The position numbers were made by a program, and so were the translations under genes. The notes beneath the pieces are model-generated. The model was not told the DNA's origin. It saw nothing but the letters and a program-made list of their open reading frames with translations, and did not search any database. From assembly GCA_016195985.1 (NCBI GenBank), contig JACPYP010000007.1:186001-250000 (forward strand): a DNA stretch of 64,000 bases, given 5' to 3'. Shown here one piece after another: positions 1-64,000 of the stretch. Within the stretch, counting starts at the first letter, position 1. The number at the start of each line of letters is the position of its first letter. This stretch comes from Acidobacteriota bacterium. Its GTDB lineage: Bacteria > Acidobacteriota > Holophagae > Holophagales > Holophagaceae.

Positions 1-689
1 GGCACCATGCCCAGCACGTTGAGCTGCTTGCCCAGGAATCGCTCCGTGGCCGCCTGCAGCTGGTCGATGGTCTCCTGGGCCTCGTCGGCGCTCTGCCCGT
101 TGTTCACGAGGAGCCACAGGGGCTTGTTGGCCTCGCGCAGGTGCAGCACCTTCACCATGGCGTAGGCGTCCACCAGGCTGGTGGGCTCCGGCGTGGTCAC
201 CAGCACCACCTCCTGAGCGGCCATGAGGAGCTTCAGCACCGAGTCGTGGATGCCGGCCGCCGTATCGATGAGCAGCCAGTCGGCGGTTTCGGCCACGCGC
301 TGCAAGCCTTGCACCAGCCTCAGCTCGCTCATGGTGTCCAGGCGGGTGAGTTCCTGGATGCCGCTGCTGGCCGGGATGATGCGGATGCCCATGGGGCCTT
401 CCAGCAGGATCTCTTCGATGACCTTCTCGCCCCGGAGCACGTGCTCCAGGGTGTACTTGGGCGACAGGCCCAGCAGGATGTCGAGGTTGGCCAGGCCGAA
501 ATCCGCGTCCATGACCACCACCCGCTGGCCCTGTTGGGCCAGGGAGAGGGCCAGGCCCGCGACGACGTTGGTCTTGCCGACGCCGCCCTTGCCGGAGGTG
601 ATGGCCACCACGCGGGCGGCGAAAAGGGGCGATTCGGGACGCTGCCCCTGGGCCATGGCCCGGAGCCGGGATGCCTGGTCGCTGCTCAT
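1..689 (-). CDS. flhG: FlhG/MinD-like flagellar number ATPase (partial, C-terminus off the left edge)
   Basis: This is a ParA/MinD-family ATPase; 229 residues are visible, starting at the ATG at 689. Residues around 30-40 carry the deviant Walker A motif TSGKGGVGKTN. It is followed by a VVVMDADFGLANLD segment and a switch-like LLIDTAAGI, both typical of MinD and FlhG. The start overlaps the flhF stop codon (ATGA), so the two are translationally coupled. In polar flagellates FlhG counterbalances FlhF to set flagellar number. The flhA-flhF-flhG order supports FlhG over the cell-division protein MinD. The protein should be cytoplasmic or peripherally membrane bound. The 3' end lies outside the window. 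Confidence 0.9.
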   Translation of the reverse strand, partial: MSSDQASRLRAMAQGQRPESPLFAARVVAITSGKGGVGKTNVVAGLALSLAQQGQRVVVMDADFGLANLDILLGLSPKYTLEHVLRGEKVIEEILLEGPMGIRIIPASSGIQELTRLDTMSELRLVQGLQRVAETADWLLIDTAAGIHDSVLKLLMAAQEVVLVTTPEPTSLVDAYAMVKVLHLREANKPLWLLVNNGQSADEAQETIDQLQAATERFLGKQLNVLGMV

Positions 690-2002
690 TCGGCCTCCTT
701 CATGGTCGTGGGAAGAATGAGGTCGGCCACCCGGCGGCTGGTGGCCAGCTCCAGCGCCTCGGGCACTTCTTGGCCCGTGCCCAGGTAGCTGAGGGGCCGC
801 TTCACGCGGGCGAGGGTGCTGAGGATGGGGCCGTAGGTGGAGGTTTCGTCCAGCTTGGTGAAGAGCAGGCGGGTGGGGCGCAGGGGTTCGTAACGGGCCG
901 CGATCTCCGTGAGATCCCGGGGCTTGGTGGTGGCCGACAGCACCAAATGCGTTTCCACCTCGGGAAGTTCCTCCAGCAGGCCCCGCAGCTGGTTCAGCGT
1001 GTCGGTGTCCTTGGGGCTGTGACCGGGCGTGTCGATGAGTACCAGGGCGCGGTCCTGGTAGAAGCGCAGGGCGCTGCGGAGGTCCTCCACCGTGAGGGCC
1101 ACGTGCAGGGGCACTTGCAGGATCTGAGCGTACTGCTGCAGCTGGTCCACCGCCGCCATGCGGTAGGTGTCCAGGGTGAGCAGGGCCACCTTCTGTTTGA
1201 GGTGCAGCTGCGCATAGGCCGCCAGCTTGGCCAGGGTGGTGGTCTTTCCGACGCCGGTGGGGCCGACCAGGGCCGCCACCCGCATCTTGCCCGGATCGAG
1301 CTGGATGGGTGGCGCCACGGGGATGAAGTCGGCGATCACCCGCCGGAGGAAGAGGCGCGCCCGCTCAGGATCCACGGCCCCCGCGGAGGCGTCGCCGTCC
1401 TGGTCCGTGAGGGCCCGCTGGGCGTATTCGCAGAGGCGCAGGGCGATGAGGGGTTCCACGTCGTTGGCCACCAGGTCGCCGTAGAGTTCCAGCAGGCTGG
1501 GGGGGAGCTGCAGCTGGGCCGGGGGCATGCCCTGGCGCTGGATGCGGCTCAGCAGCGCCTTCATCTGATCCAGCTCTTTCAGGATCGAGGCGTTGCGCAG
1601 GTCGTTGTCCTTGAGGGCCGCCACGGCGCCCTTGATCTCCAGCAGCTCCCGGCGCAGGGGCTGCAGATCCATGGCGGGCGCCGGCGGTGGCGTCGGAGGG
1701 GGCGAGGGCGGGGCGGATTCCCGGGCGGACCGGCGCATGGGAGGCGGATCGAGGGGCGGCCGCAGGCCGTAGGTGAGGGAGGGCGCCGTGGACTGGGCCC
1801 CGGTCTGTGCCCCAATTTGGGCCCCGGTCTGGGCCTCATCCACGGCGGCGGTCACCTCGATGACGGCTTCCTCGCCGAGGCCAAGGGCCGCGGGCTTCCG
1901 GCGGGTGCGGGTGGACAGGATGAAGGCCTCCTCGCCCATCTCCTTCTTCACGATGTCCAGGGCTTCCTGCATGGATCCGGCTTCGAAGGTTTTCACGCGC
2001 AT
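686..2002 (-). CDS. flhF: Flagellar biosynthesis GTPase FlhF
   Basis: This 438-aa SRP-type GTPase has the usual three-part FlhF layout. A basic N-terminal region opens with MRVKTFEAGS. A low-complexity Gln/Ala/Pro linker follows at about residues 55-110. The NG GTPase domain carries the P-loop GPTGVGKT at about 247-254, then LLTLDTYRMAAVDQL, DTPGHSP and TKLDE. DTPG replaces the more usual DTAG at the G3 box. FlhF places the flagellum at the pole and recruits early basal-body parts. It lies 10 nt after flhA and its stop overlaps the flhG start. The linker contains the tandem AQTG/AQIG repeat listed separately. Confidence 0.93.
   Translation of the reverse strand: MRVKTFEAGSMQEALDIVKKEMGEEAFILSTRTRRKPAALGLGEEAVIEVTAAVDEAQTGAQIGAQTGAQSTAPSLTYGLRPPLDPPPMRRSARESAPPSPPPTPPPAPAMDLQPLRRELLEIKGAVAALKDNDLRNASILKELDQMKALLSRIQRQGMPPAQLQLPPSLLELYGDLVANDVEPLIALRLCEYAQRALTDQDGDASAGAVDPERARLFLRRVIADFIPVAPPIQLDPGKMRVAALVGPTGVGKTTTLAKLAAYAQLHLKQKVALLTLDTYRMAAVDQLQQYAQILQVPLHVALTVEDLRSALRFYQDRALVLIDTPGHSPKDTDTLNQLRGLLEELPEVETHLVLSATTKPRDLTEIAARYEPLRPTRLLFTKLDETSTYGPILSTLARVKRPLSYLGTGQEVPEALELATSRRVADLILPTTMKEAE
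1794..1837 (-). repeat. 12-bp tandem repeat in the flhF linker
   Basis: About 3.5 units of a 12-bp repeat lie inside flhF. Unit 1 and unit 3 (TGGGCCCCGGTC on the plus strand) are identical and unit 2 is diverged. They encode the repeated AQTG-AQIG-AQTG-AQ residues in the linker between the N-terminal region and the GTPase domain. The period is a multiple of three, so unit number could change without breaking the frame. Confidence 0.8.
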
Positions 2003-2012
2003 GCTTGATCCT

Positions 2013-4112
2013 TCACGACACAGTCCCCAGGTTCACGACCCGGACATCCATGGGAACCTCGCTATGGCTCAGCACCACCAGGTGGGGCAGGGCCCGTTCC
2101 AGCAGGCGCCGCAGGTGGGGGCGCACCACGGGGTTGGTGAGCAGCACCGGCTGGGCGCCGGGCAGCATGGCCGTGATGCCGTTGGCGATGCGGGAGAGCA
2201 CCTCTTGCGTGCGGCCCGGCTCCAGGGCCAGGAAGCTGCCCCGTTCGGTTTGCTCGATGCCGCCCTGGAGGGTCTGCTCCAGGCTGGGGTCCAGCACCAG
2301 CACGCCCAGCTCGCCCGTGTCGGACAGGTGCGGGCTGGTGAGCACCCGGCCCAGGGCCTGGCGCACGTACTCGGTGATGAAGCCGATGTCCTTGGTCATG
2401 CCCGCGGCGTCGGCGGTGGCCTCCAGGATCCGGCCCAGGTCGCGGACGGGCACCCGTTCCCGCAGGAGGTTGTGCATCACCTTCTGGAGCGTGGTCACGC
2501 TGATGACGTTGGGGATGAGGTCGTCCACCAGCTTCGGCGAAGTCTCCTTCAGGGTGTCCAGCAGGTGCTGCACTTCGGGACGGCCCAGCAGTTCGGTGGC
2601 GTGCTGCTTGATGAGCTCCGCCAGGTGGGTGGTCAGCACGGTGGCTGGCTCCACCACGGTGTAGCCCAGCATTTGGGCCCGGTCGCGCTGGGCGTCGGGG
2701 ATCCAGTAGGCGGGCAGGCCGAAGGCCGGTTCCGAAGTGGGAAGGCCCGCGAGATCCTCCGTGGCGGTGCCGGGATTCATGGCCATGAACTGGTTGGGTT
2801 GCAACTCCGCCCGGGCGATCTCCTCGCCCCGGAGCAGGAGGCGGTAGACGTGGGGCGCCAGCTGCAGGTTGTCCCGGATGCGCACGGGCGGCACCACGAT
2901 GCCCAGTTCCTGGGCCATCTGCCGCCGGACGGCCTTGATGCGTTCGAGCACGGTGCCGCCCTGGTTCACGTCCAGCAGGGGGATGAGGCTGTAGCCCACC
3001 TCGAGGCCGAGAGGGTCGATCTTGAGCAGGCCCTCCACCCGGTCGGCGCTTTCCGCCGCCGCGGTCCGGGCTTTTTCGGCGGCAGCCGCGTCCTCGGGCC
3101 CGGTGGCTTCCGCCTTGGGCAGTTTCCAGGCCGCGTAGGCCATGACGCCGAAAATGGCGGCCATGACCCAGAAGGGGAAGAGGGGCAGGCCCGGCACCGC
3201 GCCGAACAGGAAGAGGATGGCCGCGGCGATGGCCAGGGGCCGGTGGTCGGCGCCCAGCTGGCCCATGACCTCGCTGCCGAGGCCCGAGGCGTCGGTCCCG
3301 CTGCGGGTGGTGAGGATGGCGCCGCCCACACTGATGAGCAGGCTGGGGATCACCGTCACCAGGCCGTCGCCCACGGTGAGCAGGGTGAAGACCTCCAGAG
3401 CCTGCGCGACGGGCAGGTTGTAGCGGACCACGCCCAGGATGATGCCTGCCACGATGTTGACGGCCAGGATGATGAGGGCGGCCACGGCATCGCGCTGGGT
3501 GAATTTCACGGCGCCGTCCATGGCGCCGTAGAAACCGGCCTCTTCCTGCAGGTCTTTCCGGCGGCGGCGGGCTTCCTGCTCGTCGATGTAGCCCGCGTTC
3601 AGATCGGCGTCGATGGCCATCTGCTTGCCGGGCATGGCGTCCAGGGTGAAGCGTGCGGTCACTTCCGCGATGCGGCCCGCGCCGTGGTTGATCACCAGGA
3701 ACTGGATGGCCAGCAGGATGAGGAAAACGACCAGGCCAATGACGTAGCTGCCGCCCACCACGAACTGGCCGAAGGCCTTCACCATGTGGCCGGCGGCGTC
3801 GGCGCCCTGATCGCCGGCGTAGAGCAGAATGCGGCGGGTGGTGGCCACGTTGATGGCCAGCCGGAACAGCGTCACCACCAGCAGCACGGAGGGGTAGGAG
3901 CTGAATTCCTTGGGGCGGCGCACATACATGCCCACCATCAGGATCACCAGGCTGAGCGTGATGTTCAGGACGATGAGCAGGTCCACCGCTAAGGCGGGCA
4001 TGGGCAGCACCATGACCACCAGCACGATCATGACGAACACGGGTGCAGCGAGATCCGACCGCCTGGCCAGGCGGCCCATGAAAGGAAGCAGACGGTCTAG
4101 AAAGGTCAACAT
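2013..4112 (-). CDS. flhA: Flagellar type III export gate protein FlhA
   Basis: This 699-aa protein is full length for FlhA. The N-terminal half holds about eight hydrophobic segments. Between them sits the conserved cytoplasmic loop with IDADLNAGYIDEQEARRRR and the FYGAMDGAVKFTQRDA segment typical of the FHIPEP family. The C-terminal half is the soluble cytoplasmic domain that docks export chaperones and substrates (segment GLEVGYSLIPLLD onward). FlhA forms the ring-shaped export gate of the flagellar secretion system in the inner membrane. It is followed 10 nt later by flhF. An unusual 283-bp leader made of hairpin repeats precedes its start at 4112. Confidence 0.95.
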   Translation of the reverse strand: MLTFLDRLLPFMGRLARRSDLAAPVFVMIVLVVMVLPMPALAVDLLIVLNITLSLVILMVGMYVRRPKEFSSYPSVLLVVTLFRLAINVATTRRILLYAGDQGADAAGHMVKAFGQFVVGGSYVIGLVVFLILLAIQFLVINHGAGRIAEVTARFTLDAMPGKQMAIDADLNAGYIDEQEARRRRKDLQEEAGFYGAMDGAVKFTQRDAVAALIILAVNIVAGIILGVVRYNLPVAQALEVFTLLTVGDGLVTVIPSLLISVGGAILTTRSGTDASGLGSEVMGQLGADHRPLAIAAAILFLFGAVPGLPLFPFWVMAAIFGVMAYAAWKLPKAEATGPEDAAAAEKARTAAAESADRVEGLLKIDPLGLEVGYSLIPLLDVNQGGTVLERIKAVRRQMAQELGIVVPPVRIRDNLQLAPHVYRLLLRGEEIARAELQPNQFMAMNPGTATEDLAGLPTSEPAFGLPAYWIPDAQRDRAQMLGYTVVEPATVLTTHLAELIKQHATELLGRPEVQHLLDTLKETSPKLVDDLIPNVISVTTLQKVMHNLLRERVPVRDLGRILEATADAAGMTKDIGFITEYVRQALGRVLTSPHLSDTGELGVLVLDPSLEQTLQGGIEQTERGSFLALEPGRTQEVLSRIANGITAMLPGAQPVLLTNPVVRPHLRRLLERALPHLVVLSHSEVPMDVRVVNLGTVS

Positions 4113-4161
4113 ACCGACACCCGCGGGGTGCGGGGCGAGGGCCGTGCCAGGGGCGAGCCGA

Positions 4162-4390
4162 CCCGGCTTTGCCGGGCAGAGCGCGGGGGCCCGGGGGTGT
4201 GCGCGGAGCGCGGAACCCCGGAGGAAGGAGCGGAAAAAGCGAAGCCCGGCTTTGCCGGGCAGAGCGCGGGGGTCCGGGGGTGTGCGCGGAGCGCGGACCC
4301 CCCGGAGGAAGGAGCGGAAAAAGCGAAGCCCGGCTTTGCCGGGCAGAGCGCGGGGGTCCGGGGGTGTGCGCGGAGCGCGGAACCCCCGGA
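4162..4390. repeat. Tandem 83/84-bp hairpin repeat upstream of flhA
   Basis: Nearly three copies of a unit beginning CCCGGCTTTGCCGGGC start at 4162, 4245 and 4329 (periods 83 and 84). Each unit carries that perfect short hairpin. A second, larger inverted repeat follows in each (in copy 2, GGGGGTCCG pairs with CGGACCCCC around a GC-rich loop). Units are joined by a purine-rich GGAAGGAGCGGAAAAAGCGAAG segment. Copies differ at only a few bases, so the duplication is recent or maintained. The array fills the gap between the NlpC/P60-like gene and flhA and would be transcribed as the flhA leader. No coding role is apparent. It resembles REP-type intergenic elements, but no family was recognised. 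Confidence 0.85.
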
Positions 4391-4394
4391 GAAA

Positions 4395-5093
4395 CTAGAT
4401 CTGGATCTCCAGGATGAGGATGCGCTCGCCGGGGCCGAACATGGCGCGCAGGCGATCCATGCCCTCCGGGGTGTCCAGGGCCAGGCGGTGGACCCGGCCT
4501 CCCGGCAGGGTCTGGTAGAACCCCAACCCGGCGTCCGAACGCAGCAGGAGGGCCACGTGGTGGTGGCGCAGGCCGCGCCCCGACCCCCGGTGGAGGGTGG
4601 CGAAGTAGACGCGGTCCTTCCGCCAGCGGCCTGACAGCCGGGTCCAGGCTTCCCTGTCCTGGACCCTGAAACCCTGGAGGGCCCGGCCCGAGGCGCCTGG
4701 GGCCGGCCGGTCCCCCTCCGGAAGCACCCAGCGCCGCTGGCGGCCTTCACTCAGGTTCAGCACCAGGTCCCAGCCGAAATCCCAGTCCTGGCCTCCAGGA
4801 GACCCGGCGCCGCTGTCACCGAGGCGATCCCGGCCCGCCTCGGCAAGGCTGCCCTGGAAGCCCAGCAGGCGCCGGGCCGCCGCCACCGCGAAGCCCGAGC
4901 AGTTGAGCCCCGGCGCGGGCAGGCTCGCGCCGGGCGGGGTGAAGCGCACGAAGCGCCCCTCCGCATCCAGGCCCGCATCCTCGGCATAGGGAATGCCCAT
5001 CAGGTCCCGGAGCGCGGCGGACAAATCCTGGGGGCCGGAGGAGGCGGGCCCCAGCATCAGCAGGCCCAGGGCGGCAGCCGGAAGGCGGCTCAC
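4395..5093 (-). CDS. Exported NlpC/P60-like cysteine peptidase (putative)
   Basis: This is a 232-aa protein if translation starts at the GTG at 5093, which overlaps the stop of the YraN-like gene (GTGA). That start gives a short hydrophobic leader (RLPAAALGLLMLGPASS) ending near residue 20, consistent with export. The segment LNCSGFAVAAAR, with Cys65, matches the catalytic Cys box of NlpC/P60 cell-wall peptidases. HHHVALLL at about 177-184 could supply the His. Cys-His spacing is longer than usual, so the family call is tentative. A longer in-frame reading to 5396 exists but overlaps yraN and looks spurious. The role would be peptidoglycan or other amide cleavage in the periplasm. Confidence 0.55.
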   Translation of the reverse strand: MSRLPAAALGLLMLGPASSGPQDLSAALRDLMGIPYAEDAGLDAEGRFVRFTPPGASLPAPGLNCSGFAVAAARRLLGFQGSLAEAGRDRLGDSGAGSPGGQDWDFGWDLVLNLSEGRQRRWVLPEGDRPAPGASGRALQGFRVQDREAWTRLSGRWRKDRVYFATLHRGSGRGLRHHHVALLLRSDAGLGFYQTLPGGRVHRLALDTPEGMDRLRAMFGPGERILILEIQI

Positions 5094-5464
5094 CGGGGGA
5101 CTCCCAGCGCGTCCCAGCGCTCCGGCGGGTGGAACCGGCAACGCCACCCCGCCCAGCTCACCCGCTGGAAGGAGATGGGGCCGGGCCAGGGCACCCGGTC
5201 CAGCCAGCCGCGCAGGGCCTTCTGGAGCCGCAGCCGCTGGTCGGGGGCCAGGGCCGTGTCGGCGCCCACCCAAGCACCGCGGCGCCGCGCCTTCACCTCC
5301 AGCAGCCTCAGTTCCGGCCCCCGGCTCAGCAGGAGATCCAGCTCCCAGCGGCCCAGTTTCTGACGCCAGGCCACCAGGTCCCACCCCCGGATCCAAAGCA
5401 GCCAGAGGGTCAGCCGCTCGGCCCGCAGGCCCAGGCGGCGGGCCGCCTCACCGCGCCGGGGCAC
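5090..5464 (-). CDS. YraN/UPF0102 family nuclease-like protein
   Basis: This 124-aa protein fits the UPF0102 (YraN) family, small proteins with a PD-(D/E)XK endonuclease-like fold. The expected pattern is visible: GWDLVAWRQKLGRWELDLLL (Glu41, Asp43) followed by LRLLEVKARR (Glu56-Val-Lys58). The GTG start at 5464 overlaps the end of the upstream GNAT gene by 17 nt, and its stop overlaps the start of the next gene. The biochemical role of the family is not settled. The active-site pattern suggests DNA processing in the cytoplasm. Confidence 0.78.
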   Translation of the reverse strand: MPRRGEAARRLGLRAERLTLWLLWIRGWDLVAWRQKLGRWELDLLLSRGPELRLLEVKARRRGAWVGADTALAPDQRLRLQKALRGWLDRVPWPGPISFQRVSWAGWRCRFHPPERWDALGVPR

Positions 5465-5954
5465 GGAGCGGCTCCAGGGCGTAGAACACCGTATCCACGG
5501 GCATGCGGGGAAAGTCCGGAGGCAGATCCCCGGGTTTCACCCGGCGGAATCCGTTGCGCTCGTAAAAGCGATGGGCGGCGCCCATGTGGGGGAGAGTGCC
5601 CAGCCAGAGACCTGGCAGCTGATGGATTGCGGCGTGATCCAGCAGAACGTCCAGCAGGGCCTGGGCCAGGCCGCAGCCGCGCTGATCCTTCCGTAGGAAC
5701 ATCTTGCGGAGGGCGCCGCCGCCGCCGGGGGCCTGTCCGAAGTCGATGAGGCCGATGGTTCCCACCACGCGACCCTGTTCCAGGCCTACCCAGAACCCGC
5801 CCCGCCCTGCTTGGTAGACGTCCGGAATGCGGGCCAGATCCGGTTGATCGGCGGCGGTGATGGGAACGCCGAACTCCAGTTGCTGAATGGGCAGGATGAG
5901 GTCGAGCACCTGCGCTTCCTGGCCCGGCTGGAAGGGCTGGATGACCGCCGCCAT
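5448..5954 (-). CDS. GNAT family N-acetyltransferase
   Basis: This is a 168-aa single-domain GNAT protein. Motif A is RKMFLRKDQRGCGLAQALLD at about residues 83-102, with the acetyl-CoA-binding R/Q-x-x-G-x-A element. A C-terminal AAHRFYERNGFRRV (motif B) follows. The substrate cannot be predicted. The gene lies 3 nt downstream of a small membrane-protein gene and overlaps the YraN-like gene, so it belongs to the same minus-strand transcription unit. Confidence 0.88.
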   Translation of the reverse strand: MAAVIQPFQPGQEAQVLDLILPIQQLEFGVPITAADQPDLARIPDVYQAGRGGFWVGLEQGRVVGTIGLIDFGQAPGGGGALRKMFLRKDQRGCGLAQALLDVLLDHAAIHQLPGLWLGTLPHMGAAHRFYERNGFRRVKPGDLPPDFPRMPVDTVFYALEPLRAPAR

Positions 5955-5957
5955 GGG

Positions 5958-6527
5958 CTACTCGTCCCGCCGGGGCAGCAGCAGGCTGCGCTGCACGCGT
6001 TCGAGGTTGCCGTGGATGCGCACGATCTTCCAGGCCAGAACCATGGCGTAGCCCAGCCAGACCCACAGCAGGCGCGGGTCCACGGGAGTGCGCTTGAGCG
6101 CCTCGGTGCCGATGTCCAGGCGCAGGCCCTGGAGGTACCAGACCACGGCCCCGAAGGCGATGATGAGGTAGCCCCAGCGGATCCAGTAGGGGCGCAGGCC
6201 TTCCTTCACCTTCCAGCGCAGGAGCAGCCAGCGGTCGAAGCGGTCGGCCTTTTCCTCCACGAAATGCAGGGCCACCAGCTGATCCACCAGGGGCGCGTAG
6301 CGATGCACCTTCAGTTCCTGGATCTCCTCCTCGCCGTTGATCTTCCGGAGAAAGGCGGAGCGGATCTTCCCGATGCATTCCTCCCAGGGCGCTTCTTCCC
6401 GCTGCAGCGAGAGGTGCAGCCGCACCAGTCCCACCCAAAGCAGGGCCTGGGCCAGCAGCACCGCCCAGAGGGACCAGCCCTGCCAGCCCTGGGTGCGGAC
6501 GAGTTCGAGAAAGCGGACCAGATCCAT
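5958..6527 (-). CDS. Small membrane protein, unknown function
   Basis: The ATG at 6527 gives 189 aa beginning MDLVRFLELV; a longer form from 6551 adds eight residues. There is one hydrophobic segment near the N-terminus (WSLWAVLLAQALLWVGLVRL). Two more lie toward the C-terminus (YLIIAFGAVVWYL and LLWVWLGYAMVLAW). A charged middle region between them should be cytoplasmic. No family was recognised. The segment layout loosely recalls MotA/TolQ-type proteins, which would fit a flagellar neighbourhood, but no diagnostic residues were identified. It is the first gene of the minus-strand run leading to flhA. Confidence 0.6.
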   Translation of the reverse strand: MDLVRFLELVRTQGWQGWSLWAVLLAQALLWVGLVRLHLSLQREEAPWEECIGKIRSAFLRKINGEEEIQELKVHRYAPLVDQLVALHFVEEKADRFDRWLLLRWKVKEGLRPYWIRWGYLIIAFGAVVWYLQGLRLDIGTEALKRTPVDPRLLWVWLGYAMVLAWKIVRIHGNLERVQRSLLLPRRDE

Positions 6528-6543
6528 GGGCACCAGCTTAGCC

Positions 6544-6577
6544 GGGGCCAAGGGAAATCCGGGGCCAAGGGAAATCC
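6544..6577. repeat. 17-bp perfect tandem duplication
   Basis: Two adjacent identical copies of GGGGCCAAGGGAAATCC lie just upstream of the small membrane-protein gene (minus strand). They are probably in its 5' leader or promoter region. No function is evident. Confidence 0.85.
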
Positions 6578-6591
6578 GGGGATGGGGACTC

Positions 6592-6645
6592 AGAGTGCCG
6601 AACAGAACCCCGATGACCCCTTGGGCGGGGGGTGTTCGGCACTCT
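6592..6645 (-). terminator. Stem-loop at the 3' end of the lipoprotein gene
   Basis: A perfect 13-bp inverted repeat, AGAGTGCCGAACA (6592-6604) and TGTTCGGCACTCT (6633-6645), encloses a 28-nt loop. The right arm abuts the stop codon of the minus-strand lipoprotein gene. There is no T-tract, so it is a candidate 3'-end stabilising stem or factor-dependent terminator rather than a classical intrinsic terminator. Confidence 0.5.
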
Positions 6646-9600
6646 CAGGGCACGTAGCGTTCCAGGGCCTGGGTCTCCCTGGTGCCGAAGGCCAGCAGCA
6701 CGCTGCCGTCCGGCTGCAGGGTGGCGGTGTGGCCCGAGCGGGCCGTTTGCAGGGGCTCCGCGAGGCTCCATGCGCCGCTGGCCGGGTCGTAGACTTCCGT
6801 GGTCAACAGGACCGTGGCGCCATCCTTGCCGCCGGAGACCAGGACCGTCCCATTGGGCAGCAGCGTGGCCTGGTGGCCGGTGCGGGAGGAGGCCATGCCG
6901 CCCGTGGGGGCCCAGGTTCCCGTGCCCGGATCGAAGCGCTCGGCGCTGGACAGGGCGCCCACATTTCCGGTCCCCCCGGCCACCAGCACCGTGCCGTCGG
7001 CCAGGAGGGTGGCCGAATGGCCGGAACGGGCCTCGGCCAGACCGCCCGTGGTGACGGTCCAGACGCCTGTGCCAGGGGTGTAGCGCTCCGATGGAAGCAC
7101 GGCTCCGGCGGCGGCCAGGCCCCCGGCCACCAGCACGGTTCCGTCGGCCAGCAGGGTGGCGGAATGACCGGACCGGGCCGTGGCCAGGCCGCCGGCCGGG
7201 GTCCACCGCCGGGTGGCGGGATCATAGATTTCGGCAGTGGAGAGGGGGCCTGCTGCGTCAAGGCCTCCGGCCACCAGCACCCGTCCATCCGGAAGCAGGG
7301 TGGCGCTGTGGCCCGAGCGGGCTAGGCCCAGGCTGCCCGCGGGGGTCCAGGAACCGGTCGCGGGATCGTAGATTTCCGTGCTGCTCAAGTAGGCGGACCC
7401 TTGGACCCCGCCCGCCACCAGCACCGTGCCATCCTGCAATCGGGTGGCGGTGTGGTCCGTCCGTCCCGTGCTCAGGCTGCCGCTGAGGCTCCAGCTCTGA
7501 GTGGTCCCATCGTAGAGAAGGCTGCTGGCGAGAGTGGTGGAGGTGGGGTCCGACGGATCCGGGCCCGAACCGCCCGCCACCAGGGTTTTCCCGTCGGCGA
7601 GCAGGGTGGCGGAGTGGCCCGAGCGCCCGACGATGCTGGGGCCTGCCAGGATGAAGGTGGCGGAGAGCGTGTGATCCTCAGCCACGGCCAGGATGGTGTA
7701 CGTGGTGATGGCTCCCATGTTGGCGCCGTCCACGATGACGTTGGCCACCTCGTAGCCGGGGTCCGGCGTGATGGTGTAGGTCGGGCTGGTTCCGTAGTTC
7801 ACTGTAGTGGCCCCCGCCGGGCTGATGCTGCCGTTGGGCCCCGCGGTGGCCGTGATGGTGAAGGTCATGATCTGGGCGCTGACATCGAGGGTGTGGGGGC
7901 CGTCCATGGTCACGTCCCCGGTGGGGCCTACGGGAACGCCGTCCAGCAGCACCTGGAGGTTCTGGTAGCCGGGCTGCAGGCTGTAGGCGTAGTGCACCGC
8001 CGTTCCCGGGGTGTAGCCCAGGGTGGAAGCGGGCACGCCCGCGATGCCGCTGGTCTTGTTCACGGTCAGCACGAACTGGGGCAGGGGGCTGAAGGTGGCG
8101 CTGATGGTGTGGTTGGCGGCAAGGCTGACGAAACCGTAGGATGTCACCGCGCCCACGGAGGTCCCGTCCACCAGAACGTCGGCCACCTGGTAGCCGGGAT
8201 CCGGCGTCATGGTGTAGATCTGGCTGCCGCCGTAGTTCAGCGTGGTGGATCCGCTGGGGCTGATGCTGCCGTTGGCGCCTGCGCTGGCCGTGAGGGTGAA
8301 GGTCTGGATCTGGGCGCTGGCGGCCAGGGTGTGGGGGCCGTTCATGGTCAGGCTGCCCGTGGCCGCCACGGGACTGCCGTCGAGCAGCACGGACAGGTTC
8401 TTGTAGCCCGTCGCCAGGGTGTAGCTGTAGTTCACGGTGGAGCCCAGGGCCGGGGCCGAAGTGGCGCCGGGGGTGCCCGTGGTGCCCAGGCCCAGGGTCA
8501 CCGTCAGGATGGGCGAGAAGGTGGCGACGATGGTGTGATCGGCCACCACGTTGGTGAAGGTGTAGGTACCCGGCGTGCCCGCGGAGGTCCCGTCCACCAG
8601 CAGGCTGGTGAGCTGGTAGCCCGTGTTGGGCGAGAGCGCGAAGGTGAGGGTCGTGCCCTGGTTCACGACGACGGACCCAGAGGGGCCGATGCTGCCGTGG
8701 GGCCCCGAGCTGGCCGTGATGGTGAAGGTGCGGACCTGGAAGGTGGCGCTGATGGTGTGGTTGGCGGACAGGCTGGTGAAGGTGTACGAGGTTTGGGGCC
8801 CCACGGAGGCTCCGTCCACCAGGACGTTGGCGACCTGGTATCCGGGATCCGGGGTGATGGTGAAGACCTGGCTGCTGCCGTAGGGCAGGGTGGTGATTCC
8901 CGCGGGGCTGATGCTGCCGTTGGGCCCGGCGCTGGCGGTGAGGGTGAAGGTCTGCGGCACGGAGGTGGCGGTCAGGGTGTGGGGGCCGTTCATGGTCACG
9001 GTGCCCGAGGCCGCCACGGGGCTTCCGTCCAGGGTCACCGCCAGGCCTGTGAAGCCGGTCCGGAGGGCATAGCTGTAGGGCACCGCGGCGCCCGCAGCCT
9101 GGACGGCGGTGGCCGCGGGCGTTCCGGTCACCCCCGCATCGAGGGAGACCGTCAGCACCGGGGCGAAGGTGGCGGAGATGGTGTGATCGGCACTCACGTT
9201 CGTGAAGGTGTAGGCGGGCAGCGCAGCTACGGATGCGCCGTCCACCAGCAGGCTGGCGATTTGGTAGCCCGCGTTGGGCGTGATGGCATAGGCCTGGCCG
9301 TTTCCCTGGGCCACGGAGGTGGCGCCGGCCGGGCTGATGCTGCCGTTGGCCCCGGCGCTCGCGGTGATGGTGTACGTGCGGATCGCGGTGGCGGCCAGGG
9401 TGTGGGGCCCGTTCATGACGAGGGAGCCCGAGGCGGCCGCGGGGGTGCCGTCCACCGTGACCTGCAGGTTCTGGTAGCCGGCTTGCAGGGCGTAGCCGTA
9501 GGCCACGGCGGTGCCCTGGGCATAGGAGGCCGAGGCCGTGGGAGAACCCGTGACGCCGCTGCCGAGGCTGACGGTCAGGGCGTAGGTGGGAAGCGGTTGG

Positions 9601-10493
9601 ACGGTGACTTGGGTCGTGGCCACGGCGGAGCCCGCCGAATTGGAGGCTGTGAGGGTGTACGTGATGGTGCCGGCGGCGGCGGGGGTCACAGGGATGCTGG
9701 AAAGCCCCGTGACCGGGCCCACGTTCTGATCGACCGCCAGGCTGGTGGCACCCGTGACCGCCCAGGAAAGGGTGGCGCTTTGGCCCAGGGTGATGGTGCC
9801 CGGGGCGGCGGAGAAGGCCGTGATGGATGGGATGGTGACCACAGGCCGGACGGCCAGGAGCGCGCTGCGGGTGTCCGTGGTGCCGGCCGCGTTGCTGACC
9901 CGGCAGCGGAACGCGGCGCCGTCATCGGCCAGGGTGGTGGCGTTCAAGGTGTAGGCGGGCGCGGTGGCGCCCGGAATGTCCGTCTGGTTCCGCTGCCACT
10001 GGTAGGTGGGCGCGGGTTTCCCGTCCGCCGTGACGGAGAAGGTGGCCGCTTGTCCTGCCACCACGCTCTGGTCGCCGGGCTGGCTGCTGATCTCCGGCGC
10101 CCACTGCACCCAGAGGGTCGCGGAGCCGGAATCGGCGCTGCCCAGCCGGTTGGTGACCCGCACCGAGAACTGGGCGCCGTCATCGGCCTTGGCCGCGGCA
10201 GGAGTGGTGTAGCTGGCGCCGGTGGCCGCGGGAATGGGGACTCCGTCCTTCAGCCATTGGTAGGTGAAGGGAGCGAAGCCGGTGGAGGTGATGGAAAAGG
10301 TGGCGGTCTGGCCCAGGATGACCGTTTGCGCGGCGGGCTGGCTGGCGAACCCCGGCGTGGCCGGGCCCAGCACTTCAGCGGGTTTGGCGCCGCCCCCGCA
10401 GGCAAAGGCCACCAGGAGACAGAAGCTGAAGAGGCAGTCCGGCCAGCGCGGGCGGCCTCTTCTTGAAGGGCTGTGGTCTGAGGGACTTCCCAT
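6645..10493 (-). CDS. Large modular lipoprotein: Ig-like, InlB-type repeats, seven-bladed kelch propeller
   Basis: Starting at the ATG at 10493 the product is 1282 aa. The N-terminus has a basic stretch, a hydrophobic core and a lipobox-like AFAC followed by GGG, so it is probably lipidated. Two Ig-like domains and a PKD-like domain come first. Then two module types alternate: four copies of about 70 aa ending in MNGPHTLAA-like text, and five copies of about 73 aa ending in DHTISATF. The latter resemble divergent InlB/bacterial-repeat domains. The C-terminus has seven kelch-type blades built on RSGHSATLLADGTVLVAGG, the number needed to close a propeller. It is likely surface-exposed and used in binding or adhesion; the ligand is unknown. 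A longer reading to 10706 lacks a plausible start. Confidence 0.85.
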   Translation of the reverse strand: MGSPSDHSPSRRGRPRWPDCLFSFCLLVAFACGGGAKPAEVLGPATPGFASQPAAQTVILGQTATFSITSTGFAPFTYQWLKDGVPIPAATGASYTTPAAAKADDGAQFSVRVTNRLGSADSGSATLWVQWAPEISSQPGDQSVVAGQAATFSVTADGKPAPTYQWQRNQTDIPGATAPAYTLNATTLADDGAAFRCRVSNAAGTTDTRSALLAVRPVVTIPSITAFSAAPGTITLGQSATLSWAVTGATSLAVDQNVGPVTGLSSIPVTPAAAGTITYTLTASNSAGSAVATTQVTVQPLPTYALTVSLGSGVTGSPTASASYAQGTAVAYGYALQAGYQNLQVTVDGTPAAASGSLVMNGPHTLAATAIRTYTITASAGANGSISPAGATSVAQGNGQAYAITPNAGYQIASLLVDGASVAALPAYTFTNVSADHTISATFAPVLTVSLDAGVTGTPAATAVQAAGAAVPYSYALRTGFTGLAVTLDGSPVAASGTVTMNGPHTLTATSVPQTFTLTASAGPNGSISPAGITTLPYGSSQVFTITPDPGYQVANVLVDGASVGPQTSYTFTSLSANHTISATFQVRTFTITASSGPHGSIGPSGSVVVNQGTTLTFALSPNTGYQLTSLLVDGTSAGTPGTYTFTNVVADHTIVATFSPILTVTLGLGTTGTPGATSAPALGSTVNYSYTLATGYKNLSVLLDGSPVAATGSLTMNGPHTLAASAQIQTFTLTASAGANGSISPSGSTTLNYGGSQIYTMTPDPGYQVADVLVDGTSVGAVTSYGFVSLAANHTISATFSPLPQFVLTVNKTSGIAGVPASTLGYTPGTAVHYAYSLQPGYQNLQVLLDGVPVGPTGDVTMDGPHTLDVSAQIMTFTITATAGPNGSISPAGATTVNYGTSPTYTITPDPGYEVANVIVDGANMGAITTYTILAVAEDHTLSATFILAGPSIVGRSGHSATLLADGKTLVAGGSGPDPSDPTSTTLASSLLYDGTTQSWSLSGSLSTGRTDHTATRLQDGTVLVAGGVQGSAYLSSTEIYDPATGSWTPAGSLGLARSGHSATLLPDGRVLVAGGLDAAGPLSTAEIYDPATRRWTPAGGLATARSGHSATLLADGTVLVAGGLAAAGAVLPSERYTPGTGVWTVTTGGLAEARSGHSATLLADGTVLVAGGTGNVGALSSAERFDPGTGTWAPTGGMASSRTGHQATLLPNGTVLVSGGKDGATVLLTTEVYDPASGAWSLAEPLQTARSGHTATLQPDGSVLLAFGTRETQALERYVP

Positions 10494-10751
10494 GGGGCAT
10501 TCCAAAACGTGTGGCTTGTTCTTCCTGTCGGGCCCGGGAGTGGGGAACCCAAGTCCTGGCAGTCCATGCCCGGTGGGACGGGCGCAGGTCGCGGGTGGTT
10601 CCGGTCTTCGCTGCGAAGCGCGTGGTATAGGTTGGTTCGAGAATTGCTTCTTGCCAGATCCATGCCCGGTTTCCTTCCCTGGTGGACGGTTCGTGCCGGA
10701 TTGCATTCCCGAATAAGCCCCTGAAACCGTTTGGCGCTTCGAGAGGATTCA
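10494..10751. other. Divergent intergenic region, 258 bp
   Basis: This gap separates the minus-strand lipoprotein gene from the plus-strand secreted-protein gene and must hold both promoters. A small hairpin (CTTCGCTGCGAAG) lies near 10604. The segment CCGGGCATGGA occurs twice on the minus strand. No riboswitch, clear promoter or gene could be assigned. Confidence 0.4.
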
Positions 10752-12224
10752 TTGCAGCTGCCCCGGCCATTGTTCGCCCTGCCGATGTGGGCCGCGGCCT
10801 GCGCGGTGGGGGCCCAGGAAACGCCCGCCGCCCTGGCCCGGAAGGAAATCCTGTACTTCGACCGGAATGCCACGGAGCTGAGCCCCATGGGCCGCAGGAA
10901 GCTGGAATCCCTCATCCGGGAATGGGGCAAGGGGGGCGTCTGGGTGATCGGCATCCCCCGGGGTGGCGGCGCCTCCGACGCGGTGACCCAGGGCCGGGTG
11001 CGGACCCTGGTGGGCCTCCTGGAGGGACAGGGCATCCTCGGGGTGCGCACCCAGGCCGTTCCCCCCATGGCCCGCGAAACCTACGATCCCCTGGTCATTG
11101 GGAAGGCCAGCCAGCCGGATCCGGGGGCTGGGGCCGGGGTGGCGGCGGATGTGGATCCCAACGAGGACGAACCCGCGCCGCGACCTGTTCCGCCTGAGGA
11201 CCAGCCATCTGGAACCCAGCAAAAGGTGCCGCCCGTGCAGCCGGAGGCGGAGGCCGCTCCGCTGGTACCTTCATCGCCGGCGTCGGCTCCCGCCCCAGGC
11301 TGGGTGGCCCTCAGCGCGCTGGTGGCCTATCAGAATGCCTCGGCGGCGACGCCGCCCACGGCCCGGGTGGAGGCTTCATCCCATGCTGTGGTGGGCCTGG
11401 GAGTGGTGGCGGCGCCCGGGGCCCTGAGGCTGGAAGCGGGCTATGCCAAATCCGCCCGGAACGCTTTCGGTGTCAAGGAGCAGGGGGAGCCCGGCCGCAG
11501 CCTCGATGTGTCCGATGCCGCCACAGCCTTTTCGGAGCGGACCTTTTTCGCCCTGGGCCTGACGCAGGGCTTCCTGCCCCTCCAGTTCGCCTATGCGGAT
11601 GAGAAGCAGTCCCTGACGGCGCTGCTGCCCAAGGGAACCCTGATCCTCGACAAGGCTGGCGAGGGCTGGATGAGCCTCGTGGATGATGTGCGCTTCGCCT
11701 ACCGGACCCGGGTCAAGAGCGCTGGCCTGGATTGGCGGTTCGGCGATGCCGAGCGGGATGCGCGGACTTATTGGCTGGGCATCTACTCGGACAAGGTCGA
11801 AAAGCCCTTCAGCCTGTACGAATCCGGCGCCGTGGAGAACCACGTGCTCTACACCGCCACCTACACCGCGACGGGCCTGCGGGTGCGGATCCAGGGCAAC
11901 CCCTTCCGTGAGGGCCTGGCCTTTGACGACGTCGAACTGAGGGCCGGAAAGGCCAAGGGCCTCGAGCTTCAGGACCGGTACCATCTGCTGCCGGCGGACG
12001 CCACGAAATCGGGTTTCACCGAGGCCAGCCTCCAGGCCGCCCCGCGCTACCTGGCGCCCTTCGGGAAAAGCGGATTCGTCCGCATCAGCCTGCCCATCAC
12101 CTACACGCTGAATACCGCCAAGAGCCAGACCGCCACGGGCAGCGCGGGGTACGCTCAGCTGACAGGCCTCTACGGCAACCGCTTCACGGCGGCCCTGAGG
12201 ATGGAGGTGGGGTTCCGGAAATAG
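10752..12224 (+). CDS. Exported protein with OmpA-like N-terminal region and probable outer-membrane C-terminal domain
   Basis: A TTG at 10752, five nt after a GAGAGG ribosome-binding site, gives 490 aa with a signal peptide ending near AVGA-QE. The stretch ILYFDRNATELSPMGRRKLE followed by a TQGRVRTLVGLL helix recalls the OmpA/MotB peptidoglycan-binding fold, but it is short. A Pro/Glu-rich linker (about 130-180) leads to a 300-residue C-terminal domain. That domain has alternating polar and aromatic strands and ends in RMEVGFRK, as in outer-membrane beta-barrels. Function is unknown. The protein may tie the outer membrane to peptidoglycan. An upstream ATG at 10731 lacks a ribosome-binding site. 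Confidence 0.6.
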   Translation: MQLPRPLFALPMWAAACAVGAQETPAALARKEILYFDRNATELSPMGRRKLESLIREWGKGGVWVIGIPRGGGASDAVTQGRVRTLVGLLEGQGILGVRTQAVPPMARETYDPLVIGKASQPDPGAGAGVAADVDPNEDEPAPRPVPPEDQPSGTQQKVPPVQPEAEAAPLVPSSPASAPAPGWVALSALVAYQNASAATPPTARVEASSHAVVGLGVVAAPGALRLEAGYAKSARNAFGVKEQGEPGRSLDVSDAATAFSERTFFALGLTQGFLPLQFAYADEKQSLTALLPKGTLILDKAGEGWMSLVDDVRFAYRTRVKSAGLDWRFGDAERDARTYWLGIYSDKVEKPFSLYESGAVENHVLYTATYTATGLRVRIQGNPFREGLAFDDVELRAGKAKGLELQDRYHLLPADATKSGFTEASLQAAPRYLAPFGKSGFVRISLPITYTLNTAKSQTATGSAGYAQLTGLYGNRFTAALRMEVGFRK

Positions 12225-12303
12225 GGCCTGCTACTGGCGCCTGCGAAGTGCCCATGCTCCGCGCCCCCTTGGTGGATCCTTTACGGTTGCAGGCGAAACG
12301 GCA

Positions 12304-12942
12304 TCAGACCTTGCCCCAGGGCACGTCGCCGGCGGCCAGGAAGGCTTCGCCGTCCAGGCCCTGGTCTTCGGCGCGGCGGACGAGGTGCTGCAGGGCCTCC
12401 GCCGTGGCCTCCGCATCCTGAAGCGCGCGATGGGCCCGGGTGTTGGTGATGCCCAGGTGCTCGCAAAGGTCCGCGAGGCTGCGCCGGGGCAGGTCGGGGA
12501 TGAGCTTCTTGGCCAGCAGGCGGGTGCAGATGAGGCGGTGCCGCCGCCAGACGCCTTCGGGCAGCCAGGCCTTGAGGAAGCTGCCGTCGTAGGGCGCGTG
12601 GTGCGCCACCCAGATGCGGCCTTCGAGCCTGGGCGCCAGCTTGAGGGCCACCTGCTCCCAGGGGGGCGCCCCGGCCAGCATGGGCAGGCTGATGCCCGTG
12701 AGCCGCTGGATTTCCTCGGGCAGGAATCCCTGGATGGAGGCCAGGCTGGAGAAGCGGTCTTCCACCACCAGGCCGGAGAGGCGCACCAATCCCACCTCGG
12801 TGATCTCGGAGGGCTGGAGGAACCGGCCATCTTTGCCCCAGCGCGCCTTGGGACTGCCGCCGGTGGTTTCCAGATCGATCACCGCGAACCTCAGCTCCCG
12901 CAGGGCGGGCGAGCCGGATTCGAGGAGGGGCTGTTGGGTCAT
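12304..12942 (-). CDS. DnaQ-like 3'-5' exonuclease
   Basis: This 212-aa DEDD-family nuclease has FAVIDLETTGG near the N-terminus (Asp and Glu of Exo I). VAHHAPYDGSFL at about residue 110 is the Exo II region, with YD in place of the common FD. HRALQDAEAT is the Exo III-epsilon box of the DEDDh type. It therefore resembles the proofreading epsilon subunit or a stand-alone DnaQ/RNase T-like enzyme. The chromosomal replicase epsilon cannot be distinguished from a paralogue here. The start overlaps the stop of the upstream Zn-ribbon gene (ATGA). Confidence 0.85.
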   Translation of the reverse strand: MTQQPLLESGSPALRELRFAVIDLETTGGSPKARWGKDGRFLQPSEITEVGLVRLSGLVVEDRFSSLASIQGFLPEEIQRLTGISLPMLAGAPPWEQVALKLAPRLEGRIWVAHHAPYDGSFLKAWLPEGVWRRHRLICTRLLAKKLIPDLPRRSLADLCEHLGITNTRAHRALQDAEATAEALQHLVRRAEDQGLDGEAFLAAGDVPWGKV

Positions 12943-13358
12943 GCGCTGACCAGGGTCTTGAGGCCGTCGCGGAAGAGCACGTCCACCTTCTTGCCCATCC
13001 GCCGCTGCACCCGGCCCAGGCCGAAACTGGGGTGGTCCATCCAGGTGCCTTCCTCCCAGCGTTCGGTCACGCGGTAGGGTTTGGCCAGGGCGCCGCCCTG
13101 CTCCTCCGCCAGGGTCTGCTGGAACTGGTTGACCAGGGACCCGGGCCGGGGGCCGCCGGCCTTGGCGGCCGAGGGGATGCGGGGGGAGCGGGGCAGGGGC
13201 TCGGGCTTGGCCGCGCGGAATTTGTGGACGGACCGGCAATTCCCGCAGATGAGGCGATCCGGCACGCCGTTGGTGACTGTGAGCACCTGATGGCGGGTTT
13301 CGCCGCCGCAACGCCCACAGGGCGCATCCACATCCTGGCCAGCGTAATAAGTCTTCAT
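12939..13358 (-). CDS. Zinc-ribbon protein with C-terminal CarD-like segment, unknown function
   Basis: The product is 139 aa from the second of two adjacent ATGs (13358), which has better spacing to the GGAAGG upstream; the first is at 13361. Residues 14-17 (CGRC) and about 38-41 (CGNC) form a four-Cys zinc ribbon. After a Pro-rich linker the C-terminus reads WMDHPSFGLGRVQRRMGKKV, then VLFRDGLKTLV. This resembles the small Tudor-like domain of CarD-type proteins, where similar text surrounds a DNA or RNA polymerase contact. A regulatory or nucleic-acid-binding role is inferred only. It is coupled to the exonuclease gene. Confidence 0.6.
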   Translation of the reverse strand: MKTYYAGQDVDAPCGRCGGETRHQVLTVTNGVPDRLICGNCRSVHKFRAAKPEPLPRSPRIPSAAKAGGPRPGSLVNQFQQTLAEEQGGALAKPYRVTERWEEGTWMDHPSFGLGRVQRRMGKKVDVLFRDGLKTLVSA

Positions 13359-13381
13359 CATGCCTTCCAGCCTAGCATCCG

Positions 13382-13789
13382 TCAGTGGGCGCCTGCCTGA
13401 TTCAGGTGCGCGGCCAGCTTCTTGTCCTCCTCTGAAATGTGGTGCGAAAGCCAGTCGCGGAGGAAGTGCATGACCGGGAGAGACAGCATCTGTGAGCCTT
13501 TGTCGAGCTTGCCCTGTAGTTCCAGGACTTTTCGGGTGAGATCGTCGTGGACCGCTTTGTGATCCTTGTAACCCGGATAGGCGGACTTCTGCATGAGGTC
13601 CTCTTCGGTCTTGAAGTGCTCCCCGGTGTACCGGGCCAGGAAGGCCAGGGTCTGGCCGATCTCGTCCTTCCCCCGGCCCGCCTGCATGGCGTCGAAAAGA
13701 GCGTTCACCCGGTCGAAGAGCTCCTGGTGCTGGGTGTCGATGATGTTCACGCCCACGCCGAACTTGGGGTTCCATTTGATGAAGGCCAT
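13382..13789 (-). CDS. Bacteriohemerythrin
   Basis: This 135-aa protein has the complete di-iron ligand set of bacteriohemerythrins: IDTQHQEL, HFKTEE, the DHKAVHDD segment and WLSHHISEEDKK. It binds O2 reversibly in the cytoplasm and may deliver or sense oxygen. The ATG at 13789 follows GGAGGT with good spacing, so the slightly longer GTG form is not needed. A second hemerythrin-type protein is encoded at 20506-21168. Confidence 0.93.
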   Translation of the reverse strand: MAFIKWNPKFGVGVNIIDTQHQELFDRVNALFDAMQAGRGKDEIGQTLAFLARYTGEHFKTEEDLMQKSAYPGYKDHKAVHDDLTRKVLELQGKLDKGSQMLSLPVMHFLRDWLSHHISEEDKKLAAHLNQAGAH

Positions 13790-13899
13790 GGCCACCTCCC
13801 GAATGGGGCATGGATGTCATCGGCCTGCGGCGGGAGGTGTTGATTCCTGGCTGATTGCTGGCCAAAACGGCCGGCGGCGTTCGCTGGGGAAGGAAGGGG

Positions 13900-16542
13900 T
13901 CAGAGCCCCTTGAGCAGATCCTTGGCCTTGGCGGAACTGGCTCCATTGGGCGCCAGGGCCAGGTAGGTCTGCAGCGCTTGCTTGGCTTTCGCGGAGTCTC
14001 CGGCCTTGAAGGCCGCCTCGCCCAGGTTGAAATGGGCGATGGCCCGGCTGGGATCCATCTTCAGCGTGTTCTCGAACCAGCGCACGGCCTCGGGGTACTT
14101 GCCCTGCCTGAAGTAGATGAAGCCCAGGTTGTTGGCGGCCAGGGCGAAATCCGGCTTGTACTTCAGGGCCTCGGTGAACTGCGCCTCGGCCTCGGGGTAG
14201 CGCTGCTCGCGGTAGTGGCGCAGGCCCAGGTCGTTGGCCCGCTGGGCGGCCTGGCGGGGCGCCAGCTTGGTGGGTTTGGCGGCGGCCAGCTTCGTTTCGC
14301 CCCCTTCCAGCGTCTTCACGACCACGGGGCCGGTGGCGGGGCGGTCCAGGGCTTCGGCCAGCTTCAAGTCCCGGCCTTGCAGCTGGGCGCTGCCGTCGCT
14401 GAGGAATTCCGTTTCCACGGGCTTCTCGAAGACGAATTCGCCGCCCTCGGAGCCCGGCAGGCTGCCGAAGGCGGGCGTCTGGCGGGACATGGACGAGACG
14501 ATGGGCGCGGTGAAGGCCGCCAGTTCCGTGGCCGTGATGACGCCATCGCCGTTGAGGTCCGCCCGGCCGTTGAGGCCCTGGAGGAGGGTCCAGGTGAACA
14601 CGCTGTGGCCCCCGGGGCCGTCGTCGGCCACGGACTGGTCGGCGCCGCCGGCGGTGAGCATCTGCCGCGCCAGGCGCTTGCTGTTCTCCCGCAGGAAGGC
14701 GTCGGAGGCGCCGCGCGTGAGGCCCAGACCGCTGTAACAGGCGTCCATGACGAAGAAGACGTGCTTGGCTGTGAGGCTTTCGGCCACGGTCTGCAGGTCG
14801 GACATGGGCAGCGCGTCGCTGGCGAAGGCGCCGGGATCGGAATCCGCGGGGATGAGGTAGCCCAGGTCCCGGCCCGAGCTGAGCTTGCGGGTGGCGCCGT
14901 GCCCGGCGAAGTAGATGAAGATGCGGTCATCGCGCTTGGCCCGGGCCAGCTTGCCGTTCAGGGCGCCCAGGAGGTTGGCGCGGGTGGCCTCGCCATCCTT
15001 GAAGAAGAGGATGTGATCGCTGGCGAAGCCGAAGCGCGTGGTCAGGAGGTCCCGGACGGATTCCGCGTCCTTCACCGCATGCTGAAGCCGGGGCCACTTG
15101 GCGTAGGCGTCGATGCCGACCACCAGGGCCCAGCTCTCCTGGTAGCCTGCGGTGGGCGTGGAGGCGGCCGCCTGCGTGCTGCCTGGACGGACGATCTTGA
15201 AGCCCTGGCCGTCCCATCCGGCGAAGGCGTAGCCCTGGGCAATGAGCTTGTCCAGGATGGCGGGCAGCGCCTTCACCGCGCGGTCGTGGATGTCGTGGAA
15301 GAGGAGGATGCCCTTCTTCTCCCGTTCCACTTCTTTCAGGACGCGGTTGACGATGGAGGTGGGCAGGGGATCCGCCCAGTCCATGGAATCGATGTTCCAG
15401 AGGATGGAGCGCAGGTGGTAGGGCTGGAGGGCCTCCAGCTGCACCTCGGTGCGGGCCCCGTAAGGGAAGCGGAAAAGGTCCGAATGCACGCCCGGGATGG
15501 CTTTGAGCAAGGCGTCCGTCTCGCCGATCTCCAGCTTCAAGGGGTTGCCAGTTTCCTTGCTCAGCTGGGCGTGGCTGTAGCTGTGGTTGCCCACCACGTA
15601 GCCCTGGGCCACCAGCTTCCTGTCCAGCTCGGCCAGGGGCCCCAGTTTTACTTGCCCGGCCGCGTCCACCTTGCCGAGGTTGCGTCCCACGTGGAAGAAG
15701 AGGCCCGGCAGCTGGTACTGCTTGAGGATGGCGGCGATCTCCTCCGTGTAGACGCCGTGAGGGCCGTCGTCGAAGGTGAGCACCAGCGTCTTGTCCGGCA
15801 GGCTGCGGCCCGTGAGCTCCTTCTGCTCGTCGGTGACCGCGCCGGCATAGGGCAGGATGGTGCCGTAGTCGCGCAGGATGGCCTCGCGGCTGTGGCGCGA
15901 TTTCAGCTTGGCCAGGTAGTCCTCCCAGCGCTCCCGCTTCAGCTCGATGCCGCGGTCCTCGAAGCGCTCGAAGATGGCCTTCAGTTCCTTTTCGTAGAGG
16001 GCCTCGATGCGGTCCAGGGCCTCCTGATCCTCGGCGACCCGTTTCGCCAGCTTCACGGCCGTGAGCGATCCGTCGCGGCCCAGGGCCTGGGCCACGGCGC
16101 GCAGCGGCTCGCGGAAGGCCAGTCGGTCGGCGTCGAAGAGATCCTCGCCCTGCTCGATGAAGCTGAGCCAGGCGTCCAGCGTGGGAAAGCGTTCCGGCTT
16201 GCCGGAGGCAAGGATGGCTTCCAGCACCTCGTTGGCCTGGCGCTGCCTGGCCAGGCGCTCATGATGGATCTGCTGTCCGACGCGGGATGCCGCGGCCCGT
16301 TCCTCGGGCTTGAGCTTGGCCTCATCGGCGAAGAGCACGATCAGCTTGCGGTAGCTGTCGAGATCCTCCTTCAGCGCGGCGATGAGGGGCCCGGGCTCGG
16401 GATGCTGGATCAGCGCCGCGAGAGCGTCCGCTGTGGGCGGTTTCGGCTTGGGCCGGGCCAGGCGGTAGGCGGCGAGGCCCGCGCCCACACTCAGGCCTCC
16501 GGCCGCAAGCAGGATCAGGAGGAGGCGCGGCGCGCGTCGCAT
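13900..16542 (-). CDS. NodB polysaccharide deacetylase - caspase-like peptidase - TPR fusion
   Basis: This 880-aa protein begins with a single N-terminal membrane or signal segment (RLLLILLAAGGLSVGAGLAAY). A helical region of about 200 aa follows. A complete CE4 deacetylase domain comes next: TFDDGP near 256-261, HSYSH 320-324, RFPYG 358-362, WNIDSMDW 382-389 and HDIH 416-419. At about 470-700 there is a C14 caspase-like domain with YFAGHG (His548) and DACYSG (Cys602). DLNGDGVITATEL at about 662-674 looks like an EF-hand calcium loop. TPR repeats occupy the last 100 residues. The start overlaps the valS stop (TGATG). It is probably exported and anchored. The pairing of domains is unusual and the substrate is unknown. 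Confidence 0.88.
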   Translation of the reverse strand: MRRAPRLLLILLAAGGLSVGAGLAAYRLARPKPKPPTADALAALIQHPEPGPLIAALKEDLDSYRKLIVLFADEAKLKPEERAAASRVGQQIHHERLARQRQANEVLEAILASGKPERFPTLDAWLSFIEQGEDLFDADRLAFREPLRAVAQALGRDGSLTAVKLAKRVAEDQEALDRIEALYEKELKAIFERFEDRGIELKRERWEDYLAKLKSRHSREAILRDYGTILPYAGAVTDEQKELTGRSLPDKTLVLTFDDGPHGVYTEEIAAILKQYQLPGLFFHVGRNLGKVDAAGQVKLGPLAELDRKLVAQGYVVGNHSYSHAQLSKETGNPLKLEIGETDALLKAIPGVHSDLFRFPYGARTEVQLEALQPYHLRSILWNIDSMDWADPLPTSIVNRVLKEVEREKKGILLFHDIHDRAVKALPAILDKLIAQGYAFAGWDGQGFKIVRPGSTQAAASTPTAGYQESWALVVGIDAYAKWPRLQHAVKDAESVRDLLTTRFGFASDHILFFKDGEATRANLLGALNGKLARAKRDDRIFIYFAGHGATRKLSSGRDLGYLIPADSDPGAFASDALPMSDLQTVAESLTAKHVFFVMDACYSGLGLTRGASDAFLRENSKRLARQMLTAGGADQSVADDGPGGHSVFTWTLLQGLNGRADLNGDGVITATELAAFTAPIVSSMSRQTPAFGSLPGSEGGEFVFEKPVETEFLSDGSAQLQGRDLKLAEALDRPATGPVVVKTLEGGETKLAAAKPTKLAPRQAAQRANDLGLRHYREQRYPEAEAQFTEALKYKPDFALAANNLGFIYFRQGKYPEAVRWFENTLKMDPSRAIAHFNLGEAAFKAGDSAKAKQALQTYLALAPNGASSAKAKDLLKGL

Positions 16543-19154
16543 CAGCCGAGCAGCGCTTTGACTTGGCTCAGACGCTGTTCCTTTTCTTCGGCCTGGGTGC
16601 GCAGCTTGGCCACGGCGGCTTCGGGGGCCTTGGTGATGAAGCTTTCATCGGCCAGGCGGGCCTGGAGGGGCTCCAGCTCCTTTTCCAGCTTGGCCAGTTC
16701 CTTCTCCAGCTTGGCCTTCTCGGCCACGGGATCCTTGAGCCCCGCCAGCTCCAGGGCCACGGCGCCGCCTGCCACCACGGCCACGGAACGGGTGGCCGAG
16801 GCGAGGTCGCCCTTGCCGAAGGTGACGGATTCCAGGCGGGCGATGGATTTCAACGCCTCGCTGAAAGGCTCCAGCTCCAGCAACGAACAAAAGGCGGGCA
16901 CCCGCTTGGCGGGATCCACGCCCTGCTCGGCCTTGAGGCGCAGGAAGGCGGAGAGCACCTCCTGGAAGCGAGGGATGATGGTGCTGTCGCCACCCTTGGC
17001 CTGCAGGATGGGATCGTCTGAGGGCCAGGCGCGCTGGGCCAACAGGGTGGGCTCTCCGGCGGGCAGGCGGCCGTCCATCATGGCCTCGTGAATCTCCTCC
17101 GTGAGGAAAGGCACGAAGGGGTGCAGGGCCCGCAGCAGGATGTCGAGGAAGTGCAGGATGGCGGCTTTCTGGGCTTTCGTGCCGCTCTGCAGCTGCACCT
17201 TGGCCAGCTCGATGTAGGTGGCGCAGAAATCATCCCAGACCAGGTGGTAGAGCAGGTCCGAGGCTTCGTGGAAGCGGAATTCCTCAAGGGCCTTGGTGAC
17301 GGCGCCGAGGCTGTCGCGCATGCGGCCGATCATCCAGAATTCGGCTTCGCCGAATTCCGGCGCCGTGGCCAGCGTGATGGATTCATCGAGATTCATCTGG
17401 ACGAACCGCGAGGCGTTCCAGAGCTTGTTGCAGAAGTTGCGGCTGGCTTCGAGGCGCGCCGTGCTCATGGCGATGTCGGTGCCGGGCGCGGCCATGATGG
17501 CCAGGGAGAAGCGGAGGGCGTCGGTGCCGTACTCCTCCATCACTTCCAGCGGATCGATGACGTTGCCTTTGGTCTTCGACATTTTCTGGCCGCTGGCATC
17601 GCGCACCAGGCTGTTGAAGTAGACCTTGCGGAAGGGCACCTCGCCCATCCACGTGAGGCCCGCCATGGCCATGCGGGCCACCCAGAAGAAGAGGATGTCG
17701 TAGCCCGTGATGAGCACGCTGGTGGGGTAGTAGCGCTTCAGTTCGGAGGTTTCCTCCGGCCAGCCGAACACGCTGAACGGCCAAAGGGCCGAGCTGAACC
17801 AGGTGTCCAGGGTATCGGGATCCTGAATCAGGTCCTTATCTCCACATGCGCTGCACGTGGAGGGCTGCTCCATCTCCACATGAAGCTCGCCACACTTCCC
17901 GCAGGTCCAGGCAGGGATGCGATGGCCCCAGACCAGCTGACGGCTGATGCACCAGTCCTGGATGTTGGTGAGCCAGTGGTTCCACACGGCTGTGTGATGC
18001 TCGGGCGTGAACTGGATGGCCCCGCTGTTGACGGCCTCCAGGGCCTTGGCGGCGGCCTCCTTCACGTCCATGAACCACTGCTCGCTGACCAGGGGCTCCA
18101 GCACGGCGCCGCTGCGGTCGCTGAGGCTGATCTTGTTGACGTAGTCCTCCACCTTCAGGAGGAAGCCCTGCTCCTCCAGGTCGGCCACCACGCGCTTGCG
18201 GGCCTCGAAGCGGTCCAGCCCCGCATAGGCGCCAGCCTCGGCCGTCATCTTGGCGTCGAAGCCGATGATGGTGATGGAGGGCAGGCCCAGCCGCTGGCCC
18301 GCGGCGAAGTCGTTGGGATCGTGGGCGGGGGTGACCTTCACGCAGCCGGTGCCGAAGGCGGGATCCACGAAAGTGTCGGCCACCACGGGAATCTGGCGGC
18401 CCGTGAGCGGGTGGTTCATCAGCTTGCCGATCATGCCCTGGTACCGCTCGTCGTCGGGATGCACGGCCACGGCCGTGTCGCCCAGCATGGTCTCGGGCCG
18501 CGTGGTGGCCACGACGACTTCTCCGCTGCCGTCCGCCAGGGGATAGCGCAGGTACCAGAGCTTGCCCTTGCGCTCCTCGTATTTCACTTCCAGATCGCTG
18601 AGGGCCGTCTGCAGCGCGGGGTCCCACTGGATCATGCGGGGGCCGCGGTAGATGCGCCCGGCCTTGTAGCTTTCGACGAAGACTTTCCGCACGGCCTTGT
18701 TGAGGGCCGGATCCAGGGTGAAGCGGTTGCGGGTCCAATCCACGCTGCAGCCCAGGCGCTTGAGCTGGTGCTCGATGGCGCCCTGGTTCTTCTCCTTCCA
18801 GTCCCAGATGCGCTTCTCGAAGGCATCCCGGCCCAGCTGGTGGCGGTCCGTGCCTTCGGCCTTGAGCTGCCGCTCCACCATCATCTGGGTGGCGATGCCC
18901 GCGTGGTCGGTGCCGGGCACCCACAGGGCGTCGAAGCCCTGGGCCCGCTTGAAGCGCGTGAGCACGTCGTGCAGCGTGTTCACGAGGGCGTGGCCCATGT
19001 GGAGGTTGCCCGTGATGTTGGGCGGGGGGATGACGATGGACCAGGGCTCCTTGCCGCTGCCGGGCGCGGCCTCGAAGGCCTTGGAATCCTCCCATACCGA
19101 GTACCAGCGGGTTTGCGCCGTCTTGAAGTCGAATGCCTTGTCCATCTCGCGCAT
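16542..19154 (-). CDS. valS: Valyl-tRNA synthetase
   Basis: This 870-aa class I synthetase charges tRNA-Val. The HIGH signature appears as PNITGNLHMGHALVN near residue 45 and the KMSKS loop as GQKMSKTKGNVIDP. Between them lies the CP1 editing region with the TTRPETMLGDTA segment. A Cys4 zinc-binding stretch (CGKCGELH, later CSACG) and the expected C-terminal coiled coil (KLEKELAKLEKELEPL) are present. The ATG at 19154 was chosen because AAGGA sits five nt upstream; an upstream extension to 19760 is spurious. The stop overlaps the start of the deacetylase-caspase gene. Confidence 0.95.
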   Translation of the reverse strand: MREMDKAFDFKTAQTRWYSVWEDSKAFEAAPGSGKEPWSIVIPPPNITGNLHMGHALVNTLHDVLTRFKRAQGFDALWVPGTDHAGIATQMMVERQLKAEGTDRHQLGRDAFEKRIWDWKEKNQGAIEHQLKRLGCSVDWTRNRFTLDPALNKAVRKVFVESYKAGRIYRGPRMIQWDPALQTALSDLEVKYEERKGKLWYLRYPLADGSGEVVVATTRPETMLGDTAVAVHPDDERYQGMIGKLMNHPLTGRQIPVVADTFVDPAFGTGCVKVTPAHDPNDFAAGQRLGLPSITIIGFDAKMTAEAGAYAGLDRFEARKRVVADLEEQGFLLKVEDYVNKISLSDRSGAVLEPLVSEQWFMDVKEAAAKALEAVNSGAIQFTPEHHTAVWNHWLTNIQDWCISRQLVWGHRIPAWTCGKCGELHVEMEQPSTCSACGDKDLIQDPDTLDTWFSSALWPFSVFGWPEETSELKRYYPTSVLITGYDILFFWVARMAMAGLTWMGEVPFRKVYFNSLVRDASGQKMSKTKGNVIDPLEVMEEYGTDALRFSLAIMAAPGTDIAMSTARLEASRNFCNKLWNASRFVQMNLDESITLATAPEFGEAEFWMIGRMRDSLGAVTKALEEFRFHEASDLLYHLVWDDFCATYIELAKVQLQSGTKAQKAAILHFLDILLRALHPFVPFLTEEIHEAMMDGRLPAGEPTLLAQRAWPSDDPILQAKGGDSTIIPRFQEVLSAFLRLKAEQGVDPAKRVPAFCSLLELEPFSEALKSIARLESVTFGKGDLASATRSVAVVAGGAVALELAGLKDPVAEKAKLEKELAKLEKELEPLQARLADESFITKAPEAAVAKLRTQAEEKEQRLSQVKALLG

Positions 19155-19358
19155 GGGGGTCCTTGGGTATGACTGGCCTGGGATCCCCGGGGGTGCGGGA
19201 TCTCCTCTCGCCGAATGGATCAGTGTACCCGTGGAAGGAGAGGCCTTCCAGACAGAGCCGGGCCCTGGAGACGCCGAGCCGGGGCTTTGGTGACGCCGGG
19301 GTCTTGTGGAATGCGATACCATGGTCGCCATTCGTCCGGAACGGGGACGGGAGGGCAC

Positions 19359-19709
19359 ATGCGTCTTCTTCGGATCGTGGCATTGGGGCTTTTGAGCGTC
19401 GCAGGGATGGCCGCGGCGGCCGCCGATGAGAGCAGGCCCTTGGCGCCGGCCCACCTGCGGGCCAAGCTGACCTGCCACGACTGCCACCAGAAGGAAAAAC
19501 CCACCTCGGCTGCAGTGCCCGATGAAGGTTGCATGGTCTGCCACGGCGATTACCCGGCCATGAAGGTCCAGACCAAGGATGTGAAGCCCAATCCCCACGG
19601 CTCTCCCCACGAGCCCATTCCCTGCACCGAATGCCACCGGCAGCACAAGGCGCCGGTGGTGAAATGCCTGGAATGCCATCAGGGGAAGTACACGTTCAAG
19701 GTCAAATGA
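19359..19709 (+). CDS. Small periplasmic tetraheme cytochrome c
   Basis: This 116-aa protein has a signal peptide (MRLLRIVALGLLSVAGMAAAA) and four CxxCH heme-attachment motifs: CHDCH (39-43), CMVCH (58-62), CTECH (89-93) and CLECH (103-107). Additional His residues (81, 84, 96) could serve as distal ligands, giving bis-His hemes. Size and spacing resemble the tetraheme domain of flavocytochrome c3 and small tetraheme cytochromes, which shuttle electrons across the periplasm. GGAGGG lies just upstream of the ATG. The gene is divergent from valS and 44 nt ahead of an RND-type adaptor gene. Confidence 0.9.
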   Translation: MRLLRIVALGLLSVAGMAAAAADESRPLAPAHLRAKLTCHDCHQKEKPTSAAVPDEGCMVCHGDYPAMKVQTKDVKPNPHGSPHEPIPCTECHRQHKAPVVKCLECHQGKYTFKVK

Positions 19710-19753
19710 CCCCCTCCGCATGACAGGATTGAAGGGTCTGCTGCGAGAGGCCC

Positions 19754-20476
19754 ATGTCATTGCGATCCGCCCTTCTTGTCGTCCCCTTCCTGACAGGCGC
19801 AGTCTGCGCCCTGGCCGGAGGCTCCGTGGAGGGTCGGGTGCTGCCCTACCGCCAGGTGGAGGTCAGCGCCCCCGTGTCCAGCCGCATCACGGAACTGAAG
19901 GTGAAGGAAGGCGATCTGGTGAAAGAGGGGCAGCCCCTGGCCCTGCTCTACGGGAAGCTGGAGGAGCTGGAAATGCAGCGGGCCAAGGCCCTGCTGGAGC
20001 GGAGGGAGTTCGAGGCCAAGGGGGCCAAGCGCCTCTACGACAACAAGATCATTCCCGAGGCCAAGGCCATGGAAACGCGCATCGATCTGGACCTGGCGCG
20101 GCTCCAGTTTGAATCCGCCGCCGAACAGGTGCGCCTCCGGACGGTGCTCGCGCCCCTGGACGGCGTGGTGGTGGCAGCCCTGCGGGAAACCGGCGAGACC
20201 GTGTCCACGGGGCAGCCGCTCTTCCGCATTCTGGATCTGAGCAAGGTGGTGGTCCAACTGGCGGTGGATTCCGACGCTGTGGGCAGCCTGGCGCCGGGGC
20301 GGCACGTGAAGGTGAGCCTGCGGAAGACGCCGGAGCCCCTGGAAGGCCGGGTGGCCCTGGTGGATCCATGCGCCGACCCCGAGGGCCGAGTGCGGGTGCG
20401 GGTGGTGGTGGACAACCCCGACCGGAGGATCCGCTCGGGCATCCGGGCCCGGGTGGAGTGGTCGGACGCACAGTAG
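19754..20476 (+). CDS. RND/HlyD-type periplasmic adaptor protein
   Basis: This 240-aa exported protein starts with a signal peptide (SALLVVPFLTGAVCALAGG). A split lipoyl-like domain surrounds a helical hairpin at about 75-115: SSRITELKVKEGDLVKEGQP on one side and LAPLDGVVVAALRETGETV on the other. A beta-barrel domain follows (VVQLAVDSDAVGSL). It is short for the family, lacking most of the membrane-proximal domain. No pump or TolC gene adjoins it. It follows the cytochrome gene closely, so the two may be co-transcribed. Its partner must be encoded elsewhere. Confidence 0.8.
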   Translation: MSLRSALLVVPFLTGAVCALAGGSVEGRVLPYRQVEVSAPVSSRITELKVKEGDLVKEGQPLALLYGKLEELEMQRAKALLERREFEAKGAKRLYDNKIIPEAKAMETRIDLDLARLQFESAAEQVRLRTVLAPLDGVVVAALRETGETVSTGQPLFRILDLSKVVVQLAVDSDAVGSLAPGRHVKVSLRKTPEPLEGRVALVDPCADPEGRVRVRVVVDNPDRRIRSGIRARVEWSDAQ

Positions 20477-20505
20477 GGCTTAGCTTTTCAGATGAAGGAC
20501 AGGCC

Positions 20506-21168
20506 CTAGTCGCTGGACATGCGTTCCCACATGTCCTCCCACTCCAGGTCGGTCCACCATTCGCGCTCCAGGCCGTCGCAGGTGGCGCCGTAGGAGGGGC
20601 AGGCCACGCAGCCGTCGCCGCGGTGGACTTCCGCGTCGTGCTGGGGCGGGTAGGCGGCCGCCAGGGCCAGGCCCGCGTCGCGGGCCGCCCGCTCCAAATC
20701 GGTCATGGGCCGGGAGGGCAGCTCGCGCACATGGAAGCGCCGCAGCCGCTCCTGGCCTTCGGGGAAGATCACGGAGTTCTCGGCGTCGATGTGGCGCCAG
20801 AGGGAACGGCTGTAGTCGATGGCGAGATTCTGCAGGCGCTGGCGCGCCTCCGGCGTTTCGTGAGGCCCGTCCAGCAGGCCCTCCATGCCGTCCAGCAGGG
20901 CGCCCATCCGCTGATGATCGCCCGTGAGGGCGGCGATGGGGCCGCGGTGGGCGGGCAGCTCGGCCTGCTCGGCCAGGGCCTTGAAGAAGACCGCCTCTTC
21001 CTTGTCGTGGTGGAAGGTGCCGGCGAAATGGCGGAAGAAGGCCAGGAACCGGGCGCCGTCCGCGGGGTCGCCCTGGCCGGCTGTCCGCGCGGTGACGAAG
21101 GTCCGCAGGGATCCCACCACCCGCTCGATGAGTTCGTGTTCCGCGCGGAGATCCTCGATGAGACGCAT
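20506..21168 (-). CDS. Hemerythrin HHE-domain protein
   Basis: This 220-aa protein opens with MRLIEDLRAEHELIERVV. It has HFAGTFHHDKEEAVFFKAL, TGDHQRMGALL and WRHIDAENSVIFPEG, the spaced His and Glu residues of the HHE four-helix iron-binding fold. The C-terminal tail adds GDGCVACPSYGATC, a Cys cluster that is not part of the core fold and could bind metal or sense redox state. The gene lies 5 nt downstream of bioB. A role in oxygen, NO or iron handling is inferred from the fold only. Confidence 0.82.
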   Translation of the reverse strand: MRLIEDLRAEHELIERVVGSLRTFVTARTAGQGDPADGARFLAFFRHFAGTFHHDKEEAVFFKALAEQAELPAHRGPIAALTGDHQRMGALLDGMEGLLDGPHETPEARQRLQNLAIDYSRSLWRHIDAENSVIFPEGQERLRRFHVRELPSRPMTDLERAARDAGLALAAAYPPQHDAEVHRGDGCVACPSYGATCDGLEREWWTDLEWEDMWERMSSD

Positions 21169-21173
21169 GCGGG

Positions 21174-22121
21174 CTAGACCTTCGCCCCTGCGCCTTCCAC
21201 CCGCATGCCCAGGGCGCCCAGCAGCCAGTGGTCGTGGTTGCCGCCGGGGTTCGGGGTGGTGAGCAGTTTCTCGCCGGTGAAGATGCTGTTGGCGCCCGCG
21301 AAGAAACAAAGGGCCTGCAGCTCGTCGCTCATTTGCGTCCGGCCCGCGCTGAGGCGGATGCGGCTCTTGGGGAAGAGGATGCGGGCCGTGGCGATCATGC
21401 GCACGAGTTCGAGGGGAGGCAGCGGGTCCACGTTCGCCAGGGGCGTGCCGTCCACGGCCACGAACTGGTTGATGGGAATGCTTTCGGGCGCAGGCTCCAG
21501 CTCGGTCAGCTCCTGGAGGAAGTGGATGCGCTGGTCGATGGTCTCGCCCATGCCCACGATGCCTCCGGAGCAGACTTCCAGGCCCGCGGCGCGGACGGCT
21601 GCGATGGTCTCCAGGCGCTCGTCGAACGTGCGGGTGTGGATGATGGTTTCGTAGAAGTCGCGGCTCGAATCGATGTTGTGGTTGTAGACCTGGCAGCCCG
21701 CGGCCTTCAGGCGCTTGGCCTGGCCCTCGTTGAGCATGCCCAGGGTGACGCAGACTTCCATGCCCATGCTTGATACGCCGTGCACCATTTCCAGCACGGC
21801 GTCGAAGTTGGCGTCGTCCTTCACCTCGCGCCAGGCGGCGCCCATGCAGTAGCGCGTGCTGCCGTGGGCTTTGGCCTCGGCGGCGCCGGCCAGCACCTTG
21901 CTGACGTCCTTCAAGGGTTCGACCTTCAGATCGGTCTGGTAGCGGGCGCTCTGGGGGCAGTAGGCGCAGTCCTCAGGGCAGGCGCCGGTCTTGATGGAAT
22001 CCAGGGTGCAGAACTGGATCTCCTCGGCGTTCCAGTACTGCCGGTGGGCCGTGGCCGCCCGGTAGAGCAGCTCCGGGACGGGCAGGTCGTGGATGGCGCG
22101 GATCTCGGCGGCGGTGGACAT
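21174..22121 (-). CDS. bioB: Biotin synthase
   Basis: This 315-aa radical SAM enzyme inserts sulfur into dethiobiotin in the last step of biotin synthesis. The Cx3Cx2C cluster motif appears as CPEDCAYC near residue 48, followed by QSARY. The BioB signatures YNHNIDSSRDFYE, CSGGIVGMGE and the C-terminal SAGRTQMSDE are present, covering ligands of the second [2Fe-2S] cluster. No other biotin genes adjoin it. It is divergent from the MarR-GNAT gene and is followed by the hemerythrin-domain gene. Confidence 0.95.
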   Translation of the reverse strand: MSTAAEIRAIHDLPVPELLYRAATAHRQYWNAEEIQFCTLDSIKTGACPEDCAYCPQSARYQTDLKVEPLKDVSKVLAGAAEAKAHGSTRYCMGAAWREVKDDANFDAVLEMVHGVSSMGMEVCVTLGMLNEGQAKRLKAAGCQVYNHNIDSSRDFYETIIHTRTFDERLETIAAVRAAGLEVCSGGIVGMGETIDQRIHFLQELTELEPAPESIPINQFVAVDGTPLANVDPLPPLELVRMIATARILFPKSRIRLSAGRTQMSDELQALCFFAGANSIFTGEKLLTTPNPGGNHDHWLLGALGMRVEGAGAKV

Positions 22122-22214
22122 GGGAACCCTGTTTGAACGTGAAGCTACAGACTAATGCAACCCGGCCTGGATGGCGAAGGCGGGATGGGGCGATGGGCAG
22201 ACCGGGCATGGCGG

Positions 22215-22242
22215 TTGACAAATGTAAGTTCTTACGTAAATT
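22215..22242 (+). promoter_or_regulatory. Promoter with overlapping palindromes upstream of the MarR-GNAT gene
   Basis: A perfect -35 TTGACA (22215-22220) is followed after 16 nt by TAAATT (22237-22242) as a possible -10. The spacer holds two overlapping palindromes, GTAAG-TT-CTTAC (22224-22235) and TTACGTAA (22232-22239). Their position would let a bound dimer block RNA polymerase. The downstream MarR-family protein is the natural candidate, giving autoregulation. Confidence 0.6.
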
Positions 22243-22262
22243 CATTCATATTGGAGGGCTCC

Positions 22263-23219
22263 ATGAGCGGACTCGGCGACTACGGCTCATTGTTGATGGG
22301 GTCCCGGCTGAAGCGGCTGAGCGAGGCGATGTATCTCGGCGTGGACGACATCTACCGCGCCAATGGGGTGGAGCTTTCTTCGCGGTGCTTCCCCATCCTC
22401 TTTCTTTTGAGGGACAACGGCGCGCTCTCCATCACGGACCTGGCGGGCCGCCTGGGCCAGAGCCACCCCGCCCTCAGCCAGATGAGCCGGAAGCTGCTGA
22501 GCGAAGGCGTGGTGTCCGAGCGGGCGGATCCCAAGGACGAGCGGCGCCGCCTGCTGGCGCTTTCCAAAAAGGGCCGGGCCCTCATGGACCGGCTGGCGAC
22601 GGTCTGGAAGGCGGTGGAGGGGGCGGTGGAAGATCTGGCCGGCGCTGAATTCAGCGAGGCGGTCGGCCGCATCGAGGAGGCCCTGGAGCAGCGTACCTTC
22701 GCCCGCCGGATCGAGGACCGGCTCCGCTTGAGCGCGGAGGCCGCAGTGGCGGTGATCCCCTTCGAGCCCCGCTACCGCGACGATTTCAAGCGGCTCAACA
22801 TCGAATGGCTGGAAAAGCATTTCTACGTGGAGGCCATCGATCATGAGGTGCTCTCCCAGCCCGAACGGGCCATTCTGAAGCCCGGCGGCCACATCTTCCT
22901 CGCCCGCCTGGGCGAGGAAATCGTCGGAACCTGCGCGCTGATCAAGGGCAAGCATGGTTTCGAGCTTTCGAAAATGGCCGTCACCGAGACATACCAAGGG
23001 TTGAAAATCGGGCGCCGGCTGTTGGAAACGGCCATCGCCGCCTTCCGTCAATCCGGCTCAGGGATCCTCTTTCTGGAGACGAACAGCAAGCTGAGGGCCG
23101 CCATCCGGCTGTACGAGCGCAACGGGTTCGAGCACGCAGAACGCCCCCACGCTTCCCACTACCAGCGCTCCGACATCTACATGGTCTACAAGGCGCCCGC
23201 AAAGGATCCGCGGAAGTGA
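22263..23219 (+). CDS. MarR-family regulator fused to a GNAT acetyltransferase
   Basis: This 318-aa protein has two domains. Residues about 1-150 are a winged-helix MarR domain: ALSITDLAGRLGQSHPALSQM as the recognition HTH and SERADPKDERRRLLALSKKG as the wing. Residues about 155-318 are a GNAT domain with LSKMAVTETYQGLKIGRRLL (acetyl-CoA loop) and AIRLYERNGFEHA. GGAGGG lies just ahead of the ATG. Such fusions are known in many bacteria; the acetylated substrate and inducer are unknown. The gene is divergent from bioB, so its operator may also influence biotin synthesis. Confidence 0.88.
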   Translation: MSGLGDYGSLLMGSRLKRLSEAMYLGVDDIYRANGVELSSRCFPILFLLRDNGALSITDLAGRLGQSHPALSQMSRKLLSEGVVSERADPKDERRRLLALSKKGRALMDRLATVWKAVEGAVEDLAGAEFSEAVGRIEEALEQRTFARRIEDRLRLSAEAAVAVIPFEPRYRDDFKRLNIEWLEKHFYVEAIDHEVLSQPERAILKPGGHIFLARLGEEIVGTCALIKGKHGFELSKMAVTETYQGLKIGRRLLETAIAAFRQSGSGILFLETNSKLRAAIRLYERNGFEHAERPHASHYQRSDIYMVYKAPAKDPRK

Positions 23220-23225
23220 CCCGCC

Positions 23226-23927
23226 TCACCCCTCGCCCGGCGCCTCGAGGTTGAACCGGTACCCCACGTTGGGCTCGGTGATGAAATGCTTCGGGCGGGT
23301 AGGGTCCGTCTCCAGCTTCTTGCGCAGCATGGCCATGTAGATGCGGAGGTAGTGGGTGTTACCCGCGCCTCCGGGCCCCCAGACCTCCGCCAGCAGCTGC
23401 CCGTGGGTGGCCACCTTGCCTTGGCGCCGGACCAGGGCTTCCAGCAGCCGGTACTCGAGGGCGGTGAGCTTCACGGCCTGTCCGTTCACCGTGATGGCGC
23501 GGCGTTCCAGATCGATGCGCAGGCCTCCGCCGCTGATCACGGGCTCGGCCATGTCCGTCTGCAGGGTGTGCCGCAGGGCCACCCGGAGCCGGGCCAGCAG
23601 CTCCGCGGCTCCGAAGGGCTTGGCCAGGTAGTCGTCGGCGCCCTGATCGAGCGCCTGCACCTTGTCCCGCTCCTGGACGCGGGCGCTGAGGATGACGATG
23701 GGCTTGCGGCTCCAGGTGCGCAGCTCCTTCAACACGGTCATGCCGTCCAGGTCCGGCAGGCCCAGGTCCAGCAGGATCAGGTCAGGGTTGTGGGTGCGGG
23801 CCATGGCCAGTCCTTCGTGGGCCGTGGCGGCGCTCAGAACTTGGTAGTGGTGGCCCGACAGGGTGGGAATGAGGAAGCGGCGCAGGGGCGCCTCGTCCTC
23901 GATGATGAGGATCAGGGGCTGGCTCAT
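23226..23927 (-). CDS. kdpE: KdpE-type response regulator
   Basis: This 233-aa OmpR-family regulator has a receiver domain with the acidic pair E10/D11, phospho-acceptor Asp54 (LILLDLGLPDLDG), ILSAR and DDYLAKPF. The winged-helix DNA-binding domain follows (TALEYRLLEALVRRQGKVATHGQLL). The sequence and the adjacent KdpD-like kinase support KdpE, which activates the high-affinity K+ ATPase operon kdpFABC in known systems. No kdpFABC genes are present here. Its start overlaps the stop of the kinase gene (ATGA). It converges on the MarR-GNAT gene with a 6-nt gap. Confidence 0.85.
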   Translation of the reverse strand: MSQPLILIIEDEAPLRRFLIPTLSGHHYQVLSAATAHEGLAMARTHNPDLILLDLGLPDLDGMTVLKELRTWSRKPIVILSARVQERDKVQALDQGADDYLAKPFGAAELLARLRVALRHTLQTDMAEPVISGGGLRIDLERRAITVNGQAVKLTALEYRLLEALVRRQGKVATHGQLLAEVWGPGGAGNTHYLRIYMAMLRKKLETDPTRPKHFITEPNVGYRFNLEAPGEG

Positions 23928-25840
23928 GAAGCGCCCTCGGCAGATTCAGGCGGGAGGGGAGGGACGCCGTCCAGGGGCAGGGCCACGCGGAAGCTGGATC
24001 CGCCGCCAGAGCGGTTCTCCGCGCGGATCGCGCCGCCGTGGGCTTGGACGATGGCGCGGCAGATGGCGAGGCCCAGGCCCACGCCGCCCTCGCCGGCTTC
24101 GGGCAAGCGGAAGAACTTATCGAAGATCCGCTCCTCGTAGCCTTCGGGAATGCCGGGGCCCCGGTCGGCCACTTCGACCACCACCTGGCCCGGTTCCTCC
24201 CAGGCGCGGAGATCCATGGCCTGTCCTGGCGCGTGGCGCTGTGCGTTGGTGAGCAGGTTCACCAGCAACTGTTCGATCAGGGCGGCGTCCAACGGCACAA
24301 GGGGCAGGGTTTCGGGCAGGTCCACCTGGAGGGGCAGGGGGCCCTGCCGTTTCTCCAGGCGGCCCAGGGCCGAGCCCACCACTTCTTCCAAAGGCTGCCA
24401 CTCCTTTTGCACGTGGATGGCTCCACTCTCCAGGCGGGTGAGGTCCAGCAGGTCGCCCAGCAGGTGGGCCAGGCGCTCGCTCTCATCCTGGATCATGCTG
24501 AGCAGATCGCGGCGGGTGGATTCACTGACTTCGCTGGGCAGCAGCAGGGTGCCGGCGGCGCCGTGGATGGCGGCGAGGGGCGTGCGCAGGTCATGGCCGA
24601 TGGCGCCCAGGAGGGTGCTTCGCATCCGTTCGGTCTCGTTCTCCACTTGGGCCTTGCGGGCCTCCTCCAGCCAGCGCAGCCGCTCCAGGGCGAGGGCGAT
24701 CTGCACCGCGAAAGCCTTGAGCAGCTCCCAGGTTTCCGAGGGAAGGCCTGCGCCATCCCGCGGCAGGATCTGGAGAACGCCCTCGCTGCGGTCTGTGCCC
24801 GAAAGCGATAGGCAGTAGGTTCGGCCAATGGCCAGAGGTTCCAGCGGGTCGCCGAGCCGCTCGCCTACTTCCAGCTGGGGCAGAAGCTCAGGGGGCGGCG
24901 GCAGGCCCGGGTCGAGCGGGGGTGGAGGCGCCGCCTTCCAGTCACCTTGCGCAGGGAAGAGGAGGCAGGCCTCCACCTTGAACACGCGCCGGATGTGTTC
25001 CGCTGCGATGACGCCGACTTGATCGATGCCGTGGCAGCGGGCCAGGGCTCGGCCCAGGAGGTAGAGGGAGGCGGTGTGCACCTCCCTGCGCTGCACCTCG
25101 CGGGCCTGCTGGCGGAGCCGGTGCAGCAGACCCATGACCGCCTGCGCGGCCAGGAGCATGGCCAGGAAGAAGAGCAGGTTCGGCCAGGGTGCGGCGCCGC
25201 GGCTGAAGCGGGGGGTTTCCAACAGGAAGCTGAAGAACAAGGTGCTCAGCACGGAGGCGAGCACTGCCAGGCCCTGACCCCACCGGTGGGCGATGAAGGT
25301 GACCGCGGCGAGATAAACGGGCAGCACCAGGGCGAGGTTGCCTTCGTGCGGAACCAGCCAGGCCAAGCCGGAACTGGCGGCCAGAACACAGAGAGTGCCC
25401 ACCATGGCCCCAAACCCGCTGCCGTGGAAGGCCTGGGTTCGGGAGTGGTCCAAACGCTCGTCCACCACCTCGATGAAGGTGTCGAGGCCCCGGCGCAGCA
25501 GTTCGTTGGCGGTGGAATGCCCCACGCGGGCCCAGGGCCACCGGTCGCGGGACCTGCCCAGGAGCAGCACCTGGGCGTGGGTGCGGCGGGTCAGTTCCGC
25601 CAGGCCATGGGCCAGGGTGGGGGCCTGGATGACGCGGATCTCGGCGCCCAGGCGCTGGGCCTCCTGGAGCCAGACCTGAACCTGTTCGCTGTCTTCGGTG
25701 GGATGCCCGCCGGTTTCCACATGCACGGCGATCCATGGCGCGGACCTTTCCCGGGCCAGGCGGTATCCGGCCTGGATCAGGCGGAGCGCGCGGGCTTCTG
25801 AACCGAGGGCCACGAGAACGGGCCGGTGGGGAGCATCCAT
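23924..25840 (-). CDS. kdpD: Short KdpD-like sensor histidine kinase lacking the N-terminal KdpD domain
   Basis: At 638 aa this is well short of the roughly 900 aa of canonical KdpD. It begins directly in the USP-like domain (VLVALGSEARALRLIQAG through LLLGRSRDRWPWARVGHS). Four transmembrane helices of the DUF4118 type, a GAF-like region, HisKA (AIGHDLRTPLAAIHGAAGTL) and HATPase_c (LLTNAQRHAPG, VADRGPGIPEG, GVGLGLAICRAIV) follow. The N-terminal nucleotide-binding KdpD domain with its Walker motifs is absent. The ATG at 25840 is the first sensible start and upstream sequence is intergenic. It is coupled to kdpE. Confidence 0.85.
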   Translation of the reverse strand: MDAPHRPVLVALGSEARALRLIQAGYRLARERSAPWIAVHVETGGHPTEDSEQVQVWLQEAQRLGAEIRVIQAPTLAHGLAELTRRTHAQVLLLGRSRDRWPWARVGHSTANELLRRGLDTFIEVVDERLDHSRTQAFHGSGFGAMVGTLCVLAASSGLAWLVPHEGNLALVLPVYLAAVTFIAHRWGQGLAVLASVLSTLFFSFLLETPRFSRGAAPWPNLLFFLAMLLAAQAVMGLLHRLRQQAREVQRREVHTASLYLLGRALARCHGIDQVGVIAAEHIRRVFKVEACLLFPAQGDWKAAPPPPLDPGLPPPPELLPQLEVGERLGDPLEPLAIGRTYCLSLSGTDRSEGVLQILPRDGAGLPSETWELLKAFAVQIALALERLRWLEEARKAQVENETERMRSTLLGAIGHDLRTPLAAIHGAAGTLLLPSEVSESTRRDLLSMIQDESERLAHLLGDLLDLTRLESGAIHVQKEWQPLEEVVGSALGRLEKRQGPLPLQVDLPETLPLVPLDAALIEQLLVNLLTNAQRHAPGQAMDLRAWEEPGQVVVEVADRGPGIPEGYEERIFDKFFRLPEAGEGGVGLGLAICRAIVQAHGGAIRAENRSGGGSSFRVALPLDGVPPLPPESAEGAS

Positions 25841-25969
25841 GGGGGTTCAGGTTAAACGGCGGGGAGGCATATAAAAAGCGCGTAAAAAGTGGCCATGGCC
25901 GACGCCCGTCACAGGCCCGGCTCTGCATACTTCCGGGATCCGGGATATCTGGACACGGAGGTTGGTTAT

Positions 25970-27208
25970 ATGGCGCCCATGCCACTGAATGTCGGGAATA
26001 CAGCGTTCATGCTGCTTTGCGCGAGCCTTGTCATGCTGATGACCCCAGGCCTCGCCTTCTTCTACGGCGGCCTGGTGGGCCGCAAGAACGTGCTCACCAT
26101 CATGAGCCAGAGCTTCCTCAGCCTGGGCTGGACGACGGTGCTGTGGTTCGCCTTCGGCTACTCCATGTGCTTCGGCCCCACGTGGCACGGCATCGTGGGC
26201 AACCCCGCCCACTACGCCTTCCTGAAGGGCATCACCCTGCAGACCATGTTCACGGGCAATGACGCGGGGATTCCCCTCATCGTGCACGTGGCCTACCAGA
26301 TGATGTTCGCCATCATCACTCCGGCCCTCATCACCGGCGCCTTCGCCAACCGCGTGACTTTCAAGGCCTACTTCCTCTTCCTCACGGGCTGGCTGATCTT
26401 CGTCTACTTCCCCTTCGTCCACATGGTGTGGAGCCCCGAGGGCATCCTGGCCAAGTGGGGCGTCCTGGACTTCGCGGGCGGCATCGTGGTGCACAACACC
26501 GCCGGTTTCGCCGCCCTGGCCTCCATCCTCTATGTGGGCCGCCGCAAGGTGGTGGAGAACATCCCCCACAACATCCCCCTCATCGCCCTGGGCACTGGCC
26601 TCCTCTGGTTCGGCTGGTACGGCTTCAACGCCGGCTCTGAGCTGAAGGTGGACAGCATCACCGCCAGCGCCTTCCTCAACACCGACGTGGCCGCCTCCTT
26701 CGCCGCCGCAGCCTGGCTCTTCGTGGAATGGATGAATGCCCGCCAGCCCAAGTTCGTGGGCCTGCTCACGGGCGCCGTGGCCGGCTTAGCCACCATCACC
26801 CCCGCCGCGGGCTACGTATCCCTCAGCACCGCCGCCCTCATCGGCATCCTGGCCGGCGTCATCTGCTACTACGCGGTGGCCCTCAAGAACAAGCTGGGCT
26901 GGGACGACGCGCTGGATGTCTGGGGCGTGCACGGCGTGGGCGGCCTCATCGGCGTGATCTTCCTCGGCATCTTCGCCTCCAAGGCCTGGAACCCCGCGGG
27001 CTCTGATGGCCTGCTGCTGGGCAACGCGGGCTTCTTCGGCAAGCAGGTGGCCGCGGTGTTGATCTCCTCTGTGTGGGCCTTCGGCTTCACCTACGGCATG
27101 CTCTGGATCATCGACCGCATCACGCCAGTGCGCGTGGGCGTCCAGGCCGAGGAAAAGGGCCTGGATACGGAACTCCACGGGGAAGAGGCCTATCCCCAAG
27201 GGCTATAG
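25970..27208 (+). CDS. amt: Ammonium transporter
   Basis: This is a 412-aa inner-membrane Amt/Rh family channel with about eleven transmembrane segments. Typical segments include [37 protein letters not shown] (the pore His region) and [15 protein letters not shown] (second pore His). The ATG at 25970 was chosen because GGAGGT lies seven nt upstream; a longer reading from 25889 adds a hydrophilic 27-residue tail. No glnK/glnB PII gene is adjacent, unlike the common arrangement. A strong intrinsic terminator follows the gene. Confidence 0.93.
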
Positions 27209-27231
27209 CCCGGGCGGTTCAAACCCTCCAG

Positions 27232-27262
27232 AAAGGCGGCTCTCAGGAGCCGCCTTTCGCTT
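27232..27262 (+). terminator. Intrinsic terminator after amt
   Basis: A perfect 11-bp stem, AAAGGCGGCTC (27232-27242) and GAGCCGCCTTT (27247-27257), has a 4-nt loop and is followed by CGCTT. It isolates amt from the chemoreceptor gene. Confidence 0.8.
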
Positions 27263-27329
27263 GAAAAGGCAGGATTCAAGAGCGTCGAGGCCCCCGTCGA
27301 TACCGCCGCATACCGCCTGGACGTGCGCC

Positions 27330-28904
27330 ATGGCCAACCTCACCATCCGCAAGAAGCTCTGGGGCCTGGTGGCTTTGCTGGGTTTCCTGGCCGTGGCGGT
27401 CTCCGCGTGGCTGGTGCTGGGCATGGCCGGGCAGAACCAGGTCATCCAGAGCATGGCCGCGGACCGGCTGGAGCCCCTCCAGCAGCTGAAGGCTGTTTCA
27501 GATGCCTACGCCGTGAGCGTGGTGGACACCTCCCACAAGGTGCGCAGCGGCGTCCTCAGCTTCGACGCCGGGCAGAAGAATGTCCGGGAGGCCCTGGCCG
27601 TGGCGGACAAGAATTGGAAGGCATACAGCCAGACGCGGATGGACGGCGAGGAGAAGGTCCTGGCCTCCAAGGCCGAAGCGGCCAAGGGAATTGCCGATGC
27701 CGCGGCGCGCAAGGCCGAAAGCCTGATGGCGGCCAAGGATGCCGCGGGCCTGACGGCCTTCGTGACCCAGGATATGTACCCGGCCATCGATCCTGCCACC
27801 GAGGCCGTGGGCAACCTCGTGGATCTGCAGATCCGGGTGGGCCGCGAGCTGGTGAAGGAATCCCTGCAGGCCTACAACACCCGCAGCTGGGTGACCTTTG
27901 CCGGGCTGGCCGCCGCGCTGATTCTCGGGGTGGTGTTCAGCCGGACCATCCTCCACGGCATCCAGGTATCCATCGAGGATCTCCATGCGCTGGCCCAGGC
28001 CATGCAGCGCGGCGACCTGACGGCGCCGGCGAAGGTCCTTTCCCAGGACGAACTGGGCAGCATGGCCCGGGCCTTCAACGCGACAGCGGCCCGGTTCCGC
28101 GACGTGCTGCGGGAGATCCAGCAGGCGGCCTCGTCGCTGGCCAGCGGCACCACCGAACTCGCCGCGGGGGCCCAGCAGATCGGGGCAGTCTCCAGCGAGA
28201 ACGCGCAGAGCCTGGAGGGGCTGCGGGAGGGCACCGACCGCGTGGCTTCGGCCATCCACGAGATGAGCCGGTCTGTGGAGGAGATCGCCAGCCTCGCCGA
28301 GGATTCCCAGCGGCAGGGCGCCGACGCGCTGACAGCTTCCAGCGCCGGAGGGGCCGCCGGCGCCCGGGCCTCGGGAGCCATGGCCGAGGTGCAGGGTTCC
28401 ATGACGGAAATGGTGAACGCCATCCGCGTCATCCAGGACATCGCCCGCCAGACGAACCTGCTGTCGCTCAACGCGGCCATCGAGGCAGCCAAGGCCGGGG
28501 CCATGGGCAAGGGTTTCGCCGTGGTGGCCGAAGAGGTGCGGAAACTGGCGGAGCGCTCCAGCGCCGCGGCCCACGAGATTCAGGGCCTCATCGAATCCAG
28601 CGAACATGCGGGGCGCCTCGGGATGACCACCGTGAAGGAGGCGGTGGATTCCTTCGCCGGGATCCAGAGCCGCGTGGAAGCCCTCGCCTCCCGCGCGGCG
28701 GAGATCCGGGCGGCCACCGAAGAGCAGAATGTGGCCGCGGCGGAGGTCAACCGGAACATCACCACCATCAGCGACCGCACCTCCCAAGCTGCGGCCGCCA
28801 CCCAGCAGAGCTCCGCCACCATCCAGGAAGTGGGCCGCACCACGGCGGACCTGGCCTCGCTGGCGGAACGCCTCAGCGCCTTGACGGCCTCCTTCAAGGT
28901 ATGA
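27330..28904 (+). CDS. Methyl-accepting chemotaxis protein
   Basis: This 524-aa receptor has TM1 ([23 protein letters not shown]) and a roughly 150-residue helical periplasmic domain of the four-helix-bundle type. TM2 ([18 protein letters not shown]) and a HAMP domain ([20 protein letters not shown] onward) follow. The cytoplasmic signalling domain has a conserved hairpin tip containing [20 protein letters not shown] then [17 protein letters not shown] short Ala/Gly insert ([14 protein letters not shown]) lies before the tip. No che genes adjoin it. The ligand is unknown; it complements the flagellar genes at the left of the window. Confidence 0.92.
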
Positions 28905-29099
28905 AGAACCGGCCTGCCGGCGCCAGGGCGTTTCATGATGATAGAGTCACTTATTGATCTGCACTGGTCTGTGCTAATCCCGGTTTGGGGGCCGTTGCTG
29001 CCGCCGGAATACCGGTGTAGACGGGTGGACCGGGCCGCCTGGAAGCGCATGCTAGATTGAGATTCTATTGGTGGTACAGACCCCTTTCGAGGAGAGCCT

Positions 29100-31262
29100 T
29101 TGGCCGCGCCATCCAACCTGTCCCTGTCGCCTACCACGTCGCTCACCACGTCGCCCACCACGTCGCCCACCACCTTGTCCCGCGAGCAGCGCGTGGGCTT
29201 GTTCCGGACCATCTACGCCGCCCGCCGCATCGACGACAAAGAGATCACAGGCAAACGCCAGAACAAGGTCTTCTTCCAGATCAACGGCGTGGGCCACGAG
29301 GCCGTCCAGGCCGCCGCGGCGCTGGTATTCAGGCCCGGCCACGACTGGTTCTTCTTCTACTACCGGGACCGGGCCCTCGCCTACGGGCTGGGCTACACCG
29401 CCAAGGAGATGTTCCTGGGCTCCGTGGGCGCCGTGGACGATCCCGCCAGCGGCGGCCGCCAGATGCCCAGCCACTGGGGCCACAAGGGACTGAACATCTT
29501 CACCACGTCCAGCCCCACGGGCAGCCAGTTCCTGCAGGCGGTGGGCGCGGTGGAGGCGGTGGTGCGCGCCGAGCAGGGCGGCATCGAGGGGCTGCTGGGC
29601 ATCAAGGCCGACGAGGTGGCCCTGGTCACCACCGGCGACGGCACCTGCAGCCAGGGCGAGTTCTGGGAGGGCCTCAGCAACGCCGTGAACCTGAAAGCCC
29701 CGGTGGTCTTCCTGGTGGAGGACAACGGTTACGCCATCAGCACTCCCAGCGAAGTGCAGTACGCGGGAGGCAACGTGGCGGCCCTGCTGCAGGGCTTCGC
29801 GCAGCACGGCCTCTTGATCCTCGACGACGTGGACGGATGCGACCCCCTGGCCAGCTACGAGGCCCTGAAAGCCGCCGCGGACCATGCGCGCGCGCGGAAG
29901 GGCCCGGCCCTGGTGCGGGCCAAGGTGATCCGGCCCTACAGCCATTCCCTGTCGGATGACGAGCAGCTCTACAAATCCAGGGCCCAGCGCGCCGCCGAGG
30001 CGGAGCGGGATCCCGTCGTCACCTACGCCCGCCACCTGGTGGATGGCGGGGATTTGACGGAAGCCCAGCTCCAGACCCTGAAGGATGATGTGCAGGCGGA
30101 GATCGACGCCGCCTGGGAAGAGGCGGACGCTGCGCCCCGGCCCGAGCCGGGCAGCTACTACCAGCACCTCTACAGCGAGGAGGTGGATCCCACTTCGGCG
30201 GCCTTCGACACCGAGGATGCGGCCGGGGACCAGACCACCGGCTCCAAGACCATGCTCGACCTCATCAACACCACCCTGAAGCACGAGATGGCGCGGGATC
30301 CCCGCATCCTTGTCTTCGGCGAGGATGTGGCCGACGCCAGCCGCGCGGAGATCCTGGACGAAGTGAAGGGCAAGGGCGGAGTCTTCAAGACCACCCACGG
30401 CCTGCAGAAGCTGTTCGGCGCCCACCGCGTGTTCAACACCCCCCTGGCCGAGGCCACCATCATCGGGCGCGGCATCGGCCTGGCAGCCCGGGGCTTCAAG
30501 CCGGTGGTGGAGATCCAGTTCTTCGACTACATCTGGCCCGCCATGCAGCAGCTGCGCGACGAGCTGGCCAACATCCGCTGGCGCTCCAACGGCGCCTTCA
30601 AGAGCCCCATGGTGGTGCGCGTGCCCATCGCGGGCTACCTCATGGGCGGGGCCACCTACCACAGCCAGTGCGGCGAGAGCACCTTCACCCACATCCCCGG
30701 CCTCCGCGTGATCTGCCCCAGCAGCGCCCTGGATGCGGCGGGCCTGCTGCGCACGGCCATTCGCTGCGACGACCCGGTGCTGTTCCTGGAGCCCAAGCAC
30801 CTCTATCGGCAGACCCACAACAAAGGCAACGATCCAGGCCCCGATTTCATGATCCCCTTCGGCAAGGCCCGCACGGTCCGCGAAGGCACGGATCTGTCCG
30901 TCATTACCTATGGCTGCACCGTCCACCGGGCCGTGCAAGCGGCCCGGGAGGCGGAAAAGGAAGGCATTTCCGTCGAGATCATCGATCTCCGCAGCCTGAA
31001 CCCCTACGACTGGGAGGCCATCGAGCGTACGGTGAAAAAAACCCACCGCGTGATCGTCGCTCACGAGGACACGCTGAGCTGGGGCTACGGCAGCGAGATC
31101 GCCGCCCGCATCGCCGACGAGCTGTTCTTCCACTTGGACGCGCCCGTGCGGCGCGTGGCGGCCAAGGATACCTGGGTGGCCTACTACCCGGCCCTGGAGG
31201 ACGAGATCCTGCCGCAGCCCAAGGACTTCCTGGAGGCCTACCGGAAACTGGCCGGCATCTGA
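29100..31262 (+). CDS. Fused E1 alpha-beta subunit of a 2-oxoacid (branched-chain type) dehydrogenase
   Basis: This 720-aa protein joins the alpha and beta chains of E1. The alpha half carries the thiamine-diphosphate site: [14 protein letters not shown], with Asn in [12 protein letters not shown] about 30 residues on. A linker near 345-380 leads to the beta half ([53 protein letters not shown]). It decarboxylates a 2-oxoacid and passes the acyl group to E2; no E2 or E3 gene is nearby. The TTG at 29100 is supported by GAGGAG just upstream. The first 27 residues are a Ser/Thr/Pro repeat (see the 12-bp repeat). Confidence 0.9.
29133..29174 (+). repeat. 12-bp in-frame tandem repeat at the E1 N-terminus
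   Basis: Three and a half copies of ACCACGTCGCYC encode repeated TTSP/TTSL residues immediately before the first conserved helix of E1. The period keeps the frame, so copy number can vary without inactivating the enzyme. Confidence 0.88.
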
Positions 31263-31318
31263 TTTTCACCTGGCCGTGACGCACAGGCGCTAGGATGGGC
31301 TTGCTTTCTGGAGGGGCC

Positions 31319-32131
31319 ATGCGGATCCTGCCGATCATCCTCGCGCTCTGTCTCGCGTTCCGGGCCACGTCCGCCTTCGCCCAGTTGGGGGCGCCCTACC
31401 GGCCCTCCCAGGGGTTCCAGCCCACCTGGACCGTGGGGGCGCAGACCTACGGTCCCACCCTCACCGGGCATTTCCAGGGCATCCAGGACGGGCAGCCCAT
31501 CCTGGTGGACCTGGATTCGGATTTAGGCCTGGGCAAGGACAAGACCACGCCGGGCTTCTTCCTGGACTATCAAGGGACCAGCTACGGGTTCCAGCTCTCC
31601 AGCGGTTCCGCGGAGTACCGGGGCGATCGCACGGTTTCCCGCGCCATCACGGTCAATGGCCAGACCTACGCCGCCAACAGCCGCGTCCAGTCCCATGTGA
31701 AGCTGGCCAGCGTGGACGGCGTCTGGACCATCAAGTTCGCCCAGGACGCGGACACCTGGCTGGGTTTCGACCTGGGCGCCCAGGTGTGGACCGTCGATTT
31801 GGATGCCACGGATGCCCCCTTGGCCCCGGCCACCGCCAGGACGGCCAGCACCCAGGTGAAGGCCCCCATCCCCCAATTGGGTCTCTCCGGGGGCTCCAGG
31901 GCCTTCAACGGGGCCATGGAAGCCAAGGCCTACATCCACTACCTGCCCTACAAACGGTCCAAATACACCCTCTATGGCGTGGATCTGCGGGTATTCCCCG
32001 TGAGTTGGTTCGGCCTTCGCGCTTTCTATGAAGGAGGCCGTTTCGATGTGCCCAAGGGCTCCATCAAGGATGATCTGGAATTCCAGCTGGACCGGAAGGG
32101 GGCGGGCCTGGGGGCCGTCTTGCGGTTCTGA
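31319..32131 (+). CDS. Exported outer-membrane beta-barrel-like protein, unknown function
   Basis: This 270-aa protein starts at an ATG preceded by GGAGGGG. The signal peptide is MRILPIILALCLAFRATSAFA-Q. The mature part is rich in alternating polar and aromatic strands (TPGFFLDYQGTSYGFQLSSGSAEYRG, WTIKFAQDADTWLGFDLGAQVW). It ends in GAGLGAVLRF, a C-terminal Phe typical of outer-membrane barrels. No named family was recognised. A -10-like TAGGAT lies at 31291. Confidence 0.65.
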   Translation: MRILPIILALCLAFRATSAFAQLGAPYRPSQGFQPTWTVGAQTYGPTLTGHFQGIQDGQPILVDLDSDLGLGKDKTTPGFFLDYQGTSYGFQLSSGSAEYRGDRTVSRAITVNGQTYAANSRVQSHVKLASVDGVWTIKFAQDADTWLGFDLGAQVWTVDLDATDAPLAPATARTASTQVKAPIPQLGLSGGSRAFNGAMEAKAYIHYLPYKRSKYTLYGVDLRVFPVSWFGLRAFYEGGRFDVPKGSIKDDLEFQLDRKGAGLGAVLRF

Positions 32132-32316
32132 TCCGGCTTCCTGGCCTCAAACTGAGATCCGGGTGCGATTGAGCGCAGAAAAAAAAGGATGGACGCCGCC
32201 AATCCTGTCATGCTGTCCGCGTGACCCGCCAGGGGCGGACCTCACACACGCAATGACGGCCTTGTCTGGGGAAAGTCATCGCTACAACATCACCAGACAT
32301 TCTGCAGGAAACAGTC

Positions 32317-32520
32317 ATGGCTCAAGGCACCGTCAAGTGGTTCAACGCTGAGAAGGGCTTCGGTTTCATCACCCCCGACGAGGGCGGCGCTGACCTCTTC
32401 GTCCACCACACCGCCATCCAGGGCGGCGGCTTCCGCACGCTCGACGAGAACCAGCGCGTCAGCTTCGAAGTCGCCCAGGGACAGAAGGGCCCCCAGGCCA
32501 CCAACGTCCAGAAGCTCTAG
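32317..32520 (+). CDS. Cold-shock domain protein (CspA family)
   Basis: This 67-aa single OB-fold protein has RNP1 (KGFGFITPD) and RNP2 (DLFVHHTAI) and begins [14 protein letters not shown]. It binds single-stranded RNA/DNA and melts RNA structure. The upstream gap from 32132 contains no gene; a structured 5' leader is common in this family but was not demonstrated here. A strong terminator follows. Confidence 0.95.
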
Positions 32521-32536
32521 TACCTCTCCACGGTTC

Positions 32537-32569
32537 AAAAAAAGCGGCCCATTGGGCCGCTTTTTCGTG
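32537..32569. terminator. Bidirectional intrinsic terminator between csp and a convergent gene
   Basis: The stem GCGGCCC (32544-32550) and GGGCCGC (32554-32560) has a 3-nt loop. It is flanked by seven A on the left and five T on the right, so it can terminate transcription from both directions. Confidence 0.9.
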
Positions 32570-32582
32570 GAAGGAATCCGGA

Positions 32583-32933
32583 TCAGTGATGGGCGTGTCC
32601 ATGATCGTCAGCCACGGCGGCCTTGCCGATGAATTCAGGCTTGCGGCCCAGGAGGACGACCCACAGGCCATAGAGGGCCAGGACGCCGACACCCGCGGCC
32701 AGGAAGGCGGGGCGCATGGCGGCCACGGAGGCGGAGCGGAAGCCCAGCAGTCCCAGGGCAGAGCCAAAGAAGCCGACGGTGATCAAGAGAATGCCCCAGC
32801 GGGCGGCAGCCACGGGGTTCTGGCCCACCTCTTCAGGCAGGGTGCCGAGGGGGGTCTTGACCTCCCCGGCAATGTGAGTGCCCTGGAAGATCAACGTGAT
32901 GAACAAGATGAAGTAGAAAACGAGAAAGAGCAT
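32583..32933 (-). CDS. Small membrane protein with His-rich tail, unknown function
   Basis: This 116-aa protein has three hydrophobic segments: LFLVFYFILFITLIF, WGILLITVGFFGSALGLLGF and FLAAGVGVLALYGLWVVLL. The C-terminal tail DDHGHAHH could bind a metal ion. No family was recognised. It is divergent from the TetR-efflux operon and might share its control region. Confidence 0.6.
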   Translation of the reverse strand: MLFLVFYFILFITLIFQGTHIAGEVKTPLGTLPEEVGQNPVAAARWGILLITVGFFGSALGLLGFRSASVAAMRPAFLAAGVGVLALYGLWVVLLGRKPEFIGKAAVADDHGHAHH

Positions 32934-33004
32934 GAGTCACTCCAAGGGAACCAGAATCGCATGAGGCAATGTTGAGTGCGATGATTCGAGACAAAATTCC
33001 CACC

Positions 33005-33062
33005 TTGACAACATCAAACGATTGATTAACTATCGGGGTTTGGATTAATCATTCGATTGATT
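33005..33062 (+). promoter_or_regulatory. Promoter with two TetR-type operators ahead of the efflux operon
   Basis: A perfect -35 TTGACA (33005-33010) is followed by a weak -10 candidate AACTAT (33028-33033, 17-nt spacing). Operator 2, AATCATTCGATTGATT (33047-33062), is a 16-bp palindrome with 14 of 16 symmetric positions. Operator 1, CATCAAACGATTGATT (33012-33027), matches operator 2 at 13 of 16 bases and lies inside the promoter spacer. Centres are 35 bp apart. The pattern fits autorepression by the TetR protein encoded immediately downstream. Confidence 0.7.
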
Positions 33063-33084
33063 CATTCGCTCTGAGGCGGCTCCG

Positions 33085-33774
33085 ATGACACCTCCAGTCT
33101 TGCCCCAAGACACCCGAACCCGGCTCCTCGAATCAGCCATCCTTCATTTCGCCGCCAAGGGCTTCGATGGCACGGGCATCCGGGAAATCGCCAAGAGCGC
33201 CAACGCCAATTCCGCCCTGGTGGCCTATCACTTCTGCGGGAAGGAAGGGCTCTACCAGGAGGTCCTCAAGGCCATCTTTGCCCGCAAGCCATGCGCTGTC
33301 GCCGAACTGGCCGAAATCCCCCCGGCCGGCACCCCCGGGGCCCGGAAGGCCGCCCTCCGCGGATTCCAGGACTACATCCGGGCCTTCTTCCAGGAACTCA
33401 TGTCCTCCACCGGATCGGAGGATCCCGTGGGCGAGGCGGCCATGATCCTCATGGCCCGGGAGATGCAGTCGCCCAGGGCCGCCTCGGTGCCCCTGCTCAT
33501 GGAGCAGATCAAGCCCTACGTGACCAACCTGACGAACTGCCTCCAGGTGCTGCGGCCCGATCTGGACGAGGAGGCCCTCTTCTCCATGGGCGTCAGCATC
33601 CAGGGCCAGATCATCCATTTCCGGAATTCCCTGGGGATCATCCGACTCATCCGCGGGAACCCGGCCTATCCCGAAGACATCGAGAGGGTCGTCCAACACC
33701 ACATTGATTTCAGCCTGCGGGGACTTGGCGTTCCCGAGGCCTTTCCGCAGCCGAGGATCCAACCATGCTCCTGA
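33085..33774 (+). CDS. TetR-family repressor of the adjacent efflux operon
   Basis: This 229-aa regulator has an N-terminal HTH (LLESAILHFAAKGFDGTGIREIAKSANANSALVAYHF, which I read in two parts around IREIAKSA). The ligand-binding domain resembles the CecR/YbiH subgroup (FQDYIRAFFQELMSS, a HIDFSLRGLG C-terminus). Its stop lies 10 nt inside the TolC gene, so repressor, TolC, adaptor and pump form one operon. It probably represses that operon and is released by a pump substrate; the ligand is unknown. Confidence 0.9.
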   Translation: MTPPVLPQDTRTRLLESAILHFAAKGFDGTGIREIAKSANANSALVAYHFCGKEGLYQEVLKAIFARKPCAVAELAEIPPAGTPGARKAALRGFQDYIRAFFQELMSSTGSEDPVGEAAMILMAREMQSPRAASVPLLMEQIKPYVTNLTNCLQVLRPDLDEEALFSMGVSIQGQIIHFRNSLGIIRLIRGNPAYPEDIERVVQHHIDFSLRGLGVPEAFPQPRIQPCS

Positions 33775-35081
33775 TCTTTCCACCCGCGCTCCAGGCCCAG
33801 GCCCTGACGCCTCCGCCCGAAGGGGCCAAGGCCCAGACCCCGCTTTCGCTGGACCTTTCCGGCGCCCTCACCCGAGCCCGCAACGAAAACCCCATGCTCC
33901 GGGCGGCCAAGGCCCGGGTGGAAGAGCGCCGCGGCCTCATCACCAGCACCCGGGCCGATGCCCTGCCGCAGCTGACCCTCGTGGGTGATTTCACCCGGGC
34001 GCGCGACGTGTCCATCCTCAACAGCGGCTTCGCGGACAGCGCCGCCGCCTTCGGCCTGTCGCCCAATTCCCTGGTGGGGGCCCGCAGCATCTACACCGGC
34101 CAGGCCAACCTCACCCAGCCCCTGTTCTACTGGGGCAAGCTGGGCACCGCCATCGACATCGCCAAGATGGGCGAGCAGGAGGCGTCCTTCGGCTTCACCA
34201 CTTCCGAGCTGGATATCCTCCATGGCGTGGCCAAGGCCTACCTGGGCGTTCTCTCCGCCCAGGCGGAGCGGGAAGTCATCGAGTCCCGCCGCAGCACGGC
34301 CGAGCAGTTCGTGTCGGACGTGAAGGCCAAGCTGGAAGCCCAGACCGCCACGGAACTCGACCGCCTCCGGGCCGAGAGCGAGCTGCTGGCCGTCATCCCC
34401 GAAGCCCTGCAGGCCGAGGCCCAGGTGAAGCGGGCTCTGGAAGTCCTCAACGGGCAGCTGGGCCTGGATCCCAAGACGCCCCTGGCCCTGTCCCAGCTGG
34501 GCCTGCCGGAAACCGGCCCCAAGCCCGCCGGGAATGAGCGCAGCGAATTGGCCCAGCTGAGGCAGCAGGAAGCGATGTACCGCGCCAACGAGAAGATCAT
34601 CACCTCGGATCTGCGGCCCAAGTTCGACCTCAGCGCCAGCTACGGCTACCAGGCGGGCAAGACCGAGAACCTCTGGAAGGAGCCCTACGACACCTGGAAG
34701 GTGAGCGTCACGATGAAGTTCCCCATCTTCGACGGGCTGCGCAGCTCGGGCAAGCGGGCCCAGAACACGGCCCAGCTGGAACAGGTGAAGCAGGCGCGCA
34801 TCGACCGCGAGCGCTCTGTGGCCATCGAGCAGAGCACGGCCGACCGTGAGCTGGAGAAGACCATCGCTTTGAACGAGGCGGCTCGGCGCGCCCACGACGC
34901 CGCTGTCGAGGCCCTGCGCATGAGCCGCGAATCCTTCGAGCAGGGGCTCATCACCTCCCTGGATCTGCTCCAGGCTGAACGCGCCGAGCGCCAGGCGGAG
35001 AGCCAGCGGCGCCGCGCCGAGCTGGGCCTCTGGTCCGCCCGCTTCGATCAGCGCCGGTCCCTCGGCCTCCCCCCTCTTTGA
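33765..35081 (+). CDS. TolC-family outer-membrane efflux protein
   Basis: This 438-aa protein contains two repeated OEP-type helical halves (LDLSGALTRARNENPMLRAAKARVEERRG and the C-terminal ESFEQGLITSLDLLQAERAERQAE). It forms the outer-membrane duct of the RND pump encoded just downstream. Starting at the ATG at 33765 the hydrophobic leader is short (LLIFPPALQAQA), so the signal peptide is minimal or the true start lies a little upstream within the TetR gene. The gene overlaps TetR by 10 nt. Confidence 0.9.
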   Translation: MLLIFPPALQAQALTPPPEGAKAQTPLSLDLSGALTRARNENPMLRAAKARVEERRGLITSTRADALPQLTLVGDFTRARDVSILNSGFADSAAAFGLSPNSLVGARSIYTGQANLTQPLFYWGKLGTAIDIAKMGEQEASFGFTTSELDILHGVAKAYLGVLSAQAEREVIESRRSTAEQFVSDVKAKLEAQTATELDRLRAESELLAVIPEALQAEAQVKRALEVLNGQLGLDPKTPLALSQLGLPETGPKPAGNERSELAQLRQQEAMYRANEKIITSDLRPKFDLSASYGYQAGKTENLWKEPYDTWKVSVTMKFPIFDGLRSSGKRAQNTAQLEQVKQARIDRERSVAIEQSTADRELEKTIALNEAARRAHDAAVEALRMSRESFEQGLITSLDLLQAERAERQAESQRRRAELGLWSARFDQRRSLGLPPL

Positions 35082-35107
35082 CATCACAGCATTCTTTGGA
35101 GCAGACC

Positions 35108-36238
35108 ATGAACCGCAAAGCCCTTCTTCTTTACGTTGCCCTGCCCGTGGTGGTCATCGCTGGCGCGGCCACCTACCACCGCGGCCAGCGAAACAACGAA
35201 CTGAACCACCAGTCCACGGTGAAATCCGAAGGCATCGTGCCCGTCACGCTGGTGCCCGTGCAGGAGCGGAGCTTTCACTCCGCCGTGGCCTTCACCGGAA
35301 CCCTGCTGGCCGTGAACCGCGCCGAGCTGAAGGCGGAAGTCACCGGCCGGGTGACCCGCGTCGCCGTGCAGGAAGGCGATACGGTCGCCGCCGGCGCCCT
35401 GCTGGGCGCCCAGGACGAGGATGACTACCTGCTGGGCGTCCAGGCCGCCGAGGCCCAGCTGGCCCAAGCGAAGGCCCAGGCCCTGCAGGCCGCCCGCGAC
35501 AACGATCGCTCGGTGGCGCTGCTGGAGAAGCGCAGCATCACGCGACAGGCGGCCCAGCAGGCCGAGACGGCCTACAATGCCACCAAGGCGGCGGCCCAGG
35601 CTGCCGAAAGCAACCTCGGCATGGCCCGCCTCCGGCTGAAGAAGGCCCGCCTCGTGGCGCCCTTCGCCGGCCAGGTGGCCCGCCGGGCCGTCCAGCCCGG
35701 CGAGATGTTGAACCCAGGCCAGACGGCCTTCGAGGTGGTGGACAACCGCAAGCTGGAAATCCGCGCCGACCTCCCCACCGAGGCCATGGCCTCCGTGAAG
35801 GCCGGCCAGAAGGCCACGTTCCGGGCCGTGGGCCTGGATCGTCCCGTGGAAGGAAAAGTCGCCCAGGTGAGCCCCAGCCTTTCGCAGGACGGACGCACTC
35901 TGCGGGTGCGGATCGAAGTCGCCAATCTCGACGGACAGCTCAAGGGCGGCCTCTTTGTGGAGGGCGTCATTCTTAGCGAGGGCGAGGCCAAGCGGCCGGC
36001 CCTGCCTTCGACGCTCCTGAAGGCGCAGGACCGCGATGCGGAGTTGTTCGTGGCCGAGCAGTCCGTGGCCCGGCGCCGCAAGGTCGTGCTAGGCCCCGAG
36101 CAGGACGGCTTCCGTCCCGTCAGCGGACTCACGGTCGGCGATCAGGTGATCGACAACGGCAAGGACCTCGTGGGCGAAGGCAGCCGCCTGCGCGTCATTT
36201 CGGCCGCGGCCAGCGGCTCCAGCGTGGGAGGGAAGTGA
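35108..36238 (+). CDS. RND efflux periplasmic adaptor (AcrA/MexA type)
   Basis: The ATG at 35108, with GGAG seven nt upstream, gives 376 aa beginning MNRKALLLYVALPVVVIAGAA (signal or anchor segment). The lipoyl-like halves are GRVTRVAVQEGDTVAAGALL and LVAPFAGQVARRAVQPGEML, separated by a helical hairpin. Beta-barrel and membrane-proximal domains follow (FEVVDNRKLEIRADLP, DRDAELFVAEQ). It links the inner-membrane pump to TolC. A reading from a TTG at 35078 is possible but unneeded. Confidence 0.92.
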   Translation: MNRKALLLYVALPVVVIAGAATYHRGQRNNELNHQSTVKSEGIVPVTLVPVQERSFHSAVAFTGTLLAVNRAELKAEVTGRVTRVAVQEGDTVAAGALLGAQDEDDYLLGVQAAEAQLAQAKAQALQAARDNDRSVALLEKRSITRQAAQQAETAYNATKAAAQAAESNLGMARLRLKKARLVAPFAGQVARRAVQPGEMLNPGQTAFEVVDNRKLEIRADLPTEAMASVKAGQKATFRAVGLDRPVEGKVAQVSPSLSQDGRTLRVRIEVANLDGQLKGGLFVEGVILSEGEAKRPALPSTLLKAQDRDAELFVAEQSVARRRKVVLGPEQDGFRPVSGLTVGDQVIDNGKDLVGEGSRLRVISAAASGSSVGGK

Positions 36239-36241
36239 TCC

Positions 36242-39200
36242 ATGTTCCTGTCTGACCTTTCCATCCGCCGGCCTGTATTCACGGTCTGCATCATGCTGGC
36301 GCTGGTAGTGCTGGGGCTCTTCTCCGTGAAGAGCCTGGGCATCGACCAGTACCCCAATACCGACATCCCCACCGTCACCGTTTCCGTCATCTATCCCGGC
36401 GCCAGCCCCGAATCCGTCAAGCAGGATGTGGTGCGCAAGATCGAGGAAGCGGTCAATCCCATCGAGAAGATCAAGGAGATCAGCTCCACCAGCCAGGAAG
36501 GCCTGGGCACCCTCGTGGTCCAGTTCCACCTGGGCCGCAACGTGGACAACGCCCTCAACGATGTGCGCACCAAGATCGGCCAGATCCGCCGGGACCTCCC
36601 CAGCAACATCGAGGAGCCGGTCATCTCCAAGTTCGATCCGGCCCAGCTGCCGGTGCTGTCCCTGGTGGTGAAGCCCGATGCCAAGCACGCGGACATGAGT
36701 GACCGGGAACTCACGCGCATCGCCGAAGACTTCCTCAAGCGCCGCATCGAGAACATCAACGGCGTGGGCAAGGTCGATCCCGCCGGCGTCAGCACTCGGG
36801 AGATCCTCGTCAACATCGATCCCCAGAAGCTGGAGTCCCAGGGGCTCGCCCTGCAGGCCGTGAAGAGCGCCCTGGGCAGCGACACCATGGCCATTCCCAG
36901 CGGCAACCTGCTCCAGGGCAACCGCGAAGTATCCGTGAAGGTGGATGCCAAGGCCAAGTCCGTGTCCGATTTCAACCACGTCATCGTGGGCAACAAGGAA
37001 GGCCGTCCCATCGAGCTGCAGGAAGTGGCCACGATCGTGGATGGCATCAAGGAGAAGCGGAGCCTGGCCCGCCTCGACGGCAAGGATGTGGTGGCCCTGG
37101 AAATCCAGCGCCAGACCGGCGGCAACACCGTGGCCATGGTCATGGCCGTGGAGAAGGCCCTGGAGGAGCTGAAGCCCGAGCTTTCAAAGCAGGGCGTGGA
37201 AGTGGTCAAGGCCAAGGACAACGCCCGCTTCATCATCGACAACGTGGATGACGTGAATGTCTCCATCTACGTGGGCGGCATCCTCACGGTCATCATCGTC
37301 TTCTTCTTCCTGAAGAGCTGGCGCTCCACCCTCATCACCAGCCTCACCCTGCCGGTGTCCGTGATCTCGACCTTCATCATCATGCGGGCCCTGGATTTCA
37401 CGCTGAACACCATGACCCTCATGGGTCTCAGCCTGGCCATCGGCATCCTCATCGATGACGCCATCGTGGTCCGTGAAAACATCACCCGGCACGCGGAGAT
37501 GGGCAAGGACCACATTACGGCCGCTCGGGAGGGCACCGCTGAGATCGGTCCCGCCGTGATCGCCACCACCCTGTCGATTCTCGCGGTGTTCGTGCCCGTG
37601 GCCTTCATGGGCGGCATCGTGGGCAAGTTCTTCTTCCCCTTCGGCATCGTGGTGGCCTTCGCCGTCGCCGTGTCGCTGTTCGTCAGCTTCACGCTGGATC
37701 CCATGCTCAGCGCCGTGTGGCCTGATCCCGAGCATGAGAAGAGCGCCGACGGCCACGTGCACTACCAGGGCCGCAACCCCATCATGCGCAGCGTGGAGGC
37801 CTTCGGCCGCATGCTGGACCGTTGGGAAGGCCTCTACAAGAAAGCCATCGAGTGGTCCCTCAACCACCGCTGGACTGTCCTGGGCCTGGGTTTCGGCACC
37901 TGGATCTTGGCCATGGGCCTGTCGGGTTTGTTGGGCAACAACTTCATGCCCGACTATGACCGGGGCGACCTCCAGGTGACCTTCAAGGCCGAGCCCGGCT
38001 CCAGCCTCAATGCCACGCGTCAGAAAGCCCTGGCCCTGGAAAGCGCGATCAAGGCCGTTCCGGGCGTGGAGCTCACCTACACCACCATCGGCACGGGGCT
38101 TAATGGCACTGTGGATTCCGGTGGCATCTACGTGAAGCTGAAGGAGGGCCGCCGCCCCAGCCAGATCACCATCCGCCGCCAGATCCGCGAAGGCTTCCGT
38201 TCGATTCCAGGCGTGGACGCGGCCGTGGGCGCCGTGAGCGATTGGGGCATGGCCTATCCCATCATGGTGGCCGTGCAGGCTCCCGAGCGGGATGCGGTGA
38301 TCCAGGCCGTGCCCCTGGTGAAGGAGGCGCTTCGAAGCGTGCCGGGCGCCGTGGATGTCACCACCAGCCTCGACAGCGGCAAGCCGGAACTGAAGCTCGT
38401 CATCGACCGCAAGGCCGCGTCGGATCTGGGCGTAAGCCCGGCCCTGGTGGCCCAGATGGTGCGTCCCCTGGTGGATGGCGAGAAGGTGGCCAAGTACGAG
38501 GACGAAAAGGGCGAGCAGCGCGACGTGCGCGTCCGTCTGGAGGACCAGCAGCGACGCTTCACCACCCAGTTGGCCAACATGACGGTGCAGAGCACCAAGG
38601 ACCTGGGCGGCGGCAAGCATCCTCTGGTCCGCCTCAACCAGGTGGTGCGCTTCGAAGAGGGCATCGCGCCCGCCAAGCTGCAGCGCCATGACCTCATGGA
38701 CGAGGTGGAAGTCGATGCCAACTTCGACGGTTCGACCCTGGGCGAAGTGAGTGCCCTTGCGGCCAAGAAGGTGGCGGAGCTGAAGGCCAGCGGCCGCCTG
38801 CCCGAAGGGGTGCGCGTGGAATTCCTGGGCCAGACCCGCGATCAGAAAGAAACCGCGGGCTACATGGGAACCTCGCTCTTGCTGGCGGTCTTCTTCATTT
38901 ACTTCGTGCTGGCCAGCCAGTTCGAAAGCTTCAAGCTGCCGGTCGCGATCATGGCCAGCCTTCCGCTCTCCATGGTGGGCATGGTGCTCATGCTGCTCGT
39001 CACGGGCGATTCCATGTCCATGATGACCAGCATCGGCATGATTCTGCTCATGGGCCTGGTGACCAAGAACGCCATCCTCCTGGTGGACCACGCCCTGCAT
39101 CTGGAAAGGGAGGAAGGCATCTCCCGCCGCCAGGCCATCATTCGCGCAGGCACCGTGCGTTTGAGGCCCATCCTCATGACGAGCTTCGCCATGATCGGCG

Positions 39201-39442
39201 GCATGCTGCCATTGTTCCTGGCTCTGGGCGCGGGGGCGGAAATGCGCGCTCCCATGGCCCGCGCCGTGGTGGGCGGCCTCATCACCTCCACCCTGCTCAC
39301 CCTCATCGTCGTGCCCGTGTTCTTCGAGTTCATCGAGGAGCTGAGCCTGGTGAAGGGCTGGAACTGGGTCCGGCGGCGCCTGGGCATGGAAGTGCCCGAG
39401 TCTGCCGCCATCCAGCCTCAGCCGGAGGCCCCCGAGGCCTGA
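36242..39442 (+). CDS. RND multidrug-type efflux pump (AcrB/MexB superfamily)
   Basis: This 1066-aa protein has the twelve-helix RND layout with two large periplasmic loops. It opens FLSDLSIRRPVFTVCIMLAL. TM4 carries the proton-relay acidic pair in GLSLAIGILIDDAIVVREN, and the second half has TSIGMILLMGLVTKNAILLVDH. The HAE1-type features favour export of organic compounds rather than metals. It lies 3 nt after the adaptor gene and is the last gene of the TetR-controlled operon. Confidence 0.93.
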   Translation: MFLSDLSIRRPVFTVCIMLALVVLGLFSVKSLGIDQYPNTDIPTVTVSVIYPGASPESVKQDVVRKIEEAVNPIEKIKEISSTSQEGLGTLVVQFHLGRNVDNALNDVRTKIGQIRRDLPSNIEEPVISKFDPAQLPVLSLVVKPDAKHADMSDRELTRIAEDFLKRRIENINGVGKVDPAGVSTREILVNIDPQKLESQGLALQAVKSALGSDTMAIPSGNLLQGNREVSVKVDAKAKSVSDFNHVIVGNKEGRPIELQEVATIVDGIKEKRSLARLDGKDVVALEIQRQTGGNTVAMVMAVEKALEELKPELSKQGVEVVKAKDNARFIIDNVDDVNVSIYVGGILTVIIVFFFLKSWRSTLITSLTLPVSVISTFIIMRALDFTLNTMTLMGLSLAIGILIDDAIVVRENITRHAEMGKDHITAAREGTAEIGPAVIATTLSILAVFVPVAFMGGIVGKFFFPFGIVVAFAVAVSLFVSFTLDPMLSAVWPDPEHEKSADGHVHYQGRNPIMRSVEAFGRMLDRWEGLYKKAIEWSLNHRWTVLGLGFGTWILAMGLSGLLGNNFMPDYDRGDLQVTFKAEPGSSLNATRQKALALESAIKAVPGVELTYTTIGTGLNGTVDSGGIYVKLKEGRRPSQITIRRQIREGFRSIPGVDAAVGAVSDWGMAYPIMVAVQAPERDAVIQAVPLVKEALRSVPGAVDVTTSLDSGKPELKLVIDRKAASDLGVSPALVAQMVRPLVDGEKVAKYEDEKGEQRDVRVRLEDQQRRFTTQLANMTVQSTKDLGGGKHPLVRLNQVVRFEEGIAPAKLQRHDLMDEVEVDANFDGSTLGEVSALAAKKVAELKASGRLPEGVRVEFLGQTRDQKETAGYMGTSLLLAVFFIYFVLASQFESFKLPVAIMASLPLSMVGMVLMLLVTGDSMSMMTSIGMILLMGLVTKNAILLVDHALHLEREEGISRRQAIIRAGTVRLRPILMTSFAMIGGMLPLFLALGAGAEMRAPMARAVVGGLITSTLLTLIVVPVFFEFIEELSLVKGWNWVRRRLGMEVPESAAIQPQPEAPEA

Positions 39443-39483
39443 TGCCAGCGTTTTCATCGAGAAGATAAGGGCCCTTTCACCGC

Positions 39484-39531
39484 CGAGGCGCCAAGAACCG
39501 CGGACCATCTCCCGCTTTTCTTGGCGCCTCG
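39484..39531. terminator. Long inverted repeat between convergent pump and kinase genes
   Basis: Perfect 14-bp arms CGAGGCGCCAAGAA (39484-39497) and TTCTTGGCGCCTCG (39518-39531) enclose a 20-nt loop. The repeat sits between the convergent RND pump and histidine kinase genes, so it probably terminates both. The arms resemble dispersed ACCGC-GAGGCGC-type intergenic repeats seen in some other genomes; that resemblance is from memory. Confidence 0.6.
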
Positions 39532-39558
39532 GTGGTGGTTCTTGCCCTTGGCTTTCCG

Positions 39559-41853
39559 TCAGTTTTCGGAAGCTTGCCGGGCTTCCGCGTCGGCCATGGC
39601 TTCCAACACAGCCTTGCGCAGTTCCCGCACGGGGTAGGGCTTGGGCAGAAAGCGCGCCTGCCCGAGCTCCACCAGCCGCTGAGCAGCGGCGTCCGCATCG
39701 TAGCCGCTGCTGAGGATGACGGGCAGGCCAGGATGGGACTGGCGCATTTCATGGAAGGCCTCCAGGCCGTCCATGCGCGGCATGGTCAGGTCAAGCAGCG
39801 CCAGCTGGACCCGGTCCCCTACTTCGGTGAAACGGGCAAGGGCCTCGGCGCCGTCTCTGGCGCCGATGACTTCAAAGCCCATGGATTCGAGGGCGGCCAC
39901 GGCAAAATCGAGCACCATGGGTTCGTCGTCCGCCACCAGGGCCAGGCCATGGAACATCCGGCGCGGGCCTGATTCCTCTGTGAGCGGTTCGGGCAGCACC
40001 TCCTGGGTGGCCGGGAAGAAGATCCTGAAGAGGGTTCCGCTCCCCGGCGAACTCTTGATGTGGATGCCGGCGCGATGCGTTTTCAGGATGCCATGGATGG
40101 CCGAGAGGCCAAGCCCGTGTCCGGTCTGCTTGGTGGTGAAGAATGGGTCGAAGATCCGCTCGACCAGCTCGGCTTCCATGCCGCAGCCTGTGTCCGAGAC
40201 TTCCAGGATGGCGAAGGAGCCCGGCTCCAGGCCTTGAGTGGGACAGACGGCTTCCAGGGCTGCCGGATCGAGGTGTTCCACCCTGGTGCTCAGGGTGATG
40301 GTGCCTTCGTGCGGCCCGATGGCTTCGGCGGCGTTGGTGACCAGGTTCAGCATCACCTGCTGGATCTGGGCGGCGTCCGCGAGTATGGGTGGGACATTGG
40401 GAGCCAGCCTCAGGGCCAGGGTGGTCTTCTTTGAGAGGGTCACGTGCAGGAGGTGACTCATTTCCGTGACGGTGAGATTGAGGTTGAGGGGTTTGACCAG
40501 GAAATGCCCGCGCCCGGAATAAGCCAGCATCTGCCGGGTGAGGTCCGCGGCCTTCTGCACCGCCATTTCCGCCTGTTCCAGCGGCCTTCGGGCCGGTCCG
40601 CTCTGATCGATCTGGGCCTGAGCGAGGTTCAGGTTGCCCAGCACCGCGGCCAGAAGGTTGTTGAAGTCGTGGGCGATGCCGCCCGCGAGCACGCCAAGGC
40701 TTTCCAGGCGCTGCGAGTTCAGCAGGGCCTCCTGGGTGCGGCGCTGCTCCTCTTCGCGCTGGGCCAGAGCCAGGCCCGTGCGGCCCAGTTCGTCGCCCAG
40801 CTGGGCCACTTCGCGGGAGGCGGCGCGGAGCTCGGGCCGGTGGTACAGATCTCCGCGGCCGATGTGGCGGGAAGCCTGCACCAGCTGCCGGATGGGCGTG
40901 GCGATCACGCGCGTCCCCATGGCGCGGGCGGCCAGCAGGGCCAGGGCGCCGGTGACCAGGAGCAGGAGCATGTTCCGGCGGTCGGCCCTCAGGCTTTCGC
41001 CGAGCACCTGGGACTCAGGCCGGCCGACCTGGATGTACAGGTAGGGCCGGGTCTGGCCGGTGGTCCGGATCTGCCGGAAAGCGAATAACGTGTTGCGGCC
41101 GTCCCGCCTGGGAGCCCAGTAGGTGCCTTCCTCCTCGGAGCCCATGATGTGGGCGCCCTGGTCCCCCGGCAGCTTCCCGCCCACCAGGGTGCCGTACTGG
41201 CCGGCGATGTGGGAGCGGTGGAAGAGCACCGTGCCCGCATGGTCCGCCACCAGGAGGGAGGTCTCGCCGGGCAGTTTGGAGGGGACGAACAAGTCGCCAT
41301 AGTTGTCCACTTCGTAGGCCGCCGCCAGCACGGCGATGGGCTCGCCCCGCTCGTTCATGACCGGCAGCGCGAAGTGGAGCACCTGGGCTCCCGTGGTCCG
41401 GGCGATAACGTACTCGCCCACGGAAAAGCGTCTGGTTTCCAGGGCCTCCCAGAAATACTTGCGGTCCTTCATCACCAGGTTGGCGGTGGGAACGGCGGAG
41501 GCGAGCAGGTTCCCTTCCGGATCCAGGGCCAACAGGTTCGAGAAAGTCGGATCCTCCTTGTGAAGGGCCTGGAGGATGCGACCGAAAGCGGGGCCATCGC
41601 CCCGCCGCAGTTCAGGGAAGAGCGACAGCGTGGTGAGGATCGCCCGGGCGGAGCTGGTGACTTGGTTCTGCTGGTGGGCCAGATCGTTGGTCATCTGGAG
41701 CAGCTGTTCCTGGGCCCGCACCTTGGCCTCCCGGCGGCGCTGGAGGTTCGAGGCGTACTGGATGGTCAGGGCGGGGAGCAGGGCGAGCAGCACCACCCAG
41801 GTCAAGTGGGCGCCAAGGCTCCATCTGCGTTTCGTCGGACCCGTGGGGGTCAT
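39559..41853 (-). CDS. Membrane hybrid histidine kinase with C-terminal receiver domain
   Basis: This 764-aa protein has TM1 (HLTWVVLLALLPALTIQYA), a periplasmic region of about 250 aa with dCACHE features (DRKYFWEALETRRFSVGEYV) and TM2 (MLLLLVTGALALLAARA). A HAMP-like segment follows, then HisKA (LAGGIAHDFNNLLAAVLGN), HATPase_c (LVTNAAEAIGPHEG, VSDTGCGM, GHGLGLSAIHGI) and a receiver (LALVADDEPMV, LLDLTMPRMDG, PKPY). It senses an extracellular small molecule and autophosphorylates. The output regulator is not adjacent. It is divergent from mfd, 57 nt away. Confidence 0.9.
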   Translation of the reverse strand: MTPTGPTKRRWSLGAHLTWVVLLALLPALTIQYASNLQRRREAKVRAQEQLLQMTNDLAHQQNQVTSSARAILTTLSLFPELRRGDGPAFGRILQALHKEDPTFSNLLALDPEGNLLASAVPTANLVMKDRKYFWEALETRRFSVGEYVIARTTGAQVLHFALPVMNERGEPIAVLAAAYEVDNYGDLFVPSKLPGETSLLVADHAGTVLFHRSHIAGQYGTLVGGKLPGDQGAHIMGSEEEGTYWAPRRDGRNTLFAFRQIRTTGQTRPYLYIQVGRPESQVLGESLRADRRNMLLLLVTGALALLAARAMGTRVIATPIRQLVQASRHIGRGDLYHRPELRAASREVAQLGDELGRTGLALAQREEEQRRTQEALLNSQRLESLGVLAGGIAHDFNNLLAAVLGNLNLAQAQIDQSGPARRPLEQAEMAVQKAADLTRQMLAYSGRGHFLVKPLNLNLTVTEMSHLLHVTLSKKTTLALRLAPNVPPILADAAQIQQVMLNLVTNAAEAIGPHEGTITLSTRVEHLDPAALEAVCPTQGLEPGSFAILEVSDTGCGMEAELVERIFDPFFTTKQTGHGLGLSAIHGILKTHRAGIHIKSSPGSGTLFRIFFPATQEVLPEPLTEESGPRRMFHGLALVADDEPMVLDFAVAALESMGFEVIGARDGAEALARFTEVGDRVQLALLDLTMPRMDGLEAFHEMRQSHPGLPVILSSGYDADAAAQRLVELGQARFLPKPYPVRELRKAVLEAMADAEARQASEN

Positions 41854-41910
41854 GGATCCTGACCTTTCTGAAAGACACCCGCCGCATCATCGGGCAATCT
41901 GTAGGGATCT

Positions 41911-44900
41911 ATGAATGATACGGGTCACGATCTGCGGGATCTACTGCGGTCTGCTGAAGCGCCCTTCGAGGGCCTGGGCGCTCCCGGGGCCAAGCTCCGG
42001 TGGATGTCGCCTGCGGCCCTGGCCCTGGTTCTGGCCCGCTGGGCGGCGCAGGACGGCCGGATGCAGTCGCTCTGGGTGGACGCGCCCAGCGAAGCCGAAG
42101 CGCGCCACCTGGCCCAGGATCTCCAGGCCCTGCTGCCGGCCGCGGGAGTGGCCTTCTTCCCGGGCTACACGGCCTACGCCGGCGGCGAGAGCAGCCCCCC
42201 GGGCATGGTGCAGCGGGAGCGTCTGTCCGCCCTGGTGGGACTGTTGGAGCGGAGGGTCCAGATCCTGGTGACCGGACCACTGACGGCCTGCGAGCGGCTG
42301 CCCCATCCCACCTGGTTCCAGAAGCAGAAGCTGGAACTGCGCCGTGGCGCCGAAGTGCCCCGCGAGCTGCTGCTGGAAACCCTCGTGGCCCTGGGTTACC
42401 GGCGCACTGAAATGGCCTCGGCGCCGGGCGAATTCAGCTCGCGCGGCATGGTGGTGGACCTGTGGCCTGACCATCTGGACCAGCCTCTGCGCCTCGAGAC
42501 TTTCGGGGACGAACTGGAGCGCCTCAGTCCCTTCGATCCCGACAGCCAGCGCCGCACCGGCGAATCACTGGATGCCTTGATGCTCTATCCCCGCTTCGAG
42601 GGCGAACGGGGCAATGGCGAAACCCTTCTGGCCGCGGTGGCCTCCCGGGCCCACCTCACGCAGGAGCCCGAGGACGACCTCGCCTTCCGGCGGGCGCGCC
42701 TGGCCACCCATGGCCATTTCCCTGGAGAGGAGCTGTTCCACCCGCTGCTGCCTCAGCCCAAGGGCCAGCTCACGCATTGGATGCCGCCCTGCCTGCGGGT
42801 GCGCCTGGATGCGCCCTGGGAAGAGGCCCTGCGGGACGCCGAGCGGGCCCGCATCGAGGAGGGGCTGGCCATGCTGCGCCGGGGCGGCGTGGTGTGTCCG
42901 GATTTCGAGGACCGCTTCCTGCCCGCGGACCCCAGCCGGCCCACCCTGCTGCTGACGGAATGGCAGAGCGAGGCCACGGTGCCCCTGGCCGCCCAGCCCG
43001 TGCGGGAATTCCAGGGCCGCCTGCGGGAGCTGGCGGACCACATGCAGGATCTCGCGCTCACGGGCCACCGCGTGTTCCTGGCGGGCTCCACGCCTGGCAT
43101 GCGGGACCGCTTCCAGGAGTTCATCCGCGAGTACGAGCTGCCCCAGGCCTACGGCACCGAGATCGGCTGCCGGACGCTGCGCCTGTCGCTCAGCGCCGGG
43201 TTCCACCTCAAAGAGCCGGGCCTTGTGGTGTTCACCGAGCGCGAGGTCTTCGGGCGGAAAGCCATCCAGGCGGCGCCGAAGAAATCCCGCAGCTCCGCCT
43301 TCCTGTCGGACCTGCGCGACCTCAAGGCCGGCGACCGCGTGGTGCACATGGACCACGGCATCGGCGAGTTCGTGGGCTTCGCCACCCTCACCGTGGGCGG
43401 CGAGGAGCAGGAAGTGCTGCAGCTCCGCTATGCCGACGGCGGGCAGCTGAACGTGAGTCTCGAACGGGCCGATCTCGTGCAGCGCTACAGCGGGGCCGAA
43501 GGCCATCTGCCGCCTCTGGACAAGCTGGGCGGCGCCAGCTGGGCGCGGGTCAAGCGCAAGGCCAAGAAGGCCATCCGCGACATGGCCGACGAGCTACTGA
43601 AGCTCTACGCCCAGCGCAAGCTGGAGAAGGGCCACGCCTACCCGTCCGACGGCCCCGACATGGCCGCCTTCGACGCCAGCTTCCCCTTCACGCCTACGCC
43701 GGATCAGATCGAGGCCATCGAGGCGGTGAAGGCGGATCTCGAATCGCCGCGGCCCATGGACCGCCTCCTGGTGGGCGATGTGGGCTTCGGCAAGACCGAA
43801 GTGGCCATGCGGGCCGCGGCCAAGGTGGCCCTCGAAGGCCGCCAGGTCGCGGTTCTCTGCCCCACGACCATCCTCTGCTTCCAGCATTACCGGACCTTCA
43901 GGGAGCGCTTCGCCGGGTTCCCCATCCGCATCGAGATGATGAACCGCTTTGTGGAAGCGGCGGATCAAAAGCGCATCCTGCAGGAGGTGGCCGACGGCAA
44001 GGTGGAGATCGTGGTGGGCACGCATCAGCTGCTGGGCGCCAAGGTCAAGTTCGCGGACCTGGGTCTGGTGGTCATCGACGAGGAGCAACGCTTCGGGGTG
44101 GGCCACAAAGAAAAACTGAAGAAGCTGCGCCTCAACGTGGACCAGCTGGCGCTTTCCGCCACGCCCATTCCCCGCACGCTGCACATGAGTCTCACGGGCC
44201 TGCGGGAAATCAGCCTCATCGAAACGCCGCCCAAGGACCGCCTGGCCATCGAAACCGTCGTGGCGCCCTGGAGCGACGAGCTGGTGCAGACGGCCATCCA
44301 GTTCGAGCTGCGGCGCGGCGGACAGGTGTACCTGGTGCACAACCGCGTGGAATCCATCGTCTCCATCGCCGCCCGGGTAAGGGAGCTGGTGCCCGACGCC
44401 CGCGTGGCCGTGGGCCACGGCCAGATGACCGACGAGGCCCTGGAGCAGGCCATGCTGGGCTTCATGGAGGGGCGCATCGACGTGCTGGTGGCCACCACCA
44501 TCGTGGAGAACGGCCTGGACGTGCCCAACGCCAATACCCTCATCGTCCACCGGGCCGACGCCTTCGGCCTGAGCCAGCTCTACCAGCTGCGCGGGCGGGT
44601 GGGCCGCAGCGACGTGCCCGCCTACGCCTACCTGCTGATTCCGCCCAAGCACGAGATCAGCGAGGACGCCCGCAAGCGCCTGCAGGCCCTGGAGGATTTC
44701 TCGGAGCTGGGATCGGGCTTCCGCATCGCGGCCATGGACCTGGAGCTGCGGGGAGCAGGCAACCTGCTGGGCGGCGAACAGTCGGGCCACATCCACGACA
44801 TCGGCTTCGAGCTTTACGTGAAGCTGCTGGAGGAGACGCTGCAGGAGCTACAGGGCCAGCCCAGCGGCGCCTTCGAGGTGAAACTGGACGGCCTGGCGCC

Positions 44901-45324
44901 CGGCGCTCAGCTCAGCCGCCGCTGGATCGACCAGGCCAGCGAGCGGCTCGTGGCCTACAAGCGCATCTCGCGCCTGCGCGAAGAGAGGGATCTGGAGCTC
45001 TACAAGCTGGACCTGGAGGATCGCTTCGGCCGCATCAGCGAAGACGATGCCGACACGATCCGCTTCTTCGAATTGCTGAAGGTCAAGCTCTGCGCCCAGC
45101 ATCTGGCGGTATCCGAGGTGGCCGTGGAAAAGGGCCAGCTCAAGTTCCGCCTCAGCCCCCAGACGCCGCTGGATCCCGCCAAGCTCATGGCCTGGGTGGG
45201 CCAGAAGAAGGGCGCCCAGTTCAGTCCCGATGGTGCGGTTCGGCTGCCCGCGCTGGGCCCCGAGGAGGGACCCATGCTCCAGGCCCAGCGCGTGCTCGCG
45301 GAGTGGGCGGGGTTGGTGGGGTAA
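41911..45324 (+). CDS. mfd: Transcription-repair coupling factor Mfd
   Basis: This 1137-aa protein displaces stalled RNA polymerase and recruits UvrA. The N-terminal UvrB-like modules include FFPGYTAYAGGESSPPGMVQ. The CarD-like RNA polymerase-interaction domain starts near residue 470 (GDRVVHMDHGIGEFVGF). The translocase has Walker A GDVGFGKT near 622-629, the DEEQ box (VVIDEEQRFGVGHKEK), ATPIPRTLHMSL and QLRGRVGRS. The C-terminal TRCF domain closes the protein. Its TAA stop sits inside an integron attC-like sequence, and the accessory patch begins there. Confidence 0.96.
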   Translation: MNDTGHDLRDLLRSAEAPFEGLGAPGAKLRWMSPAALALVLARWAAQDGRMQSLWVDAPSEAEARHLAQDLQALLPAAGVAFFPGYTAYAGGESSPPGMVQRERLSALVGLLERRVQILVTGPLTACERLPHPTWFQKQKLELRRGAEVPRELLLETLVALGYRRTEMASAPGEFSSRGMVVDLWPDHLDQPLRLETFGDELERLSPFDPDSQRRTGESLDALMLYPRFEGERGNGETLLAAVASRAHLTQEPEDDLAFRRARLATHGHFPGEELFHPLLPQPKGQLTHWMPPCLRVRLDAPWEEALRDAERARIEEGLAMLRRGGVVCPDFEDRFLPADPSRPTLLLTEWQSEATVPLAAQPVREFQGRLRELADHMQDLALTGHRVFLAGSTPGMRDRFQEFIREYELPQAYGTEIGCRTLRLSLSAGFHLKEPGLVVFTEREVFGRKAIQAAPKKSRSSAFLSDLRDLKAGDRVVHMDHGIGEFVGFATLTVGGEEQEVLQLRYADGGQLNVSLERADLVQRYSGAEGHLPPLDKLGGASWARVKRKAKKAIRDMADELLKLYAQRKLEKGHAYPSDGPDMAAFDASFPFTPTPDQIEAIEAVKADLESPRPMDRLLVGDVGFGKTEVAMRAAAKVALEGRQVAVLCPTTILCFQHYRTFRERFAGFPIRIEMMNRFVEAADQKRILQEVADGKVEIVVGTHQLLGAKVKFADLGLVVIDEEQRFGVGHKEKLKKLRLNVDQLALSATPIPRTLHMSLTGLREISLIETPPKDRLAIETVVAPWSDELVQTAIQFELRRGGQVYLVHNRVESIVSIAARVRELVPDARVAVGHGQMTDEALEQAMLGFMEGRIDVLVATTIVENGLDVPNANTLIVHRADAFGLSQLYQLRGRVGRSDVPAYAYLLIPPKHEISEDARKRLQALEDFSELGSGFRIAAMDLELRGAGNLLGGEQSGHIHDIGFELYVKLLEETLQELQGQPSGAFEVKLDGLAPGAQLSRRWIDQASERLVAYKRISRLREERDLELYKLDLEDRFGRISEDDADTIRFFELLKVKLCAQHLAVSEVAVEKGQLKFRLSPQTPLDPAKLMAWVGQKKGAQFSPDGAVRLPALGPEEGPMLQAQRVLAEWAGLVG

Positions 45325-45403
45325 CCTCTCGCTCAATTCGGACCCCATCGCTGCGCGCGAGGGCCCTCAAACAAAATAGGGCCGGTTAGCTTCCTTTTTA
45401 GGC
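45319..45403 (+). other. Degenerate integron attC-like site overlapping the mfd stop codon
   Basis: The left end GGGTAAC only partly fits the RYYYAAC core. It is followed by CTCTCGCTCAATTCGGA, nearly the same as the left half of the second site. The right half reads CCGGTTAGCTTCC and ends TTTAGGC, six of seven bases of GTTRRRY. Inside, GGCCCT and AGGGCC form a short stem. It is probably a decayed attC forming the left border of the cassette. Support is weaker than for the second site. Confidence 0.55.
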
Positions 45404-46016
45404 CTTTTTACCTGTTGAAGAACACCACATAACGTAACTGATATGGGCTTGGGGTACCATTTGCCAGGTCTTCCTGCAAACAGAGGGGTACACGATGAAC
45501 ATTCTTTTGTGGGTTCTTCAGATCCTGACTGCGCTCCTGTATGGATCGTCAGGTGTCATGAAGGTCTTCCTCTTCGACAAAATAAGCAAAGACGTCCCAT
45601 CCTTCGGCGCGTTGCCCCGAGACGTTTGGATGGCGCTGGGTGTATTGGAAATCATATGTACTATCGGGCTAATCCTTCCGTCAGTCCTTCATTGGCATCC
45701 ATACCTGACCATTTGGGCTGCGGCACTTTTGGCGGTTGAGAGCCTTTTGTTCATCTGGGTGCACGTCCATTACCATGAGATGGGAACTCTGATCATGGTC
45801 ATATTCCTGGGCCTTCTCATGGCATTTATCGCATATGGGCGCATGGTTCTTAAGCCAATTGTCTGACCACCTGGGCAGCAGACTTTGATGTTGGGTGGCC
45901 TAACCCCTAGCTCAACTCGGATGCATCCTGCATTGGCTTCTCGCTTTCTCTCAACTTATCGCTTCCTCGGCTCCGCTCAGCGCCTCGGTGCAGGTGTGGT
46001 CGGTTGGCCTCTCTCG
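45398..46016 (+). mobile_element. Putative integron gene cassette carrying a DoxX-like gene
   Basis: The 619-bp unit is bounded by TTAGGC (45398-45403) on the left and TTAGGT (46017-46022) on the right. Such borders are expected when cassettes join by cutting G/TTRRRY. It contains one promoter-proximal ORF in the usual cassette orientation followed by an attC-like site. Base composition is visibly more AT-rich than the flanking genes. No integrase gene or attI site lies in the window, so this would be an orphan cassette (CALIN-like) or the relic of one. Confidence 0.6.
45495..45866 (+). CDS. DoxX-like small membrane protein
   Basis: This 123-aa protein has four hydrophobic helices and the DoxX-like pattern at its N-terminus (QILTALLYGSSGVMKVF). 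A glycine/leucine-rich second helix follows (WMALGVLEIICTIGLIL), then HVHYHEMG before the last helix. GAGGGG lies six nt before the ATG. Codon use and GC content are lower than in all neighbours, a sign of recent acquisition. DoxX-family proteins are inner-membrane proteins of mostly unsettled function, some tied to redox stress or quinone-linked oxidation. It is the only gene of the putative cassette. Confidence 0.8.
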   Translation: MNILLWVLQILTALLYGSSGVMKVFLFDKISKDVPSFGALPRDVWMALGVLEIICTIGLILPSVLHWHPYLTIWAAALLAVESLLFIWVHVHYHEMGTLIMVIFLGLLMAFIAYGRMVLKPIV

Positions 46017-46022
46017 TTAGGT
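45898..46022 (+). other. Integron attC-like recombination site
   Basis: The 125-bp element begins GCCTAAC (perfect RYYYAAC, 45898-45904) and ends GTTAGGT (perfect GTTRRRY, 46016-46022). The inner L-type boxes are AGCTCAACTCGGA on the left and TCGGTTGGCCT on the right. They pair imperfectly, with an unpaired base on the left arm as in genuine attC hairpins. Length is within the known attC range. It follows the DoxX-like stop by 31 nt, the normal position for a cassette attC. Confidence 0.7.
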
Positions 46023-46182
46023 GGGACACCGATGCCGATCTCCAACAATGCAATCATATGGTTGAATGCAAACCAGGGACTGGTTTCTGTTTTTGACCCA
46101 AAACCCGAAAACTAAGCCAGGGATTATGTGGAAATCGGGCCTTGGGAAGGCATCCTAGGGGAGCCCAGCCAAGGAGGCAGAG

Positions 46183-46443
46183 ATGCCAAGGAAGGGACAC
46201 AATGAGGAGCAGATCGTCTTCGCGTTGAAGCAGGCGGAGAACGGGGCAAAGATCCCGGATATCTTCCGGAAGCTGGGGATCTCGGATCAGACCTTTTACC
46301 GGTGGAAGCACCAGTAAGTGGGCCACGGGGTCTCCGAGCTTCGGGAGCTAAGGCCGCTTCGGGATGAGAACGCCCGCCTGAAACGCCTGGTGGCAGACCT
46401 GAGCCTCGACAAGCACATCTTGCAGGAAGTGCTTTCAAAAAAG
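46183..46443 (+). pseudogene. IS3-type transposase orfA, broken by a nonsense codon
   Basis: From the ATG at 46183 the frame encodes a transposase HTH: EEQIVFALKQAENGAKIPDI then LGISDQTFYRWKHQ. It hits TAA at 46315, where a Tyr codon is expected. The frame then continues with the leucine-zipper part (LRDENARLKRLVADLSLD, KHILQEVLSKK). A run of six A at 46437-46442 marks the usual orfA/orfB junction. Confidence 0.85.
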
Positions 46444-46576
46444 ACTGAAGGCCGCGGTGCGGCGTTCGCCGGTGGAGTGGGTCCAGAAGGGCTATGGATT
46501 CAGCGAGCGTCGTGCCTGCGGCCTGGTGTGCATCTGTCGGGCGAGCGCGCGCTACCGGCCCCGGCGGGACTCCCAG
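46436..46576 (+). pseudogene. IS3-type transposase orfB fragment
   Basis: In a different frame from orfA, the text KAAVRRSPVEWVQKGYGFSE, then RRACGLVCICRASARYRPRR matches the N-terminus of IS3-group OrfB (HTH_21 type). Similarity ends near 46576. The rve integrase core is absent, so this is a truncated fragment. Confidence 0.8.
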
Positions 46577-46845
46577 ATCCCCTTCCTGATCATCATCAAC
46601 AACAACGGCTGGAACCGGCTGGGGGTGGCCTTCCGGACCACGCCAGGCTCCGCGGATGCGGCCTTCGGATTGGACAAGGCCGGTCTGAATTTGGGTCCGT
46701 CACTTGAGGCCCTTCGCCCCGGGCGAAACCTTCGCATTGACAGGCGGCTCTTCCTGGAGGACGTTGGTCGGGTTCCGCCCGATGCCTGTCGAGACAAAAA
46801 ACCATGGAGCCGGCGCCCATGGGCGCCCGGGAACCCGGAGATCTC
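46577..46845. other. Non-coding stretch after the IS remnant
   Basis: No gene is recognised here. Short open frames run through it but resemble nothing known, and the segment between the truncated orfB and the cupin gene probably contains debris of the insertion. The cupin promoter should lie near its right end. Confidence 0.4.
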
Positions 46846-47241
46846 ATGAAGACCCATGCGCTGATCAACACCTTCATGATCCTTGATCAGGCCCTGACCT
46901 GCACCGAGATGCCCGTGAGCCCCAGTCTGTACCAGGATCTGGACGCCCAGTTCGACGGCTTCAAATCCTGCGTCCTCATTTCGGAGTACCAATTTGAGGA
47001 GGACTGGGACACCTGGGAGATGCACCCCAAGGGCGATGAAGTGCTCTACCTCCTAGAAGGCGAAGCCACCCTCTGCTTTTTCCTCGACGGCAAGGAGCGG
47101 GAGATGGCCTTCTCGACCCCCGGATCGGCGGTCAAGGTGCCCGCCGGCACCTGGCATACCGCCCGTACGTCAGTGCCGTGCCGGATCCTCTTCATCACGC
47201 CCGGCGAAGGCACGCAGAACGCCCCTGCGCCCGTGGGCTGA
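46846..47241 (+). CDS. Cupin-domain protein
   Basis: This 131-aa protein has the two cupin motifs in EMHPKGDEVLYLLEGEATLCF (metal-ligand pattern of motif 1) and PAGTWHTARTS (motif 2). It is a single-domain small beta-barrel protein, possibly metal binding. CGGAG lies six nt before the ATG. No neighbour points to a substrate; small cupins range from isomerases to sensors. Confidence 0.8.
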   Translation: MKTHALINTFMILDQALTCTEMPVSPSLYQDLDAQFDGFKSCVLISEYQFEEDWDTWEMHPKGDEVLYLLEGEATLCFFLDGKEREMAFSTPGSAVKVPAGTWHTARTSVPCRILFITPGEGTQNAPAPVG

Positions 47242-47360
47242 GGCCGCCCCCGGGGGACAAGGGGGACAGGGGGGACAAGGCAGAGATTCACCGGGAAGGC
47301 GGTCCCGGCCGAAAGGCTGGCATGGCCCGGCCGCCGCCGGGCCCCGAGACCGGATGAGCC

Positions 47361-48836
47361 ATGAAGAACCGAATGCCGGTGAACCCGCAGAATCCCAAGG
47401 GCCTCCTGATCCTGACCGGGGCGGGCATGTTGGGGGCCCTGGTCCTGGCGGGCCTCATCGCGGCCTACGGGGTGAACCAGGGCGTGGATTCCGTGACCAT
47501 GCCGGTGGTGGGGCGGACCCTGAACCAGTTCATGGCCGTGGTGCTCACCTGCATCGCCCTCATCGTGCCCCTGACCGCCAACCTCTACACGCCCAAGCTG
47601 GTCACCCTGTACGTCCGCCACCCCCTGATCGTGGCCATGCTTTCGCTGCTGTTGACCAGCCACATCATCTGTTTGTCCCTGAATTTCATTCCGGCGGGCT
47701 CTCTGCTGAACCGCGTGCTGGTGGATGCGCTGGCCCTCATCTACCTCCTGGTGATGCTGGGCGCGCTGCCCTTCCTCTACGGCATCAGCCGCTTCCTTCG
47801 CCCCAGCTACTTCATGCCCATGCTCACCCGGAAGGGGTACCGCAACCTCAAGGAGCTGGCCCGGGGCCGCCGCATCGAGGCGAACAAGGATGAGCTGTTC
47901 GAGACCGTGGACGTGGTGACCAACGTGGCGCTGACGGGGATGGCCCGCGGGGACCGGCAGCTGGTGCTGCTTTCGCTGAAGTCCCTGCATACTTTGCTGG
48001 GGGACATCATCCGCTGTGTCGGAACCGAGGCGTCCTATTGGCGCGCCTCGCGGCCCTGGTTCGTGCCGGGACTGGCGAAGGAGGGCCAGGAATACCTCAC
48101 CCGGGAACTGATCTGGCCCGAGGCCTACATTCTGGCTCAGACCCTGAAGGTGTCCGAGGTGGCCAACCGGAGGCAGCACGAGCTGCTCTCCGAAATGGCG
48201 GCGCACCTGGTGGATACGGCCCGGCTGGCCAACGATGCCGGAGAGGAGGGCGTGGTGGAACTCCACGTCATGACCCTCAACACCCTGCTCCGGGAGGCAT
48301 TGGAACAGAAGGATCTCCGCCGTTTCCAAAATCTCTCGTACCACTACCGGCTGCTCATCCAGGCCTTCGATGCCACGCCCGAGCGCATGCACGGCACGGT
48401 CCGGCACCTGATGCACTACGCCCGGCTGGCCTCGCGCCAGGGGCCGGCCTTCGCCTATGAGACCGTGGTCTACGATCTGGGCGAGCTGGTGATCAGCATC
48501 GCGGCGGACAACGAGGACCGCGCCGTGGAATTGATCCAGGCCTGGGCCGGCCCCGTCTGGCAGGAGGCCCTCGCCCAGGACAGCGGCATGAAGAAGGTGG
48601 GATGGCGGACCCTGCTCCGCGCCCATTGGGAGCTGCGGAGCCAGGGGTTTAAAGAGGCTTCGGACGCCATCTATTGGCGCTTCCTCACGGACGAGGCCAT
48701 CCACCGTGAACAACTGGAATTGCTGTTGGAGGAGAACCGGGAGTTGCACTACGAATTCAACGACCGCCTCATGCGCTTCGCCCACTTCTCTCCGCAGGCG
48801 GGCCGCGAGGCCCAAGCCTTCCTGGAGCAATGGTAG
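47361..48836 (+). CDS. Membrane protein with helical C-terminal region, unknown function
   Basis: This 491-aa protein has hydrophobic segments near 15-35 (LLILTGAGMLGALVLAGLIAA), 55-75 (MAVVLTCIALIVPLTANL), 90-110 and 120-145. An entirely helical soluble region of about 340 aa follows (for example RELIWPEAYILAQTLKVSEV). The layout recalls DUF2254-type membrane proteins, but no diagnostic motif was found and no name is given. It stands alone between the cupin gene and the triplicated-domain protein. Confidence 0.65.
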   Translation: MKNRMPVNPQNPKGLLILTGAGMLGALVLAGLIAAYGVNQGVDSVTMPVVGRTLNQFMAVVLTCIALIVPLTANLYTPKLVTLYVRHPLIVAMLSLLLTSHIICLSLNFIPAGSLLNRVLVDALALIYLLVMLGALPFLYGISRFLRPSYFMPMLTRKGYRNLKELARGRRIEANKDELFETVDVVTNVALTGMARGDRQLVLLSLKSLHTLLGDIIRCVGTEASYWRASRPWFVPGLAKEGQEYLTRELIWPEAYILAQTLKVSEVANRRQHELLSEMAAHLVDTARLANDAGEEGVVELHVMTLNTLLREALEQKDLRRFQNLSYHYRLLIQAFDATPERMHGTVRHLMHYARLASRQGPAFAYETVVYDLGELVISIAADNEDRAVELIQAWAGPVWQEALAQDSGMKKVGWRTLLRAHWELRSQGFKEASDAIYWRFLTDEAIHREQLELLLEENRELHYEFNDRLMRFAHFSPQAGREAQAFLEQW

Positions 48837-48940
48837 GCGCGTCTTTGGGGCCGTTCGCCGGTGCTAGTCCGCCGTTCGCCGATCCCCCGCAGGTTCCGCC
48901 GCCAGGAGGGCTAGCTTGAAAGCACCGCCCGGGGGTTCCG

Positions 48941-50341
48941 ATGCTCTCCTTCCTGATGACCGAAGTGTTCAGCCTGGTGCGCGCCGTCCACGGCGTGGCC
49001 CTCTTCGTGATCATGGCCGCCTTCGCTCCCGCGAGCCTTCGCGGCGAGGAACCCCGCATCCTGGGGCTGCATGGCCTTGAGGCCGCCGAGGTGCGCCAGC
49101 AGGGCTTCACCCTGCCGCGGGCCATGAAGATTCACGTCTACGCCAAAGGCGGCGGCCTGCGCCGCATCTTCCATGGCGATGGCGGCCATCCTCTTTTCGC
49201 CTACGGATGGATCCTGAACGCCGCAACCCGGGAAGTGGTGTGGCAGATGGATGGCTCCAACATCAAGCGGGACTGGGAGTACTGGGTGGCGGACCGCTAC
49301 ATCGACCTGCCCGCTGGCAGCTACGAGGCCTGCTTCGCCAACCACGGGTTCGGCCAGAGCCTGCTGTTCGCGCAGTGGAACCGGAACATCGACCGGCGGA
49401 CCATCCAGCACGAAGGGAGAGGGCGCTCCCACGGCTTCCTGGAGGCCATCGGCGCCGACGAATCCAGCCTGCTGCGCCACTGGCGGGAGCAGGTGGGGAA
49501 CTACGGCATGGAGCTCTACGCGGCCAGCGGCCAGGCCTCGGACGTGGCCACGTTTGAAGCGCCCCTGCGCTGGAAGAACATCGTCCTGTCCCTGCCCGCG
49601 ACCACGGACGACGGGCATTGGGCCCAGGCCTTCCGCCTGCGCCGGCCCGCCACCCTGCACGTCTACGCAGAAGGCGAAGGCAGCGGGAGGCGCATGCACG
49701 ACTACGGGTGGATCACCAATGCCCGCACCCGGGAACGGGTGTGGGAGATGACCATGGACAAGTCCCAGTTCGCCGGCGGGGCCCGCAAGAACCGCCGTCA
49801 GGTGGAGACCCTCCAACTGCCGGCCGGGGACTACGAGGCCACCTTCGTGACGGACGACTCCCACTCGCCCGCGGACTGGAATGCGGCGCCCCCGTGCGAT
49901 CCCGGGATGTACGGCCTGACCATCTCAGTGCCGTCGGACGCCGAAGTCTCTGCCGCCTCCCTGACGGCGTCCCTGGCCTGGCCTCCCCTGGCGGAGCTGG
50001 TGCGGGTGGGCAATGACCAGGATCGCAGCGCCTCCTTCACCCTGGGCGGCGCCCAGTCCCTGCGGGTTTATGCCGTCGCCGAAGGCAGCGGCGACGAGAT
50101 GGCCGACGAAGCCTGGATCGAAGATGCCTCCGGAAAGCGCGTCTGGGTGATGTCCCCCGGACACAGCAGCCATGCCGGAGGTGCCTCCAAGAACCGGATG
50201 GTTGACGAGTTGGTGAGTCTGCCGAAGGGTGTCTACACGCTTCGCTTCCGCACCGATGACAGCCATGCCTACGGCCGCTGGAACGATGATGCGCCTTGGG
50301 ACAAGGAGCACTACGGCATCAGCGTGTATTCAGCGAAGTGA
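48941..50341 (+). CDS. Exported protein with three tandem beta-sandwich-like repeats
   Basis: This 466-aa protein begins with a hydrophobic leader (VHGVALFVIMAAFAPASLRG). It contains three roughly 100-aa repeats near 60-150, 220-320 and 360-466. Each has an HVYA/RVYA strand, then YGWI or EAWI with VW-M, LPAGxYEA and a TDDSH plus W element. Repeats 2 and 3 share GGA-KNR. No named domain was recognised. It is probably periplasmic or extracellular and used in binding. Its 3' end overlaps the convergent thioesterase gene by 12 bp. Confidence 0.65.
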   Translation: MLSFLMTEVFSLVRAVHGVALFVIMAAFAPASLRGEEPRILGLHGLEAAEVRQQGFTLPRAMKIHVYAKGGGLRRIFHGDGGHPLFAYGWILNAATREVVWQMDGSNIKRDWEYWVADRYIDLPAGSYEACFANHGFGQSLLFAQWNRNIDRRTIQHEGRGRSHGFLEAIGADESSLLRHWREQVGNYGMELYAASGQASDVATFEAPLRWKNIVLSLPATTDDGHWAQAFRLRRPATLHVYAEGEGSGRRMHDYGWITNARTRERVWEMTMDKSQFAGGARKNRRQVETLQLPAGDYEATFVTDDSHSPADWNAAPPCDPGMYGLTISVPSDAEVSAASLTASLAWPPLAELVRVGNDQDRSASFTLGGAQSLRVYAVAEGSGDEMADEAWIEDASGKRVWVMSPGHSSHAGGASKNRMVDELVSLPKGVYTLRFRTDDSHAYGRWNDDAPWDKEHYGISVYSAK

Positions 50342-50776
50342 CCGACTCAGGGCATCCCTTTCATCGGTGATGGTTTCAAAGGCGGCGCGGAAGGCGTCCG
50401 GGATGGCCGCTGCCCTTCCGGTCGCGGCGTTCACGAAAACCCATACCGTCCGGGCCCGGGCCAGAATCTTCCGGTCGCGGCCGCGCAGGAAAAGGTAGTG
50501 CCTAGGCGAGGATTGCGCCTCGAAGCCACCGATCCAGGTGAGCAGGGTGATGTCCTCGCCCGCGAAGGCCGGGCGAAGATACTCGATCTCGTGGGAGCGG
50601 ATGACCCAGGTGGTGCCGGTTTCCCGGTAGCGGGCCAGGGTCCAGCCCCGGGCGTCGGAGTGGGCGGTGGCCACGTCCTGCATCCAGCGCAGGTATTCCA
50701 GGTTGTTGGCGTGGCCGTTCACGTCGATGGCGGTTCCGGGAACGGCGAAGGCATGCGTGAAGACGCCCGCGGTCAT
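50330..50776 (-). CDS. Acyl-CoA thioesterase-like hotdog-fold protein
   Basis: This 148-aa protein has the 4-hydroxybenzoyl-CoA thioesterase pattern: DVNGHANNLEYLRWMQDVATAH (with Asn/His in place of the catalytic Asp region), then IEYLRPAFAGEDITLLTWI and ARARTVWVFVNAATGRAA. Such enzymes hydrolyse acyl-CoA or acyl-ACP thioesters in the cytoplasm. The ATG at 50776 lies 7 nt after the HAD nucleotidase gene, so both are co-transcribed. Confidence 0.85.
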   Translation of the reverse strand: MTAGVFTHAFAVPGTAIDVNGHANNLEYLRWMQDVATAHSDARGWTLARYRETGTTWVIRSHEIEYLRPAFAGEDITLLTWIGGFEAQSSPRHYLFLRGRDRKILARARTVWVFVNAATGRAAAIPDAFRAAFETITDERDALSRSLR

Positions 50777-50783
50777 GGGGGCC

Positions 50784-52220
50784 TCAATCCCTGCTTCCGG
50801 CCGGATCGTGGGGCAGGTTCCCCCGGGGCGAGCGGAAGTAGGCATAGGGCGTGGCGTGGAGGAAATTGGAAACACGGCTGGTGTAGATGTCCGCGTAGCG
50901 TTCGATCTGGCGGGTGAGGTGGCTCTTGTCGTTCCCAGCGCGGGTGAGCAGGCCCCACCGTTCGTTGGTCAGCTCGGTTCCAGCCTTGGCGAGGGGGGCG
51001 ATCTCCGCATCCAGGGCCACCAGTTGATTGCGAAGGTCGTGGACCCTCGCCTCCGCCACCGCCTCCTCCCCGGTGGATGAACCCAGGCCGAACAGGCGCT
51101 GAAGCACCAGGCGCGCCCGGGAAAGGCGGGCCTCCAGGGTTTCCTTCTCCCGCATGAGGGCCATGAGCCGGACTTCCGTGGGGCGGTAGCCTTCAAGCGC
51201 CAGCACCTCGGCCTCCAGCTCCCGCAGCACCAGGGCCGTGCGCCAACTGAGGGTGCGCTTGCTCACGTGAACGTCGCCGAACATGTGGTCGCCCACGTAG
51301 AGGATCTCGTCGCCGGAGAAGCCGAGATCCCGCTCCACCTGGGCGGCGGAGCCGCCCAGATACATGCCGCCGGGCTGCAGGGGGCCGACCAGAGGCCGGA
51401 GGAGGCCGGACTCGTCCACCACCTCGAAGAAGGGGCTGTACTCGGTGAAGAAGGCTGGTTTCCGGGCGGAGACGATGACGAGGTCGAAGAGCTGGCGCCA
51501 GGTCATGTCCCCGGGCAGGTGCCTGTCATAGGCGTGGGCCATCATGCGGGCGGTGAAGCTCCATTCGGAATTGGTGATGAGCAGCAGCTTCTTGCCGGCG
51601 TTCTTCTGGTCCAGCAGGGCCTGGGCCGCCTCGGGATCCTGCACCGCGTAGCGGTCGGGAGCCGATGCAATCTCGGCCTTGAGGTGGCCTTCGAGGTGCT
51701 GCGCGTCCACCCGGGCGCGCACGTGCCGGTAGAGGCTGGCGTATTCGAAGGGGCGGGGCAGGGCGCCGCGGTCCATGAGGTCCACGGCCTGGGCATAGAG
51801 GCAGCCTTCGGAAAGGGAGAAGAGTGTGTTCAAGAAGATCCAGCGGGGATCTGAGAGGTCCACCAGTGTTTGGGCGTAGGCTTCCCTCTGCTCGCTGAAT
51901 TCGAGCATCCGCGTGCCGTGCATGGCCCGCTTCACGAAACCGAAGCGGTTGGCCTTCACGAGGTTCCCCAGCTCGGTGTCGATGACCAGGCCCCGGGTCA
52001 CCATGCGCGCATCGAAATCCAGGCCCTCCATGGGCCAGCCCTCGGAGGCCAGCCGCTGCTGGGCCTGGGCGTAGACCATGCGCTCGAAAGCATCCACCCG
52101 GTAGTCCACCAGGGTGTAGTCCATGTCGTATCCGATGGCCTGCACGGATCGCATGTTCAGGGTTCGGTTGCAGAAAATCCCGCGGCCGCGGGGGACTTCG
52201 GGGAGCTCGGGATTCAGCAT
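50784..52220 (-). CDS. HAD-IG family 5'-nucleotidase
   Basis: This 478-aa protein of the cytosolic 5'-nucleotidase (NT5C2-like) family has GYDMDYTLVDY (DMDYT, catalytic aspartates) near residue 32. LLLITNSEWSFTARMM follows, then GDEILYVGDHMFGDVHVSK as the C-terminal motif. It dephosphorylates purine nucleotides such as IMP/GMP in related enzymes. The ATG at 52220 begins MLNPELPEVPRGRGIFCNRTL; upstream codons run into the divergent peptidase promoter and are unlikely to be used. Confidence 0.85.
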   Translation of the reverse strand: MLNPELPEVPRGRGIFCNRTLNMRSVQAIGYDMDYTLVDYRVDAFERMVYAQAQQRLASEGWPMEGLDFDARMVTRGLVIDTELGNLVKANRFGFVKRAMHGTRMLEFSEQREAYAQTLVDLSDPRWIFLNTLFSLSEGCLYAQAVDLMDRGALPRPFEYASLYRHVRARVDAQHLEGHLKAEIASAPDRYAVQDPEAAQALLDQKNAGKKLLLITNSEWSFTARMMAHAYDRHLPGDMTWRQLFDLVIVSARKPAFFTEYSPFFEVVDESGLLRPLVGPLQPGGMYLGGSAAQVERDLGFSGDEILYVGDHMFGDVHVSKRTLSWRTALVLRELEAEVLALEGYRPTEVRLMALMREKETLEARLSRARLVLQRLFGLGSSTGEEAVAEARVHDLRNQLVALDAEIAPLAKAGTELTNERWGLLTRAGNDKSHLTRQIERYADIYTSRVSNFLHATPYAYFRSPRGNLPHDPAGSRD

Positions 52221-52311
52221 GAGCCAGCATACCTTGGCCAGGCCGGGGATTCCCGCGGGTGGTGGTTCCCACGCCTCCATGCGATTCTTGACCTTCGCCT
52301 CTGGAGGCCTC

Positions 52312-54399
52312 ATGTCCCTGCCCTGTCGGTTCCTGATTCCCGCCCTCCTCATCGCCGCGCTGCCGGGCGCCTTGCCCGCCTCGGCCGCCGAGAAGCGCGC
52401 CTTCCAGATCGAGGATCTCTACCGGCTCAAGGGGGTGCAGCACTTGGCCCTCAGTCCCGACGGCGCCAAGCTGGCCTTCGAGGTGTCCAGCCAGGATCTG
52501 AAGGCCGCCACGCGCAACACCCAGATCTGGGTGATGGACGTGGCCTCGGGACAATCGAAGCAGCTCACGTATTCCGGCAAGTCCGACACCGCGCCGCAGT
52601 GGTCCAAGGACGGCAGGACCCTCTACTTCCTCTCCAGCCGCGCGGGCGGAAGCCAGCTGTGGGCTCTGGACGCCAGCGGGGGCGAGGCCCGCAAAGTCAC
52701 CTCCTTCGAGCCAGGCGTGGGCGCGCCCAAGCTGGCCGGGGACAAGGTGGTGTTCGAGGCGTCGGTCTTTCCCGAAGCCATGACCGACGGCGCCAAGCAG
52801 AAGGAGTGGGGGGAGAAGCTGGAGAGCGGGCCCGTGCAGGCCCACATGGCGGATTCACTGCTCTACCGCCACTGGACCGAGTGGCGCGACTTCCAGTACA
52901 CGCACCTGTTCACGGCCACGCCCGAAGGCAAGGTCGAGGCCATCACCAGCGGCAAGCAGGACTATCCCGCCTTCTGGCAGAGCTGGGACCTGAGTCCCGA
53001 CGGCAAGGAGGTCTGCGTCACTACCAATACCGATGCGGTGGCGGCCCGCAGCACCAACCAGGATCTCTTCCTCATCCCTCTGGGGGGCGACCGCGCGCCG
53101 CAGCGCATCACCGGCGACAACCCGGCCGCGGACCAGGAGCCCAAGTACTCGCCTGACGGCCGCTTCATCGCCTACAAGCTGCAAACGCGCCCGGGCCACG
53201 AGTCCGACCGCTTCCGCCTGGCGCTCTACGACCGCGCGGCCAAGAGCCGCAAGGTCCTCACGGAGGGCATCGATAACTGGGTGGATGCCTTCCAGTGGTC
53301 CGCCGACGGCAAGGCCCTCTGGTTCACGGTGCAGGAAAAGGGCCGCTGGCCCCTGTACCGCATGGACGTCGCCACGGGCAAGGCCGTGCGCATGCTTGAA
53401 GGCCAGAGCATCCGCGAGTTCCAGGTGAGCGCGGATCAGAAAGCCGTGTTCCTCACCAAGAACCGCGTGGGCGAGCCCACGGAGATCTGGCGCTACGGTT
53501 TCGACACCAAGGAACTGAAGCGGCTCTCCTCCTTCAACCAGGCCGTGGCCGATGAGGTGGATTTCCGTCCCGCCGAAGAGCAGTGGGTGAAGGGCGCCGG
53601 CGGCAAGGACATCCATGTCTTCCTGGTGAAGCCCCACGGTTTCGATCCCGCCAAGAAATACCCCCTGATCATGAACGTGCACGGCGGGCCGCAGATGATG
53701 TGGTCCGATACCCTGCGCGGCGACTGGCAAGTGTACCCGGGCGCGGGCTACATCGTAGCCTTCCCCAACCCGCATGGCTCCACGGGCTACGGCCAGGCCT
53801 TCACCGATGCCATCAGCGGCGACTGGGACGGCAAGGTGCAGACGGACATCGACAAGGTGGCCGACCACCTCGCGGCGCTGCCCTACGTGGACAAGGACCG
53901 CATGGGCGCCATGGGCTGGAGCTGGGGCGGCTACGCCATGATGTGGCTGGAAGGGCACACGGCCCGCTACAAGGCTCTGGCCGCCATGATGGGCGTGTAC
54001 GACCTGCGTTCCATGCACGGCGCCACGGAGGAGTTGTGGTTCCCCGAGCACGACCTCACGGGCACCCCCTGGGACAAGGCCTCGGCCTATGACCGCATGA
54101 ACCCGAGCAGCCACGTGAAGGCGTTCAAGACGCCCTGCCTGGTCATCACCGGCGAGCGCGACTACCGGGTGCCCTACACCCAGAGCCTGCAGTTCTTCAC
54201 GGGCCTCCAGGAGATGGGCGTGCCCAGCCGCCTCATCGTCTTCAAGAACGACGGCCACTGGCCCGATAACCTGAAGTCCATGCCCGTCTACTACAACGCC
54301 CACCTGGAGTGGTTCCAGAAATACCTGGGCGGCGGCGCGGCGCCCTGGAAGACCGAGGACATGATCCGGAATGTGGCCTTCGGAAAAGCCGCGAAGTAA
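52312..54399 (+). CDS. Exported S9-family peptidase (dipeptidyl aminopeptidase/acylaminoacyl type)
   Basis: This 695-aa enzyme starts at an ATG preceded by CTGGAGG. The signal peptide is RFLIPALLIAALPGALPASAA. The first two thirds form a WD40/TolB-like beta-propeller (LSPDGAKLAFEVSS, DTAPQWSKDGRTLYF). The C-terminal alpha/beta-hydrolase domain has the nucleophile GWSWGGYAM (Ser near 536), GERDYRVPY (Asp) and NDGHWP (His). It cleaves oligopeptides in the periplasm or outside. It is the first of four exported peptidases in a row. Confidence 0.92.
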   Translation: MSLPCRFLIPALLIAALPGALPASAAEKRAFQIEDLYRLKGVQHLALSPDGAKLAFEVSSQDLKAATRNTQIWVMDVASGQSKQLTYSGKSDTAPQWSKDGRTLYFLSSRAGGSQLWALDASGGEARKVTSFEPGVGAPKLAGDKVVFEASVFPEAMTDGAKQKEWGEKLESGPVQAHMADSLLYRHWTEWRDFQYTHLFTATPEGKVEAITSGKQDYPAFWQSWDLSPDGKEVCVTTNTDAVAARSTNQDLFLIPLGGDRAPQRITGDNPAADQEPKYSPDGRFIAYKLQTRPGHESDRFRLALYDRAAKSRKVLTEGIDNWVDAFQWSADGKALWFTVQEKGRWPLYRMDVATGKAVRMLEGQSIREFQVSADQKAVFLTKNRVGEPTEIWRYGFDTKELKRLSSFNQAVADEVDFRPAEEQWVKGAGGKDIHVFLVKPHGFDPAKKYPLIMNVHGGPQMMWSDTLRGDWQVYPGAGYIVAFPNPHGSTGYGQAFTDAISGDWDGKVQTDIDKVADHLAALPYVDKDRMGAMGWSWGGYAMMWLEGHTARYKALAAMMGVYDLRSMHGATEELWFPEHDLTGTPWDKASAYDRMNPSSHVKAFKTPCLVITGERDYRVPYTQSLQFFTGLQEMGVPSRLIVFKNDGHWPDNLKSMPVYYNAHLEWFQKYLGGGAAPWKTEDMIRNVAFGKAAK

Positions 54400-54425
54400 A
54401 CCAAGACCGGCGCTATCAACAGAGG

Positions 54426-54455
54426 CGAGGGGGGGCTGAACCGTGGCCCCCCTCG
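54426..54455 (+). terminator. Hairpin terminator after the S9 peptidase gene
   Basis: Nine-bp arms CGAGGGGGG (54426-54434) and CCCCCCTCG (54447-54455) have a 12-nt loop and are followed by TGTTG. The stem is strong but the T-tract is poor. Confidence 0.6.
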
Positions 54456-54457
54456 TG

Positions 54458-54487
54458 TTGTCACCTCTTGAGTCTTGGGGTTAGGAT
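54458..54487 (+). promoter_or_regulatory. Sigma-70-type promoter of the small exported protein gene
   Basis: TTGTCA (54458-54463) and TAGGAT (54482-54487) are separated by 18 nt, and the start codon lies 62 nt downstream. The element TAGGATGGGCT recurs before the outer-membrane protein gene at 31291, which suggests a shared -10 style in this genome. Confidence 0.6.
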
Positions 54488-54549
54488 GGGCTCCATACCG
54501 CGATCCACATCCACAGCGGACCCTGAATTCGATGCAGCGAGGGGCTATC

Positions 54550-55077
54550 ATGCGCTTGGTTCTTGGACTGTTGCTTTTGATGTCGGGTGCGCCCGCCTTC
54601 TCGCAGGCGCCACCGCCGCCTCCGCCGCCGGGAGAGGCCGCCGGAGCGGGCAGCCGCGATATTTTGGACGTGCCTCCGGGCGCCACCTTGATCGAGGAAA
54701 AGAGCCTGCCCCTGGATGTATCACTGAATGCGCCATCTGCTCAGGCGACCGGGGGCAAGTCCTCAGGGCGCGGCATCACGGACAATCTCGACCAGGGGAA
54801 GCGCGGGATGCGCCTGTACCAGTTCACGATGGCCCCGAAGGAAACCCTGAGGTTGAAGCTCAATGCATTTCCCTCGGACAAGATCGTGATGAGTTTCGCG
54901 CCTCCCGTGAAACCCGATGACTTGACTCCCGGGATCAAGCGGGCGAACCAGATGCCGCAGATCGCTCGCAGATCGGCCATCGAACTGATGAACACCACCA
55001 GCGAGCCCTACCAGGTGGTGCTCCGCATGATCGGGACCATCGACGTGCCCTACAAGCTTGAAATCAGCCGGAAATAG
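54550..55077 (+). CDS. Small exported protein, unknown function
   Basis: This 175-aa protein starts at the ATG at 54550, preceded by GAGGGG. The signal peptide is MRLVLGLLLLMSGAPAFSQA, followed by a run of proline residues. The mature part includes LYQFTMAPKETLRLKLNAFP and ends NTTSEPYQVVLRMIGTIDVP then YKLEISRK, which looks like a single beta-sandwich. No family was recognised. It has its own promoter and sits between two peptidase genes. Confidence 0.7.
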   Translation: MRLVLGLLLLMSGAPAFSQAPPPPPPPGEAAGAGSRDILDVPPGATLIEEKSLPLDVSLNAPSAQATGGKSSGRGITDNLDQGKRGMRLYQFTMAPKETLRLKLNAFPSDKIVMSFAPPVKPDDLTPGIKRANQMPQIARRSAIELMNTTSEPYQVVLRMIGTIDVPYKLEISRK

Positions 55078-55142
55078 CCTCAGCGCTGGCGGCGGACAAG
55101 TCCTTCACCATCCCGCAGGCTGATTCAAGAAAGGATCACGTC

Positions 55143-56906
55143 ATGACCAGGCGCTTCCTGATGGTTCCCTTCCTCCTGGCCCTCGCGGCGGCTCCGCACG
55201 CTGCGGCGCAGGCCCCAACGCCCCAGGCGGCTCCGGCCAAGGTTCCGTTCTCCCGGCTGAAGGCGGATTTCATCGAAGCCTACTGGCGGCAGAACCCGGA
55301 AAGCGCGGTGGGGGCCGGCTACTACAAATACGCCGACCGCCTGCCCATCCCGGACGCGGTGGAGCGGCGGAGGAGCTTCTCCTTCGCGTCCCAGTGGCTG
55401 AGGGCATTCAAGGAAGTGGATGAGCGCGCCCTGGAGGTTCCGGAGCGCATCGACCTCCGGCTGATCCGCGGCCAGCTGGAGGCGGAGCACTGGTACGCCA
55501 ACACGTTCAAGAGCCATCAATGGGACCCTTCGAACTACAACGTGGCCGGCACCTTTGGATTGCTGCTGGGAACGGAGTACGCTCCGCTTGAAACCCGCTT
55601 GCGGACGGTGGCCAAGCGCCTGCCCAAGGTGGCGCCCTACTACGCCGCCGCCAAGGCGAACCTCAAGGGCCCGACGCTGGAGCACACGCAGCTGGCCATC
55701 CTTCAGAACAAGGGGGCATTGGGCGTCTTCGGAGAGGGCTTCCTGAAGCAGGTAGACGGCTCGCAGCTTTCCGCCGCCGAGAAGGCGCGCATCAAGGAAG
55801 ACGCCGGCAGGGCCAAGGCGGCCGTCCAGGACTACATCACCCACCTGGAGGGTCTGGAAACGAAACTGAAGGCTTCGGGGGCCCGCTCCTTCCGCATCGG
55901 CAAGGATCTGTTCGAGCAATCCTTCTTCCACTCCATCCAGGCGGATTGTACGGCGGAGGAGTTGTACCGCCGGGCCCTGGCGGAGAAGGAGAAGCTGCAT
56001 GCCCGCATGGCGGAAACGGCCCGCCAGCTCTGGCCTAAGTATTTCGGCGCCGAGCCCATGCCTGCCGATAGGTTGGATCTCATCGGCCGCATGGTGGAAA
56101 AGCTCTCCCAGAACCACGTGACCGCCGAAGGCTTCGTGGCCGAGGTGAAGCGGCAGATCCCGCTGCTGGAGAGCTGGGTGCGCGAGCACGGCCTGGTGGA
56201 GCTGGACCCGAGCAAGCCCCTGGTGGTGCGGGAAACGCCCGAGTACATGCGGGGCGTGGCCGGCGCCAGCATCAGCGCTCCCGGGCCCTATGATCCCAAA
56301 GCCAACACCTACTACAACGTCACGCCTCTGGAGGGTACCGCGGCCCAGAAGGAAAGCTACCTTCGGGAATACAACGAGTACATCCTCCAGGTGCTCAATA
56401 TCCACGAGGCTGTTCCCGGCCACTACGTGCAGCTGCTGCACGCCAACAAATCCCCCAGCCTGGTGAAGGCCATCTTCGGCAATGGCGCCATGGTGGAGGG
56501 CTGGGCGGTCTATTCCGAGCGGATGATGCTGGAATCCGGCTACGGCGGCAACACGCCCGAAATGTGGCTCATGTATTCCAAGTGGAATCTGCGGGTGGTC
56601 TGCAACGCCATTCTGGATTACAGCGTGCATGTGCAGGGCATGACCGAGGAACAGGCGATGAAGCTCCTGGTGCGCGAAGCCTTCCAGCAGGACACCGAGG
56701 CGCGGGAGAAGTGGCACCGGGCCCAGGTCACCTCCGTCCAGCTCTCCAGCTACTTCGCGGGCTACGCGGCCATCTACGATCTGCGGGAACAGCTGAAAAC
56801 CCGCCAAGGGGCGGCCTTCGACCTCAAGCGCTTCCACGAGCAGTTCCTGGGCTACGGCAGCGCCCCCGTGAAGTTCATCCGGGAGCTCATGCTGTCCAAG
56901 CCCTGA
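55143..56906 (+). CDS. Exported DUF885 family zinc peptidase
   Basis: This 587-aa protein has a signal peptide (FLMVPFLLALAAAPHAAAQA) and the DUF885 hallmark HEAVPGHYVQ near 421-430. A downstream GAMVEGWAVYSERMMLE supplies a further Glu ligand. The all-helical layout resembles gluzincin peptidases of the M3/M32 kind. Substrates of the family are poorly known. It lies 65 nt after the small exported protein gene. Confidence 0.88.
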   Translation: MTRRFLMVPFLLALAAAPHAAAQAPTPQAAPAKVPFSRLKADFIEAYWRQNPESAVGAGYYKYADRLPIPDAVERRRSFSFASQWLRAFKEVDERALEVPERIDLRLIRGQLEAEHWYANTFKSHQWDPSNYNVAGTFGLLLGTEYAPLETRLRTVAKRLPKVAPYYAAAKANLKGPTLEHTQLAILQNKGALGVFGEGFLKQVDGSQLSAAEKARIKEDAGRAKAAVQDYITHLEGLETKLKASGARSFRIGKDLFEQSFFHSIQADCTAEELYRRALAEKEKLHARMAETARQLWPKYFGAEPMPADRLDLIGRMVEKLSQNHVTAEGFVAEVKRQIPLLESWVREHGLVELDPSKPLVVRETPEYMRGVAGASISAPGPYDPKANTYYNVTPLEGTAAQKESYLREYNEYILQVLNIHEAVPGHYVQLLHANKSPSLVKAIFGNGAMVEGWAVYSERMMLESGYGGNTPEMWLMYSKWNLRVVCNAILDYSVHVQGMTEEQAMKLLVREAFQQDTEAREKWHRAQVTSVQLSSYFAGYAAIYDLREQLKTRQGAAFDLKRFHEQFLGYGSAPVKFIRELMLSKP

Positions 56907-56947
56907 GACGTGCCACTGATCCAGGTGGCCAGTCCACCGGAGCGCCC

Positions 56948-57583
56948 ATGACCGACGCCGGAGATCCCGGAAGCGATGCCGCGGGCTGGCCCTGGCCCGA
57001 ACAGGCCGAAGTGATGCGGACCGTGCTGGACGCATCCACGGATCCCATCTTCAACATCCTGGAAGACGGCACCTATCGCTATGTCAACGGCGCCTTCTCC
57101 GGCCCCTTCGGGAAGACGCCACCGGAGATCATCGGGAAACAGATCTGGGACCTCTTCGACCGGGCGGAGGCCCAAAAGCGCATGGCCGTGGTCGGCCGGG
57201 CGTTCGCCACGGGAGAGACCATCGTCTTCGATGTGCGGGTGCCCACCGGGGTGGGCGACCGCCACTACATCACCTCGGTTCGGCCCATTCTGGGCGCACA
57301 GGGAAGGGTGACTTCCGTGGTGTGCATCTCGAAGGACATCACCGAACGGAAGCGGGTGGAGTTGGAGCGGGAAAAGCTGATCCAGGAACTCCAGGTGGCG
57401 CTGGCCCAGGTGCGGACCCTTTCGGGCCTGCTGCCCATCTGCGCGCATTGCAACAAAATCCGGGATGAGCAGGGCTCCTGGACCCGCATCGAGTCCTACA
57501 TCAGCGCCCACACCCACGCGGAATTCAGCCACGGTATCTGCCCCGACTGCGCCCGAGGAGCCTTCCCGGAAATGAGCGACTGA
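56948..57583 (+). CDS. PAS-domain protein with C-terminal four-Cys motif
   Basis: This 211-aa cytoplasmic protein has one PAS domain (LDASTDPIFNILEDGTYRYV, FGKTPPEIIGKQIWDLFD, ISKDITERKR) and a short coiled coil. The tail reads LSGLLPICAHCNKIRDEQGS then HGICPDCARGAFP, with two CxxC pairs about 40 residues apart. The same tail occurs on many PAS or receiver proteins in environmental bacteria and probably binds metal. There is no kinase or cyclase output domain, so the output is unclear. Confidence 0.8.
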   Translation: MTDAGDPGSDAAGWPWPEQAEVMRTVLDASTDPIFNILEDGTYRYVNGAFSGPFGKTPPEIIGKQIWDLFDRAEAQKRMAVVGRAFATGETIVFDVRVPTGVGDRHYITSVRPILGAQGRVTSVVCISKDITERKRVELEREKLIQELQVALAQVRTLSGLLPICAHCNKIRDEQGSWTRIESYISAHTHAEFSHGICPDCARGAFPEMSD

Positions 57584-57632
57584 CGTGCCTCGTATGATGA
57601 TGCTAGAGTCATGAATGACTCCCGGAGCTCCC

Positions 57633-59735
57633 ATGCGCCCGCTTTCTGTTATGACTGCCCTCATGACCCTGCCCATCCTCGCCGCCGATCCCGCCCAAGC
57701 CGCGAATCCATTCTTCGCGGAATGGAAGACGCCCTTCGGTGTGCCGCCCTTTCAGGACATCCGGGAGGACCATTTCCTGCCCGCCTTCAAGGAGGGCATG
57801 GTCCGGCAGAAGGCGGAAGTGGCCGCCATCCTCGATGCCCAGGCCGCGCCCACCTTCGAGAACACCATCCTGTCCTTGGAGCTGTCTGGCCAGTTCCTGG
57901 ACCGCGTGGGCTCCGTGTTCTTCAACCTCACAGGGGCGGAAACCAATCCCAAGCTGCAGGCGGTGAACCGCGAAGTGATGCCGCTGATGTCGGCCCATCG
58001 CGATGACATCCACCTGAACGCCAAGCTGTTCCAGCGGGTGAGGGCGGTGTGGGAGGCCCGTGGCCGGCTGAACCTGGCACCGGATCAGATCCGGCTCCTG
58101 GAGAACAGCTACAAGGCCTTCGTGCGGGCTGGCGCGGCCCTGACACCGGAGCAGCAAGGCCGCATGCGGGCCATCAATGCCGACCTGTCGCGGTTGGGCG
58201 TGGATTTCAACGACCGGGTGCTCAAGGCCACCAAGGCTTTCCAGATGGTGTTGGAGGCCAAGGATCTTGCGGGCCTGCCCGAAGGGGCCCGCATGGCCGC
58301 GGCGGCGGCCGCGCGCAAGGCCGGACTGGACGGGAAATGGCTGTTCAGCCTGGATGGCCCCAGCATCTGGCCCTTCCTCGAATACGCCGAGAACCGCGAC
58401 CTGCGGAAGCGCATTCTCACGGGCTATCTGGAGCGCTGCAACCAGGGTGGCGACACGGACACCAACGCCATCGTGAGCCGGGTGGCGGCGCTGCGGGCGG
58501 AGAAAGCCCAGCTTCTGGGCTACGGCACCTGGGCGGATTTCGTCCTGGAAGAGAACATGGCCAAGAACGCCAAGGGCGTCTACGGCCTGTTGGATCAGAT
58601 CTGGAAACCCGCGCTGGAAGTGGCCAAGAAGGAGCGCGCCGAGCTACAGGCCATGATGGCCAAGGATCTTCCGGGCCAGAAACTGGAGCCCTGGGATTGG
58701 CGCTACTACGCGGAAAAGGTGAAGCGGGCCAAGTACGATTTCGACGAGGAATCGGTGAAGCCCTATTTCGCCGTCGATGCCGTGAGGCAGGGGGCCTTCG
58801 CCTTGGCGGGCCGGCTGTACGGCATCACTTTCTCGGAAGTGAAGGGCATTCCCGTCTACCAGAAGGACGTGCGCTGCTTCGAGGTGAAGGAGCAGGATGG
58901 ACGGCACCTGGGCTTGATCTACGTGGACTATCATCCGCGGCCGGGCAAGCGCGGCGGCGCCTGGATGAGCAGCTACCAGCCCGCGTGGGTGAGGGACGGC
59001 AAGCAGATGGATCCCGTGGTGGTGAACGTCTGCAACTTCACTGCGCCCGCCGGGGACCGGCCCGCGCTGCTCACGGCTGACGAGGTGCGCACCCTCTTCC
59101 ACGAGTTCGGCCACGGGCTGCACGGCCTCTTCTACAAGGGGCGCTACCGCGGCACCGCAGGCACTCCGCGGGACTTCGTGGAACTGCCCAGCCAGGTCAT
59201 GGAGAATTGGGCCATGGAGCCCGAGGTGCTGAAGCTCTACGCCAAGCACCACCAGACCGGCGAAAGCATCCCCGAAGCTCTGGTGGCGAAGATGAAGAAG
59301 GCCGCCACCTTCGGGCAGGGCTTCGCCACCGTCGAGTACATGGCCGCCGCGCTGCTGGACATGGACTGGCACACCCAGACCAGCGCCAAGCCCCAGGACA
59401 CGGCGGCCTTCGAAAAGGCCTCGCTGGCCAAGTGGGGGCTCCTGGCTGAGATCCCGCCCCGCTACCGCAGCCCCTACTTCAGCCACATCATGGGCGGCTA
59501 CGCGGCGGGCTACTACAGCTACATCTGGAGCGCCGTCCTCGACAGCGACGCCTTCCAGGCCTTCAAGGAGAAGGGCGACCTCTTCGATCCCGCCACCGCG
59601 GCCAGGTTCCGCGCCGAGGTGCTTTCCAGGGGCGGCACCGCCGATCCTGCCGAACTCTACCGGCGGTTCCGCGGCCGCGATCCAAAGGTGGAGCCCCTGC
59701 TCGAGAAGCGCGGGCTGAAGCAGCGCCCGCGGTGA
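57633..59735 (+). CDS. Exported M3 family metallopeptidase (Dcp/oligopeptidase A type)
   Basis: This 700-aa protein starts at the ATG at 57633, which has GGAG eight nt upstream; the ATG at 57615 lacks a ribosome-binding site. The leader is MRPLSVMTALMTLPILAADPAQA. The zinc motif FHEFGHGLHGL places HEFGH at 490-494, followed by the second Glu in FVELPSQVMENW. It is probably a periplasmic dipeptidyl carboxypeptidase or oligopeptidase. Confidence 0.93.
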   Translation: MRPLSVMTALMTLPILAADPAQAANPFFAEWKTPFGVPPFQDIREDHFLPAFKEGMVRQKAEVAAILDAQAAPTFENTILSLELSGQFLDRVGSVFFNLTGAETNPKLQAVNREVMPLMSAHRDDIHLNAKLFQRVRAVWEARGRLNLAPDQIRLLENSYKAFVRAGAALTPEQQGRMRAINADLSRLGVDFNDRVLKATKAFQMVLEAKDLAGLPEGARMAAAAAARKAGLDGKWLFSLDGPSIWPFLEYAENRDLRKRILTGYLERCNQGGDTDTNAIVSRVAALRAEKAQLLGYGTWADFVLEENMAKNAKGVYGLLDQIWKPALEVAKKERAELQAMMAKDLPGQKLEPWDWRYYAEKVKRAKYDFDEESVKPYFAVDAVRQGAFALAGRLYGITFSEVKGIPVYQKDVRCFEVKEQDGRHLGLIYVDYHPRPGKRGGAWMSSYQPAWVRDGKQMDPVVVNVCNFTAPAGDRPALLTADEVRTLFHEFGHGLHGLFYKGRYRGTAGTPRDFVELPSQVMENWAMEPEVLKLYAKHHQTGESIPEALVAKMKKAATFGQGFATVEYMAAALLDMDWHTQTSAKPQDTAAFEKASLAKWGLLAEIPPRYRSPYFSHIMGGYAAGYYSYIWSAVLDSDAFQAFKEKGDLFDPATAARFRAEVLSRGGTADPAELYRRFRGRDPKVEPLLEKRGLKQRPR

Positions 59736-59785
59736 AACACCCGGGGCGGGACTGTGGCAAAGTGGTTCCACCCACCGGAGCCCCC

Positions 59786-61237
59786 ATGCGTTGTTTGCCC
59801 GCAGCCCTGTCCCTGGTGTCGCTGCTCGGATTGCCGTCCGCATCCCCGCTTGGCGCCCAAACGCCGCAGGCTCCCAAGGCCTACCATGGCCTGCGGCTGC
59901 CCAACCGTTTCTTCGCGGACAACCGGGCGGCACTGCTGGCCAAGGCCAAGGCCATGGGACCCGGCACCCTGGTCGTGGCCAAGTCCATGCCCGCCCAGCC
60001 CAGTTCCGGAGACGGCGAGCGCCCCTACCGGCAGGATTCCGATTTCTACTATCTCACCGGCGTGGAGGAGGAGCAGGCCGTGGCCCTGCTCGACGCGGAT
60101 AAGGGCACCTACACGCTGCTGGTGCAGGCCCGCGATCCCCGCCGCGAAACCTACACGGGAGCCCGCCTGGGCCTGGCCGGGGCCAAGGCCAAGGGCGCCG
60201 ACGAAGCCGTGGAGTATCCCGCCGCCGAAAAGACCCTGAGCGAGGCCCTTCAGAAAGCCAAGCGCGTGGTCCTCATCGACAACTTCGACGAGGCCTTCCG
60301 CATCAAGGTGCTGGACGCCGTCTACCCCCGCGGCGCCCTGGGCTGGAAGGCCGACTACGAGAAGAGCCTGGTGGACGGCCGCCCCATCGTCAGCGAAATG
60401 CGGGTGATCAAGCAGCCGGTGGAAGTGGAGATGATCCAGCGGGCCGTGGACGCCAGCATCGAGGGGCATCTGGCGGCCATGCGCGGCAGCGCTTTCTTCA
60501 CCAACGAGGGCCAGGTGGCGGCGGCCCTGGAGGGCACCGTGCGGGCCCTGGGGGCGCGGTTCCTCTCCTACGAAACCATCGCCGGCGCGGGCAGCAACGG
60601 CTGCGTGCTGCACTACCCCTCCAGCGACCAGCCCATCGCGCCGGGCTCCCTCATTCTCATGGATGCCAGCGGCGAGATCGGGTTCTACACTTCGGACATC
60701 ACCCGCACCTGGCCCGCCGGAGGGACCTTCACCAAGGAGCAGCGGGCCCTCTACGACGTGGTGCTCAAAGCCCAGGAGGCGGGCATCCAGGAACTGCGCC
60801 CGGGCCGGCCCCATGGGGCCAGCATGCGCGCCGCGGCGCGGGTCATCAGCGACGGCCTGGTGGAGCTGGGCCTCATCAGCGGCGACAAGGAGGAGGCCTT
60901 CAAGCGGGGAGACTGGAACAAGTTCCTGCCCCATGGCGTGAGCCACTACCTGGGGCTGGACGTGCATGATGCCGGCAGCTACGGCCCCGTGGATACCTTC
61001 CACAAGCACGCGGGCACCCGCCCCCTGGCTGCGGGCATGGTGCTCACCATGGAGCCCGGCATCTACATCCCCAAGGGCATGGAAGGCGTCGAGGCCCGGT
61101 GGCAGGGCATCGGCATCCGCATCGAGGACGTGATCCTTGTGACCGGCGACGGGCCCCGCAACCTCAGCGCCCGGCTGCCCCGGCGGGCGGAGGATCTGGA
61201 AGCCATTGTCCGCGGCGGCGCCAAGCTCCGAAGGTGA
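59786..61237 (+). CDS. Exported Xaa-Pro aminopeptidase (M24B)
   Basis: This 483-aa protein starts at an ATG with CCGGAG five nt upstream and a leader MRCLPAALSLVSLLGLPSASPLGA. The pita-bread metal ligands are visible: Asp in LMDASGEIGFYTSDITRTWP (two Asp), His in HGVSHYLGLDVHD, Glu in TMEPGIYIP and Glu in RIEDVILVT. It removes N-terminal residues ahead of proline. Most homologues are cytoplasmic, so the signal peptide fits the exported peptidase set around it. Confidence 0.92.
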   Translation: MRCLPAALSLVSLLGLPSASPLGAQTPQAPKAYHGLRLPNRFFADNRAALLAKAKAMGPGTLVVAKSMPAQPSSGDGERPYRQDSDFYYLTGVEEEQAVALLDADKGTYTLLVQARDPRRETYTGARLGLAGAKAKGADEAVEYPAAEKTLSEALQKAKRVVLIDNFDEAFRIKVLDAVYPRGALGWKADYEKSLVDGRPIVSEMRVIKQPVEVEMIQRAVDASIEGHLAAMRGSAFFTNEGQVAAALEGTVRALGARFLSYETIAGAGSNGCVLHYPSSDQPIAPGSLILMDASGEIGFYTSDITRTWPAGGTFTKEQRALYDVVLKAQEAGIQELRPGRPHGASMRAAARVISDGLVELGLISGDKEEAFKRGDWNKFLPHGVSHYLGLDVHDAGSYGPVDTFHKHAGTRPLAAGMVLTMEPGIYIPKGMEGVEARWQGIGIRIEDVILVTGDGPRNLSARLPRRAEDLEAIVRGGAKLRR

Positions 61238-61249
61238 GCCGGGCCCGGC

Positions 61250-61792
61250 TCAGAACTTCATGGTGACGCCGATCATGAGTCCGGTGGCGGTGAGGTTCGC
61301 GTTGACGGGGCTCCAGAAGCCCCGGACTTCCACCCCGAGCCGGAGAGAGGCCTGGTAGCCGAGGCCGCCGTTCACGCCCAGCCGCGTGGCGTTGATGGTC
61401 GAGGGGGTGTCGCCGGTGGCGACGATGTGCCATTGCTGGCCGCCCACGGCGCCCACGAGATAGGCGCCGTGTTCCGGATCGCCGCCGGGGTACCAGAGCC
61501 CCTCCATCATGAAATCAATGGAGGCCACGCGGGTCTTGGTGCCCGTCAGGCCGAGGGTGTCTCCCTTGGGGATGTACTGGACGCCGATCAGGGGGCGCAG
61601 CACGAGCCCCTCGCTGACGGGAAAGGCCACGAACACCGCGCCGCCGATGCCGATCTGGTTGTTGGTCAGGGTGTTCAGATCTCCCATGGGCCCCACCACA
61701 TGGGCCCGGGCCCCGATGGAGGCATCCTGGGCGGCCAAAGGCAGGGCCAAGGCCAGGGCGGTGCCGAGCAGCAGGGTGGAAAGCGGCTTCAT
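61250..61792 (-). CDS. Exported outer-membrane protein-like protein, unknown function
   Basis: This 180-aa protein has a signal peptide MKPLSTLLLGTALALALPLAAQ. The mature part is rich in glycine and alternating hydrophobic residues, ending in GLMIGVTMKF with a terminal Phe, as in small eight-stranded outer-membrane barrels. It starts 1 nt after the kdsC stop codon, so the two are co-transcribed. No family was assigned. Confidence 0.65.
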   Translation of the reverse strand: MKPLSTLLLGTALALALPLAAQDASIGARAHVVGPMGDLNTLTNNQIGIGGAVFVAFPVSEGLVLRPLIGVQYIPKGDTLGLTGTKTRVASIDFMMEGLWYPGGDPEHGAYLVGAVGGQQWHIVATGDTPSTINATRLGVNGGLGYQASLRLGVEVRGFWSPVNANLTATGLMIGVTMKF

Positions 61793-61793
61793 G

Positions 61794-62324
61794 TCAAACC
61801 TCGTAGCTGGCCACAATGTCGGCCCAGCGCCCCTGGGCCTTGAGGATGCGCTCGGCCACGGCCCGCAGGAGGCCATGGCCGCCCGGAAGGTCGGCTACCC
61901 AGTGGCAGGCGGCTTTCACCTCCGCCACCGCATCGGCGGGGCAGCAGGCCAGACCCACCCGGCGCAGCAGCGGCAAATCCGGCAGGTCGTCGCCCAGGTG
62001 GGCGATCTGATCGTAGGCCAGGCCGTACTTGGCGCAGAGTTCATCCAGTACGGGCTTCTTGGCCAGGTGCCCGGCGAAGCAGTCCGCCACGCCCAGATCC
62101 TGGGCCCGGTGCTCCGTGGCCTTGGAGGCCAGGCCGGAGATGAAGGCCACGGGGATGCCCGAGCGCTGCAGCCACTTGATGGCCGCGCCGTCCCGCACGT
62201 GGAAGGCCTTGTCATGGCCCGGGGCGCCCCCGTACTGCAGGGCGCCCGTGGTGAGCACGCCGTCGATATCGGTGCACAACAGGCGGATCTTGGCGGCGCG
62301 AAGGTCCAGGTCGTCCACGGGCAT
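61794..62324 (-). CDS. kdsC: 3-deoxy-D-manno-octulosonate 8-phosphate phosphatase
   Basis: This 176-aa HAD phosphatase of the KdsC (IIIA, uncapped tetrameric) type has TDIDGVLTTGALQYG (nucleophile and acid aspartates), FISGLASKATEHRAQDLG, LAKKPVLDELC and HLGDDLPDLPLL. It makes Kdo for lipopolysaccharide, which implies a Gram-negative envelope. The ATG at 62324 gives the usual length. A closely related HAD enzyme acting on another sugar acid cannot be excluded. Confidence 0.85.
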   Translation of the reverse strand: MPVDDLDLRAAKIRLLCTDIDGVLTTGALQYGGAPGHDKAFHVRDGAAIKWLQRSGIPVAFISGLASKATEHRAQDLGVADCFAGHLAKKPVLDELCAKYGLAYDQIAHLGDDLPDLPLLRRVGLACCPADAVAEVKAACHWVADLPGGHGLLRAVAERILKAQGRWADIVASYEV

Positions 62325-62466
62325 CTCCAGCACCAGCCTAGCAAATCCAAGAGCCGGTGGAAGATGCCTTCGCTGTCCAGCTTTCACGGGGCCGGGCTGG
62401 GCAGAAGTTAGGTGGCCAGATGAACCGATGGGTATAGAGTTTTCGAAAGAGATGAATATTTGGGTA

Positions 62467-62498
62467 TTGACAAGATTGAAAACTGAATGACTATAGTC
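62467..62498 (+). promoter_or_regulatory. Promoter and palindromic operator of the arsR-tolC genes
   Basis: TTGACA (62467-62472) and TATAGT (62492-62497) are separated by 19 nt. The -10 lies inside the perfect 10-bp palindrome GACTATAGTC (62489-62498). A repressor dimer bound there would occlude the promoter, and the ArsR-family protein just downstream is the likely binder. Confidence 0.6.
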
Positions 62499-62514
62499 GC
62501 ATGGAGTTTTGAAC

Positions 62515-62844
62515 GTGAACCACCAGCTGAGCAATCCCATGATCGACGAAGTGAGCGGCCTCTTCAGCGCGCTGGGGGATGCTTCGCGGTTGAAGATCCT
62601 GCGTTCCCTGCTGGATTCCAAGACCCCCCTCAGCCAGGGCGGGGTGGCCGAGGCGGCGGGTCTGTCCCAGGCCAATGCCTCCAAGCACCTGGCCTGTCTG
62701 GTGCGGGTGGGGCTTGTGGTGCGGGAACCCGAAGGCAACGCGGTGTATTTCACCCCGGTGATGCCCCTGGTGGGCGAGCTGTGCGACCTCGTCTGCGGCC
62801 ATGTCAGTGACCGGGCGCGGCTCACCTACAAGGCCCTGAAATGA
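62515..62844 (+). CDS. ArsR-family metal or redox-responsive repressor
   Basis: The GTG at 62515 has GGAG at suitable spacing and gives 109 aa; a TTG at 62509 is an alternative. The winged-helix domain reads LFSALGDASRLKILRSLL, then AGLSQANASKHLACLVRVGL and VVREPEGNAVYFTP. Two Cys residues lie outside the recognition helix (HLAC and LCDLVCGH) and could sense a metal or thiol oxidant. It precedes a TolC-family gene, so it probably regulates an efflux operon. Confidence 0.85.
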   Translation: MNHQLSNPMIDEVSGLFSALGDASRLKILRSLLDSKTPLSQGGVAEAAGLSQANASKHLACLVRVGLVVREPEGNAVYFTPVMPLVGELCDLVCGHVSDRARLTYKALK

Positions 62845-62846
62845 TC

Positions 62847-62866
62847 GGGCCCCAGGCCCTTTTTTT
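62847..62866 (+). terminator. Short hairpin with T-tract between arsR and the TolC-family gene
   Basis: The stem GGGCC/GGCCC with a 3-nt loop is followed by seven T. It could act as a weak terminator or attenuator that lowers expression of the downstream efflux gene relative to the regulator. Confidence 0.55.
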
Positions 62867-62884
62867 GATTCGGAGTATTCCTTT

Positions 62885-64000
62885 ATGAGTATTAAGCTAA
62901 AATTACCCTGGATGTTGGTCGGCGCGGGGCTTCTGGCCCAGGAACCGCTTACGGTGGCCGAGGCCATCCAGCGGGCCTGGAAGGACCAGGCAGGCCTGCG
63001 GGCCGGCCAGGCCCTGGTGGAGGCCCGCCAGGCCGATGCGGAGGCCCTGCGCGGCCTTCGCCTGCCGAGCCTCACCCTGAGCGCCAATGGCGTGCGCACC
63101 AATGAGCCCATGCAGACCTTCGGCATCAAGCTGAACCAGGCCCGCATCACCGCCTCGGACTTCAACCCCGCCTCCTTGAACCATCCCGATCCCATCAGCG
63201 CTTTCGGTGGCACCTTCGTGGTGCAGCAGCCCCTCTACGCGGGCGGCCGCATCCGTTCGGCCAGCCGGGCCGGGGCCTTCATGGCGCAGGCGGAACAGGC
63301 CAGCCAGGAACGCCGGAAGCAGGAGACGGCCCAACTGGTGGTGGAAGCCTATTTTGGCGCCCAGGCGGCCGAGCAGGCCCTGGCCTGGGCGGACGAGACC
63401 CTGGCCTGGGTGCGGGGGCTTCAGGCCTTTGTGGATGCCCGGGTGGCCCAGGGCCTGATGCTGGAAGCGGAGGCCCAGCGCTTGAAGGCCGCCCAAGCCC
63501 AAGTGGAGGCCCAGCGGGCCGAGGCCCAGGCCCGGGTGCGCAACGCCCGCTCGGGCCTGGGCCTGCTGACGGGCAGCGGCCCCTTCCAGGGCAGCTTCGC
63601 CACGCAGTTGGCCTCAGAACTCCCCGAAGCGGCGCCGGAGGGGAAGCGCGCGGATGTCGCGGCCGCCTCCCTCCAGGCGCAGGCCGCCCAGGAACAAGCC
63701 AAGGCGGCTTCGGGCAGCCTGCGGCCTGAAGTGGGGCTCGAACTGGGCGCCGGCGCCCTGCATCAATCCTGGTCCGAGAAGGGCAACTGGACCTGGGCGG
63801 CGGTGGGCGTGAAGTGGCGGGTCTTCTCGGCGCCGGACCGTTCCAAGGCCAACGCAGCGAGGGCCCAGGCCCGGGCCGCCGAAGAGAGCAGAACCTTCAA
63901 ACAGCAGCAGGCCGAGCACGAAGTCCGCGTGGCGCGGGAGGGCATTCTGGCCGCCGAAGCGCGCGTGGCGGCGGCCCGCCAGGCCATGGCCGCGGCGGAA
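62885..64000 (+). CDS. TolC-family outer-membrane efflux protein (partial, C-terminus off the right edge)
   Basis: The 372 visible residues start at the ATG at 62885, with GGAG nine nt upstream. A short leader (LKLPWMLVGAGLLA) is followed by LTVAEAIQRAWKDQAGLRAG, then the long Ala/Gln-rich helices of an OEP domain (QQPLYAGGRIRSASRAG, ARVAQGLMLEAEAQRLKAAQ). This is the outer-membrane component of a tripartite exporter. The preceding ArsR regulator suggests a CzcCBA- or CusCBA-like metal pump, whose other genes would lie to the right of the window. Confidence 0.88.
   Translation, partial: MSIKLKLPWMLVGAGLLAQEPLTVAEAIQRAWKDQAGLRAGQALVEARQADAEALRGLRLPSLTLSANGVRTNEPMQTFGIKLNQARITASDFNPASLNHPDPISAFGGTFVVQQPLYAGGRIRSASRAGAFMAQAEQASQERRKQETAQLVVEAYFGAQAAEQALAWADETLAWVRGLQAFVDARVAQGLMLEAEAQRLKAAQAQVEAQRAEAQARVRNARSGLGLLTGSGPFQGSFATQLASELPEAAPEGKRADVAAASLQAQAAQEQAKAASGSLRPEVGLELGAGALHQSWSEKGNWTWAAVGVKWRVFSAPDRSKANAARAQARAAEESRTFKQQQAEHEVRVAREGILAAEARVAAARQAMAAAE

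Follow-up and report, generated by a model that had tools for sequence, protein, structure and literature searches.

As both flanking genes are read on the minus strand, the tandem array described here sits behind the stop codon at 4395-4397 of one gene and ends 49 nt before the start of flhA at 4112, in a window (the whole stretch of DNA that was analysed) of 64,000 nucleotides (Table 1). The repeat that the initial annotation had reported at this place is real: TRF placed it at 4162-4391 with a period of 84, 2.7 copies, 96% matches and a score of 428, the highest of the 12 rows obtained for the window. The units follow one another with start-to-start spacings of 83 and 84, and the near identity of the copies was borne out by a repeat search, in which two of the three 84-nt copies were 99% identical. 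The two inverted repeats per unit are present as well, namely h2 (GCCCGGC-AAA-GCCGGGC) and h1 (CCGGGGG...CCCCCGG with an inner GCGC/GCGC stem), and both a single 84-nt unit and the 150-nt stretch 4162-4311 folded more stably, on either strand, than dinucleotide shuffles (z -2.9 to -5.2). Along the transcript the order is thus TAG, 5 nt, h1, h2, T-rich tail; h1, h2, T-rich tail; h1, h2; 49 nt; flhA, with three copies each of h1 and h2 and a T-rich tail in the first two units only. A covariance model of h1 (R1) recovered no copies in the window at E<=1 beyond the three of the array, the preceding gene matched no Pfam family at E<=0.001, and the window gave no Rfam match at gathering thresholds (the best sub-threshold match to the array being Yfr1, at 17.5 bits versus a cut-off of 38). 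Elsewhere in the window, at 7117-7376, TRF marked a 144-bp tandem repeat (1.8 copies, 75% matches) that lies within a long open reading frame.

Table 1. Features of the array and its surroundings in the window, in transcript order
Feature	Position	Strand	Basis
Preceding gene, 3' part	4395..5099	-	ORF list; ends in TAG at 4395-4397
Unit 1: stop codon, 5-nt leader, hairpin h1, CCCCCGCG tail	4349..4397	-	R1 70.6 bits, E 9.6e-13
Unit 1 hairpin h2, GCCCGGC-AAA-GCCGGGC	4328..4344	-	Sequence, inverted repeat
Unit 1 T-rich tail TTCGCTTTTTCC, terminator-like	4316..4327	-	Sequence
Unit 2 leader and hairpin h1	4265..4313	-	R1 54.8 bits, E 2e-9
Unit 2 hairpin h2	4244..4260	-	Sequence, inverted repeat
Unit 2 T-rich tail	4232..4243	-	Sequence
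Unit 3 leader and hairpin h1	4182..4230	-	R1 51.8 bits, E 8.8e-9
Unit 3 hairpin h2, without T-rich tail; array end	4162..4177	-	Sequence, TRF
Sigma54-like -24/-12 motif TGGCACGGCCCTCGCC, possible flhA promoter, outside the array	4134..4149	-	Kept in 29/29 flhA upstream regions
flhA (FHIPEP family), downstream neighbour, outside the element	2013..4112	-	Pfam PF00771, E 1.5e-254

In the source genome, the genus of which was inferred as Geothrix, we found 26 DNA matches to the array and, with model R1 (built from 45 copies), 36 copies of h1, which we grouped into 26 sites, six of them tandem. The hairpin is therefore not confined to a single copy at this site, and the suggestion of a dispersed repeat family made in the initial annotation survives. 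As many as 10 of the 26 sites, as we grouped them, are located on one contig (C30) of 416 kb that makes up 9.8% of the assembly (binomial P about 1e-4), which indicates that the elements are clustered in this genome. By DNA comparison all 25 sampled genomes of the genus matched and none of 16 genomes from other genera of the class. The model placed h1 in all 28 sampled genomes of the genus (4-39 copies each) and, outside it, in four of the 17 genomes taken from the rest of the family (1-5 copies); the 16 genomes from the remaining families of the class had none. Likewise, the 10 matching genomes in a sample of 149 from the phylum all belong to this genus, and a pattern scan of named genomes returned at least 113 stretches, with all of the 80 matches listed titled Geothrix, Holophagaceae or Acidobacteria. 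No match to the repeat was found in a phage collection. We found no published description of the family among reports on repeats of Geothrix, Holophagaceae or Acidobacteriota, in a search that covered few subscription journals. In our view the array is likely to represent a local tandem expansion of one member of a lineage-restricted, REP-like family of non-coding palindromes that lacks a RAYT and resides at gene ends, oriented in the sense of the gene upstream. The bacteria in which the family occurs live in soil and sediment.

Across sites the unit consists of a short leader, the sequence-conserved hairpin h1 and the locus-variable, terminator-like hairpin h2. The leader usually opens with a stop triplet (T-R-A, then T-R-Y-T-C-T); in the alignment of 45 sequences the consensus leader is GATGTTCT, followed by CCGGGGG, and the consensus of h1 reads CCGGGGGTTCC-GCGC-TNC-GCGC-ACACCCCCGG-RCCCCCGCG, with an unpaired TTCC and a second C-tract conserved. 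Within the h1 stem 95.9% of the cells are paired versus 93.9% in shuffles (reached by 0 of 500), and the covariation score was reached by one of 500 shuffles; pairs changed on both sides numbered two, a value reached by 359 of 500 shuffles and therefore no excess. A putative bistable fold of h1, pairing the G-tract with the second C-tract, gave 78.3% paired cells versus 78.4% in shuffles and no covariation, in a calculation whose structure string was shifted by one column along part of the helix. The stem of h2 scored 26.6 versus 14.0 for simple shuffles (112 sites), and the 8 nt behind it contain on average 3.4 T, with four or more at 56 of the 112 sites, a moderate T-richness, counted without a control.

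Longer forms of h1 also occur, of roughly 100-170 nt and with extra arms, for example at loci L301, L124, L120 and L048; possibly the long form is the full-length element and the short form a deletion derivative. No autonomous form, with an open reading frame between h1 halves, was recognised when halves up to 5 kb apart were paired in the fetched loci: of 196 pairs, 171 were less than 100 nt apart, 21 were at 100-229 nt (long forms and neighbouring array units) and four at 580 nt or more, one of which (L059) lies inside flhA. A comparison for homogenisation of h1 within genomes was uninformative, because the sites had been chosen by exact h1 pattern.

The position of the element relative to genes was read at 148 sites, taken in two overlapping sets, one of which was picked by the exact h1 pattern; the calls of coding regions and stops rest on a home-made codon score. 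The distance from the called stop to CCGGGGG was 6 nt at 72 sites, 3-5 or 7 nt at 28, 8-15 nt at 15 and beyond 15 nt at nine, and 24 sites had no called stop, although in some of these one can be seen on inspection 6 or 7 nt away. A called coding stop lies within 30 nt ahead of the element at 115 of the 148 sites, and these involve 41 distinct upstream genes, with a modal spacing per gene of 6 nt in 23 and of 3-7 nt in 37 of the 41. On the other side, none of the 65 sites with a value in the first set (71 sites) has the coding stop of a convergent gene within 30 nt of the 3' end of h1. The next gene, given for 112 sites (for 23 of the 148 it was not given and 13 were too short), is co-directional at 72, convergent at 35 and unclear at five. 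The element was found between sucC and a following gene and between rpmA and a following gene, which from their translations we take to be sucD-like and obgE-like, respectively. The element is also present behind non-coding ends: of the 26 rnpB loci that could be read, 16 matched a loosely defined pattern for the beginning of h1 some 36 nt past the search word, one or more of these matches being doubtful; other non-coding hairpin ends carry h1 with no reading frame, and the leader at such places is often like CTGATGTTCT or CTTATGTTCT. Translational coupling via TGATG was considered and rejected, as the ATG is not kept across sites.

A further finding came from comparing the ends of the same gene with and without the element. 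We read 30 loci each of purH, rpmA and sucC (Pfam AICARFT/IMPCHase, ribosomal L27 and CoA-ligase, respectively; the short names are ours) from the 42, 43 and 46 genomes that have the gene. The element was found at 7 nt or less in 11, 20 and 5 of the 30 loci, respectively, and at wider spacing in 0, 0 and 4, by a fuzzy pattern that misses worn copies; an earlier pattern had given 10/30, 21/30 and 9/29 filled loci in all. The filled orthologs at 7 nt or less end in TGA (33) or TAA (3) and never in TAG (n=36), whereas the unfilled ones end in TAG (30), TGA (13) or TAA (7) (n=50). A Fisher test of this contrast gave 4e-10 with relatedness ignored, a value that is too strong because the loci are related. 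Counted over the 115 sites with a called stop within 30 nt, there are 53 TGA, 28 TAA and 6 TAG at a spacing of 6-7 nt (n=87) and 6 TAA, 7 TAG and no TGA at 3-5 nt.

At sucC the change extends into the protein end. Of the 21 unfilled loci, 15 end in IK and four in VK followed by the stop, which is TAG in 16, and the four wider-spaced filled loci retain K-TAG; in two of these (L364 and L374) a further TGA or TAA stands 6 nt ahead of h1. The five close-spaced filled loci have R, S, S, A or K as the C-terminal residue, followed by TGA or TAA. More generally, at the 13 distinct sites with a spacing of 8-15 nt the triplet that stands 6 nt ahead of h1 is a stop codon in four cases and either a stop codon or one change away from it in 11, compared with 5% and 26%, respectively, of background triplets. 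For purH and rpmA the last residues are identical in filled and unfilled loci, so an altered C-terminus was seen at one gene only. Taken together, the sequences make it most likely that the element usually supplies its own stop codon, TGA or TAA. The units kept would then be those whose stop ends the upstream reading frame at once, and an in-frame stop of the element's own combined with such retention would explain the spacing of 6 nt without any further cause. The simplest account of this spacing would thus be that the element brings its own stop, although the six TAG sites among the 87 close-spaced ones and the window itself, with TAG at 5 nt, do not show it; the gene preceding the array may use its native stop.

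The ends of sucC also show how sites change. In unfilled loci such as L351 the stop is joined directly to the sequence found behind h2 in filled loci such as L350, which indicates that leader, h1 and h2 are gained or lost as one block; elsewhere unfilled ends have either an ordinary terminator or a palindrome from a different family. Such other palindrome families (CCACCAAGG..., CCACGGAG..., CCACGAAGGACACGAAG and CTCGCAGAGG) were observed behind the same genes in some genomes without h1 there (L263-L286, L320-L345 and L376), and at L259 the purH-like stop is followed by a CGCGAA-type repeat and then by a gene that is presumably GxxExxY-like. Of 30 copies of five other palindrome families, 16 stand 6-23 nt from a called stop when stops up to 60 nt away are considered. 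It is as if gene ends were common landing places for palindrome families. Regions of h2 behind the same gene in two genomes resemble each other more closely (0.772, 63 pairs) than those behind different genes (0.670, 1599 pairs; pairs not independent), which indicates that many sites are old and inherited. Arrays, for their part, arise locally.

With regard to a role, the unit would be transcribed as the tail of the upstream mRNA, where it might act as a 3'-end block that protects from 3' exonucleases, causes weak termination or shields from Rho, or might merely be tolerated. Given how the element is oriented and placed, a protective, weakly terminating or shielding role in the tail of the upstream mRNA is the most likely one, and the moderate T-richness behind h2 and the presence of the element ahead of the sucD-like and obgE-like genes argue against strong termination as its general job. 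A more specific possibility, which we regard as rather unlikely, is that the element is a mobile gene-end cassette comprising its own stop, an mRNA-tail hairpin and a terminator-like hairpin, which is moved by a non-Y1 mechanism and can replace the ending of a gene harmlessly.

The position could also result from targeting rather than survival, if the element were mobile and its insertion machinery recognised stop codons or gene ends. The tight placement behind 41 distinct genes, the presence or absence of the entire leader-h1-h2 block directly behind sucC and the retention of the leader behind rnpB, where there is no stop codon, agree with this; nevertheless it seems unlikely, since the close-spaced stop appears to be the element's own and the spacing then needs no targeting, a search for Y1 transposases found no enzyme in this genome, and the likeness of h2 at the same gene points to many old sites. 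A functional RNA element that the ribosome reads on terminating, at a fixed number of nucleotides behind the stop codon, would likewise fit the spacing and orientation, the conserved unpaired TTCC and second C-tract and the excess of pairing in h1 over shuffles. We regard it as quite improbable, given that the same leader and h1 occur behind rnpB and other non-coding ends, that spacings of 3-5 and 8-15 nt exist and that a stop of the element's own accounts for the 6 nt.

Among known repeats, REPs resemble our element in behaviour. According to PMC3733652 they are short, dispersed, intergenic palindromes found mostly downstream of coding regions, most convergent REPs of P. entomophila and S. 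wittichi being within 20 bp of ORF 3' ends, and in many cases a neighbouring ORF takes its TAG stop codon from the end of a GTAG REP. Our element shares the dispersed short palindromes, mostly outside genes and with 115 of 148 sites within 30 nt behind a called coding stop, and, like a GTAG REP, has an end that appears to supply the stop of the flanking ORF, here TGA or TAA (36/36 filled versus 20/50 unfilled loci), whereas the REP uses TAG. A repeat that supplies a stop codon is therefore already known in kind from GTAG REPs.

In a classic REP/RAYT system, h1 would be a REP mobilised by a genome-encoded tyrosine (Y1) transposase, and the dispersed short palindromes near gene 3' ends, as in the published REPs (PMC3733652), speak for it. 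A check for a RAYT-type transposase had been proposed in the initial annotation; the Y1_Tnp profile (PF01797) gave no match in the source genome, while 5 of 14 control genomes matched. Within the genus only 5 of 47 genomes have PF01797, two of them with several equal-scoring copies, and in the 10 loci read of the 15 Y1 places no h1 half was found with two changes allowed; according to PMC2817692, a RAYT gene always has REPs on its flanks. We therefore rejected a RAYT as the mover of the family. The consensus, moreover, shows neither a GTAG nor a CGTC tag at the base of its stem, and the six tandem sites of the source genome are head-to-tail, with all units of a site on the same strand, as in the direct array of the window, and not alternating as in BIMEs. 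The element also differs from REPs in its second, locus-variable hairpin and in its tens of copies, REP copies usually numbering more than 100 (PMC2817692). A classic REP/RAYT system is accordingly very improbable, and the element is REP-like in behaviour yet is not classed as a REP.

Two other systems deserve comparison. MIRU of Mycobacterium tuberculosis occur in tandem arrays and have DTGA as their target. They resemble our element in being short repeat units at codon boundaries of genes, and PMC12548453 describes their insertion at start codons, where an ORF inside the repeat is coupled to the gene. Unlike MIRU, our element is anchored at the stop codon, its leader in the window lacks an ATG, and the frame is not kept at both of the unit spacings, 83 and 84. 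DNA uptake signals form part of terminators in Neisseria and the Pasteurellaceae. The likeness is a conserved word within terminator-like hairpins behind genes (PMC1852404), but h1 is present in only tens of copies per genome (4-39). The present data set, which spans dozens of related genomes with tens of sites in each and includes both filled and unfilled ends of the same gene, bears on the question of why bacterial palindromic repeats sit behind stop codons, and suggests as an answer that the repeat brings the stop.

The initial annotation had considered the array a leader of flhA, a reading that found no support: the unit stands behind the stop of the preceding gene just as it stands behind unrelated genes, and a sigma54-like motif lies between the array and flhA. 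Of the 36 among 47 genomes of the genus that have flhA, 30 loci were fetched and 29 could be read (one was cut, and two have less than 900 nt upstream). In all 29 the start codon is preceded by TGGCAY...CTCGCCCC...GGTGTCGGT, with the GG and GC of a -24/-12 element correctly spaced, which by its consensus we take to be a putative sigma54 promoter. The array itself is present in this genome only and absent at the 28 other loci, in a comparison of one genome per species; in the nearest sister, G020, whose FlhA is 97% identical, a similar end of the preceding gene carries only a remnant, TAG-GTTCT-CCGGGGG, and no h1 was found upstream of flhA in the remaining 27 loci read. The amplification suggested in the initial annotation is supported as a local, lineage-specific one. 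Probably flhA uses its own predicted promoter downstream of the array, which looks like the tail of the preceding gene and not like a switch of flhA; conspicuous as it is next to a flagellar gene, and tempting to misread, the repeat goes with the gene that precedes flhA. That its copy number would switch or tune flagellar expression is very improbable, for while the array is lineage-specific and directly upstream of flhA in gene order, the sigma54-like motif separates the two in 29/29 loci, the 28 other flhA genes read have no array upstream and unrelated genes carry the same unit behind them. In many, not all, of the 29 loci we also observed a palindrome, ACCC-N3-GGGT, between the sigma54-like motif and the flhA start codon.
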